A DNA stretch of 42,483 nucleotides from an uncultured Bacteroidota bacterium (GTDB lineage Bacteria; Bacteroidota; Bacteroidia; Bacteroidales; WCHB1-69), in contig CADBTU010000029.1 in the NCBI GenBank assembly GCA_902797625.1, positions 1 to 42,483 of the forward strand, in the 5' to 3' direction. Positions 1 to 42,483 of the stretch are shown piece by piece (the first letter of the stretch is position 1; every line of letters begins with the position of its first letter). A program made the position numbers and the translations under genes. Below the pieces are notes generated by a model. It saw nothing but the letters and a program-made list of their open reading frames with translations, did no database searches and had not been told where the DNA came from.

Positions 1-195
1 GTCGAAGTCGAACTCTGGCTTCCTACCCCTTTCCTCCTCCTTGATGAATTCCTCTGCCTGCCGAACCATCTCTTCTATCTCCGATGGTAGGATGCTTGAA
101 CCGATGCTGCGGACATATACATGCCTGCCCGCCTGTTTTTCAACCACAACCACCGTTGTAGTGCCTGATCTGTTCTTCTTTTTCCTCACAAACAT
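1..195 (-). mobile_element. IS1634-type transposase, N-terminal part, cut by window edge
   Basis: This is the first 65 residues of a reading frame that runs off the left edge. It begins MFVRKKKNRSGTTTVVVVEK, and I recognise that start from IS1634-family (IS4 superfamily) transposases common in Bacteroidales. Such enzymes are DDE transposases that cut and paste the insertion sequence; the catalytic region lies outside the window. The stretch is GC-richer than its surroundings (32 of 60 bases in 1-60 are G or C), which fits a recently arrived element. A TATTTTTG box sits at 200-207 just upstream of the ATG, so the element seems to carry its own promoter. The outer end of the element must lie between 196 and roughly 310, but with only one side visible I cannot define its terminal inverted repeat. 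Confidence 0.75.
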
Positions 196-199
196 GAGG

Positions 200-207
200 C
201 AAAAATA
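200..207 (-). promoter_or_regulatory. -7 promoter box for the transposase
   Basis: On the minus strand this reads TATTTTTG, a match to the Bacteroidota TAnnTTTG element. It lies about 5 bases before the transposase ATG, so the transcript would have a very short leader or be leaderless. Confidence 0.45.
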
Positions 208-305
208 CTCATTTCCGTCTTGCGACACCCATTTCCGCCTACAAATTTTTCATATATTACTATGTGATAGTATGTTATGATTTTTAACAAAAATTTGTGT
301 CAAAG

Positions 306-509
306 TCAGGAAAAATTACTGTTAGCATAAAGAATGTAATTGTTCATTGATATTCTTGCAATTTTATTGAAAAATTCATCAACAACTGTAATGGTTTTGT
401 CTACAAATGGGTTATATTGATAACCTTTACTCTCTTTTTGTAAAACGCAAAGTATTGCATTATGGGAGTTAGCATCAAGAATTGGTGTATAATCGATATT
501 TTGAGACAT
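306..509 (-). CDS. Small protein of unknown function behind the restriction gene
   Basis: This is a 67-residue frame starting MSQNIDYTPILDANSHNAIL, which I do not recognise. Its ATG lies 4 bases after the stop of the HNH endonuclease gene on the same strand, so it would be translated as the last gene of the restriction-modification unit. It has no signal peptide, membrane segment or clear motif. It ends close to where the transposase-bearing insertion sequence should end, so it may be the surviving N-terminus of a longer gene interrupted by the element. Its AT-rich composition matches the restriction genes and not the transposase. It could also be a chance frame. Confidence 0.4.
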   Translation of the reverse strand: MSQNIDYTPILDANSHNAILCVLQKESKGYQYNPFVDKTITVVDEFFNKIARISMNNYILYANSNFS

Positions 510-513
510 TGCG

Positions 514-1278
514 TTATTGTTTTAGGAATCTTTGAAAATGAATATCCAATAAATTCTTATTTGGCAAAAACTTGTCTGGCAAATTGATTTTTTTCTTATG
601 AAATTGTAGAAAAAAACGTTTTATGCCATCTTGCGATAAAGAATTATCAAAAATTTCATCGGATATGTAAATATCATAATCAGGTGATATTCCAATCAGA
701 TTCTTGTCGTATGCCTTGTGAAATAATACATTTAAGCAAATCCCATTTGAAGGGTTAAGTCTGTTTTCTATATCTTCAGACCAATCTATGATATGACAAG
801 CTTCTAACAAATCGGTGCAGGTAAGATTTGAAATGCAGCATTTGTTATTATACGATGATAAAACTGCATTTCTAAAAAAGGACTGGTTAATCCTTTGTTT
901 CACTAGTCTTTCGCGCTCCCTTCCTTCAGGTATTTTTGAAATATCAGGATCGTTCACTTCCCCTATTGTTTTATTTGCCAATTTTGACAAGATCACTTCA
1001 CTATCATAAGCTAATTTTTCCCAGTTATTGCAGTACTCATTCCATATTTCTTCATCTAATTTGCTAGTATTTGAAAGCCCTACAATACCTCTTGCTTTCA
1101 ATTTGGGATCAAAGCTGCCGAAGTTTCCTACTTTCATCTTTACAGCGACAGGTGTTCGACCGATTAAATTAGCGGCTTTGACAATTTCTGGATGATTATT
1201 AGAAGCCTTTTTAAACGGTATTTTGCAATAAACACTTAATGCAACAATTGTTTGTTCTTTTGTCCAATTATTTGCCAT
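514..1278 (-). CDS. HNH-type type II restriction endonuclease
   Basis: This is a 254-residue protein starting MANNWTKEQ. The N-terminal half (about 1-110) resembles the putative DNA-recognition part found in many HNH restriction enzymes. The C-terminal half holds a complete HNH nuclease motif: H162 in EACHIIDW, N178 in NPSNGICL and H187 in FHKAYD, following a Cys pair near 147-148. Enzymes of this family cut double-stranded DNA at a short site that a partner methylase protects. The frame is open further upstream to 1332, but those codons overlap the methylase fragment, so I chose the ATG at 1278, 20 bases after the methylase stop. All catalytic residues seem intact although the neighbouring methylase is truncated. 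The recognition site cannot be read from the sequence. Confidence 0.8.
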   Translation of the reverse strand: MANNWTKEQTIVALSVYCKIPFKKASNNHPEIVKAANLIGRTPVAVKMKVGNFGSFDPKLKARGIVGLSNTSKLDEEIWNEYCNNWEKLAYDSEVILSKLANKTIGEVNDPDISKIPEGRERERLVKQRINQSFFRNAVLSSYNNKCCISNLTCTDLLEACHIIDWSEDIENRLNPSNGICLNVLFHKAYDKNLIGISPDYDIYISDEIFDNSLSQDGIKRFFLQFHKKKINLPDKFLPNKNLLDIHFQRFLKQ

Positions 1279-1298
1279 AACTATTTCATTTATATCTA

Positions 1299-1763
1299 TT
1301 AAGAGAATGCCTGACATGGAAACCCAGCACATAAGACATCAAAATCATCAGGAATATACTGTTTTGTGGTTTCTTTAGTAATATCCCCAAAAGGTACTTC
1401 TCCATAATTTGCCAAGTATGTTTTCTGTGCTTGCGCATCCCACTCAGAGGAATAAACACATTTTCCTCCCAGATTTTGCATGGCGATACGAAATCCTCCT
1501 ATACCAGCAAACAGGTCTATGAATGTAAACTTTGGATTTTTAGGATTTGGGAAAGGAACAGAGAATAGTTCTGGAAATAAATTGTATTGAGGATCGGGTT
1601 CTTTTACCATCCCAGACTGCTCAACATCCTCTTTGCCGTATAGCAAGTCTAATGCATCTTTTTCAAAAGGCAAAGCATATTTGGTATTTGCGTTTTGAAG
1701 GAAATGCGTTATTATTGCAGAATTATCATCAGTTGAAATAGTGAATTTATTGTGTTTTACCAT
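1299..1763 (-). pseudogene. Truncated C5-cytosine DNA methyltransferase
   Basis: This is the N-terminal 154 residues of a type II cytosine-C5 methylase. After a Bacteroidota-type N-terminal extension of about 78 residues comes motif I (FIDLFAGIGGFRIAM, about 81-95), then the motif II acidic region (YSSEWDAQAQ, about 104-113), and finally motif IV AGFPCQAFS with the catalytic Cys at 150. A stop follows that motif directly. Motifs VI-X and the target-recognition domain, normally some 200 further residues, are absent. Only 20 bases separate the stop from the restriction gene, so the cause is a deletion (or an assembly error), not a simple frameshift. Without motif VI and the target-recognition domain the product should be inactive. 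Confidence 0.85.
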
Positions 1764-1890
1764 AAGTCATAAACTATATTTATTTAAGTTTCGCAAGCTT
1801 ACCCAACGAAATATAAATGAGCTAAATAAAAAAAGTGGCATCAAAAATTTGCATCATCAGCTGAAATTAAGTATTTTTATAGTGTCTAAA

Positions 1891-1930
1891 CACAAAAATA
1901 CAACCTATATACCACGCCACAAAAATACAA
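1891..1930 (-). promoter_or_regulatory. Tandem 13-bp direct repeats with two promoter boxes
   Basis: The 13-mer CACAAAAATACAA occurs at 1891-1903 and again at 1918-1930, 27 bp apart start to start. On the minus strand each copy contains TATTTTTG (boxes at 1893-1900 and 1920-1927), matching the Bacteroidota -7 element. They lie about 130-165 bases upstream of the methylase start. They may be tandem promoters of the restriction-modification unit, or binding sites of a regulator; no controller gene is visible. Confidence 0.4.
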
Positions 1931-2198
1931 TAAAAACCGATGAAGTCGGGAGCTTTTCCAAAAAAAGCACAAATGATACTATGAAAGTTATCTACGAGGT
2001 CATAACGGCAACTAAAACGATAAATCTGAAATTCCTGCTGCAAGCAGGGCAAGAAAAGCTTGCTAAACTTAAATACATTTTATACTACCCTGCCAATAAA
2101 ATATGTTTATAAACAAAGCGGGAGGCTTTAATGTCGGCTTGATTTTTTAGTTACAAAAAGTATTAGTAAACTATTCTAAATTTATGCGAAATTTTATG

Positions 2199-2206
2199 TA
2201 TCTTTG
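2199..2206 (+). promoter_or_regulatory. -7 promoter box of the 2.2-9.9 kb gene run
   Basis: TATCTTTG matches TAnnTTTG and lies 17 bases before the ATG at 2224. I found no equally good box before the next five genes, so this may drive the whole run. A second match at 2213-2220 sits too close to the ATG to serve it. Confidence 0.5.
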
Positions 2207-2223
2207 CGGGTATATTTTTGGTT

Positions 2224-3168
2224 ATGAAAGGATCTATTTTCACTATTGTTTTAATGAGTATTTTGTTACTTGTTTCTAATATTTCCTACGCACAACGCGA
2301 AGAAATTGGTGAAGCTGTAAAATTCTATGATACAACTTGGTACGACCGAGGCTTCGACTTTTATATCGGTGGAGGTATGTTTATGGGTAACAAAAAAAAT
2401 GCACTCTACTACAACGGCAGTAAGCGAAATGAATGCAATATAAACTATCTGTTAGACAACGAATATAGAAAAAAAGAGATTAAAGAGGCTGTAATTCAGT
2501 TACACCCTAATATCAGTGCAAGCGATGAATTGAACTATAATGAAAGCGATTTAAACTGGAATCCAAACTACAATATAAGTGTGTTAGTAAGTTTGGGCAT
2601 TAGATTTAAACTTAGGAAGAATTGGGCAATAGCCCTCTCCTACTCTTTTTCGCGTATGACTATAAATAACAATTTTTTGCTCACTTACACCTCTGTTGCT
2701 GGCAATAACGTACCCGCTCCAGAACTTACTCTTTTTGGTAAAGAAGACCGCTCAATGATAGACCTTTCACTGTCATATCTTTTCAGTCAAACTCATAGAA
2801 TCGTGAAACCTTTTATTGAAGTTGGTGCTCAGTTCAACTACCAAAAACTCAAAGATTTCGATATGATTCTCTTGGATAATAAGAAAAATGAAGTCCTAAA
2901 ACTATCTTTGATTGACAGATATGGTGCCAGCTACATACCTGGAGTACAACAATACGATAACGGTTATATTTTCGGTGGTCCTGGATTTGGCATCTCATTC
3001 TCTGCTGGAATAAAATTTGTAGTCAATAAATTTGTATCCATTGATCCTACTTTTTATGGAAGTTATTGTAATCTTAACCTAAAACCGTTAGGAGAAAGGG
3101 TATTTTCATTCAATTATGGAGCAATGGTGCGTATAGTAATGAACGATTTCTTTTTTCAGAATAGATAA
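2224..3168 (+). CDS. Predicted outer-membrane beta-barrel protein
   Basis: This is a protein of 314 residues. A signal peptide (about residues 1-24, hydrophobic core and cleavage after a SYA-type site, with mature start near QREEIGEAV) is followed by alternating hydrophobic and polar strands rich in Gly and aromatic residues. Examples are FDFYIGGGMFMG, NISVLVSLGIRFKL, WAIALSYSFSRM, FIEVGAQFNY and FGISFSAGIKFV. That pattern is typical of an outer-membrane beta-barrel. No specific family is recognised and I assign no substrate. A TTG two codons upstream is in frame, but the ATG at 2224 fits the promoter box and the signal peptide better. The next gene starts 8 bases after the stop, so the two are probably co-transcribed. 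Confidence 0.7.
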   Translation: MKGSIFTIVLMSILLLVSNISYAQREEIGEAVKFYDTTWYDRGFDFYIGGGMFMGNKKNALYYNGSKRNECNINYLLDNEYRKKEIKEAVIQLHPNISASDELNYNESDLNWNPNYNISVLVSLGIRFKLRKNWAIALSYSFSRMTINNNFLLTYTSVAGNNVPAPELTLFGKEDRSMIDLSLSYLFSQTHRIVKPFIEVGAQFNYQKLKDFDMILLDNKKNEVLKLSLIDRYGASYIPGVQQYDNGYIFGGPGFGISFSAGIKFVVNKFVSIDPTFYGSYCNLNLKPLGERVFSFNYGAMVRIVMNDFFFQNR

Positions 3169-3176
3169 AAACAGAT

Positions 3177-3938
3177 ATGGACAATGAAGTTTTAAAGAAT
3201 CTTTACAATCACGTTAGTGTGCGTGAGTATCAAGAAAAACCTGTTGAAGATTCAGTATTAGATAAGATTTTACGAGCTGCGTGCAGCGGTTCTACTATGG
3301 GGAATATGCAACTATTCAGTATTATTGTTACTCGCGATCAAGCTATGAAGGAAAAACTTGCCCCGTTCCACTTCAACCAGCCTATGGCCACCTCTGCACC
3401 ACTTATCCTAACCTTTTGCGCTGATTTCCGCCGCTTCAACAGATTCTGCGAATGTCGCAACGCTAATAATCAAGCTTACAACAATATGCAAGCATATCAA
3501 TGGGCTGTTACAGACGCACTTATCGGTGCACAAAATGCCTGCGTCGCCGCTGAATCCCTCGGTCTTGGCATCTGTTGGCTCGGAACTATCACCTTTAACG
3601 TAGATAAATTTGTGAAAGCTCTCGAACTACCTCAGAACGTCGTTCCTGTAGCGTGTATCACTTTCGGCTATCCTCTAAAAAAACAACCTCTTACTCAAAA
3701 ATTGAACTTCAAAGATTTAGTTCATTACGAAACTTATACCGACTATTCTGATGATAACATCGAAACTATCTATCGTGAAAAAGAACTATCCGAAGAATCT
3801 AAAAAAGTTATGTCTGAAAATCCAGATCTTCAAAATATCGCTCAAGTTATCACACAACGACGATATGTTCAAAAAGATAATGAATTTTTCTCTAATGTTT
3901 TAATAGAAACTCTTAACAATCAGGGTTTTAAAATTTAA
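3177..3938 (+). CDS. Nitroreductase-family FMN oxidoreductase
   Basis: This 253-residue cytoplasmic protein has the nitroreductase fold. The N-terminal VSVREYQEKPVED segment (about 13-25) is the FMN-binding RSxRxF-like motif of the family. It is followed by the AACSGSTMGNMQLFS cofactor and dimer region, and by GAQNACVAAESLGLGICWLG (about 120-140), the conserved helix and glycine turn that packs on FMN. Length and the C-terminal extension, which runs past residue 180 with RRYVQKDNEFF, resemble NfsA/FrxA-type enzymes that reduce nitro compounds, quinones or flavins with NAD(P)H. The true substrate cannot be told. It lies 8 bases after the barrel protein and 37 before the mannosidase, in one direction. 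Confidence 0.85.
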   Translation: MDNEVLKNLYNHVSVREYQEKPVEDSVLDKILRAACSGSTMGNMQLFSIIVTRDQAMKEKLAPFHFNQPMATSAPLILTFCADFRRFNRFCECRNANNQAYNNMQAYQWAVTDALIGAQNACVAAESLGLGICWLGTITFNVDKFVKALELPQNVVPVACITFGYPLKKQPLTQKLNFKDLVHYETYTDYSDDNIETIYREKELSEESKKVMSENPDLQNIAQVITQRRYVQKDNEFFSNVLIETLNNQGFKI

Positions 3939-3975
3939 AAATAACGCAAAATTATTTTAACTAAATCAACAGTCT

Positions 3976-6648
3976 ATGAATAATTTTTCACATTTTTGCA
4001 ATAATCTCAACAATCGCAACTTAAAAAACTTAATTCTACAGAGACTGTTTTTTAAGGATATTTCAAAACTTTTGATTATTCTATTTTCTATAACACTAAT
4101 TTTTGGATGTAAAAAATCAGAGTCAAATATAACATTTGGGCGACACTACCTCAACTCTGAATATGGATGTGTTAAGAATCAGTGGGAGTTTAAATATCAA
4201 GGAAAATGGTATCCTGCCACTGTGCCTGGAAATATTCACGATGATCTTATCGCTAACAAATTGATAGACAATCCTTTCGATGGTAACAACGAGGCTTCTA
4301 TGCAATGGATTTCGGATAGCATCTGGGAATATCGAATCTTTTTTGATAAGAATTTTAATAACAAAAAAACATATCTTCATAATCAATTGGTTTTTGAAGG
4401 TTTAGACACATACTCTGAAGTCTTCTTAAATGGCGAAAAATTATCTTCAACATTTAATAACACTCTTACTAATAACATGTTCCGAAAATGGATATTCCCA
4501 CTTTCTAACAATTTAAATGAAACTTCAAATGAACTGGTAGTACGTTTTTATCCTTCGTTAAATTTTGATAGTATAGAATCTTCTAAATTGCCTTTTAAAC
4601 TTCCCGACAATAGGGTTTTCACTCGAAAAGCTCAATATCAAAACGGATGGGATTGGGGGCCTAAACTAAATACTTGCGGTATTTGGAAAAACGTTTACAT
4701 TGAGAGCTGGAATAACTTAAAAATTAACGATTTCCAAATTTTTGACGTAGAAACATCTTTGAATCCTTCGCGCCCTTGGATTGCACAAGTGGAAATTGAT
4801 ATTTTAGCTGAAAAGATGTTTTCCACTGAGGTGCTGGTGGAAATATCAGACGAAGATGGCTATTCACAATCTATCAAACAAAAAGTTAATCTTCGTCAAG
4901 GAAACAATATGGTAAAAATTCCTATCACCATTGAAAATCCAAAACTCTGGTGGCCGAATGGCTACGGAAATCAACATCTCTACTATTTTACAATTTCTAC
5001 AGTAGATGCTCAATCTGACAATTATACTCCACTTTCTCATTCTCACGGATTAAGAACTATACGATTAGAGCAAAAATCCGACAGTATTGGAGAGTCATTC
5101 CAATTTTATGTTAATGAAAAACCTATTTTCATGCGCGGCGTTAACTGGATTCCTGCATCATCTTTTCCTGGTACGCTTGCACGTATTGATGGTGAAGAGA
5201 TTTATGCAAAACTTCTCCAAAAATGCGCAGATGCAAATATGAATATGGTTCGTATTTGGGGAGGTGGAATCTATGAACATGACGCTTTTTACGATCTTTG
5301 TGATAAACTCGGCATTCTGGTTTGGCAAGATTTTATGTTTGCATGCAACATCTATCCTGGCGATAAATTATTTTTTGAAAATGTAAACATTGAGGCCGAA
5401 GAACAAGTTAAACGCCTTAGAAACCATACTTCTGTCGCGATTTTTTGCGGAAACAACGAAGTTCATAATGGTTTAGAAGACTGGGGCTGGCAAAAACAAT
5501 TCGGATATTCCGACCAGCAATATGCACAATTCTATGCCGACTACGACAATATTTTCAATAAAATTCTACCAAGCAATTGCAAAAAATACGCCCCTAAAAT
5601 TCCGTATGTACACTCATCTCCAACATACGGCTGGGGACACGAAGAGTGTACAACTCACGGTTGCAGTCATTACTGGGGAGTTTGGTGGGGCGAACTGCCT
5701 TTCGAGATATGGAAAGACAAAACAGGTAGATTTATGACAGAATATGGTTTTCAGTCTTACCCTGAAATGAACACTATTAGAACTTTCGCTAAAAATAATG
5801 AACTATATCTTGACTCCCCTGCTATGAAAAATCATCAAAAACATGCCAGAGGCGTTCAAATTATTACAAAGGCTATTGAAGACCTTTACGGAAATTTCGA
5901 TATTCATAATCTCGATAGATTTGTTTTCTTAAGCCAATTGACGCAAGCTGACGGAATTTCACAAGCTGTAGAGGCACATCGTATTCAACATAACCGTTGC
6001 AGTGGAACACTTATTTGGCAGCTAAATGATTGCTGGCCTGTTGCCTCTTGGAGTTGTATTGATTACTACGGCCGACAGAAAGCTCTTTATTACCGCTTGT
6101 CTAAACTTTATGATAATGTTGCTATTGCATCGCAAAAAAATAGCAATGGCGATGTTGAAATTTACCTTATAAACGATAACTTTACTCCTATATCTGGTAC
6201 TTTGCACTGGATTATCGCAAACAATGATGACGGTTCGGTTGTAGATTCTGTTACATTAAACACTACCATTCCTGAAAATTGTTCCCAAATAGTCTCTTCT
6301 TGCAAAGTTCCTTATAATCTAAAAAACGCTGAAAAGTACCACATTTTCGTCGAATTTATTCCAGAAAACGGAGAAAAGAAAGAGTATCTTACATATTTTG
6401 TAAAACCTAAAGACCTTTCTTTTAAGAAAACACCTATAATAGTGGATTATGAGTATTTTAACAACTATGCAATCATAAAAATTTCTTCTAAAACATTAAA
6501 AAAAGGAGTATTCATAGAAGAAATTGATGGTAAAAGTGTAGAATTTTCAAATAATTATTTCGATTTAAGACCAAATCAAGAAGTTTTCATTAGAGTTGAT
6601 TATCCAAATCTTGATAGCAAACCAAAATTTATTGTTAAAAGCTTTTAA
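3976..6648 (+). CDS. Beta-mannosidase, glycoside hydrolase family 2, lipoprotein
   Basis: This is an 890-residue enzyme expected to release terminal beta-mannose from mannosides or N-glycan cores. A long charged N-terminus leads to a hydrophobic stretch (32-43) and a lipobox ending in C45 (LIFGC), so the mature protein is a lipoprotein. GH2 domains follow in order: a sugar-binding domain (about 55-215, with FEGLDTYSEVFLNG), an immunoglobulin-like domain (about 240-375, ending in WWPNGYGNQHLY) and the TIM barrel. E495 in CGNNE is the expected acid/base and E589 in MTEYGFQS the expected nucleophile. MRIWGGGIYE-like and GILVWQDFMF strands fit the mannosidase subfamily. The C-terminus (about 715-890) is a further beta-sandwich region. 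The length is normal for the family. Confidence 0.9.
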   Translation: MNNFSHFCNNLNNRNLKNLILQRLFFKDISKLLIILFSITLIFGCKKSESNITFGRHYLNSEYGCVKNQWEFKYQGKWYPATVPGNIHDDLIANKLIDNPFDGNNEASMQWISDSIWEYRIFFDKNFNNKKTYLHNQLVFEGLDTYSEVFLNGEKLSSTFNNTLTNNMFRKWIFPLSNNLNETSNELVVRFYPSLNFDSIESSKLPFKLPDNRVFTRKAQYQNGWDWGPKLNTCGIWKNVYIESWNNLKINDFQIFDVETSLNPSRPWIAQVEIDILAEKMFSTEVLVEISDEDGYSQSIKQKVNLRQGNNMVKIPITIENPKLWWPNGYGNQHLYYFTISTVDAQSDNYTPLSHSHGLRTIRLEQKSDSIGESFQFYVNEKPIFMRGVNWIPASSFPGTLARIDGEEIYAKLLQKCADANMNMVRIWGGGIYEHDAFYDLCDKLGILVWQDFMFACNIYPGDKLFFENVNIEAEEQVKRLRNHTSVAIFCGNNEVHNGLEDWGWQKQFGYSDQQYAQFYADYDNIFNKILPSNCKKYAPKIPYVHSSPTYGWGHEECTTHGCSHYWGVWWGELPFEIWKDKTGRFMTEYGFQSYPEMNTIRTFAKNNELYLDSPAMKNHQKHARGVQIITKAIEDLYGNFDIHNLDRFVFLSQLTQADGISQAVEAHRIQHNRCSGTLIWQLNDCWPVASWSCIDYYGRQKALYYRLSKLYDNVAIASQKNSNGDVEIYLINDNFTPISGTLHWIIANNDDGSVVDSVTLNTTIPENCSQIVSSCKVPYNLKNAEKYHIFVEFIPENGEKKEYLTYFVKPKDLSFKKTPIIVDYEYFNNYAIIKISSKTLKKGVFIEEIDGKSVEFSNNYFDLRPNQEVFIRVDYPNLDSKPKFIVKSF

Positions 6649-6690
6649 AAAAACATAATATTCATTTTTATAACTTACACTAAAAACAAT

Positions 6691-7983
6691 ATGCGTTACG
6701 AACCATTATCAGCTGAATTTTATATCAGAAATCGCCGTAATCTTACCAACGAACTACCTCAAGATTCAATAGCGGTGGTTGTTTCTCACGACGAATATCC
6801 ACGTTGCGGCGATACTACATTTCCATTTAGACAAAATTCAGATCTTCTTTATCTATGCGGAATAGATCAAGAAGATACAGTTCTCGTAATGGCCCCATGG
6901 CACCCAAAACCGTCTTATCGAGAGATTATTTTTATTAAAAATCCTTCTCCTGAAAAAATCATCTGGTTTGGACACCGTCTTTCAAAAGACGACGCATCAA
7001 AATTGTCTGGTGTAAAAACTATTATGTTTATTGAAGAGATGGAGTCTGTATTAAACGATTTACTCTTTCACTCTCGACGCGCCTATCTTAACATTCAAGA
7101 AAATCCACGTATGAAATCTACATTTCAAACACGAGAAATTAGATTTGCTAAAGAGTTGATAAACGATTATCCGTTGCATAAGTTTTGTCGTCTTGCTCCT
7201 ATACTTCGCCCTTTGAGGGTTCAAAAAAGTGTTGAGGAGCTATCCGCCATAAAGAAAGCTTGTGATATTACAGGCAAGGCTTTCTTACGAGCCATAAAAG
7301 CCGTAAAACCTGGTAAATATGAATATGAAATAGAAGCAGAGCTGACTTACGAGATGCTTCGAAATGGAGCCACCACACACTCTTTTGCTCCCATTGTAGC
7401 TTCTGGTTCAGATACTTGCATTCTTCATTACATCAAAAACGATAAAATAATGAATGATGGTGATTTGCTTCTTCTTGACTTTGGAGCCGAATATGCAAAT
7501 TATGCTGGCGACTGCTCTCGTACAATCCCTGTAAATGGAAAATTTTCACCACGACAACGCGCTGTTTATGAAGCAGTACTATCAATTTACAAAGATACAA
7601 TTCCTCTTTTCAAACCAGGTATGACAATCCATAAAATAAACGATTTTGTTTTCAAAAGAATGGATGAAGAACTGATTAAATTAGGTCTATACACACACGA
7701 AGAGGTTGTAAATCAAAATCCCAACTCTCCACTATTCAAGAAATATTATATGCACAACACAAGTCATTTTATCGGACTTGATGTTCACGATGTTGGAGAA
7801 CGTGATTGGGTATTCCAGCCTGGCAACGTCTTAAGTTGTGAACCTGGCATCTATATCGCTGAAGAAGGTATCGGAATGCGTATTGAAACAGATGTTGTAG
7901 TTGCAGATAATCCTATTGACCTTATGGCCGACTTACCAGTAGAAGTTGATGATATTGAAAATCTTATGAAAGATAATTTTTAA
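6691..7983 (+). CDS. pepP: Xaa-Pro aminopeptidase (M24B family)
   Basis: This 430-residue cytoplasmic metallopeptidase removes an N-terminal residue that precedes proline. The N-terminal domain (about 1-165) is the creatinase/AMP-N fold (FPFRQNSDLLYLCGI). The C-terminal pita-bread domain carries all five metal ligands: D263 (LLDFGAEY), D274 (AGDCSRTI), H359 (NTSHFIG), E384 (SCEPGIY) and E399 (MRIETDVV). Together with the DPP IV gene close by, it fits an organism living on proline-rich peptides. The start ATG is preceded by a 42-base gap, and I see no separate promoter. It is probably read through from the mannosidase gene, and the next gene begins 8 bases after its stop. Confidence 0.92.
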   Translation: MRYEPLSAEFYIRNRRNLTNELPQDSIAVVVSHDEYPRCGDTTFPFRQNSDLLYLCGIDQEDTVLVMAPWHPKPSYREIIFIKNPSPEKIIWFGHRLSKDDASKLSGVKTIMFIEEMESVLNDLLFHSRRAYLNIQENPRMKSTFQTREIRFAKELINDYPLHKFCRLAPILRPLRVQKSVEELSAIKKACDITGKAFLRAIKAVKPGKYEYEIEAELTYEMLRNGATTHSFAPIVASGSDTCILHYIKNDKIMNDGDLLLLDFGAEYANYAGDCSRTIPVNGKFSPRQRAVYEAVLSIYKDTIPLFKPGMTIHKINDFVFKRMDEELIKLGLYTHEEVVNQNPNSPLFKKYYMHNTSHFIGLDVHDVGERDWVFQPGNVLSCEPGIYIAEEGIGMRIETDVVVADNPIDLMADLPVEVDDIENLMKDNF

Positions 7984-7991
7984 ACTCTAAA

Positions 7992-9005
7992 ATGTCTCTG
8001 CTACAACAAATACTCGCTTATAATTCTATCTCCATTATTGGAATGGCTAAAAATTCAGGCAAAACAGTTTGCCTCAATCACCTTTTGTCTGAACTGAAAA
8101 CCACTAAAAGAAAAATTGCTGTAACTTCTGTTGGCATTGATGGCGAAAAAACCGACCTCGTAACTCATACAGAAAAACCTGAAATAGAACTTTCCTTTGG
8201 CACTATCTTCCAAACTTCTGAATATCATTACAGACAAAAACTTCTTACGGCTAACATCTTGGCTCTTTCTGAAACATCCACTTCATTAGGACGTCTTGTG
8301 TCTGCACAAGTTCTTATTCCTGGTAAAGTAATTCTATCAGGGCCTTCTACCTCTTCTGGCGTAAAAAACTTTTTAGAAAAAATGAGCCTATTCGGTGCCG
8401 ATTTGATGATTGTTGATGGAGCACTATCGCGCAAAAGCCACGCATCTCCGCTACTTACCGATGGACTAATCATTTCCGTTGGCACTTCTTTAGCTCCCGA
8501 CCTTAACACCATAATTCAGAAAACATCTACTCTTTATACACTCATGCAAATACCTGAATTTCAAACTAACTTTGCTTTAGATTTGATGCAAAAAGAGGGT
8601 GGTGTTTTCGCTATTACAGAAGATGGTTATACATCTTTAGATATTCCTTCTTCTCTACTTACTGATAAATATCGTGATCAATTTTTTTCTCAAGGAACTG
8701 TCATTTTTGTTAGTGGAATCTTAACAGATATGATGTTAAATTTTTTAAAATCACAACCAGAAATAAAAAACACTATTCTGATTGTCAAAGATTTTACTAA
8801 AATATTTGTAACACCTATGGTTTTACATTTATTTCAAAGTAAAGGTGGAAAACTTTTTGTTCTCAAGAAACCTAATTTATTGGCTGTTACCGTAAATCCA
8901 ATAGCTCCAAGTGGTTTTAAAATCCCATCAGAAATTCTTAAAGATGCAATGAAACATGTTTTTAATGTTCCCGTTTATGATGTAATGATAGATTCAAATC
9001 AATAA
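7992..9005 (+). CDS. kamB: KamB-like P-loop protein (lysine 5,6-aminomutase reactivase subunit)
   Basis: This is a 337-residue cytoplasmic protein. It has an N-terminal Walker A motif GMAKNSGKT (17-25), then GIDGEKTDLVTHTEKPEI, and a later GADLMIVDGALSRKSHASP segment. I recognise this arrangement from KamB, the partner of the MutS-like ATPase KamC. That pair reactivates the B12- and PLP-dependent lysine 5,6-aminomutase (KamDE) in clostridial-type lysine fermentation. The call rests on remembered family patterns, not a search. None of kamA, C, D, E, kdd, kce or kal lies in this window, so the gene is an orphan here. The neighbours are pepP (8 bases upstream) and ddh (46 bases downstream). If the call is wrong, it is still a P-loop NTPase of the dethiobiotin-synthetase/MobB type. 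Confidence 0.65.
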   Translation: MSLLQQILAYNSISIIGMAKNSGKTVCLNHLLSELKTTKRKIAVTSVGIDGEKTDLVTHTEKPEIELSFGTIFQTSEYHYRQKLLTANILALSETSTSLGRLVSAQVLIPGKVILSGPSTSSGVKNFLEKMSLFGADLMIVDGALSRKSHASPLLTDGLIISVGTSLAPDLNTIIQKTSTLYTLMQIPEFQTNFALDLMQKEGGVFAITEDGYTSLDIPSSLLTDKYRDQFFSQGTVIFVSGILTDMMLNFLKSQPEIKNTILIVKDFTKIFVTPMVLHLFQSKGGKLFVLKKPNLLAVTVNPIAPSGFKIPSEILKDAMKHVFNVPVYDVMIDSNQ

Positions 9006-9051
9006 CAAACAGACACTATTTCTATAATAAAAAATAAATTCGTAAATCAAA

Positions 9052-9918
9052 ATGGATAATATGATAAAATTAGCAATTGTTGGATATGGTAATATAGGGA
9101 AAGCGGTTGAAGAAGCTGTAAAAAATTCTGATGATATGGCATTATCAGGTATTTTTCATCACAATGATAACATGAACGATATAAACGCAGATGTAGTTGC
9201 GCTATGTACACCCACACGCGAAGTTCAATTTTTTGCCGAGAAATTCGCTAAGCGTGGAATCTGTACAGTAGATAGTTTCGATATTCACAACCAAATTTTC
9301 GATTTAAGAAGCACGTTGATACCCCTTAATAAAGAAAGCTGTTCTGTAAGTATAATAGCTGCTGGTTGGGACCCTGGTTCCGACTCCGTTGTTCGCACTC
9401 TTTTACTTGCTTTAGCTCCTAAAGGTATAACCTACACTAACTTCGGACCTGGAAGAAGCATGGGACACACAGTAGCAGCTAAAAATATTGACGGTGTAAA
9501 AAACGCTCTTTCGATGACTATCCCACTCGGCACTGGAATACATCGCCGTATGGTTTATGTTGAACTTGAAGACAATGCCGACTTTTCTTGTGTAGAAAAA
9601 AACATTCTCTCTGACGATTATTTTGCTCATGATGAAACCCACGTCATTAAAGTTCCTTCTATCGAAGAACTTAACAATGTTGCTCACGGTGTTAACCTTA
9701 TTCGAGCAGGTGTTAGTGGAAAAACTCACAACCAACGTTTTGAGTTCAATATGGAAATCGACAACCCTGCTTTAACTGGACAAGTGCTTGTTTCATGTGC
9801 GCGAGCTGCTGTGCGCCTTCGCGATGAAAAAAGATTTGGAAGTTACACTATGATTGAAATCCCACCTATTTATATGCTCCCTGGTGATGAGGAACAAATA
9901 ATTAGAACCTTAGTCTAA
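9052..9918 (+). CDS. ddh: meso-Diaminopimelate D-dehydrogenase
   Basis: This is a 288-residue NADPH-dependent enzyme. It interconverts meso-2,6-diaminopimelate and L-2-amino-6-oxopimelate (tetrahydrodipicolinate) in the one-step branch of lysine and peptidoglycan precursor synthesis. The N-terminal Rossmann motif is VGYGNIGKAVEEA (10-22). The substrate-binding core has AAGWDPGSDSVVRTL, the loop FGPGRSMGHTVAAK and SGKTHNQRFEF. These match the Symbiobacterium-like (type II) dehydrogenases more closely than the corynebacterial type. A start four codons downstream (MIKLAIVG) is also possible. It follows the kamB-like gene by 46 bases and is the last gene of the plus-strand run, meeting the convergent DPP IV gene one base after its stop. 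I see no strong terminator hairpin between them. Confidence 0.88.
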   Translation: MDNMIKLAIVGYGNIGKAVEEAVKNSDDMALSGIFHHNDNMNDINADVVALCTPTREVQFFAEKFAKRGICTVDSFDIHNQIFDLRSTLIPLNKESCSVSIIAAGWDPGSDSVVRTLLLALAPKGITYTNFGPGRSMGHTVAAKNIDGVKNALSMTIPLGTGIHRRMVYVELEDNADFSCVEKNILSDDYFAHDETHVIKVPSIEELNNVAHGVNLIRAGVSGKTHNQRFEFNMEIDNPALTGQVLVSCARAAVRLRDEKRFGSYTMIEIPPIYMLPGDEEQIIRTLV

Positions 9919-9919
9919 A

Positions 9920-12100
9920 TTATAGGTTTTCAAGAATATACTTTGCCAACTTATTATACAGATATGTTCGAGTGTTTCCTCCCATAATAAAATGGTTTTT
10001 ATTTGGGAAGAAGAATTGATCGTAATCAACTCCATTTTCGTTCAGAGCCTTAACTAATTCCATTGCATTCTGAAAATGCACATTGTCATCTGCTGTACCG
10101 TGTATCAATAAATACTTGCCTTTCAAATTCTTAGCATAAGTGGTAGGCGAATTGAGATCATAACCATCTGGGTTTTCTTGTGGAGTTCTCATAAAACGTT
10201 CTGTGTAGATATTATCGTAATAGCGCCAATTTGTTACTGGAGCAACTGATATAGCCATCTTAAAAACTTCATTGCTTGTAAACATTGACAAAGCCGATAA
10301 ATAACCACCAAAACTCCACCCCCAGATACCTATACGGCTTCCGTCAACGTATGAGAGAGTTTTCAGCCAGTTGGCAGCCGCAATCTGGTCCATCGCTTCA
10401 TATTTCCCCATCTGTTGATAAATAACCTTCTTAAAAGCATCGCCTCGAGTAGCTGTTCCACGACCATCAAAACATACGGAAATATAGCCTTTTTGCGCCA
10501 ACATCTGGTAAAAAGCTAAGTCCTGAGCCCCATTGTAAGCATTTTCCACTTGTTGAGAACCTGGACCACCGTAACAATTCATCATCACTGGATACTTCTT
10601 ATTTGGGTCAAAGTTCGCAGGCTTCATCATCCAACCATATAATGTTACTCCATCTGGAGTTGTAAAACTTATAATTTCTCGTTTTGAAAAACTATAATCA
10701 TTCATCATATTTTGAATTGCTTGGTTGTCGTTTAAAACACGTAATTCCTTACCAGATTTATCGTTAATAGTATATTTAGGTAGCGTATTTAAATTTGAAT
10801 ACTGCTTACGAAAATAGTTTCCATTTGGACAAAATTCTACACTATTCCAACCATCACCACTTGTAATAAGACGTTTTTTCTTTCCATCAAAACTTACAAC
10901 ATATAAATCTCTATTTAAAACTCCTGACTCGTTTGAAAGATAATAAATCTGCTTCTTTGCTTCATCAACAAATTGAACCTCGTTTACCTCCCACTCTCCT
11001 TGCGTTAACTGCTTTATCTCTCCTGCAAAAGAAACTTTGTATATGTGATTAAAACCACTTCTCTCTGAAGTAACAATCATTGATGAGTTATCTTTCAAAA
11101 AATAGTAATCATCAGTTACATCCAACCACTTGTCATTTACATCTGTATAAACTATGTCTTGATTTCGAGTTATTGTATTATATCTAATAAAATCCAATCT
11201 ATTTTGATGACGATTCAACTTTAGAATTATAACATCGTTACTATTTGGAAGCCAATAGGTACGCGGAAAATAACAATTTGTATTATCTCCAAGATCGACT
11301 CTAACATTAGTGTTATTCGCTACATCATATATATATACCTCAACCAAAGAATTATCTTCACCAGCCTTAGGATATTTGTACTTAAACTCCTCAGGATAAA
11401 GTTCACCGTACATTGGCATAACAAACTCTTTTACTCTACTCTCATCAAAACGCAAATAAGCTATCTTCGTACCATCTGGCGACCAAGACGCAGCCTGCGA
11501 CATATCTAGTTCTTCTTCATAAACCCAATCAGCAAATCCATTTAGAATATGATTTTGCTTGCCATCATTTGTTATTTGAACTATCTTGCCTGTGCTTAAA
11601 TCTTGATAATAAAGATCGCAATCGCGGGCAAAAACAACCTTTGAACCATCTTGCGAAAGTTCTGCGAATCGTAAAAGATGTGCTGTATCAGAAATTGGAA
11701 TAATAACCTTTCTATCAATATCATAAACATAATAGTGTGCTAATGAAGAACGTCTATATATACTTTCTAAATCAAAAGCTAATACTATCTTTTTCTCATC
11801 TTTTGAAAAAGAATAATCACTAATTTCTGAAATTTTTAGACGACCATTGCTGGATTCTGACAAATCATTATGCGACAAAATAACTCCTGATACCGAACCA
11901 TCACTAAAGTTATGACGCTCAATGCCTGCTCTCTTCACAACTGTGTACTCATCGCTCTTAGGCATTGCGGTATATCCAGATACCCCACGTGGATAAAAAT
12001 AGAATTTATCCCAGATGTCTTCTATTGTTATTGTTTTCTGAGCAAATAAGTAAACTGTTGACAATAACAACGCTAAAACTAACAAAAGATGCTTCTTCAT
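9920..12100 (-). CDS. Dipeptidyl peptidase IV (S9B), secreted
   Basis: This is a 726-residue serine peptidase that removes Xaa-Pro or Xaa-Ala dipeptides from peptide N-termini, and it acts outside the cytoplasm. The signal peptide (about 1-20) ends at LFAQ. An eight-bladed propeller follows (about 25-480) and contains the DPP IV signature DWVYEEEL (191-198), whose paired glutamates E195/E196 hold the substrate amino terminus. The alpha/beta-hydrolase domain carries the triad S596 (GWSFGGY), Asp at 671/672 (GTADDNVHF) and H703 (KNHFI). Length and motifs match the Porphyromonas/Bacteroides enzymes. It is transcribed alone. Its upstream region has TATCTTCG at 12123-12130, one base off the usual box, facing the promoter of comM. 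Confidence 0.93.
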   Translation of the reverse strand: MKKHLLLVLALLLSTVYLFAQKTITIEDIWDKFYFYPRGVSGYTAMPKSDEYTVVKRAGIERHNFSDGSVSGVILSHNDLSESSNGRLKISEISDYSFSKDEKKIVLAFDLESIYRRSSLAHYYVYDIDRKVIIPISDTAHLLRFAELSQDGSKVVFARDCDLYYQDLSTGKIVQITNDGKQNHILNGFADWVYEEELDMSQAASWSPDGTKIAYLRFDESRVKEFVMPMYGELYPEEFKYKYPKAGEDNSLVEVYIYDVANNTNVRVDLGDNTNCYFPRTYWLPNSNDVIILKLNRHQNRLDFIRYNTITRNQDIVYTDVNDKWLDVTDDYYFLKDNSSMIVTSERSGFNHIYKVSFAGEIKQLTQGEWEVNEVQFVDEAKKQIYYLSNESGVLNRDLYVVSFDGKKKRLITSGDGWNSVEFCPNGNYFRKQYSNLNTLPKYTINDKSGKELRVLNDNQAIQNMMNDYSFSKREIISFTTPDGVTLYGWMMKPANFDPNKKYPVMMNCYGGPGSQQVENAYNGAQDLAFYQMLAQKGYISVCFDGRGTATRGDAFKKVIYQQMGKYEAMDQIAAANWLKTLSYVDGSRIGIWGWSFGGYLSALSMFTSNEVFKMAISVAPVTNWRYYDNIYTERFMRTPQENPDGYDLNSPTTYAKNLKGKYLLIHGTADDNVHFQNAMELVKALNENGVDYDQFFFPNKNHFIMGGNTRTYLYNKLAKYILENL

Positions 12101-12207
12101 ACCAAATTATTTTTTTAAGCCGCGAAGATACGAAAATTCAGGATAAGATATTTGATTTTTTGAATGTAAAAATAATTAAATATTTATGCTGTATTAAATA
12201 AATTTTA

Positions 12208-12215
12208 TATTTTTG
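12208..12215 (+). promoter_or_regulatory. -7 promoter box of comM
   Basis: TATTTTTG, a full match to TAnnTTTG, lies 27 bases before the comM ATG. It sits in the 142-bp divergent gap shared with the DPP IV gene. Confidence 0.5.
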
Positions 12216-12242
12216 CCATTGAAAACAAAAACAATATAAGCT

Positions 12243-13787
12243 ATGTTAATAAGAACAAACAATTGTGCATTGATGGGCGTAACTGCCGTTCCTGTATTGG
12301 TTGAAGTAAGTGTGGATAATGGGATTGGGTTTCATCTTGTTGGGCTTCCCGACAGCGCGGTAAAAGAAAGTCAGCAAAGGATAGAAACAGCTCTAAAGAT
12401 TTACAATTACAAAATTCCTGGCAGAAAGGTGGTGGTAAATTTAGCTCCAGCCGACATACGTAAAGAGGGTTCAGCCTACGACCTAACTCTTGCCATTGGA
12501 ATACTCGCTGCTTCGGAACAGATTGCAGGTGGGGAACTTCTCGAAGACTACTACATTTTAGGAGAACTCTCTCTTGACGGAACTCTACAACCTATTCGCG
12601 GGGCTTTGCCTATAGCACTTGAAGCCAGAAAAAACAAAAAGAAAGGTGTTATATTACCTATTCAGAACGCTCGCGAAGCTGCTATTATGGACGGAATTGA
12701 AATTTATGGTGTATCAAATATCAAAGAAGTAATAGACTTTTTTGATAAAAATATCCCAATAGAACCTACAAAAATAGATATTTCACACGAATTTAGCGAT
12801 AGTTTAAGAGATTATGAGTTCGATTTTTCAGATGTTAAAGGGCAAGTTAACATCAAACGTGCCATGGAAATTGCTGCGGCTGGAGGTCATAATGTTATTC
12901 TTATTGGTTCGCCTGGGTCAGGAAAAACTATGTTAGCAAAGCGTTTACCTTCTATTCTGCCACCTCTTTGCTTAGAGGAAGCATTAGAAACAACTAAAAT
13001 ACACTCAGTGGCTGGAAAAATGAGTCGTTATAAATCTATTGTATCAACACGACCTTTTCGCGCACCTCATCACACTATAAGCGATGTGGCACTCGTAGGC
13101 GGCGGCTCTCATCCACAACCTGGGGAAATTTCTCTCGCCCATAATGGTGTGCTTTTTCTTGATGAACTGCCTGAATTTAAACGACAAGTGTTAGAAGTTA
13201 TGCGACAACCTTTAGAAGAAAGATGCGTTACTATTTCACGATCTAAATACACTGTTGAGTTCCCCTCTTCTTTTATGTTTATAGCCGCTATGAACCCTTG
13301 TCCTTGTGGAAATTACAACCACCCAACAATACAATGCACCTGTAAATCTTTCGAAATAATGCATTATATGAACAAAATTTCTGGTCCATTGATGGATAGA
13401 ATCGATATTCATGTTGAAGTTGTTCCTGTAAGCCATGAAGAATTAGCCTCAAAAACTACTACTGAAAAAAGTGCTGATATAAGAAAACGTGTTGTTGCTG
13501 CCAGAAAAATCCAAAGGGATCGATTTGTCGGCAAAGATAAACTATTTTGCAACGCACAGATGAACAGCAAAATGGTTAGAGATTTTTGTATCATTGACAA
13601 TGCTGGGCAACAGATTCTCAAAAATGCCATGGATAGACTCGGACTCTCAGCTCGAGCCTACGACCGCATCCTTAAGGTAGCCCGCACAATCGCCGACCTT
13701 GACGGCAGCTTGAACATCGAAATCGGCCACCTCAGCGAGGCCATCAATTTCCGGAATCTGGATCGCGACAATTGGGGGATGCGGTGA
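12243..13787 (+). CDS. comM: YifB/ComM-family Mg-chelatase-like AAA+ ATPase
   Basis: This is a 514-residue AAA+ helicase-like protein. The ComM family drives branch migration of the recombination intermediate during integration of incoming DNA. The N-terminal part (about 1-175) is the Lon-substrate-like ChlI domain (VSVDNGIGFHLVGLPDSAVKES). The AAA+ core has Walker A GSPGSGKT (222-229), Walker B FLDELPEF and the sensor region AAMNPCPCGNYNHP, with cysteines typical of the family. The C-terminal Mg_chelatase_C domain runs to RDNWGMR. Length is normal. The last 160 bases or so are strikingly GC-rich (37 of 60 in 13681-13740, against 17 of 60 in 13321-13380), although the protein remains well conserved there, which suggests the 3' end was replaced by recombination. 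Confidence 0.93.
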   Translation: MLIRTNNCALMGVTAVPVLVEVSVDNGIGFHLVGLPDSAVKESQQRIETALKIYNYKIPGRKVVVNLAPADIRKEGSAYDLTLAIGILAASEQIAGGELLEDYYILGELSLDGTLQPIRGALPIALEARKNKKKGVILPIQNAREAAIMDGIEIYGVSNIKEVIDFFDKNIPIEPTKIDISHEFSDSLRDYEFDFSDVKGQVNIKRAMEIAAAGGHNVILIGSPGSGKTMLAKRLPSILPPLCLEEALETTKIHSVAGKMSRYKSIVSTRPFRAPHHTISDVALVGGGSHPQPGEISLAHNGVLFLDELPEFKRQVLEVMRQPLEERCVTISRSKYTVEFPSSFMFIAAMNPCPCGNYNHPTIQCTCKSFEIMHYMNKISGPLMDRIDIHVEVVPVSHEELASKTTTEKSADIRKRVVAARKIQRDRFVGKDKLFCNAQMNSKMVRDFCIIDNAGQQILKNAMDRLGLSARAYDRILKVARTIADLDGSLNIEIGHLSEAINFRNLDRDNWGMR

Positions 13788-13857
13788 TTTTGTTGCGAAA
13801 ACATTTGCGGAAATCTATCGTTTCGCCCCTGTCGAGACATCTATTGCTGGTAACAAA

Positions 13858-13925
13858 TGGCCCCTGTCGGGGCCAAAACTCTGTATGAAATGGGTACGTT
13901 TCCCAACAGGCCCCGACAGGGGCCA
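13858..13925. repeat. Perfect 17-bp inverted repeat, REP-like
   Basis: The left arm TGGCCCCTGTCGGGGCC (13858-13874) and the right arm GGCCCCGACAGGGGCCA (13909-13925) are exact reverse complements, separated by 34 bases. Each arm also contains its own near-palindrome (CCCCTGTCGGGG). A related but imperfect copy, CGCCCCTGTCGAGAC, lies at about 13823-13837. There is no T-run after the right arm, so it is not a classic terminator. The form resembles repetitive extragenic palindromes dispersed in many copies, but only one cluster is visible in this window. Confidence 0.85.
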
Positions 13926-13964
13926 GAGCGCGACATTTTTGGAATGTATTGATGTATATGTCGA

Positions 13965-13972
13965 TATTTTTG
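13965..13972 (+). promoter_or_regulatory. -7 promoter box of the TonB receptor unit
   Basis: TATTTTTG matches the Bacteroidota element and lies 62 bases before the ATG at 14035, just downstream of the GC-rich repeat. Confidence 0.45.
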
Positions 13973-14034
13973 CTAAATTCGCGGCCAATTTTTTGATTTG
14001 GAAAGAACTATGGCAAAAATCAGTTAAGTATTAA

Positions 14035-16434
14035 ATGTGTAAAAAACTTGTTGTGGTTTTGGCATCTTTTTTGTTGTGTTGCTACTCTGTATCAGCACAG
14101 AATAGTCGTGCAACCTTGTATGGCACTGTGAAAGACGCCAGTAATGGAGAATCTCTGTTTGGTGTGTATGTTGTGCTTAATAATATAACAACTACAGGAG
14201 ATGTGCACGGGAGTGTTTCTAATGAATCTGGATACTACTCTGTTTCGGTAACTCCTGGAACTTATAAGGTTACTGTTAACTTTATGGGTTATAAAACAAT
14301 AGTTGATACAATAAATCTTAGAACTAATACGCTACGTAAATTCGATCTTGAACCTATAGCGATTGAAGGCAACGAGGTTATAATTCAGGGAGAGAACTCT
14401 AATAATAATGTAAGCAGTGGCGAAGTTGGCAAATTGTCTATGTCTGTTGAAACCATCAAATCTTTACCCGCACTGATGGGGGAAGCAGACGTTCTTAAAT
14501 CTGTGCAACTTCTTCCTGGCGTTCAGTCAGGTGGCGAAGGTAATTCTGGCTTCTATGTTCGTGGCAGCGGCACCGACCAAAATCTAATACTTCTTGATGA
14601 AGCCACTATCTATAATGCTAACCATCTGTTTGGATTTTTCTCGGTTTTCAATATCGACGCTGTAAAAAATATTGAAATGATTAAATCTGGAATGCCTGCC
14701 CATTACGGTGGTAGAGCTGCTTCAATACTTAATGTTACTCAAAAAGAAGGAAACCTTAAAAGATGGGAAATTGATGGAGGACTTGGGCTTATTTTTTCCC
14801 ACCTTACCATTCAAGGACCTATCAAAAAGAATAAATCTTCGCTGCTTATCTCTGCTCGAAGAACCTATGCAGACATCCTTATTCAGCCTTTTCTAAAAAA
14901 AAACTCTCCACTTAAAGGCTCCGATTTCTTTTTCTACGACATAAATGCTAAATTTAACGTTATTATAAATGACCGCCATAGATTATATTTTGGAACATAT
15001 TATGGACGAGACGTTTATGGCTTTAAGTCTAACTCAAAAAATACCGTAATGACTTTCAAATGGAGCAACGCGGCTGCTTCTGCTCGCTGGAATTATATCA
15101 TTGGTAATCGATTATTTCTTAACACCTCTGCAACATTCAGTTACTACGATTTCGATACTGAAATGCGAATCCATCCTTATGCACTAAATATCACATCTGG
15201 CGTACGCGACTATGCCCTAAAAAGCATCTTAACTTGGCTCCCAAAAACCAATCATAATATAAAATTTGGATTCCACGAAACTTTTCACAATTGTATTCCT
15301 GGTCAATATGCTGTACAAGCTGGAGAAGGTGCTAACTTTAACCTACCACCCGCTCAACATTTCCTCGCTAACGAATTTAGTATCTTTGCTCACGATGACT
15401 ATGATATAAATAAACACTGGAAACTTAATTTCGGACTAAGATACACTAACTTCGCACATATAGGTCCTTTTACAAGATATATTCTTAACTACTTTGGAAA
15501 TACTGTTGATTCTGTAAAATACAACAATTTTTCTTTGATATCTCAATACAATAAAGTTGAACCAAGATTTTCGATCAGATGGCTTTTAGATTCTACATCC
15601 TCAATTAAGGCATCTGCTACTCTTAATTATCAATTTATGCATCAAGTTTCACTCGCTGGAATTTCTCTACCTACTGATGTTTGGATGCCATCAACAGACC
15701 TTATTAAACCTCAGACTGTTTTTCAGTACTCCCTCGGATTCTTTAAAAACTTTTATCACAATATGTTTGAAACTTACATTGATCTCTACTATAAACACAT
15801 GTACAACCTTATTGAATATCGTGAAGGTATCAACATCAGTGATGTTACTCTAAATCCTGACCAAATGTATGTTTTTGGTAAAGGATTTTCTTGTGGTGCT
15901 GAGTTTTACATTAAAAAATCAAGAGGCAAATTCACTGGATTTATTGGCTATACCTTAGGTTTTACACGAAGACAATTTGATGAACTTAACGGCGGCAAAC
16001 CATTTTGGGCAAAGTATGACAGACGACACGATGTGTCTATAAACCTTTCCTACGAAATACTACGTAATAAACTGAGTATCTCTGCTTTATGGGTTTATCA
16101 GTCGGGAAATACTATGACTGTTCCGCTCGGATACTATCTATACATGGGCTCTATTGTAACTGAATATAGCGATAGAAACGAATATAGAGTAAACCCTTAT
16201 CATAGACTTGACCTATCGCTCGATTGGACAATCAAAAAGACTAAAAAGTTTGAAACTGGCCTTAACGTTTCTATCTATAATGTCTATAACAGACAGAATC
16301 CTTTCCTTGTATTTTTTGAAACCTCTGCCAACGCTGAAAGCGGAGATCTATCTAACTTTACTCTTCAAAATCACGCTTATCAAATGAGTCTTTTCCCTAT
16401 TATCCCCTCAATAATGTGGACTTTTAGATTTTAA
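14035..16434 (+). CDS. TonB-dependent outer-membrane receptor
   Basis: This 799-residue outer-membrane transporter takes up a ligand using energy passed from the inner membrane by TonB. It has a signal peptide (about 1-22, ending SVSAQ). A carboxypeptidase-regulatory-like beta-sandwich follows (about 25-110, GTVKDASNGESLFGVYVVLNN to FMGYKTIVDT), then a plug domain (about 135-245, LLPGVQSGGEGNSGFYVRG and GGRAASILNV). A 22-strand type barrel ends in the C-terminal aromatic WTFRF. It is shorter than SusC-type receptors (about 1000 residues) and no SusD partner follows, so it is an ordinary receptor of unknown substrate. The next gene, a secreted beta-helix protein, starts 31 bases after its stop. 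Confidence 0.9.
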   Translation: MCKKLVVVLASFLLCCYSVSAQNSRATLYGTVKDASNGESLFGVYVVLNNITTTGDVHGSVSNESGYYSVSVTPGTYKVTVNFMGYKTIVDTINLRTNTLRKFDLEPIAIEGNEVIIQGENSNNNVSSGEVGKLSMSVETIKSLPALMGEADVLKSVQLLPGVQSGGEGNSGFYVRGSGTDQNLILLDEATIYNANHLFGFFSVFNIDAVKNIEMIKSGMPAHYGGRAASILNVTQKEGNLKRWEIDGGLGLIFSHLTIQGPIKKNKSSLLISARRTYADILIQPFLKKNSPLKGSDFFFYDINAKFNVIINDRHRLYFGTYYGRDVYGFKSNSKNTVMTFKWSNAAASARWNYIIGNRLFLNTSATFSYYDFDTEMRIHPYALNITSGVRDYALKSILTWLPKTNHNIKFGFHETFHNCIPGQYAVQAGEGANFNLPPAQHFLANEFSIFAHDDYDINKHWKLNFGLRYTNFAHIGPFTRYILNYFGNTVDSVKYNNFSLISQYNKVEPRFSIRWLLDSTSSIKASATLNYQFMHQVSLAGISLPTDVWMPSTDLIKPQTVFQYSLGFFKNFYHNMFETYIDLYYKHMYNLIEYREGINISDVTLNPDQMYVFGKGFSCGAEFYIKKSRGKFTGFIGYTLGFTRRQFDELNGGKPFWAKYDRRHDVSINLSYEILRNKLSISALWVYQSGNTMTVPLGYYLYMGSIVTEYSDRNEYRVNPYHRLDLSLDWTIKKTKKFETGLNVSIYNVYNRQNPFLVFFETSANAESGDLSNFTLQNHAYQMSLFPIIPSIMWTFRF

Positions 16435-16465
16435 CTAAAAATTACTCTAATATTTAAACCTTTTT

Positions 16466-18448
16466 ATGTTCTTCAAAAACAATTTTATAATACTAAAGCA
16501 TACATTTTTGATAATCATTGCTTTAAACATCTGCTTTTTTAACAACTCTTTTGCTCAAATAAATTATGATTCTGTGAATAAAATATCTCCTCTCGATTTT
16601 GGATTATTGGAAGCTTCAACAGATGCTATGAGATACGAAATATTGTATAAAACTCATTGTAAAGCTATAGAACTAAATCTTGATGTCGATTATTCTAAAA
16701 TCGATTCTTTGACTATTGAAGTTACCGAAAATTCTGAATCTATCCCTTTGACCTCTAACAACAATTTTAATGGTTTAGAGTTGATAGTGAAAAATAATTC
16801 TAAAAAGCACTATCTCTTTGAAATGGTTCAAAACAAGTGGGATTCAGTAGATTTCGACAAAAACATTGTAGATGACGGCGACTTCTCCTCCATAAATGAA
16901 ATTTCAGAAGGTGTTTGGTTATTGCAACTTGTAGATTTATTCCCTTGGGTGAAAAATAGAACTGGGCATAACTATGGAGCTATAAGAAAAGATATTTTAC
17001 TTGTGAAAAACGGATACGCAGTAAACTCACCAATATCTTCATACTCAACTGATTCAACTAAACTTAAAACTTATTTTTGTAAAGCTGATGAAAAATTGAA
17101 AACAATTTCTAATCTTACATTTACACGCGATACGTCCTCAACACAAAAAACTTATTGTATTAAAGTTGATGGCATTAACAACCTAAAAATGAACAAAATC
17201 ACAATCAATACGCCAAACACTCGCAATATGTATGCCGATGAAGCTATTTCTATCCTAAATAGTACTAATATTTTATTGGAAGACGTTACTATTAACGAAA
17301 CTTATTCGCGAATATCTAATTATGGCTATGGCATTATGATGAATAACGTCTGGAATAGTGCTTTTGTTAGACTTAATGCTACTGCAAATTGGGGCATATT
17401 CGGCACCAATAATTTGAATCATACAACGTTAAGAAATTGCGACATAAACCGTTTTGATATTCATTGCTACGGACGCGATGCTTTTATTTACAACTGTAGG
17501 TTTTCTAAACTATACAATCAATTCTCTTCGATGTTTGGCTCTGTGGTCTTCGATAATTGTAGATTCTATGATTTTATCCCTGTTCTAATAGAACCCTCCT
17601 ATAATGCATATACGGGCTTTGACATAATATTTAAAAACTGTACATTTGAGGCCTCTTCCTCTAATTATTTCTTAGTTTCTGCTGGATACCTCAATGAACA
17701 AGTAAATTCCCGCCCTGAACTATCTCCAAAATGCTGGCCAAATGTGAATATTCAAAATATGATTGTAAAAATAAAAGGATATGTTTCTAAAATAGTTCTC
17801 TTCAATCCAAAGGGCAAAGTATCTAATAAAGCAAAAGTTGACTACATTTCGAATATTAAAATTGATGGTCTTCGATTTATCTATTCTGATAATAACTTTT
17901 TGGCTGATTTTTACATTTCTAACTCTCCTATAATTTCTAACAATAAAATAACCTACGATTTTAAAAAAATAGAGTTAATTCCTAACGTAGATATAATGTT
18001 AAATCAATCTCAGAAAAAATTTAAATACCCTGGCAGTATTACTTTTAATCTTCATAGAAAAATTAATGATGAAATCAACATTTCTAATTCTCGCCTAAAT
18101 TATAATAACAACTCCAATAGTCAACACAATATCAACTTTACAAATTGCCATATTGGAATGATAAGGTACAACTCAAAAAACAATAATACTAAAAGATATT
18201 ATAATCGTTGCTCTTTATACCTTAACAATTCTGATGACGCAAGATATTATATTGATAATCACGCTATTTATGACAAATGTACTTTTATACCTTGCGATCC
18301 GAAGATGTTTATTAGTTTTTATGGCAATTCTAATGATGTTGTTATACAAAATTGTAAAACAACCCGCAAGGGAGTTCTTTTTTATCGCGGCAGACGCGAC
18401 AATTCTGAACTGAACAACTTATCTATCAAAGGCTCCTCTAAATTATAA
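16466..18448 (+). CDS. Secreted right-handed beta-helix protein, function unknown
   Basis: This is a 660-residue exported protein with a signal peptide (about 1-31, ending NSFAQ). From about residue 210 onward it shows the short irregular repeats of a right-handed parallel beta-helix. Asn- and Cys-bearing turns recur every 20-25 residues (for example TTLRNCDINRF, AFIYNCRFSKL, VVFDNCRFYDF, IIFKNCTFEAS). This is the pectate-lyase-like fold, used by polysaccharide-active enzymes and also by surface adhesins. I see no recognisable catalytic set and no C-terminal type IX sorting domain, so I name no activity. It lies between the TonB receptor (31 bases) and the TIGR02757 gene (5 bases) and is probably co-transcribed with both. 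Confidence 0.7.
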   Translation: MFFKNNFIILKHTFLIIIALNICFFNNSFAQINYDSVNKISPLDFGLLEASTDAMRYEILYKTHCKAIELNLDVDYSKIDSLTIEVTENSESIPLTSNNNFNGLELIVKNNSKKHYLFEMVQNKWDSVDFDKNIVDDGDFSSINEISEGVWLLQLVDLFPWVKNRTGHNYGAIRKDILLVKNGYAVNSPISSYSTDSTKLKTYFCKADEKLKTISNLTFTRDTSSTQKTYCIKVDGINNLKMNKITINTPNTRNMYADEAISILNSTNILLEDVTINETYSRISNYGYGIMMNNVWNSAFVRLNATANWGIFGTNNLNHTTLRNCDINRFDIHCYGRDAFIYNCRFSKLYNQFSSMFGSVVFDNCRFYDFIPVLIEPSYNAYTGFDIIFKNCTFEASSSNYFLVSAGYLNEQVNSRPELSPKCWPNVNIQNMIVKIKGYVSKIVLFNPKGKVSNKAKVDYISNIKIDGLRFIYSDNNFLADFYISNSPIISNNKITYDFKKIELIPNVDIMLNQSQKKFKYPGSITFNLHRKINDEINISNSRLNYNNNSNSQHNINFTNCHIGMIRYNSKNNNTKRYYNRCSLYLNNSDDARYYIDNHAIYDKCTFIPCDPKMFISFYGNSNDVVIQNCKTTRKGVLFYRGRRDNSELNNLSIKGSSKL

Positions 18449-18453
18449 TCAAA

Positions 18454-19212
18454 ATGACTGGTGAGTTAAAAGATTATCTGATCCTTCTTGCTAACAAATA
18501 CGAAACCAAAGAGTTTCTCTATGGTGATCCATCTTGGTTTATGCATCAAGTTAACGACTCTGACAATAAAGAAGTTATGGCTTTCATTGCCTCTATTCTC
18601 AGTTATGGTAGCAGAAAGCAATTTCTACCAAAAATTCAAATAATTCTTGATACAGCTGGTAATGATATTTACAATTGGATAAAAGAGGGTGCTTTTGAAG
18701 ATTTTATTCCAAAAGATGAAAACAAATGCTTCTATAGATTGTATAATTTTGCAATGATGAACAATTTCTTCAGAATTTATCGCAAATTACTAAAAAACAA
18801 TCACTCTATTGGTCGTTTTTTATATAAAAACAAAATTAACAACGGCCTTGATGCCATTAAATTTATTTGTAGTTTTTTCGCTTCTGAAGGAATTAGCGTA
18901 ATTATCCCTAAAGATACTACCTCTGCATGCAAACGCTTATGTATGTTTCTTCGTTGGATGGTTCGCTCTAACTCCCCTGTTGACCTTGGTTTATGGTCTG
19001 ATTTTATTGATCGTAAAACTTTAATTATTCCTTTAGATACACATGTTTTAAAACAAGCTAATAACCTACAACTAATAAAATCTCAAGTTGCCTCTATGTC
19101 TTCTGCACAAACTCTTACGAAAACTCTCGCAGAAGTCTTTCCTAACGATCCGTTGAAAGGAGATTTTGCTCTTTTTGGCTTAGGAGCCATCGATAACAAA
19201 AAAGGTACCTAA
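18454..19212 (+). CDS. TIGR02757 (DUF2400) family protein
   Basis: This is a 252-residue cytoplasmic protein of the family named TIGR02757, conserved in Bacteroidota and some other phyla; its function is not known. Family features are YGDPSWFMHQ near the start, EVMAFIASILSYGSRKQFL (about 40-58), the central FLRWMVRSNSPVDLGLW (about 168-184) and the C-terminal PLDTHVLKQA. Together these recall an all-helical HhH/DNA-glycosylase-like fold, which is inference. The gene starts 5 bases after the beta-helix gene. Its stop codon lies inside the stem of a bidirectional terminator shared with the opposing MORN-protein gene. Confidence 0.85.
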   Translation: MTGELKDYLILLANKYETKEFLYGDPSWFMHQVNDSDNKEVMAFIASILSYGSRKQFLPKIQIILDTAGNDIYNWIKEGAFEDFIPKDENKCFYRLYNFAMMNNFFRIYRKLLKNNHSIGRFLYKNKINNGLDAIKFICSFFASEGISVIIPKDTTSACKRLCMFLRWMVRSNSPVDLGLWSDFIDRKTLIIPLDTHVLKQANNLQLIKSQVASMSSAQTLTKTLAEVFPNDPLKGDFALFGLGAIDNKKGT

Positions 19213-19235
19213 CTTTTCAATTAGATACCTTTTTT
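19198..19235. terminator. Bidirectional rho-independent terminator
   Basis: The A-rich left arm (19198-19212) pairs with the T-rich right arm (19221-19235) around an 8-base loop: AAAAAAGGTACCTAA against TTAGATACCTTTTTT, with one mismatch. It ends in T6 on the plus strand and, by symmetry, in T6 on the minus strand. It lies exactly between two convergent genes; the plus-strand stop is inside the stem and the minus-strand stop follows immediately at 19236-19238. Confidence 0.85.
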
Positions 19236-19826
19236 CTAATAGTTTTCACTACGCTCCAATGTTCCGTCTTCGTTATAAAACTTCCACTCCCCTATTTTAA
19301 CCCCATCTTTGTACACTCCTGTATATCTAACATTTCCATTGGAATAAAAGACTGTATAACGACCTTCCTCTTTGCCATTTTTATAATTAGCTTTCGTTTG
19401 AACTGTACCATCTGGAAAATAAGCATACCAAAGACCTTCGCGCTGGTTTGATTTTATATTTCCATCTATATATTTCTGCTCATTTTCGTAATAATGAGTT
19501 TCGTGTACAACCTCCGATGTGGCTCTACCATTGCTATCGATAGCATAATAGTAAACATCTCGAGGGGTTCCTAATTCATTATCATACGTTTTATGTTCAA
19601 CGCGAGCATATACACTATCTACAAAATCTATCTCTGGAAAAATGTGCAAACTATCAATGAATGATTGCTCTTCAGCAAGTTTCTGTTTTTTATTTTCACA
19701 TCCTTTTATTGAAGTAAAAATCAATCCTGCAGCTAAAAATCCTAAGCCGAGTACCAACAAAACAATATCAATGGTCTTTATTGAACTCTTTTGCCTTTCT
19801 GGAAAATTATTATCTTGATTACTCAT
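19236..19826 (-). CDS. Membrane-anchored MORN-repeat protein
   Basis: This is a 196-residue protein. A short cytoplasmic N-terminus precedes one membrane helix (about 20-42, IVLLVLGLGFLAAGLIFTSI), so the rest is probably periplasmic. The C-terminal half has MORN-type repeats of about 22 residues: GLWYAYFPDGTVQTKANYKNG, then EGRYTVFYSNGNVRYTGVYKDG, then IGEWKFYNEDGTLERSENY. Such repeats form beta-hairpins that often mediate protein or membrane contact. Similar proteins are sometimes annotated YwqK-family antitoxins, but no toxin partner is visible and I do not use that name. It starts 6 bases after the OmpH-like gene and is the last gene of the recQ unit. Confidence 0.75.
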   Translation of the reverse strand: MSNQDNNFPERQKSSIKTIDIVLLVLGLGFLAAGLIFTSIKGCENKKQKLAEEQSFIDSLHIFPEIDFVDSVYARVEHKTYDNELGTPRDVYYYAIDSNGRATSEVVHETHYYENEQKYIDGNIKSNQREGLWYAYFPDGTVQTKANYKNGKEEGRYTVFYSNGNVRYTGVYKDGVKIGEWKFYNEDGTLERSENY

Positions 19827-19832
19827 AAAAAT

Positions 19833-20561
19833 CTATTTTTTTTTCTTCTTAAAAGATTTATTAAGCTCTTCTAAAACTTCGTTAGTAATCTCGTGAGCTG
19901 GATCTGCATAAAGAAGTTGACCGCCTGTTTGATATGTAAAAATATAAGATGCATTATAGTGAGCATTAACACGTTTTGCGGCGGCATTTAACGAATCAGC
20001 TATAGTCTGTAAAGCACTCTGATAACGCAATTCTAATGACTCTAACGCTTGAGCATAATCGCTCTGTAAACGCACACTCTCCTCTTGAAGACTCTGCTGA
20101 GCAAATTGAGCTTGTTGCTGAGTTAAAGAGCCTGAAGCATAATTTCGTTCAAAATTTGCTGCTTTTTGTTCTAATGACTTTTGACGATTTTGAAATACAA
20201 CGGCTTGCCTTTGCTTCTCAATATCAATACTATCTGTTAATATATGCACTAATTCATAGTTTTCATTTATAGAGTCTATATTTATATAAACAACTTCCCC
20301 TGTACCAACTTCTGCAATAGGATTTCTTGCAATAGTTTTATCTGATTTTGAGTTGTTAAAATGAAGGAAAAATAGAACAACAACGGCAACCAACAGAAGT
20401 ACTTCTATAATCCAATGACAAACTGAAGAGTTACATTTGTTCTGAGTTGACGATGGACATGTAACGTTAGTTCTATCTTCTGATATTTGACCTATATTTT
20501 CATCCATTTTTGTATCTTCAACATTTATAAATCCTTGATTTTCGTTAAAATATTCTTCCAT
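19833..20561 (-). CDS. Membrane-anchored OmpH/Skp-like coiled-coil protein
   Basis: This is a 242-residue protein. An unusual polar N-terminal tail of about 48 residues containing three cysteines (C35, C43, C48) precedes one membrane helix (about 49-68). The rest resembles the periplasmic chaperone OmpH/Skp: a beta-strand GEVVYINIDSINENYELV, a long Gln- and Ala-rich coiled coil (about 110-190), and the C-terminal YIFTYQTGGQLLYADPAHEI motif typical of the Bacteroidota OmpH family. It ends in a run of five lysines. True Skp has a cleaved signal peptide, so the anchored form is a variant. A TTG codon 15 bases upstream is in frame, but I take the ATG at 20561. It lies between recQ (42 bases) and the MORN gene (6 bases). 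Confidence 0.75.
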   Translation of the reverse strand: MEEYFNENQGFINVEDTKMDENIGQISEDRTNVTCPSSTQNKCNSSVCHWIIEVLLLVAVVVLFFLHFNNSKSDKTIARNPIAEVGTGEVVYINIDSINENYELVHILTDSIDIEKQRQAVVFQNRQKSLEQKAANFERNYASGSLTQQQAQFAQQSLQEESVRLQSDYAQALESLELRYQSALQTIADSLNAAAKRVNAHYNASYIFTYQTGGQLLYADPAHEITNEVLEELNKSFKKKKK

Positions 20562-20603
20562 AATTTTATTCTTCAACTATAAATAAAAAAACAATAACAT
20601 TTA

Positions 20604-22805
20604 CTAATTTCCAACATCTGAGAGATATTTTATCCTCATAATTCTAATTTCATCTAAAGTGTATTCATCTTCTCCAAGTGCTTGAATAGCAGCTTCTGCT
20701 GAATCTGTATCTGCAGTTGAAAAATATTCTATAATATCTTCCTGGTGATAAGGTTCAATCTCTTCATTTATGTAATAAGAAATATCAATTTTCGCACCTG
20801 AAGCTACAATATGTTCTATTTCTGTGAGCAATTCATCCATATCCAAACCTTTGGCAATGGCAATATCTTCAAAACTAATTTTGTGATCAATACCTTGGAT
20901 AATGAAAAGTTTGTTTGCAGACTTCTTTGCAACCGTTTTTAAGACAAAATCTTGTGGGCGATCTATCTCATTTTCTTCTACATATTTCTTAATAAGCTCT
21001 ATAAAACGCCTACCATACTTCTGAGCTTTTCCTGGACCAACACCAACCACACGAGTCATCTCCTCCATCGTGATTGGATATTGAATACACATATCCTCCA
21101 ATGAGGGATCTTGAAAAATAATAAACGGAGGTAAGTTTTCTTCTTTAGATATTGTCTTTCGTAAATCTTTCAAAAGACTAAAAAGAACTGTATCAAACGC
21201 ATCTTCTACATTTCCAGACACAGGATCAACTTCCACTTCATCCTCATCTTCGTCGCCACTTTTCGGCTTTATAGCCATTATCGGATATGGATTAACCATA
21301 TATTTTTTTCCATTATCTGTAAGTTTTAGCAATCCATAATTTTCTATATCTTTGATTACGAGATTATCAAAAATAGCTAATCTTACAATATTAGACCAGA
21401 ATTTTTCATCGTAATCCATACCCTCACCAAACTGTTTTAACTTCTCATGATGAAATTTCAATATTGAAGTTGTTTTGTTACCGCAAATAATATCAACTAT
21501 TTGATCTTCCTTAAACTGTTGTTTAACAGTTTGTACCACATCTAAGAAAAGTTGAACTTGTTCAGAGGCATCCATTTTAGGTTTTGGATGATTACAATTG
21601 TCACAGTTATGACAATTTTCTTCCTCGTAATTTTCTCCAAAGTAATGAAGAAGATGTTTTCTGCGACAATTAGAAGACTCAGCATAAGCTGCTGTTTCTG
21701 CGAGCAATTGCTTCACAATCTCTTGCTCTGAAACAGATTTTTTTGACGAAAATTTCTCCAATTTATTAAGATCTTTTTGGTCGTAAAAGGCTATGCATAT
21801 TCCTTCACCATCGTCGCGGCCTGCACGGCCTGTTTCTTGATAATAACCTTCAAGACTCTTGGGCATATCATAATGTATCACAAATCTAACATCTGGCTTG
21901 TCTATTCCCATTCCAAAAGCAATAGTTGCAACAATAACATCAGCTTTTTCCATCAAGAAGTCGTCTTGATTTTGAACTCTTGTTTTAGAATCAAGTCCAG
22001 CATGATATGGTAATGCTCGAATACCGTTTTCTTGCAAAAGCACCGCCATTTCTTCAACTTTTTTACGACTCAAACAGTAAATAATACCAGATTTTCCAGG
22101 ATGATTTTTTATGAATTTTACCACATCTTTATCGATATTTTTACTCTTTTCTCGAACTTCATAGTAAAGATTAGACCTATTAAATGAAGAAATAAACACT
22201 TCAGCCTTATCCATTCCTAAGTTTTTCTGTATATCACTTTGAACTTTTGGCGTAGCAGTAGCTGTTAAAGCAATTACAGGAACATCTTTACCTATTTGTT
22301 GAATAATATTACGAATATTTCTGTATTCTGGACGAAAATCATGCCCCCATTCTGAAATACAGTGCGCTTCGTCTATAGCATAAAACGATATATTTATATC
22401 TTGGAAGAATGAAACATTCTCTGCTTTGGTAAGAGACTCTGGAGCTACATAAAGTAATTTTGTCTTTCCTGATAACAAATCTTTCCTAACTTCGTTAATT
22501 TCTGCCTTATTTAGTGAAGAATTTAGAAAATGTGCTACCCCTATTTCTGTCCCGAAATTTCGTATTGCGTCAACTTGGTTTTTCATCAGTGCAATAAGAG
22601 GTGATATAACTATAGCAGTGCCTTCACTCATCAACGCGGGAAGCTGATAGCACATCGACTTTCCGCCACCTGTAGGCATAATAACAAAGCAATCTTTCCC
22701 TTTTAAGAGGGCCTTGATAATCTTTAATTGGTTACCCTTAAAAGTATCAAATCCGAAAAAATTCTTTAATGTTTTTTGAATCTCTTTGTCTGTAATTTTA
22801 CCCAT
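20604..22805 (-). CDS. recQ: ATP-dependent DNA helicase RecQ
   Basis: This is a 733-residue superfamily 2 helicase unwinding DNA 3' to 5' in recombination and fork repair. It has a motif 0 Gln in FKGNQ (26), Walker A TGGGKS (45-50), DEAH box (145-148) and motif VI HYDMPKSLEGYYQETGRAGRD. The RQC zinc site is CRRKHLLHYFGE with CHNCDNC. The winged helix and the HRDC domain (about 545-625) follow, and a C-terminal extension of about 100 residues with a helix-turn-helix-like end (DMDELLTEIEHIV). This long form is usual in Bacteroidota. A TATCTTTG box at 22864-22871 lies about 60 bases upstream on the minus strand. It heads a unit with the OmpH-like and MORN genes. Confidence 0.95.
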   Translation of the reverse strand: MGKITDKEIQKTLKNFFGFDTFKGNQLKIIKALLKGKDCFVIMPTGGGKSMCYQLPALMSEGTAIVISPLIALMKNQVDAIRNFGTEIGVAHFLNSSLNKAEINEVRKDLLSGKTKLLYVAPESLTKAENVSFFQDINISFYAIDEAHCISEWGHDFRPEYRNIRNIIQQIGKDVPVIALTATATPKVQSDIQKNLGMDKAEVFISSFNRSNLYYEVREKSKNIDKDVVKFIKNHPGKSGIIYCLSRKKVEEMAVLLQENGIRALPYHAGLDSKTRVQNQDDFLMEKADVIVATIAFGMGIDKPDVRFVIHYDMPKSLEGYYQETGRAGRDDGEGICIAFYDQKDLNKLEKFSSKKSVSEQEIVKQLLAETAAYAESSNCRRKHLLHYFGENYEEENCHNCDNCNHPKPKMDASEQVQLFLDVVQTVKQQFKEDQIVDIICGNKTTSILKFHHEKLKQFGEGMDYDEKFWSNIVRLAIFDNLVIKDIENYGLLKLTDNGKKYMVNPYPIMAIKPKSGDEDEDEVEVDPVSGNVEDAFDTVLFSLLKDLRKTISKEENLPPFIIFQDPSLEDMCIQYPITMEEMTRVVGVGPGKAQKYGRRFIELIKKYVEENEIDRPQDFVLKTVAKKSANKLFIIQGIDHKISFEDIAIAKGLDMDELLTEIEHIVASGAKIDISYYINEEIEPYHQEDIIEYFSTADTDSAEAAIQALGEDEYTLDEIRIMRIKYLSDVGN

Positions 22806-22863
22806 GAAAAAATCATTTTCTCTTGTTAAAAAAAGTACTCTTTTTACAAGAATTATTTAAGTA

Positions 22864-22871
22864 CAAAGATA
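22864..22871 (-). promoter_or_regulatory. -7 promoter box of recQ unit
   Basis: The minus strand reads TATCTTTG, a full match to TAnnTTTG, 58 bases before the recQ ATG. Confidence 0.45.
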
Positions 22872-22949
22872 TAAAAATTATTATATTTCATTATCTAAAA
22901 AATAAAATAGAAAAAATAATTTATCAACAGTAGAATGATAATAAAAACA

Positions 22950-22985
22950 AGAAGGATGACTGTTTTTTAGTCACCCTCCCTAAAA
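22950..22985 (-). terminator. Terminator of the T9SS operon
   Basis: Downstream of gldN the minus strand reads a GGGTGACT stem, a T/A-rich 7-base loop and an AGTCATCC return arm, with one mismatch, followed by TTCTTGTTTTTATT. This is a good rho-independent terminator placed about 30 bases after the gldN stop. Confidence 0.7.
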
Positions 22986-23012
22986 CTTAAATTATGAAAA
23001 AGTAAATAAAAT

Positions 23013-23954
23013 CTAAAACTCCCAAAGATCGCTCTCGAATGTACGAAGTTTGTTTGTTATTTGTTCGGAAGCTATACGCTGGTCGCGTGAATTTGATATA
23101 TAATCTGCAATATCACGATCATAAACATTTGACTCCTTGTAAATCAAACTTGAAAAATCACGCTTCCATGTAATAAGATCGTCATAAGAGAGACGTTGTG
23201 CATTATTTTTTACATTGAAGACCTCTTGCTTAGCAAGATATGGTCTCAATTCATTGTAATAAATATACCCAACTTTCTTCTTAACTTTTTTACTTCCAAC
23301 ATCTTCTGGATCTTGCTCCACATCATCGTAATAAGAATTGGTATTAGTATTCTTTTCGTATTCGAGCATGGGTTCTATTGCAAGAATTTGACATCTAAAC
23401 GTTGAATATTGCTTATCAAAATACCATATCTCTTTTATGTTATAAGAGATAATTTCTCTAGCTTCAAATTGTTGAATCAATTCTTGAGTACCAATTTCTT
23501 CCCCTGAATCAAGATCTATCTGAGCAATAGTTGAGACATTTGTAAGAATTCCTTGTAGCTCATCTCGAGAATAAGGAAGAGTACACATCTCATCCATATA
23601 TAAAGGAAGAACATTATCAGTATTTTCTGGGTTTGAAAAATCTATTGCATCAAAAATAAGTTGACCAAGACTTCTCCATGTTCCTCGTGTTTCTGTTGGA
23701 AAATAAAGTGGATGGTTAACTTTCTCACGCAAGTCAATAGTGCGCCAAATTGTCCAGTAATAGATAACATCCGCTTGACGAACAGGAGGAAATGCTACTG
23801 GATCAGAAAAATCACCTACATCTACTTGTTGCCAAACTGTCTCTACTGGCTTACGCACAGGTTGTTCCAATGTACTTCCGCCTAATTCGTCATCTTGTGC
23901 AAACGTTAAAATAAAGGCGAATAGAAACGCTGATAATACTGCAAACTTTTTCAT
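23013..23954 (-). CDS. gldN: Type IX secretion system protein GldN/PorN
   Basis: This is a 313-residue periplasmic protein with a signal peptide (about 1-20, ILTFAQ). GldN/PorN forms the ring with the lipoprotein GldK/PorK under the outer membrane, linked to the GldLM motor. Family marks include DVIYYWTIWRTIDLREKVNHPLYFP (about 64-88), the WRSLGQLIFDAI segment, YNIKEIWYFDKQYSTFRCQILAI (about 174-196) and the late GYIYYNELRPYLAKQEVFN. Length is normal. It is the last gene of the porP-gldKLMN operon, 16 bases after gldM, and is followed by a terminator hairpin. Confidence 0.95.
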   Translation of the reverse strand: MKKFAVLSAFLFAFILTFAQDDELGGSTLEQPVRKPVETVWQQVDVGDFSDPVAFPPVRQADVIYYWTIWRTIDLREKVNHPLYFPTETRGTWRSLGQLIFDAIDFSNPENTDNVLPLYMDEMCTLPYSRDELQGILTNVSTIAQIDLDSGEEIGTQELIQQFEAREIISYNIKEIWYFDKQYSTFRCQILAIEPMLEYEKNTNTNSYYDDVEQDPEDVGSKKVKKKVGYIYYNELRPYLAKQEVFNVKNNAQRLSYDDLITWKRDFSSLIYKESNVYDRDIADYISNSRDQRIASEQITNKLRTFESDLWEF

Positions 23955-23970
23955 AATTTTATTTTTTATT

Positions 23971-25599
23971 TTATTTAATACGAACTGAGAATTCGTCTAA
24001 GGTTCGTGGTCCTGCTTCAGAAGAAACTTTAATATCACTTATATAGACAACTGTATTTGCTGGAGCTTTTTGAATTGCCATTTTAGCTTTATCAGTTAAG
24101 GCTCCTCCTTGGCAAACGATAGCTGGTTCTTCCACACCTTTAGATACAAGTATCACTCGGAATGATGTAACACTCCACTTCAAATCGTATGCAAAATCTT
24201 CTCCCATTGTAGCTCGAACTATAGGGTTAGCAAGCAATTCTGCTTTAGAACGTTTACCTCCACGAATATTAGCACCAAGAACGGCACGTGGATCTGGAAC
24301 ACGTTTTACACGAAATGTAGTGTTTCCTAAAGTTTTTGTTGATTCTCCAACTTTTGCAGCAACAGAAGCTTGTACTGTTTTTCCAATCAACGAAGTTGGT
24401 ACAGATACATTGAACTTTCCGCCACCTTGAGATGCCGCTGAACAACCTGGAAATGAAACACTTAACTTATCAGCAGCAACAGGACCTGATACTGAAATAG
24501 GGTTAGCTATTCCTGCATACAACACGTTCATCTTATCAGCTGCTATTGTTGCTGAAGGCGAGAGAACCGTGTATTTGTCGCTAAAACCGTAATACTTAGG
24601 TTGTCCGTTAGGATCTAAAATTTTAATCAAACCCGCGTAACGTTGTTCTCCTGTTGCGCCTGTACCAATTTTCAATTTCACAAGTCCATTTTCTCCTTCA
24701 AGTTTAGTTGCCCCAGAAAGACCTTCCTCTGTAAGGGTATCAACACCCATTTTATAGTAAACCTCTGGTGTTTGTTTGGTATCGTATGCAGCAACGATGA
24801 TATCAGCTTCATAAGCATCTCCTGAGAACACCATCTGAGATTTTGGAATTGAACGTCCACTAACTTGGTCGAACTTAAAGTCATCAGCACTGATAGAAGA
24901 TTTTAAATAGTTGAGCATCATTGATTCAGCGTTTTTAACTTCACCAACCATTTTGTTCAACAATGTAACACTTGCAGCTGCAATAATGTGATCAAAATTG
25001 TGTTGTTCCCAAGATTCTTTGTGGGTATCCTTCCAATAAGTTGCATCTACATTAAGAGCCATACCTTTCTCAAGTCGTTCTTGATCTTCTTTCTTAGCTA
25101 ATTTAAGAACGCTTTGCTTATACTTATTTATTTCCTCTTTCAGTTTTTTAGCATTGCCTTGTCTGATCATGAAATCTGTAGGAATGTCAAAGTTGTCTTT
25201 CTTTGTGATTGTGGCAACGGTTTTCAGTTTTTTAACAGTTTTTCCATCATCTGTTTTCACTTCTGCAAGAGAATCCCCATCCACTTCAAAAATAAGATCA
25301 TTACGCATTTTTTCGATGAATCTCACCATAGCATCAGACTCTTTTTTAAGAATTTGAGCTTTTCCGTAAGCCTCCTCTACTTTTGCACCTAGAATCGTTT
25401 TTTGACCAATAAACCATTGATAATCGTTAGCATTTTGGTTTGCCGCTATATTTGTTGATGTTACCAAAGTATCATCAACAACCACAAAGGCGTTCAAGAT
25501 TTCTGCTGACACATTCAATGCCAACATGGCGGTGTAAACCAAATACATCATCTGAATCATTTTCTGTCTCGGGGTTTCCGGACAATTTGTTGCACCCAT
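23971..25599 (-). CDS. gldM: Type IX secretion system motor protein GldM/PorM
   Basis: This is a 542-residue inner-membrane protein. It has one helix near the N-terminus (about 15-40, MIQMMYLVYTAMLALNVSAE) with R11 just before it and a buried E33. A large periplasmic part follows, with coiled-coil and then four beta-rich domains. GldM dimers sit inside the GldL pentamer; proton flow turns this motor and the periplasmic arm passes torque to the GldK/GldN ring. The C-terminal domain (about 330-542, with GGKRSKAELLANPIVRATMG and the end DEFSVRIK) matches the family. The start MGATNCPETPRQKM is the conserved one. Confidence 0.96.
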   Translation of the reverse strand: MGATNCPETPRQKMIQMMYLVYTAMLALNVSAEILNAFVVVDDTLVTSTNIAANQNANDYQWFIGQKTILGAKVEEAYGKAQILKKESDAMVRFIEKMRNDLIFEVDGDSLAEVKTDDGKTVKKLKTVATITKKDNFDIPTDFMIRQGNAKKLKEEINKYKQSVLKLAKKEDQERLEKGMALNVDATYWKDTHKESWEQHNFDHIIAAASVTLLNKMVGEVKNAESMMLNYLKSSISADDFKFDQVSGRSIPKSQMVFSGDAYEADIIVAAYDTKQTPEVYYKMGVDTLTEEGLSGATKLEGENGLVKLKIGTGATGEQRYAGLIKILDPNGQPKYYGFSDKYTVLSPSATIAADKMNVLYAGIANPISVSGPVAADKLSVSFPGCSAASQGGGKFNVSVPTSLIGKTVQASVAAKVGESTKTLGNTTFRVKRVPDPRAVLGANIRGGKRSKAELLANPIVRATMGEDFAYDLKWSVTSFRVILVSKGVEEPAIVCQGGALTDKAKMAIQKAPANTVVYISDIKVSSEAGPRTLDEFSVRIK

Positions 25600-25654
25600 A
25601 TCTTATTTTAATTTAGTTAGAAATTTAGGTTAAAAAAGTCAGTTAATAAAACCA

Positions 25655-26401
25655 CTATTTCATTGCAGCAAGCATATTGCCATAAACGCTGCTCAATTTA
25701 GATATGTTGTTGGTAAGTTTATCTAATTCTGTCTTAAAGTTAGATGTCTGTTCTAACGATTTAGATGTTTGTTCATAAGCAGAAGCTAATTGAGTAACAG
25801 CAGTTGTAGCTCTTTTAACGCTTTCGATATAAGATGCTGTTGCACCGCCATCTGTTTCAAGAGAAGCTGCAACTTTATCATATTTTAACGTAAGATTACG
25901 AACAGATTCAGAAGCTTTTTGTAAACTGCTTGTATAGTTGTCTGTAGATACAACTGCGTCAGATACTCCAGCTAATTTTTGTGCATTTTCGCTGAGATTA
26001 CGCATACCTGCAGCAAGACTTTCCATCAATTCAGGGCCAATCTTAGCTTCATCTAACATTTTATCTAATGCTTGTGTTGAAGTAAGAGCATTATTTTTAA
26101 TTTGTTGTCTTTTTTCACGACGTGAAAGTTTTTCGCTATTTTCGATTTCAATATCAGTACCAGTTGCCAACTCAGGATATACAAGAGCCCAGTTATACTC
26201 CACATGAAGAGGTTCAAAAGCTGAGAAGAAGAATATAATAGCTTCAATACCCATACCTAAGATAAGCATTATATCGGCACCAGGTAAGTGCAAAATTTTG
26301 AACAACGCACCGATAATTACCACGGAAGCACCCCAGCCATACAACTTGGCCATACCGTTTTTGTAACCTTTAGATCTTACTATTTGATCAATTTTACCCA
26401 T
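25655..26401 (-). CDS. gldL: Type IX secretion system motor protein GldL/PorL
   Basis: This is a 248-residue inner-membrane protein. Two membrane helices form a hairpin near the N-terminus (about 20-36 and 42-62), and a buried Glu (E53, in LGMGIEAIIFFFSAFEP) corresponds to the glutamate implicated in proton use in Flavobacterium GldL. The long cytoplasmic tail (about 70-248) is helical, with repeated Ser/Thr-rich coiled-coil segments (VSDAVVSTDNYTSSLQKAS). Five copies surround the GldM dimer. The gene sits 55 bases after gldK and 55 before gldM. Length is slightly shorter than some orthologues but the core is complete. Confidence 0.95.
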   Translation of the reverse strand: MGKIDQIVRSKGYKNGMAKLYGWGASVVIIGALFKILHLPGADIMLILGMGIEAIIFFFSAFEPLHVEYNWALVYPELATGTDIEIENSEKLSRREKRQQIKNNALTSTQALDKMLDEAKIGPELMESLAAGMRNLSENAQKLAGVSDAVVSTDNYTSSLQKASESVRNLTLKYDKVAASLETDGGATASYIESVKRATTAVTQLASAYEQTSKSLEQTSNFKTELDKLTNNISKLSSVYGNMLAAMK

Positions 26402-26456
26402 TTGTTTGAATTTTTAGTTAATGATTTATGTTTATTAAAAATTTATTTCTGTTTTA

Positions 26457-27887
26457 TTAGTAAACGTGAGAAGCACTCTTGCTCTTATTATCACCCTTTT
26501 GACGTCCCATATAAGATTGAACGTTTCTGAAACCTACGTATGATTTACATGTATCTTGATACTCGTATGTCCTCGCATAAACTGTTGTATAGTAACTAAT
26601 ATCTTTCCAAGAGCCTCCACGAATAACTTTTCTTTTTTTCATAGGAGAGTCGTCTTTTGTAGCATAATAACGATACTCAGGATTCATATCGTGTGTGAAA
26701 TTTGTTGCAGACTTATCAAAAGCATCTTCGCACCATTCTGCAACGTTACCACTCATATCAAACAAACCCCAATCGTTTGGATGATAATGGGCTACGATGC
26801 TTGGATAGAAGTTGTCGTCGGCTATGTAGTTACCGCGTTGTGGTTTGAAGTTACTCAAGAAACATCCATTGCGATTTGTTGTATAAGGACCTCCCCAAGG
26901 GTAGGTAACTCCTGGATTTCCACCACGAGCTGCCCACTCCCATTCTGACTCTGTTGGTAAGCGGAATTCGTGTTCTTGTGCATATTCTTTAGTTGCTAAC
27001 CAAGACATACGAAGTTGGGAACGCCAACTTGAGAACGCTTTTGCTTGACGCCAGCTGACTCCCACTACAGGATAATTGTCGTACTGAGGATTTTGAAAAT
27101 AATTCAAAACCATCGGTTCGTTGTATGAATATACAAAGTCGTGAGCCCAGCATAACGTATCTGGATAGATATTGACAACTTCGTGTTTTATAAATCTTTG
27201 TGAACCATTGCCAAGACTACTTGGACGATTAGAATAGATACCGCCAAGATCACTTCCTTCTTTATCAAATTCTTTGTATGAAGCTCCAAAATTTTCTGGG
27301 TCTTTTGGATCTCTATAATTTCTATAATCGAACCACCAATATTCGTAATTAAGCATGGAAACATTCAAGCGTTTTCCTTGATAATGGTAGAAACGGGTGT
27401 TCATTTTATTGAAAAGCGGAGATAACGCTGATTGAACTTCTTCATTATCAGAATCCCAAGGGATTTTTTCTTTCCAGTTAATTAACTTAGGTTCTATTAT
27501 TTCACCTTCATTTTCTCCTTTTGTATATTTTAGGTAGTGACCATATTTCTCAGCTTCAGCAACTTCTGCATCACCAAGCATAACGTGGGCTATAGAGTCT
27601 CGTACCCAATATACAAATTGACGGTACTCATTATTTGTGATTTCAGTTTCGTCCATCCAAAAGGCCACAACCGAAACGTTCTTCGCTTGATGATTCATCG
27701 CAAAGGGAACGTCTTGATCTCCTGCTCCCATCAGATAGTGTCCTGCAGGAATATATACCATTCCGTATGGATCAAGGTCGAGAACATCTGGTCGGTCTTT
27801 AACACCTACTAATTGTCCGTCTCCTGTATTTTTACACGACACCGACAAAACTAAAACCGCTGCAAGAAAAATAATTACCCGTTTCAT
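26457..27887 (-). CDS. gldK: Type IX secretion system ring lipoprotein GldK/PorK
   Basis: This is a 476-residue lipoprotein with a lipobox LSVSC ending at C18. The mature protein carries a formylglycine-generating-enzyme-like (SUMF1) fold: IPAGHYLMGAGDQDVPF (about 47-63), FWMDETEITNNEYRQFV, GVSWRQAKAFSSWRS, RLPTESEWEWAARGGN, NVAEWCEDAF and the late VIRGGSWKDISYYTT. In this family the fold is structural and not known to be catalytic. PorK makes the large periplasmic ring with PorN attached to the outer membrane. It follows porP by 51 bases. Confidence 0.96.
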   Translation of the reverse strand: MKRVIIFLAAVLVLSVSCKNTGDGQLVGVKDRPDVLDLDPYGMVYIPAGHYLMGAGDQDVPFAMNHQAKNVSVVAFWMDETEITNNEYRQFVYWVRDSIAHVMLGDAEVAEAEKYGHYLKYTKGENEGEIIEPKLINWKEKIPWDSDNEEVQSALSPLFNKMNTRFYHYQGKRLNVSMLNYEYWWFDYRNYRDPKDPENFGASYKEFDKEGSDLGGIYSNRPSSLGNGSQRFIKHEVVNIYPDTLCWAHDFVYSYNEPMVLNYFQNPQYDNYPVVGVSWRQAKAFSSWRSQLRMSWLATKEYAQEHEFRLPTESEWEWAARGGNPGVTYPWGGPYTTNRNGCFLSNFKPQRGNYIADDNFYPSIVAHYHPNDWGLFDMSGNVAEWCEDAFDKSATNFTHDMNPEYRYYATKDDSPMKKRKVIRGGSWKDISYYTTVYARTYEYQDTCKSYVGFRNVQSYMGRQKGDNKSKSASHVY

Positions 27888-27938
27888 ATTCTTGTTATTT
27901 TAATTATTATCAAATTTATTAACGTTCAAATGTTAATT

Positions 27939-28982
27939 TTAGTATCTATTCTTATAAATATATCTTGAATTTCCGTATCCAGAGAATACTTCTGGTTTAA
28001 AAATATCGAAGCAATAACGCACAACCACCTCAACGTCACCAAAACTTCTATGCTTCTTATATCCTAAGGAATTGGCAGTAAATCCATACGCAATACCAAC
28101 ATCAAGTCCTTTCAAATATACATTAGAAGAATTGTAGAATGGGCGTGCGCCAAACGTGAGCGAAATAGCATCTTGTAAGCGATATCCTATACCTCCCCAA
28201 TAAACTCCATTATAACGCGCTAACAACAAAATGTCCCACTGAAACTTTTTATAATCTGTTTTTATTAATGTTTGAGGTAATATCTCCCAGTTTGGATTAA
28301 AAGGTAAAATCCATGTGTAACCACCGTGAAGATACAGTTGTGAAGACCTACGAGGACCTCTCTCTCCTGAAACACGAAGTACTTGATTTTTATCTAAAAG
28401 TGCTGCTATTTGAGTGATTCCTGCACCAACATACCAATTTTCAGCTTTATAAAATAGACCAAAATTAAAGTCTATATCCAACACCGACTCGCTCAAATTT
28501 TGTAAAGTAGGATCACCCTCCGTTGTTGGACGAAAGTTTTTATTTTCTATAGATTGATTGAGTAATGAAACTTGCGCTCCAATTCCTAATGACCCTCCTC
28601 CAATTCGCAGTTTGTAAGAATATCCAAACTTAAATCCAGTATTTTTATAAAATCCTAACTGATCGCGAACCAACGTTAATCCTAATGAACCATGCAACTT
28701 TTTAAGATATGATTCAATGCTAAATAAGAAATCTTGTGGAGCAGTACGAAATAGGGAATCTGTGCTTTTCATAGAGGAAGCATCTCCCCAACCCATATAT
28801 TTATTGTTATAGTCAGCTGTAAAACACAATGTGTTACTTTGCTCTCCGATACCTCCTGCATTATAATAGGAAGTAACCCACGGAAAAAAAGTAAATTGCG
28901 CGTCGTCTTGAGCGAAGCTAAACCCTGAAATTAACATCGCCAAGAACATTACAACTCCTATCTTTCGTACTTGTTTTATCAT
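27939..28982 (-). CDS. porP: PorP/SprF family type IX secretion outer-membrane protein
   Basis: This is a 347-residue outer-membrane beta-barrel with a signal peptide (about 1-25, ending FSFAQ). Family features are the FFPWVTSYYNAGGIG region near the mature N-terminus (in place of the common NPAYAG), repeated GxxxxYKLRIGGGSLGIGAQ-type strands, and the end FGDVEVVVRYCFDI. PorP-type barrels bind the ring or the exported substrates of the T9SS. The frame is open to 29021, but the ATG at 28982 (MIKQVRKIGVV) gives a normal signal peptide, so I chose it. It is the first gene of the operon and has a long structured leader. Confidence 0.9.
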   Translation of the reverse strand: MIKQVRKIGVVMFLAMLISGFSFAQDDAQFTFFPWVTSYYNAGGIGEQSNTLCFTADYNNKYMGWGDASSMKSTDSLFRTAPQDFLFSIESYLKKLHGSLGLTLVRDQLGFYKNTGFKFGYSYKLRIGGGSLGIGAQVSLLNQSIENKNFRPTTEGDPTLQNLSESVLDIDFNFGLFYKAENWYVGAGITQIAALLDKNQVLRVSGERGPRRSSQLYLHGGYTWILPFNPNWEILPQTLIKTDYKKFQWDILLLARYNGVYWGGIGYRLQDAISLTFGARPFYNSSNVYLKGLDVGIAYGFTANSLGYKKHRSFGDVEVVVRYCFDIFKPEVFSGYGNSRYIYKNRY

Positions 28983-29273
28983 ATCTCGAACATTTTGAAT
29001 TCTAATATAAATACCTAACAATCAAAACGTTACATAACACATTTGCATTCTTATAAAAATACGTTAAATTCTTCTACGTTATAGAATTGCAAAAAGTTAC
29101 ACAACTTTTCTTACTTCATTTTTTTGAAGTGCCAAAAATAGCATATTTTTCTTTACTATAACTATCTATGAAAAGACAAAATAAAAAAAAATATAAACAA
29201 TATACTTATTTTATTGATTTTTAGATATTTACACAAAACAAACACTGTATCTTATTGTAAATAAATGATTTAA
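28983..29273 (-). promoter_or_regulatory. Leader region of porP-gldKLMN with promoter box and hairpins
   Basis: On the minus strand a TATTTTTG box (29133-29140) lies about 150 bases before the porP start. Transcription from it would begin close to a perfect 6-bp hairpin at 29113-29130 (ACTTCA / TGAAGT, 6-T loop on plus), then pass a second perfect 7-bp hairpin at 29092-29109 (AAAAGTT / AACTTTT, loop ACAC). The remaining leader of about 100 bases has no gene. I see no clear terminator for the upstream large gene between 29141 and 29273. Confidence 0.5.
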
Positions 29274-32200
29274 CTAAAACAGTGCATTAATTGTAACGTT
29301 TCCCGAGTGAACAACTTTGTGCTTTGGTACCGCACGACCTGAGTAAATAAAGGCTAATTGAAGATATTCTGTAATGGAAAATTTAAAATCTGCATCCCAA
29401 ATTAAATTTCTACCAATTGAGAGCCCATTCAACATATTGTAAGAAATCGCAGAGTTTTCTCCTGCATAACCTGATATATCAACGTATTGGGTTTGGATTT
29501 GCAGTAACCCCTTGTTTTTCAATCTATACGAGTAAGAAAGTTGAATTTGGAATGTATTTATCTTTTCTTTTCCTCTTAAATTTTTTAACATTAAGTAGCC
29601 TCCTGATAACACAGTATTATGTATATTGTTTATCTGCAATCTAAATTCTTGTTCTATGTTGTAACATTCTATCACGAAATTGCGACTTAGGAAAGATGAA
29701 GTATTACTTGTTTGTTTGTATCTAAAAATTGATTGTATAAAAAGTTGCTCTATAGGCAGACTTTTTAGTGTAACTTCTTGCATTTCAACAACACTGTTCT
29801 CAAAACCATAATATAGAAATTGTTTGTTGATATTTCTTTGAACCATAAACTCAAATGCAAATTTTGAGGAATTGTCGTTAAATGATAAATTATTCGACAA
29901 ATATGATGTTTGTGCAATAACGTTGGAATCGTTATCTTTTAATGATATTGGAATTAGTTTTTGTGAAAGGTGCTTAAGATTAGTACGAAAATTTGTTGAA
30001 TTCGAAAATCTTGACACAAACTTCCTAAACCCAGATTTATTATGCCAAACAACTGCTGGGCGAATTAAAATGCTCTGTGAAAAGGTACCGTTGTATGTAT
30101 TTAAGTATTCATTATTGGCAATCCAAACTTTTATATACTCTGCCTGATCTTGAAAAACTGCAAGTTCAAACTCTTCTATCTCTTCTATTCCGTTGTTGTT
30201 ATAATCGTTCCAAATATGCGTACCTTGACCTTTCGCTACCTTTAAGTATGTAAATATTTTCTTTTGCTCCATTCCACTCCCAGCTTCATAATAGGTATTT
30301 AAAATTATAACATTCTTAAAAAATCGTCCAGTATAAGACAGATTACCTACAAAATAGTGCTCCCCTGAAGCATTTTTTAATGTATCGTAAAAAGTTTGGT
30401 ATCTGTAAATAATATTTGTTTGAAAAGATTGATTTTTAACTCTTTGAAGGTTGAATTGTGTTTTTGCCTCGTGAATCTGCGTGTTTTTATAAAAATCAAT
30501 AAGATTTGGTAAAAAATCTACTCTATTCCGATATTGTATAGAAAAATTAGCAATAGATATACTGCTATTTTTCAGTATTGTAGTAAAATCATTAAAAAAA
30601 TAACCATTTGCTCTTAATAATAAATTATAATTATCAAGAAACTTATTATATTCTAAAAGATTTTCAATTCCTACGGAAAATTTCCCAATATCTTCAGATA
30701 GATTAAGATAAGATGTGAGATAACGTGTTTTTTGTATAGAATCAGAAGAGATTAAAAAACTTGTTTTGGATTTTAGATTTAAATATTTCCATTTATCGGA
30801 AGTAACTATCTCATTTCTAAGACCTTTAGAATTATTTGGGCGTAATAAAAAATTCAAAGAGTAACTAATATCATGTATTTTTGATTTTGAAACTTTTAGA
30901 AGTGAATTCAAAAGCCATTCTGATGTAGCAGTTGAATAATCTGCCGCAAGGTTAAAGTCGCGAGCAAATTCAATGTCTCTGAAAGACTCAAAAGGAGCGA
31001 AATTTTTATGTACAAACTGTAGCGAAATTGAAGAAAATAAAAACCACGGAACAGAATCTCTTTTATAATAAAATTGTTCTAAATTATTAGCAAGTAAGTT
31101 ATAAGAAATTCCCAGATCATCTTTTTCATCTAACTTCGAAAAGAGATTTTTATCACAATGAGAAAAAGCAACTTCTCCTTTAAGATTCGTATTGGGACGA
31201 AATTTTGTATCAAAACTAAATGCAAGCATTTGCTGTGTTGAAGGAGGAGTAAGCGATAATGCCGCTTCGTAATCGCCTTGAGGAACACCATTTATTGGCG
31301 CGACCCATTCAAATACACGCCCATTAATATTATTATTCTTTAATCTATAATTACCATTATTTGCGCCTACATAAGAAAAAGAGGGAGAATATATATCTTC
31401 TTCTGAAAGTGTAAACTTATATATTGTATATATAATATTATTGTGTAAAGTATCATATTTTTTATAATGAACTTGATTGGGCAAAAATGACACTTGTTCA
31501 AAAAAGTTATAGAGATAATTGGAAGAGTTATCGCCAGCATTAGATAGAAACATTTTGTGATTGTTCGATAATTCTGGTTGTATAGACTGATTTTTCATAT
31601 CTTGTTCATGGAAGAAATTGACACAAAATATTGTTGAGAATTTACCTTTGGCTTCTAATTCATTATTTGAAAAAATCCCATAACGTACAAAATGTCTATC
31701 TGAATATTCAAACTCAACAACAAATCTCTTCTCTTTTGTAACAAGAATTTTGGGAGTAAAAGTAATCTCAGAGGTATTATAATCAATAGTGTAGTCGTTA
31801 TCTTGCCCTCGCGTTAACTGCCGACCGTCGAGATAAACTCTTTCAGAGCCAGCAACGATAGACATTGATATTTCATTATTATTTCCATAAAGTCTATAAG
31901 GTCCTTGAACTCCGTTTTGAACATTAAGATTTTGTCGCGAAAACTTACCTTTTGCAACACCTCCGCCGAAAGAATTTTTTATCTTAACTTTTTCTTTGTC
32001 AACAGACTTAACATTCGCCTGAAGTCCCAAAAAATTTCTATTAAATTTTAAAAAGTCATCATTTGAAAAATTTTCAATAATATCGCCAGCTTTAATTTCT
32101 GCTCTATCGGCTATCTTTAATGTAATAAAAATACTATTTATATCTTGTATAAATTGAGTATTTCCTTCTGGTTGAATAGGTATATTTTTATCTGAGATAG

Positions 32201-32720
32201 AGGCTATCACTTCAATATTTTCTGACAATTTTCCCGACATTTGTAAATTAAGCGAAGAATTCAGAACTATATCTTGGTTCGTTCCTGTAGATATTCCACG
32301 TGAGATATAGCCATTAGTTTGTAGTTTGTGAGTTGAAAATGCATCTCTAAAAGATACAATAGGAATATCAACCGTTTGGTGAACTGAACGGCGAGGTTCA
32401 ATTATTGATGGTGATTTATGAAAAATAGATTTAGAATAATCGGCAGAGAGTGTTATATATTCTACAACGACAGACTTTTGCAGAAGATTTGTATCAATGA
32501 TAAAAATAGTAGCCGAAATTGGGTCCAAAAGATATTGGAAATTAGTAACATTATGAATTTTAAAAGATTGAGGAAGAATGGAAAGCGTATCAAATTTTAG
32601 TATTAAAGTATCAACATAAATATTTTTTTGGCGAAAGGTATTTTTATCGTACTGCGCCACAGAGCGCAGACTTAGCAGCAAAATCAGGAAGCAGAATATG
32701 TATCTGAATTTTTTTTTCAT
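29274..32720 (-). CDS. Very large predicted outer-membrane protein, unnamed Bacteroidota family
   Basis: This is a 1148-residue exported protein with a signal peptide (about 1-23, LLSLRSVAQ). The N-terminal third has a conserved block from YISRGISTGTNQDIVLNSS (near 140) through SGKLSENIEVIASISDKNIP to IPIQPEGNTQFIQDI. Next comes VYLDGRQLTRGQDNDYTIDY followed by SEITFTPKILV, a small beta domain also seen in other Bacteroidota surface proteins. The rest is a succession of amphipathic strands ending FIYSGRAVPKHKVVHSGNVTINALF, consistent with a large beta-barrel. I recall similar unnamed proteins of this length across the phylum but know no function. The frame extends 66 bases upstream; I chose the ATG at 32720 because it starts the signal peptide and follows the promoter box. 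Its position before porP suggests a link with T9SS. Confidence 0.7.
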   Translation of the reverse strand: MKKKFRYIFCFLILLLSLRSVAQYDKNTFRQKNIYVDTLILKFDTLSILPQSFKIHNVTNFQYLLDPISATIFIIDTNLLQKSVVVEYITLSADYSKSIFHKSPSIIEPRRSVHQTVDIPIVSFRDAFSTHKLQTNGYISRGISTGTNQDIVLNSSLNLQMSGKLSENIEVIASISDKNIPIQPEGNTQFIQDINSIFITLKIADRAEIKAGDIIENFSNDDFLKFNRNFLGLQANVKSVDKEKVKIKNSFGGGVAKGKFSRQNLNVQNGVQGPYRLYGNNNEISMSIVAGSERVYLDGRQLTRGQDNDYTIDYNTSEITFTPKILVTKEKRFVVEFEYSDRHFVRYGIFSNNELEAKGKFSTIFCVNFFHEQDMKNQSIQPELSNNHKMFLSNAGDNSSNYLYNFFEQVSFLPNQVHYKKYDTLHNNIIYTIYKFTLSEEDIYSPSFSYVGANNGNYRLKNNNINGRVFEWVAPINGVPQGDYEAALSLTPPSTQQMLAFSFDTKFRPNTNLKGEVAFSHCDKNLFSKLDEKDDLGISYNLLANNLEQFYYKRDSVPWFLFSSISLQFVHKNFAPFESFRDIEFARDFNLAADYSTATSEWLLNSLLKVSKSKIHDISYSLNFLLRPNNSKGLRNEIVTSDKWKYLNLKSKTSFLISSDSIQKTRYLTSYLNLSEDIGKFSVGIENLLEYNKFLDNYNLLLRANGYFFNDFTTILKNSSISIANFSIQYRNRVDFLPNLIDFYKNTQIHEAKTQFNLQRVKNQSFQTNIIYRYQTFYDTLKNASGEHYFVGNLSYTGRFFKNVIILNTYYEAGSGMEQKKIFTYLKVAKGQGTHIWNDYNNNGIEEIEEFELAVFQDQAEYIKVWIANNEYLNTYNGTFSQSILIRPAVVWHNKSGFRKFVSRFSNSTNFRTNLKHLSQKLIPISLKDNDSNVIAQTSYLSNNLSFNDNSSKFAFEFMVQRNINKQFLYYGFENSVVEMQEVTLKSLPIEQLFIQSIFRYKQTSNTSSFLSRNFVIECYNIEQEFRLQINNIHNTVLSGGYLMLKNLRGKEKINTFQIQLSYSYRLKNKGLLQIQTQYVDISGYAGENSAISYNMLNGLSIGRNLIWDADFKFSITEYLQLAFIYSGRAVPKHKVVHSGNVTINALF

Positions 32721-32745
32721 CCAAAAAGTTAAACAAATATAGTTG

Positions 32746-32753
32746 CAAAGATA
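32746..32753 (-). promoter_or_regulatory. -7 promoter box of the large outer-membrane protein
   Basis: The minus strand reads TATCTTTG, 25 bases before the ATG at 32720. It forms one half of a compact divergent promoter. Confidence 0.5.
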
Positions 32754-32774
32754 ACTCACTTTTCGTAAAAATCG

Positions 32775-32782
32775 TATTTTTG
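32775..32782 (+). promoter_or_regulatory. -7 promoter box of transketolase/ECF unit
   Basis: TATTTTTG, a full match, lies 15 bases before the ATG at 32798. Its last base also ends an in-frame TTG (32780-32782), so a start there is unlikely. Confidence 0.55.
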
Positions 32783-32797
32783 CCAAAATTTTTTGGC

Positions 32798-33751
32798 ATG
32801 TATAACATCGAAGATATCACAAAGAAAGACACCCGTTCGGGATTTGGCGACGGCTTGGTAGAAGCTGCTGCAAGTAATAATAAAATTTTCGCTCTTACCG
32901 CTGACGTTACAGGAAGCGTTAAGATGGGGGATTTTAAAACTGCTCACCCTGAGCGTTTCATTCAAACAGGTATTGCTGAGGCTAATATGATTGGTATCTC
33001 TGCTGGATTAGCATTAAGCGGTAAAATTCCTTTTGCAAGCGCATTCGCAGGGTTTATTTCTGGTAGGGTATATGACCAAATCAGAATGACTGTTGCCTAT
33101 TCCAACCTAAACGTCAAAATTTGCGCATCACACTCTGGAATAACAGTGGGAGAAGATGGTGCAACTCACCAAATGATAGAGGATTTAGGACTTATGAGAA
33201 TGTTGCCTAATATGGTGGTGCTAAGTCCTTGTGATTATAATGAAACTAAGCAAGCCACCATTGCAGCGGCAAACTATAACGGTCCTGTTTATTTGCGTTT
33301 TGGACGTCCTTCTGTACCTAATTTCACCCCTGCAGACAAACCATTCATTATTGGAAAGGCTGATATTTTAGAAGAAGGTAATGATGTTACAATTGTTGCA
33401 ACAGGACATCTTGTATTTCCAGCTCTTCAGGCTGCCCACGCACTTGCTAAAGAAAATATTCACGCTGAAGTTATAAATTTGGCTACTATTAAACCGCTTG
33501 ATGAAGAGACTATTCTAAACAGCGTTAAGAAAACCAGGTGTGTGGTAACTGCTGAAGAACATCTCTTAAATGGCGGTATGGGTGAGGCTATTTGCCAATG
33601 CTTGAGTCGCAACTACCCCACCCCAATTGAAATGATTGGCATCGACAACCGTTTCGGAGAGAGCGGCACCCCCGAAGAACTTATGGCTTTCTTTGGTCTT
33701 GACAAAGAACACATTATGGCTGCTTGTAAAAAAGCTATCAATAGAAAATAA
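32798..33751 (+). CDS. Transketolase, C-terminal subunit (split form)
   Basis: These 317 residues cover the pyrimidine-binding and C-terminal domains of transketolase, which moves two-carbon units between sugar phosphates in the non-oxidative pentose phosphate pathway. Seen are GFGDGLVEAAASNNKIFALT near the start, GIAEANMIGISAGLALSGKI (about 57-76, containing the catalytic Glu that contacts thiamine diphosphate), ICASHSGITVGEDGATHQ, YLRFGRPSVP and the C-terminal EEHLLNGGMGEAI. The N-terminal, diphosphate-binding half (about 280 residues with GDG and NGN motifs) is missing. In many genomes that half is the adjacent gene; here the upstream neighbour is divergent, so the partner must be elsewhere. 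DXS-like enzymes are an alternative but fit less well. Confidence 0.88.
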   Translation: MYNIEDITKKDTRSGFGDGLVEAAASNNKIFALTADVTGSVKMGDFKTAHPERFIQTGIAEANMIGISAGLALSGKIPFASAFAGFISGRVYDQIRMTVAYSNLNVKICASHSGITVGEDGATHQMIEDLGLMRMLPNMVVLSPCDYNETKQATIAAANYNGPVYLRFGRPSVPNFTPADKPFIIGKADILEEGNDVTIVATGHLVFPALQAAHALAKENIHAEVINLATIKPLDEETILNSVKKTRCVVTAEEHLLNGGMGEAICQCLSRNYPTPIEMIGIDNRFGESGTPEELMAFFGLDKEHIMAACKKAINRK

Positions 33752-33757
33752 ACACCT

Positions 33758-34315
33758 ATGCCAGAAATTACCGACGAATTCATACTCTCTCTTTTCAATA
33801 ATGAAGCTACCAAAGAGAAAGCTTTTGAACTCCTTCTTAAGAAATATCAGAAGCACATTTACTATAGTGCTCGTCGCATAACAACCATTCACGAAGATGC
33901 TGACGATGTAAGCCAAAACGTTTGCATTAAAATATGGAAAAATCTTGATAAATTTAGAAACGAATCAAGTCTAAAAACCTGGATTTCAAGAATTTGTATC
34001 AACGAAGCTCTTTCGTATATTGAAAAGAAAAAACGCTTATTAAATCTATCTGATGATAGTTACACCGACTTCCTATTAGTTACTCACGCTGACACTAACA
34101 CACTTACTCCAAATCAGATAGAACAAATCCTTCAAGAGGAAATCATAAAATTACCTCCAAAACAACGTGCTGTATTCACAATGAGGTATTATGATGAAAC
34201 TCCTTATGCTGAGATGTCGGAAATTTTCAACACCTCTGAAAGTGCGCTCAAAGCTTCTTATCATTTTGCTGCAGAAAAAATTAAAAAAAATATTTCTGAG
34301 CGTTTAACCTTTTAA
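33758..34315 (+). CDS. ECF-type RNA polymerase sigma factor
   Basis: This is a 185-residue sigma-70 family protein of the extracytoplasmic function group. Region 2 (about 20-90) has LLKKYQKHIYYSARRI, the core-binding HEDADDVSQNVCIKIWKNL (about 45-63) and the -10-binding WISRICINEAL. Region 4 (about 125-178) has LPPKQRAVFTMRYYDETPYAEMSEIF and the recognition helix SESALKASYHFAAEKI. There is no 1.1 or region 3. It starts 6 bases after the transketolase half and precedes a small membrane protein, the usual place of an anti-sigma factor. Its target promoter cannot be read. Confidence 0.92.
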   Translation: MPEITDEFILSLFNNEATKEKAFELLLKKYQKHIYYSARRITTIHEDADDVSQNVCIKIWKNLDKFRNESSLKTWISRICINEALSYIEKKKRLLNLSDDSYTDFLLVTHADTNTLTPNQIEQILQEEIIKLPPKQRAVFTMRYYDETPYAEMSEIFNTSESALKASYHFAAEKIKKNISERLTF

Positions 34316-34352
34316 TTTATCCGTAGTCAACAAAAAGTGAATTTTATTAAAA

Positions 34353-34679
34353 ATGATTGATTTAGAAAATATAAATAAGACCGAAAGCTACAATATTCCT
34401 GAAAGGTACTTTGAAGAATTTCCAGGAAGGGTTATACAAAGAATTGAGAAAGACAAGATCAAACGTAAAACTTGGATTTTATCAGGCATTGCTGCTGTTG
34501 CTACCTTAGCTATAGCTGCTACTGTTTTTTTTACTTACAACACAAACAATGATTCTCAAATAATTGCTGAACAAACTAAAGAAATAGCCGTTAGCGATGA
34601 GGAACTTCTGGAATCACTCGCAACTGAATATTATAGCGAGGAACTTGCTATGATGGATTTCTATTCATTAGATTATTAA
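34353..34679 (+). CDS. Small membrane protein, probable anti-sigma factor
   Basis: This is a 108-residue protein with a polar N-terminus of about 38 residues, one membrane helix (about 41-62, WILSGIAAVATLAIAATVFF) and an acidic C-terminal tail (EELLESLATEYYSEELAMMDF). An anti-sigma role is inferred from position, 37 bases after the ECF sigma gene, and from topology; no zinc-binding HxxxCxxC motif is present. Similar trios of sigma, short membrane protein and periplasmic protein are common in Bacteroidota. Confidence 0.65.
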   Translation: MIDLENINKTESYNIPERYFEEFPGRVIQRIEKDKIKRKTWILSGIAAVATLAIAATVFFTYNTNNDSQIIAEQTKEIAVSDEELLESLATEYYSEELAMMDFYSLDY

Positions 34680-34696
34680 TCGAAAAAAAATACAAA

Positions 34697-35203
34697 ATGA
34701 AAAAATCAGTTTTAGTATCAATATTGATTTTATTAGGATTTTCAATCACTATCTTTGCTCAAGAGAAGTCTATTAATAAGATTCAAGAGAGAATCGCATA
34801 TATGAAAAGTAACCTAACCTTATCTGGAGGTGAAAACAACTCATTTTGGGGCATTTACGAGCAATATCTCAACGAAGAGATTAAAATCATGGAAACTTAC
34901 AAGAAAAATCTTGCTAAGCAGGGTATCAATTTAGGAATTTCTGGTACAAATAAAGAAGTTATAGCTAATCTGAGTGAAAAACAGATTGGCTATATGCAAG
35001 ATCAAAAGTTTGAGCTTAGAAAGAACCTTCTCAACCTTGAAACTACTTATCACAAAAAGTATAAAACAATTCTTTCACCACGGCATCTCCAAGATTTTTA
35101 CAACTTAGAATACAAATATAAGAAAGAGTTAACAAAGAAAAAGAAAGAGCTTAAAAACAATGAACCTGCAAGTCCTGTAAATGCAGGAAAGAAACCGAGA
35201 TAA
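34697..35203 (+). CDS. Periplasmic helical protein of the ECF unit (Spy/CpxP-like)
   Basis: This is a 168-residue exported protein with a signal peptide (about 1-21, ending TIFAQ). It is otherwise all helical and rich in Lys and Glu: KINKIQERIAYMKSNLTLSGGENNSF-type first helix, then MQDQKFELRKNLLNLETTYHKKYKTILSPRHLQDFYNLEYKYKKEL. The pattern of a long helix followed by LSPRHLQDFYNLE recalls LTXXQ-type Spy/CpxP periplasmic stress proteins, which sense or bind misfolded proteins. That comparison is weak. It follows the probable anti-sigma gene by 17 bases, which suggests a stress-sensing partner. The stop codon begins the bidirectional terminator. Confidence 0.65.
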   Translation: MKKSVLVSILILLGFSITIFAQEKSINKIQERIAYMKSNLTLSGGENNSFWGIYEQYLNEEIKIMETYKKNLAKQGINLGISGTNKEVIANLSEKQIGYMQDQKFELRKNLLNLETTYHKKYKTILSPRHLQDFYNLEYKYKKELTKKKKELKNNEPASPVNAGKKPR

Positions 35204-35231
35204 AAAAAGAGTGCTTTTGCACTCTTTTTTT
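35202..35231. terminator. Bidirectional rho-independent terminator
   Basis: There is a perfect 13-bp stem, AAAAAAAGAGTGC (35202-35214) and GCACTCTTTTTTT (35219-35231), around a TTTT loop, giving T7 on either strand. It separates the ECF unit from priA. The plus-strand stop (35201-35203) and the minus-strand stop (35230-35232) each overlap one edge of the stem. Confidence 0.92.
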
Positions 35232-37722
35232 ATGCATCAACATTAATTACGCAGCGTACTTGCTTAAACTGTTGGAGAGCTTTGAACTGATGAATTATAG
35301 CAGCGATGATTTGTTTTTTAGCTGTTGAAATAGAATCTTTACCTATCTTTATCCAAAAATCCACCAAATAATAATTTTGAACCCGCGCCACAAGCGGAGT
35401 GGCAGGACCAGTAACCATATTTGCAAACTGTGCTCGCAAAGGGTTTTTTAAATAATCAGCCGCTACGTTAAGTAACTCCTCATCTGTATGTTTCAACGTT
35501 ATTTTAATCATCCTTGTAATTGGTGGTAGCATAAATTTTTTACGTTCAACAATTTGCGAAGTAAACATCGCGGCGTAATCATTAGATTCAACAAACTTTA
35601 AGGCTGGATGATTTGGCTGAAAAGTTTGAATAACGACTTTTCCTGGGACATCTTTTCTTCCTGCTCGTCCACTAACTTGAGAGATAAGTTGAAAAGCTCG
35701 TTCAAAAGCACGGAAGTCTGGAAACGATAGCATAGAATCAGCATTTAGAATTCCAACAACACTTACTCTATCGAAATCTAAACCCTTAGTAACCATTTGT
35801 GTTCCCACTAAAATATCTGTTTTTTTCTGTTCAAAATCAGAAATTATTTGTTGATAAGCATTTTTTGAACGCGTTGTATCTAAATCCATGCGAACAATAC
35901 GAGCATTTGGAAACAATTCAGCTAAGGTATCTTCAACCTGTTCAGTGCCAAATCCTACCATTTCAATATCACGACTTTGGCATACAGGACAAAGGTGAGG
36001 AACATCTATAGCATAACCACAATAGTGGCACTTTAGAAGATTAGTTTTTTTATGATAAGTTAGAGTAACATCGCAATATTTACAAGTAGGCATAGATTCG
36101 CAACTGTGGCAAATCATACGAACAGAGTAGCCTCTGCGATTTTGAAATAGAATCACTTGCTCTTGTTTTTCAAGAGCTTCGGAAATCATATCCAATAAGA
36201 AAGTAGAAAAAATTCCACTTACTTCCTTTCTTTTAACTGCCAAGTTCATATTTACAGTATAAATTTCAGGAAGTTTGCTATCAGAGTATCTTTGAAACAA
36301 CTGCACAAGAGCATATTTTCCCTGTTGTGCATTAAAATAACTCTCAATCGAAGGGGTTGCTGTACCTAAGAGGGTTTTTGCTTTATGAATTTTTGAAAGA
36401 ACTACTGCTGTGTCGCGTGCTTGGTAGCGCGGTGCAGGATCTACTTGCTTAAAAGAGCCATCATGTTCTTCATCAACAATTATCAAACCAAGATTGGAAA
36501 AAGGTAATAAAAGAGCCGATCTTGTACCCAAAATTAATCTATATTTTTGCTCTTTAGCGCCATTATTTCCTGCTAAAATTCTTTGCCAGATCTCAACTCG
36601 CTCATATTCATTAAATTTAGAATGATAAACTCCTACATCATCTCCAAAATATTTTCTAAGACGATTCACAATTTGAGATGTTAGTGCTATTTCAGGAAGA
36701 AGATATAAAACTTGTTTATTCTTTCTAAGCTCTTCTTCTATCAGCTTCATATAAATCTCTGTTTTACCACTTCCCGTTACTCCATGCAACAACACAACAT
36801 CTCTGTTCTCAAAATTGGATTTTATTTCTTCAAAAGCTCTACTCTGAGGCTCTGAAAGCACTATTTCATCTCTATTTTCAAAAGAATAATCTTTTAAACG
36901 TGAAATTACTTTTTCTTCTGATATAAGAATCTGCTTTTTGAGTAGAGTATTTAACGAATTTTGATTTATCGAATCGTTATTTATTAAAGTATGTTTAGAA
37001 ATTTTAGCTTTGAAATCATACTTACCATTAGTTTTGGTTGACATTATAAAAGCGAGAAGAGTATCAGCTTGTTGTGCGGTTTGTGATTTAGCATTTAATT
37101 TATCAAGAAGCAACATAAAAGAATCTTCTGTATTGTAACTCTCTGACAAATATACAAATAGTTCTTTTTTAGGTTTATATGGATTTTTTATTTCTTCATC
37201 TGTAATAATAACTTTCTTATCTACAAGAGATTTAATAACTGGCATAATTTTAGCCAGCTGAAGACGTTTACTAATCTCATTTACAGAAATTTGTACTTTA
37301 TTTGCAAGCAGTTCTACAACGTTAATTTCTATAGGAGAGAGCACAGATATATCGCCATCGAAATTAGGATTTATAGTTACGATGGTTTCACCTGCGAGGC
37401 GCAGTGCTGATGGCATAGAAGCAACCATAACTTCGCTCAGTGAACACATATAATATTGCGAAATCCAATTCCAAAGCCTAAACTGACCCGTAGATATAAC
37501 AGGCGAATCGTCTATAACGTCAAGTATATACTTAGCTACAACTTGCTTTGGTGGATTTTCGTGAACTTTTTCAACTATAGCCGAGTAGAGTTTGTTGCGT
37601 CCAAATGGAACGATCACGCGCACACCAAAAGCCACTCTATTGTTCAATTCTTGCGGCACTCGATATGTAAAGGTTGTCTCAAGTGGCAATGGCAAGATTA
37701 CATCAACAAAAAAAGTGCGCAT
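35230..37722 (-). CDS. priA: Primosomal protein N' (replication restart helicase PriA)
   Basis: This is an 830-residue helicase that reloads the replisome at stalled forks. It has the N-terminal 3'-DNA-binding domain (about 1-105, VDVILPLPLETTFTYRVP), a winged helix, Walker A GVTGSGKT near residue 315 and the DEEH box IIVDEEHDGSFKQ. Eight zinc-site cysteines lie in the series CHSCESMPTCKYC, CHYCGYA and CPVCQS, and motif VI follows as QVSGRAGRKDVPG. The C-terminal domain follows as usual. An inserted stretch of about 150 residues between the winged helix and helicase (with LFVYLSESYNTEDSF) is normal in Bacteroidota PriA. The gene ends the minus-strand unit, 7 bases after the binding-protein gene, and its stop lies in the terminator. 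Confidence 0.95.
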   Translation of the reverse strand: MRTFFVDVILPLPLETTFTYRVPQELNNRVAFGVRVIVPFGRNKLYSAIVEKVHENPPKQVVAKYILDVIDDSPVISTGQFRLWNWISQYYMCSLSEVMVASMPSALRLAGETIVTINPNFDGDISVLSPIEINVVELLANKVQISVNEISKRLQLAKIMPVIKSLVDKKVIITDEEIKNPYKPKKELFVYLSESYNTEDSFMLLLDKLNAKSQTAQQADTLLAFIMSTKTNGKYDFKAKISKHTLINNDSINQNSLNTLLKKQILISEEKVISRLKDYSFENRDEIVLSEPQSRAFEEIKSNFENRDVVLLHGVTGSGKTEIYMKLIEEELRKNKQVLYLLPEIALTSQIVNRLRKYFGDDVGVYHSKFNEYERVEIWQRILAGNNGAKEQKYRLILGTRSALLLPFSNLGLIIVDEEHDGSFKQVDPAPRYQARDTAVVLSKIHKAKTLLGTATPSIESYFNAQQGKYALVQLFQRYSDSKLPEIYTVNMNLAVKRKEVSGIFSTFLLDMISEALEKQEQVILFQNRRGYSVRMICHSCESMPTCKYCDVTLTYHKKTNLLKCHYCGYAIDVPHLCPVCQSRDIEMVGFGTEQVEDTLAELFPNARIVRMDLDTTRSKNAYQQIISDFEQKKTDILVGTQMVTKGLDFDRVSVVGILNADSMLSFPDFRAFERAFQLISQVSGRAGRKDVPGKVVIQTFQPNHPALKFVESNDYAAMFTSQIVERKKFMLPPITRMIKITLKHTDEELLNVAADYLKNPLRAQFANMVTGPATPLVARVQNYYLVDFWIKIGKDSISTAKKQIIAAIIHQFKALQQFKQVRCVINVDA

Positions 37723-37729
37723 TATTGTG

Positions 37730-38842
37730 TTAAAATTTATTTGGGACTATCTCATTATCAATAATTTCCAAAAATTGTAAATTAACATTCTCATATCCTC
37801 CATTTGGAAACTTATCGAAAGATAATGGAAAAGCTATTGGATTCAATTTTACCCTATCAATATCCTTATCATTTATCAGATATTCTACAAAGAAACGAGT
37901 TATATCATAACCTTGATATGCAAAATTTTTCAACATCGGTGGCACACCAAAACGATGAGTATATTCATAATTAAAAACTTTTGTCTCCTCATTATTAAAA
38001 TCAATGTAGTAATTAGAAAAGAAATGTAAGTTCAACTCTGAATAGTACTCTATATCATAAGTTTTAGACTCTAACCAAGATTCTGGTATGATGAAAGTTA
38101 TATTAGAATTTTTAGCGTTATACTTCAAACTTTGTGATATTATCAAACTTTTTGCCGAATTGTCATCAAAACAGAGAATGATGTGTTTTTTTTCAGGTTT
38201 CACGCGTAACAACAGAGATGAGATATTTGAAGTTGAGAAATAAGGGACACCATTTTCTTCAAAGTATCTCCTACAAATGCGCCAACTTTTATTATTTGAA
38301 TTAGAATCTTCATATACGAGGATAGGAAGAGATTGATTTTGTTCTGCGAGAAACGAAATCATGGCTGGTTGCTGATTTTCTGAAGCTATTAGCTTAAATA
38401 CAAATTCATTATTCTCAATAATATCATGACGAGAAGTAAAAGGATTTACAATCGGTATTCTATACTCTTTTGCATATTGCGAAGCTATGGTGAATAAACG
38501 GCTATAAAAAGGTCCGACAATCAAGTCTACATCACTCATAACATCTTGATCATCAAGAATATTACGTAATTTATTTTCATCATTAGAAATATCTCTTACA
38601 ACAACATTTATTGATACTCCTTTTTTTTCAACATACTCTTCTATAGCCATTTGTGATCCATTCCAAAATCCCATAAGTCCGTAAGACTTAACATGTTCCA
38701 TTTCCTCAGAACTCTTCAAAAACTTTTGTTCGTAACCATCTGATTCAAAGGGAATCAAATATAGTATTGTAAATGATTTTTGGGCAAACAATTGGAATAT
38801 TGTTGCAAAAATTACAACTATAACGAATAGTCTCTTACTCAT
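37730..38842 (-). CDS. Periplasmic type-1 binding protein (ABC substrate-binding-like)
   Basis: This is a 370-residue exported protein with a signal peptide (about 1-21, QLFAQ). It has the Leu/Ile/Val-binding type fold: LLPF-type strand FTILYLIPFESDG, GSQMAIEEYVEKKGV, DVDLIVGPFYSRLFTIASQYAKEYRIPIVNPF (about 102-133) and late NFAYQGYDITRFFVEYL. No ABC permease or ATPase lies nearby, so transport is not supported. In Bacteroidota such folds often occur behind LysM domains as cell-envelope proteins; here there is no LysM. It lies 11 bases after the nucleoside phosphorylase and 7 bases before priA. Confidence 0.75.
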   Translation of the reverse strand: MSKRLFVIVVIFATIFQLFAQKSFTILYLIPFESDGYEQKFLKSSEEMEHVKSYGLMGFWNGSQMAIEEYVEKKGVSINVVVRDISNDENKLRNILDDQDVMSDVDLIVGPFYSRLFTIASQYAKEYRIPIVNPFTSRHDIIENNEFVFKLIASENQQPAMISFLAEQNQSLPILVYEDSNSNNKSWRICRRYFEENGVPYFSTSNISSLLLRVKPEKKHIILCFDDNSAKSLIISQSLKYNAKNSNITFIIPESWLESKTYDIEYYSELNLHFFSNYYIDFNNEETKVFNYEYTHRFGVPPMLKNFAYQGYDITRFFVEYLINDKDIDRVKLNPIAFPLSFDKFPNGGYENVNLQFLEIIDNEIVPNKF

Positions 38843-38853
38843 TTTAATAAGAT

Positions 38854-39726
38854 TTAGTATAAAAATCTATCAAGAACCGTTTTACACAAGTTCTTCATTT
38901 CTTCATGATAACCATCGAGAAATTTGCCTGTTACGCGGTTAGCGATAATAAGACAAACCGTAAGAGGTTCATGTCCAAGAATATTGCTAAGACCATAGAT
39001 AGCAGAACATTCCATCTCCATATTAGAAATTTTAAGGTCCTGATACTCAAAATCTTCAATTTTTCTATTAAGTTCTGGGAACATCAACTTAGCGCGTACT
39101 TGGCGACCTTGCGGTCCAAAGAAACCAGGGGCACTAATCGTAATGCCTTGGCGCATATCAAAAGCTATTTTATTAAGTAAAAATGAAGAAGCAGGAGTAC
39201 AATAAGGGTGTGGCAATCTGATATTCCAATTTGTCTGTTCTATAAAAGCATTCACAACCTCATCATTTGATATGTTTTTATAATCATAAAATTGTAAAAC
39301 TCCGTCAATACCGAATCCCCAAGAAGAGGCTACGTAATCACCAACTTCAATATCAGATTGCAGAGCACCAGAAGTTCCTATGCGCACAATATTAAGGGTT
39401 TTATGAATATCGTTTTCAGTTCTGTTTTTAAGATTTATATTTGCTACGGCGTCAAGTTCTGTGAGAACAATATCAATATTATCGGTTCCCATACCCGTAG
39501 AAATCACAGATATACGTTTTCCTTTGTAATTACCAGTATGAGTAATAATCTCACGATTTTGTTTCTCCACTTCAATATTATCAAACATTGAAGAAACCAA
39601 ATTAACTCTGCCAGGGTCTCCGACAAGGATAACATTATCAGCCAATTCTTCAGGATGAAGATTAAGATGGTAAATTGCTCCATCTGAAGCAAGTGGCAAC
39701 TCTGAAGATAATATCTCTTTTTTCAT
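38854..39726 (-). CDS. Nucleoside phosphorylase (uridine phosphorylase-like)
   Basis: This is a 290-residue enzyme of the PNP/UDP phosphorylase family, which splits a nucleoside with phosphate into base and ribose 1-phosphate. Seen are the phosphate loop VILVGDPGRV (near 35-45), VISTGMGTDNIDIVLTEL (about 75-92), VRIGTSGALQ and the substrate motif NMEMECSAIYGL (about 235-246), whose Glu-Met-Glu contacts ribose. The EMECS form and length suggest uridine phosphorylase over purine phosphorylase, but base specificity is not certain. A TTG at 39744 and an ATG at 39735 are in frame; I chose the ATG at 39726. A TAATTTTG box at 39750-39757 lies upstream. Confidence 0.85.
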   Translation of the reverse strand: MKKEILSSELPLASDGAIYHLNLHPEELADNVILVGDPGRVNLVSSMFDNIEVEKQNREIITHTGNYKGKRISVISTGMGTDNIDIVLTELDAVANINLKNRTENDIHKTLNIVRIGTSGALQSDIEVGDYVASSWGFGIDGVLQFYDYKNISNDEVVNAFIEQTNWNIRLPHPYCTPASSFLLNKIAFDMRQGITISAPGFFGPQGRQVRAKLMFPELNRKIEDFEYQDLKISNMEMECSAIYGLSNILGHEPLTVCLIIANRVTGKFLDGYHEEMKNLCKTVLDRFLY

Positions 39727-39749
39727 TTTAAACATTTTATTCAAAAGTG

Positions 39750-39757
39750 CAAAATTA
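39750..39757 (-). promoter_or_regulatory. -7 promoter box of nucleoside phosphorylase unit
   Basis: The minus strand reads TAATTTTG, matching TAnnTTTG, 23 bases before the ATG at 39726. Confidence 0.45.
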
Positions 39758-39826
39758 CAAAATATTATTGTAGGGTAAAACTATTTTGCAAATTCTTTAA
39801 TGTAATAGGCTTTAACAATAATTTAT

Positions 39827-39834
39827 TATTTTTG
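39827..39834 (+). promoter_or_regulatory. -7 promoter box of gltX
   Basis: TATTTTTG, a full match, lies 32 bases before the gltX ATG. Together with the box at 39750-39757 it makes a divergent promoter pair about 70 bp apart. Confidence 0.5.
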
Positions 39835-39866
39835 CCACAATTATTTTTTTAAACCGTTATAAGAAC

Positions 39867-41381
39867 ATGAAACCGAGAGTAAGATTTGCACCAAGTCCAA
39901 CTGGACCACTTCATATAGGAGGTGTTCGTACCGCATTATACAACTATTTGTTCGCAAAACAACATGGTGGAACTTTCATATTACGTATAGAAGATACAGA
40001 TCAAACGCGATTTGTTGAGGGAGCTGAAGCATACATTATTGAATCTTTTCAATGGTTAGGATTAAAATTCGACGAAGGCGTAGGCATCGGTGGTAACTTT
40101 GGGCCATACAAACAATCTGAAAGAAAAGAAATTTACAAACCATACGCAGAGCAACTTATAGCTAACGGCTGGGCTTATTACGCGTTCGACACTCCTGAAT
40201 CATTAGACACTAAACGAAAAGAGGCAGAATCACAGAAAAAGACTTTTCAATACGATGCTTCCACTCGTTCACAGATGGAAAACTCCCTTACATTGCCAGA
40301 GAATGAAGTTCAGCGCAGAATCTCATCTGGTGAGCAATTTGTTATTCGTTTCAAATATCCTGAAAACACAGATATTCCTGTTCACGATCTTATCCGCGGA
40401 AATGTTATTATAAACTCCAATTTATTAGACGACAAAGTGTTATACAAATCTGATGGGATGCCAACATACCATTTGGCAAATATTGTTGACGACCATCTTA
40501 TGGAGATTACACACGTTATTCGCGGTGAAGAGTGGCTACCGTCTGCACCACTGCACATAATGCTTTACAAAGCTTTCGGATGGGATGCACCACAATTTGC
40601 GCACTTACCTCTACTGCTCAAACCTGATGGAAACGGTAAACTCAGTAAACGCGATGGTGACCGTCTCGGATTCCCTGTTTTTCCTTTGCTATGGAATGAT
40701 CCCAAGAGCGGTGAAACTTCCTCTGGATACAGAGAAAGCGGCTACCTCCCCGAAGCTGTCATCAACATGTTGGCACTTCTCGGATGGAACCCTGGTACTG
40801 AACAAGAAATATTCTCACTCGAAGAATTAGTAAATCTTTTCTCTCTTGAAAAAATCAGCAAATCTGGTGCAAAATTTTCATTAGATAAAGCTAAGTGGTT
40901 CAACCACGAGTACTTGCAAGTGAAAACCGCTGACCAACTATACCCACTTATCGAAAATGTATTAACTACTAAAGGTATTACCTCTACAAAAGAATATACT
41001 ATAAAGGTTTTAGAACTTATCAAAGAGCGTCTTAATTTTACAAACGACTTCTGGGAACAATCCGACTATTTCTTTGTGGCACCAAAAGAGTACAATGCTC
41101 AAGATTTAAAAAAGCGTTGGAAAGATGGTACAGGTGAAAAATTGCGAGTTATAGACAGGTTGTTACAACAGGATTCTGCATTTGATAAACAGGCAGCGCA
41201 CGACAGAGTTATGGAACATATTAAAGCTAACGAATGGAATATGGGACAGGTGTTAAACAGTTTACGTATAGCCATTGTTGGTGCTGCCAAAGGTCCTGAA
41301 CTTTTCACAATGATTGAGCTAATAGGCACCGCCGAAGTTCATCAAAGAATTGAAACAATAATTCAAAAAATTGAAAATTAA
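39867..41381 (+). CDS. gltX: Glutamate--tRNA ligase
   Basis: This is a 504-residue class I aminoacyl-tRNA synthetase that charges tRNA-Glu. The HIGH-type signature is PSPTGPLHIGG (9-19) and the KMSKS-type loop is KLSKR (258-262). GSNF-like YHLANIVDDHLMEITHVIRGEEW marks the catalytic core, and an all-helical anticodon-binding domain occupies the C-terminal third (from about 340). A short insert after the KLSKR loop (WNDPKSGETSSGYRESGYLPEAVINML) is usual in Bacteroidota GluRS. The gene stands under its own promoter, and the next gene starts 6 bases after it. Confidence 0.96.
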   Translation: MKPRVRFAPSPTGPLHIGGVRTALYNYLFAKQHGGTFILRIEDTDQTRFVEGAEAYIIESFQWLGLKFDEGVGIGGNFGPYKQSERKEIYKPYAEQLIANGWAYYAFDTPESLDTKRKEAESQKKTFQYDASTRSQMENSLTLPENEVQRRISSGEQFVIRFKYPENTDIPVHDLIRGNVIINSNLLDDKVLYKSDGMPTYHLANIVDDHLMEITHVIRGEEWLPSAPLHIMLYKAFGWDAPQFAHLPLLLKPDGNGKLSKRDGDRLGFPVFPLLWNDPKSGETSSGYRESGYLPEAVINMLALLGWNPGTEQEIFSLEELVNLFSLEKISKSGAKFSLDKAKWFNHEYLQVKTADQLYPLIENVLTTKGITSTKEYTIKVLELIKERLNFTNDFWEQSDYFFVAPKEYNAQDLKKRWKDGTGEKLRVIDRLLQQDSAFDKQAAHDRVMEHIKANEWNMGQVLNSLRIAIVGAAKGPELFTMIELIGTAEVHQRIETIIQKIEN

Positions 41382-41387
41382 TATATT

Positions 41388-42483
41388 ATGAAACCAATAT
41401 TTCCTATAATTCTGATTGTTTTTACAACTCTCTTTGCATTTTCTCAGAACAATAAAATTTCAACAACTTCGCTGAATGGCACTAATGTTGACACCGTTTT
41501 AAAATGCCATTTAGCAGGTGAAGGTGTTGAGATTTATGGTGGACGTTTCAACAACAATACTGGAAATATTCAGAGTTCAAATATTGGTCTTTTCAATAGA
41601 AATAACGCAAACTTTGCATTTAACAAAGGTATTTACATGGTAACTGGAGGTAGTTACAATGATGGAGATAACAATTTCACTTCTCAAAATTTGTCAAATA
41701 TTGTGAGTTTAGGAGATGGAAGGGGGGCAGCGTTGGATTTTTATTTTCTTGCATACGCAGATACTTTCGCTTTTAATTATATTTTCGCTTCTGAGGAATA
41801 CACCAACTATACGTGTAGTAACTATAACGATGTATTCGCATTTATCTTGGAAGGATGGGATCCTGTAACTATTGTACAAACCACTAAGAATGTTGCCATT
41901 GTCCCTACTACTATCACCGCCGCAAATCCTATTGGACTTCCAGTGTCAATTAACACAATAAATGGCGGATGTAGCGGTTGGAACACTCCTGGTCCTGGAC
42001 AATACGATGGAACATATAGTAATTGGTTTACAACTTCTTATAATAATAGCTATTCGAGTAATTTGGGGATTTTTAATGGTTCAACTGTAGCACTTTCCGC
42101 TGAGTCAAAAATCTTGTCTTGCACCCCCTATAAAATGCACTTGGCTATATCCAACGTATCTGACAATATCCTACATTCTATTGTTTTTATTGAAGAAGGT
42201 AGTTTTTATAGTCCTTCTGTTAATATCAACACATTATACGACGACAGTAATATAAACGATGGTAATGTTGAGAATAATACGTTGGGTGATACTTTAATTC
42301 AAAATTGTCGCGCTTGCGATATATCTTTCTCACTTCCAGTAGCCGCATTTTCTGGTAACATTAGTGTTAGCGTGAAAGTTGGCGGTAATGCTGTCTTAGA
42401 CGAAGATTACCAACTCTCTTTACCTAATGGTTTATTATCTATAACCAATAATAGTTTTCCATTCGAATCTGGTGTTATGGAAC
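41388..42483 (+). CDS. Choice-of-anchor L domain surface protein, cut by window edge
   Basis: The frame is open from the ATG at 41388 to the end of the window (365 complete codons). A signal peptide (about 1-20, TLFAFSQ) leads into a domain with FNYIFASEEYTNYTCSNYND and VFAFILEGWDP (about 130-160), then NVAIVPTTITAANP and GIFNGSTVALSAESKI. This is the signature of choice-of-anchor L domains in surface proteins carrying different sorting tails. In Bacteroidota the tail is often a type IX sorting domain or CHU_C domain; that end lies outside the window. The following DISFSLPVAAFSGNISVSVKVGG stretch begins a Calx-beta-like domain. It is likely exported by the T9SS encoded 15 kb away. It follows gltX by 6 bases. 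Confidence 0.85.
   Translation, partial: MKPIFPIILIVFTTLFAFSQNNKISTTSLNGTNVDTVLKCHLAGEGVEIYGGRFNNNTGNIQSSNIGLFNRNNANFAFNKGIYMVTGGSYNDGDNNFTSQNLSNIVSLGDGRGAALDFYFLAYADTFAFNYIFASEEYTNYTCSNYNDVFAFILEGWDPVTIVQTTKNVAIVPTTITAANPIGLPVSINTINGGCSGWNTPGPGQYDGTYSNWFTTSYNNSYSSNLGIFNGSTVALSAESKILSCTPYKMHLAISNVSDNILHSIVFIEEGSFYSPSVNINTLYDDSNINDGNVENNTLGDTLIQNCRACDISFSLPVAAFSGNISVSVKVGGNAVLDEDYQLSLPNGLLSITNNSFPFESGVME

Follow-up and report, generated by a model that had tools for sequence, protein, structure and literature searches.

The window, a stretch of 42,483 nucleotides from an uncultured member of the Bacteroidales, carries on its minus strand, at 29274-32720, a gene for a protein of 1148 amino acids counted from the ATG at 32720, which is here called BigOMP, an outer-membrane protein of an unnamed family. 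An earlier note on this DNA, made from the letters alone, had placed an exported protein of this length directly upstream of porP-gldKLMN on one strand, and the open reading frame, the signal stretch and the profile matches all agree with that description. The features of the locus are as follows.

29274..32720, minus strand: BigOMP gene, large outer-membrane protein of an unnamed family (open reading frame, profile searches and relatives)
32655..32720, minus strand: predicted signal peptide, BigOMP residues 1-22 (hydropathy and conserved A-Q site)
32454..32609, minus strand: module copy 1, BigOMP residues 38-89 (hhalign to SprA 666-723)
32118..32312, minus strand: most conserved block, BigOMP residues 137-201, GISTGTNQDIVLNSS...IPIQPEGNTQ (family alignment)
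31686..31916, minus strand: module copy 2, BigOMP residues 269-345, GSERVYLDG..L.RG..DY.IDY...EITF (matches SprA 663-756 and phage tail-type proteins)
31230..31379, minus strand: second conserved block, BigOMP residues 448-497 (family alignment)
30171..30206, minus strand: EF-hand-like loop DYNNNGIEEIEE, BigOMP residues 839-850 (pattern D.[ND].[ND]G.....[ED])
29277..29306, minus strand: C-terminal strand of BigOMP ending in F, of the outer-membrane beta-signal type (terminal F common in the family)
27939..28985, minus strand: porP/sprF family gene (TIGR03519 and PF11751, over cut-off)
26457..27887, minus strand: gldK/porK (TIGR03525, 525 bits, over cut-off)
25655..26401, minus strand: gldL/porL (TIGR03513, over cut-off)
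23971..25599, minus strand: gldM/porM (TIGR03517, over cut-off)
23013..23954, minus strand: gldN/porN (TIGR03523, over cut-off)

The genes thus run in the order BigOMP, porP, gldK, gldL, gldM and gldN, with 288 bp separating BigOMP from porP (ATG starts); the gaps further along the run, as far as gldN, are 16-55 bp. Across eight loci the BigOMP-porP gap is 220-366 bp (longest-ORF starts), and, with gaps of this size set against those inside the run, a common operon of BigOMP and gldKLMN is not supported and probably does not exist. A sigma-70 scan of 28800-29500, with a model that is ill-suited to Bacteroidota, gave no promoter-like site. Divergently upstream of BigOMP, at 32780-34315 on the plus strand, lie open reading frames that we take to encode the C-terminal half of a transketolase and then an RNA polymerase sigma factor; the same pair stands upstream of the BigOMP homologue in another locus (L004). 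Elsewhere in the window, an open reading frame at 1299-1763 on the minus strand, presumably of a C5-type DNA methyltransferase, stops just past its PCQAFS motif and appears cut short, and is followed by one at 514-1332, also on the minus strand, which we take to encode an HNH-type nuclease.

Two alignments were used for the family, one (A1) built with six relatives from metagenome-assembled genomes, with profile matches counted at E 0.001, and one (A2) of 66 sequences with 20-44% identity to the BigOMP of the window. The predicted signal peptide is suggested by a mean hydropathy of 2.3 across 13 residues starting at residue 8 and by the A-Q site at residues 22-23, Q23 being near-invariant in the 66 relatives. 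The family is spread across the whole phylum Bacteroidota, with carriers in 174 of 296 phylum genomes and in 71 of 198 Bacteroidales genomes by the A1 profile, and its members are about 1160 residues long (median about 1158, 5th-95th percentile 1138-1210, 106 sequences). The family profile has one match in the genome of the window, and a single match is likewise the rule in 63 of the 71 Bacteroidales carriers and in 50 of the 53 phylum-sample carriers that belong to the window's class; outside this class two matches per genome are common, possibly representing one gene in pieces or two genes. One Bacteroidales locus (L161:1-19201) has, in addition to its main BigOMP gene, a short piece of the family some 3.3 kb further downstream. 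The most conserved residues are 141-200, 261-340, 441-500 and 821-860, the N-terminal half being strongly conserved phylum-wide, and the block from GISTGTNQDIVLNSS to IPIQPEGNTQ, already singled out as conserved in the earlier note, is among the best-conserved stretches of the family. The EF-hand-like pattern occurs in 78 of the 106 sequences and falls in the conserved 821-860 region; to judge from its sequence, this loop may bind calcium. A terminal F is found in 99 of the 106 sequences, that of the window included.

No family name for BigOMP was found in Pfam, NCBIfam or PDB, its best Pfam and NCBIfam matches lying far under the cut-off and no PDB chain matching by sequence, either with the protein or with the 66-sequence profile. 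The view that it is not an obvious SprA is borne out by comparison with the SprA/Sov profile TIGR04189 (2319 positions, cut-off 200 bits), which gives no match at E 1; identity with SprA is ruled out by this profile, and SprA is present elsewhere in the genome, as a separate gene on contig C111. At the same E 1 threshold BigOMP contains neither the Pfam plug nor the TonB-barrel domain of TonB-dependent receptors (SusC), no Peptidase C25 Pfam match as in the PorU sortase, a protein of similar length, and no C-terminal sorting domain of the TIGR04183 type as in cargo of the type IX secretion system (T9SS). It has no LptD-type Pfam match and no match to PF11751/TIGR03519 of the PorP/SprF family, which the neighboring gene does match. 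PG2092 (known as Plug) and PG1850, of 419 and 302 aa, lack the length to be its counterparts. Plasmid records contain no match to the family. In viral contigs, 13 loci have short matches, one of which was examined, a phage-type contig (L107:3823-7127) with two open reading frames bearing the DYTIDY module of the BigOMP family and SprA; two further scans gave no family match. In the portions covered of six papers (PMC12611786, PMC10994853, PMC8754138, PMC5053529, PMC1887533 and PMC7906972) there is no protein identifiable with the BigOMP family, an unnamed family being hard to search for.

For co-occurrence, SprA was scored by TIGR04189, GldN by PF19841 and the sorting domain by TIGR04183. SprA is matched in 228 of the 296 phylum genomes (227 above cut-off), and all 174 BigOMP carriers have such a match, 173 of them above cut-off; none of the 68 genomes without a match carries BigOMP, and 54 of the 228 matched genomes are without it. 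The single exception (G269), whose genome is a single contig and encodes GldN and BigOMP but no SprA over the cut-off, has a sub-cut-off SprA match (E 9.3e-4) that is perhaps a hit on BigOMP's own module, and with stricter counting the figures become 173 of 227 and 1 of 69. Within the Bacteroidales, where 188 of 198 genomes have SprA, BigOMP is present in 71 of the SprA-positive and 0 of the 10 SprA-negative genomes (Fisher p 0.015), so that all 71 carriers have SprA. The family is accordingly not equally common in Bacteroidota lacking a T9SS, if the latter is scored by SprA. The SprA-negative Bacteroidales come from six families (f58, f2, f129, f132, f145 and f152), and because these lineages are few, the nesting within SprA genomes is suggestive, not conclusive. 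The control gene nrdJ is present in 185 of the 198 Bacteroidales genomes and in 8 of the 10 SprA-negative ones, indicating that the latter are not gene-poor in general, with the qualification that nrdJ, being near-universal, is unlike an accessory gene.

GldN is distributed otherwise. It is found in 71 of the 296 phylum genomes, all within the window's class (53 with BigOMP, 18 without), and is missing from 121 of the 174 BigOMP carriers, every one of them outside that class; within the Bacteroidales it is present in 184 of 198 genomes and in 69 of the 71 carriers (all except G369 and G398). The sorting domain, scored in 57 genomes outside the window's class, is present in 33 of 33 carriers, in 19 of 19 SprA-positive non-carriers and in 0 of 5 SprA-negative genomes. 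The BigOMP family thus goes with SprA and with sorting domains rather than with the known motor. In these same 57 genomes GldM is nowhere over the cut-off, with two weak partial hits; 52 of them combine SprA and sorting-domain proteins with the lack of a GldM over the cut-off, a T9SS whose motor is missing or unrecognised.

A link of BigOMP to the T9SS through its co-occurrence with SprA is likely. Since the family is almost confined to genomes with the T9SS pore, it is perhaps an optional and unstudied part of this system, and since most SprA-positive Bacteroidales (117 of 188) are without it, it is not a core part. The explanation that we favor, with about even confidence, is that BigOMP is an optional outer-membrane beta-barrel serving the SprA-based type IX system, as an accessory and not a core component. 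It would be exported by Sec, inserted by BAM and form a large barrel, of which the conserved N-terminal half (residues 130-500, with the beta-module found also in SprA) would meet a partner and the EF-hand-like loop would bind Ca2+. Most likely, BigOMP would receive or hold a subset of T9SS products, or aid translocon assembly, at the outer membrane; such an accessory role would explain how lineages have lost BigOMP yet kept secretion. The earlier note had likewise proposed an accessory component, of the translocon or of surface assembly, and had named co-occurrence with gldKLMN as a check: the former fits the optional distribution within SprA-positive genomes, and the latter holds for the Bacteroidales, but there is no tie to gldKLMN phylum-wide. 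If our explanation is true, a widespread family, unnamed in the databases searched, would be an outer-membrane part of the type IX system that has escaped study. According to section 5 of PMC5053529, a screen for T9SS components was anchored on P. gingivalis proteins, and a protein missing from P. gingivalis would not appear in a screen so anchored.

The gene neighborhood was surveyed at 106 loci (the window, L004-L008, 60 further loci and a second set of 40), taking in 61 of the 71 Bacteroidales carriers, window included, with ten on fragmentary contigs left out; the Bacteroidales part comprises 62 loci in 40 families, L008 being assigned to f1 from a FastTree tree that bears no support values. 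BigOMP has a T9SS locus at most about 8 kb away in 10 of the 40 families: it is near gldKLMN in f1, f85 and f141 (where in L046 only porP is visible before the contig end), near SprA in f97, f64 and f124, and near PorX and/or PorW in f136, f84, f68, f70 and also f141. In one genome (G330, f85) BigOMP, gldKLMN and SprA all lie inside 20 kb. The names PorW and PorX come from matches to NF052312 and NF052313 over the cut-off in five scanned proteins (three PorW; two PorX, one of them truncated) and, for the others, from similarity to these. The adjacency to gldKLMN is therefore not unique to the window's genome, and it is a local arrangement, found in three of 40 families: among the first six relatives, porP-gldKLMN is directly downstream of BigOMP in L008 and L009 and missing from the 10 kb downstream in the related L006 and L007, and in L004 and L005 the contigs end there. 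Ten of 40 families is more than chance would give, with P 7.6e-10 at an assumed chance rate of 1.6% per family and 4.7e-5 at 5.5%, values to be read in view of the shared ancestry of the families and of the choice of T9SS genes, which was made once the neighbors had been inspected, PorX and PorW having been recognised only then. The linkage near different T9SS loci adds modest support to the T9SS tie.

The same linkage can be read in another way, rather unlikely in our judgment, namely that BigOMP is a general-purpose outer-membrane protein for adhesion or uptake, whose nesting within SprA genomes and linkage would come from ancestry, the content of the genomes and synteny in general. The 117 SprA-positive Bacteroidales without BigOMP are in keeping with it, as is the behavior of nrdJ, which is within 8 kb of SprA or GldN in at least 3 of 107 families among the matches listed, as compared with 6 of 40 for BigOMP by direct survey (p 0.013); in the like-for-like comparison, BigOMP is near SprA or GldN in at least 5 of 44 families among the matches listed and nrdJ in at least 3 of 107 (p 0.047), the gene places having been read by eye and the 107 families counted by hand from tables. 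With only p 0.047 left by the like-for-like control, part of the T9SS linkage is general synteny, and the excess of BigOMP over an ordinary gene is modest. No neighbor of BigOMP is conserved phylum-wide. The genes gldKLMN, SprA and PorX/PorW within about 8 kb were found at 0 of the 40 loci outside the Bacteroidales, where profiles derived from Bacteroidales could miss distant ones. A general-purpose role is, however, at variance with the strong phylum-wide conservation of the N-terminal half, with the single match in the window's genome and most Bacteroidales carriers, with the lack of a TonB plug or barrel domain in Pfam, and with the make-up of the neighborhood itself, in which PorW, PorP and PorX are three of the seven neighbor groups present in at least four Bacteroidales families (7 of 20 are T9SS groups at the level of at least three families, gldK-L-M-N-porP belonging to a single locus). 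The PorP counted in f60 (L136, 3.2 kb from BigOMP) may be another PorP-like gene.

The commonest neighbor of BigOMP is waaA, present at 15 Bacteroidales loci in 11 families and placed divergently upstream in 14 (L047, L051, L052, L057, L060, L138, L139, L144, L153, L158, L160, L161, L168 and L169); one WaaA protein scanned had its best matches with the PRK05749 Kdo-transferase models, below their cut-offs. This pairing with the Kdo transferase WaaA would suit an envelope barrel of LPS biology, acting in transport, modification or surface packing, whose tie to the T9SS would come about through LPS, which can serve as an anchor of T9SS cargo. We regard such a role as decidedly unlikely, given that BigOMP has no LptD-type Pfam match, that waaA was found at 0 of the 40 loci outside the Bacteroidales and that, to our knowledge, SprA-negative Bacteroidota still make LPS.

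The accessory role in the SprA-based system has also to be weighed against closer kinship with SprA itself. BigOMP residues 38-89 align with SprA 666-723 (hhalign P 1.7e-4; best P 0.57 with reversed SprA) and residues 269-371 with SprA 663-756 (P 9.1e-6; reversed, 0.28), the latter module corresponding approximately to residues 690-780 of F. johnsoniae SprA in 6h3i; a weak, collinear match of residues 150-266 with SprA 199-305 (P 0.016; reversed, 0.5), from among nine regions compared, is a lead only. Eight of 40 relatives match TIGR04189 weakly (best 9.1e-9), the matches listed for carriers covering about 50-90 profile positions at 18-30 bits. The module is also present in phage tail-type proteins, and is thus no proof of descent from SprA. 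The two AlphaFold models, made from seven input sequences, are poor (full length, pLDDT 45 and pTM 0.39; the other, pLDDT 53). With the full model, Foldseek places SprA chains at ranks 1-3 and 5 with a TM of 0.19; with the N-half model, porins are best and SprA is absent from the best 50 rows, and the fold searches yield beta-barrels of no particular kind (VIA Z about 12-14, with an rmsd of 3.7-15 A). The models indicate a beta-barrel and nothing finer, and the very large barrel first proposed stands in these general terms, the full-length model being too poor for more. It is conceivable, but very unlikely in our estimate, that BigOMP is an ancestral second large T9SS barrel, of common origin with the N-terminal part of SprA; it would then move or seat a class of surface proteins for which SprA alone does not suffice, and would be kept also in lineages with SprA and sorting domains but without recognisable GldM/GldN. 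That it shares ancestry with SprA and is a second translocon of roughly half the size, as the two modules, the same-order match between them, the weak TIGR04189 hits and the Foldseek ranks might suggest, seems less credible still, with a module that is not diagnostic, a TM of 0.19 on a poor model and porins as the best hits of the N-half.

The accessory barrel that we favor is worth comparing with known systems. SprA, a 36-strand barrel with a lateral opening (PMC10994853, in the part covered), resembles BigOMP in being an exported, large outer-membrane protein of Bacteroidota, in sharing a beta-module of about 50-100 residues and in being present in nearly all BigOMP carriers, whereas it differs in size (about 2400 as against 1148 aa), in the lack of a full-length profile match and in being encoded by a separate gene. 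PorP/SprF (TIGR03519) is likewise a T9SS-linked outer-membrane protein, whose gene adjoins that of BigOMP, but it has only 348 aa and no sequence match to the 1148 aa of BigOMP. Finally, BamG of the F. johnsoniae BAM complex, described in the part covered of PMC12611786 as a FadL-like outer-membrane barrel that is an accessory of an envelope machine and set beside BigOMP here by description only, provides a precedent within the phylum for an accessory outer-membrane barrel.
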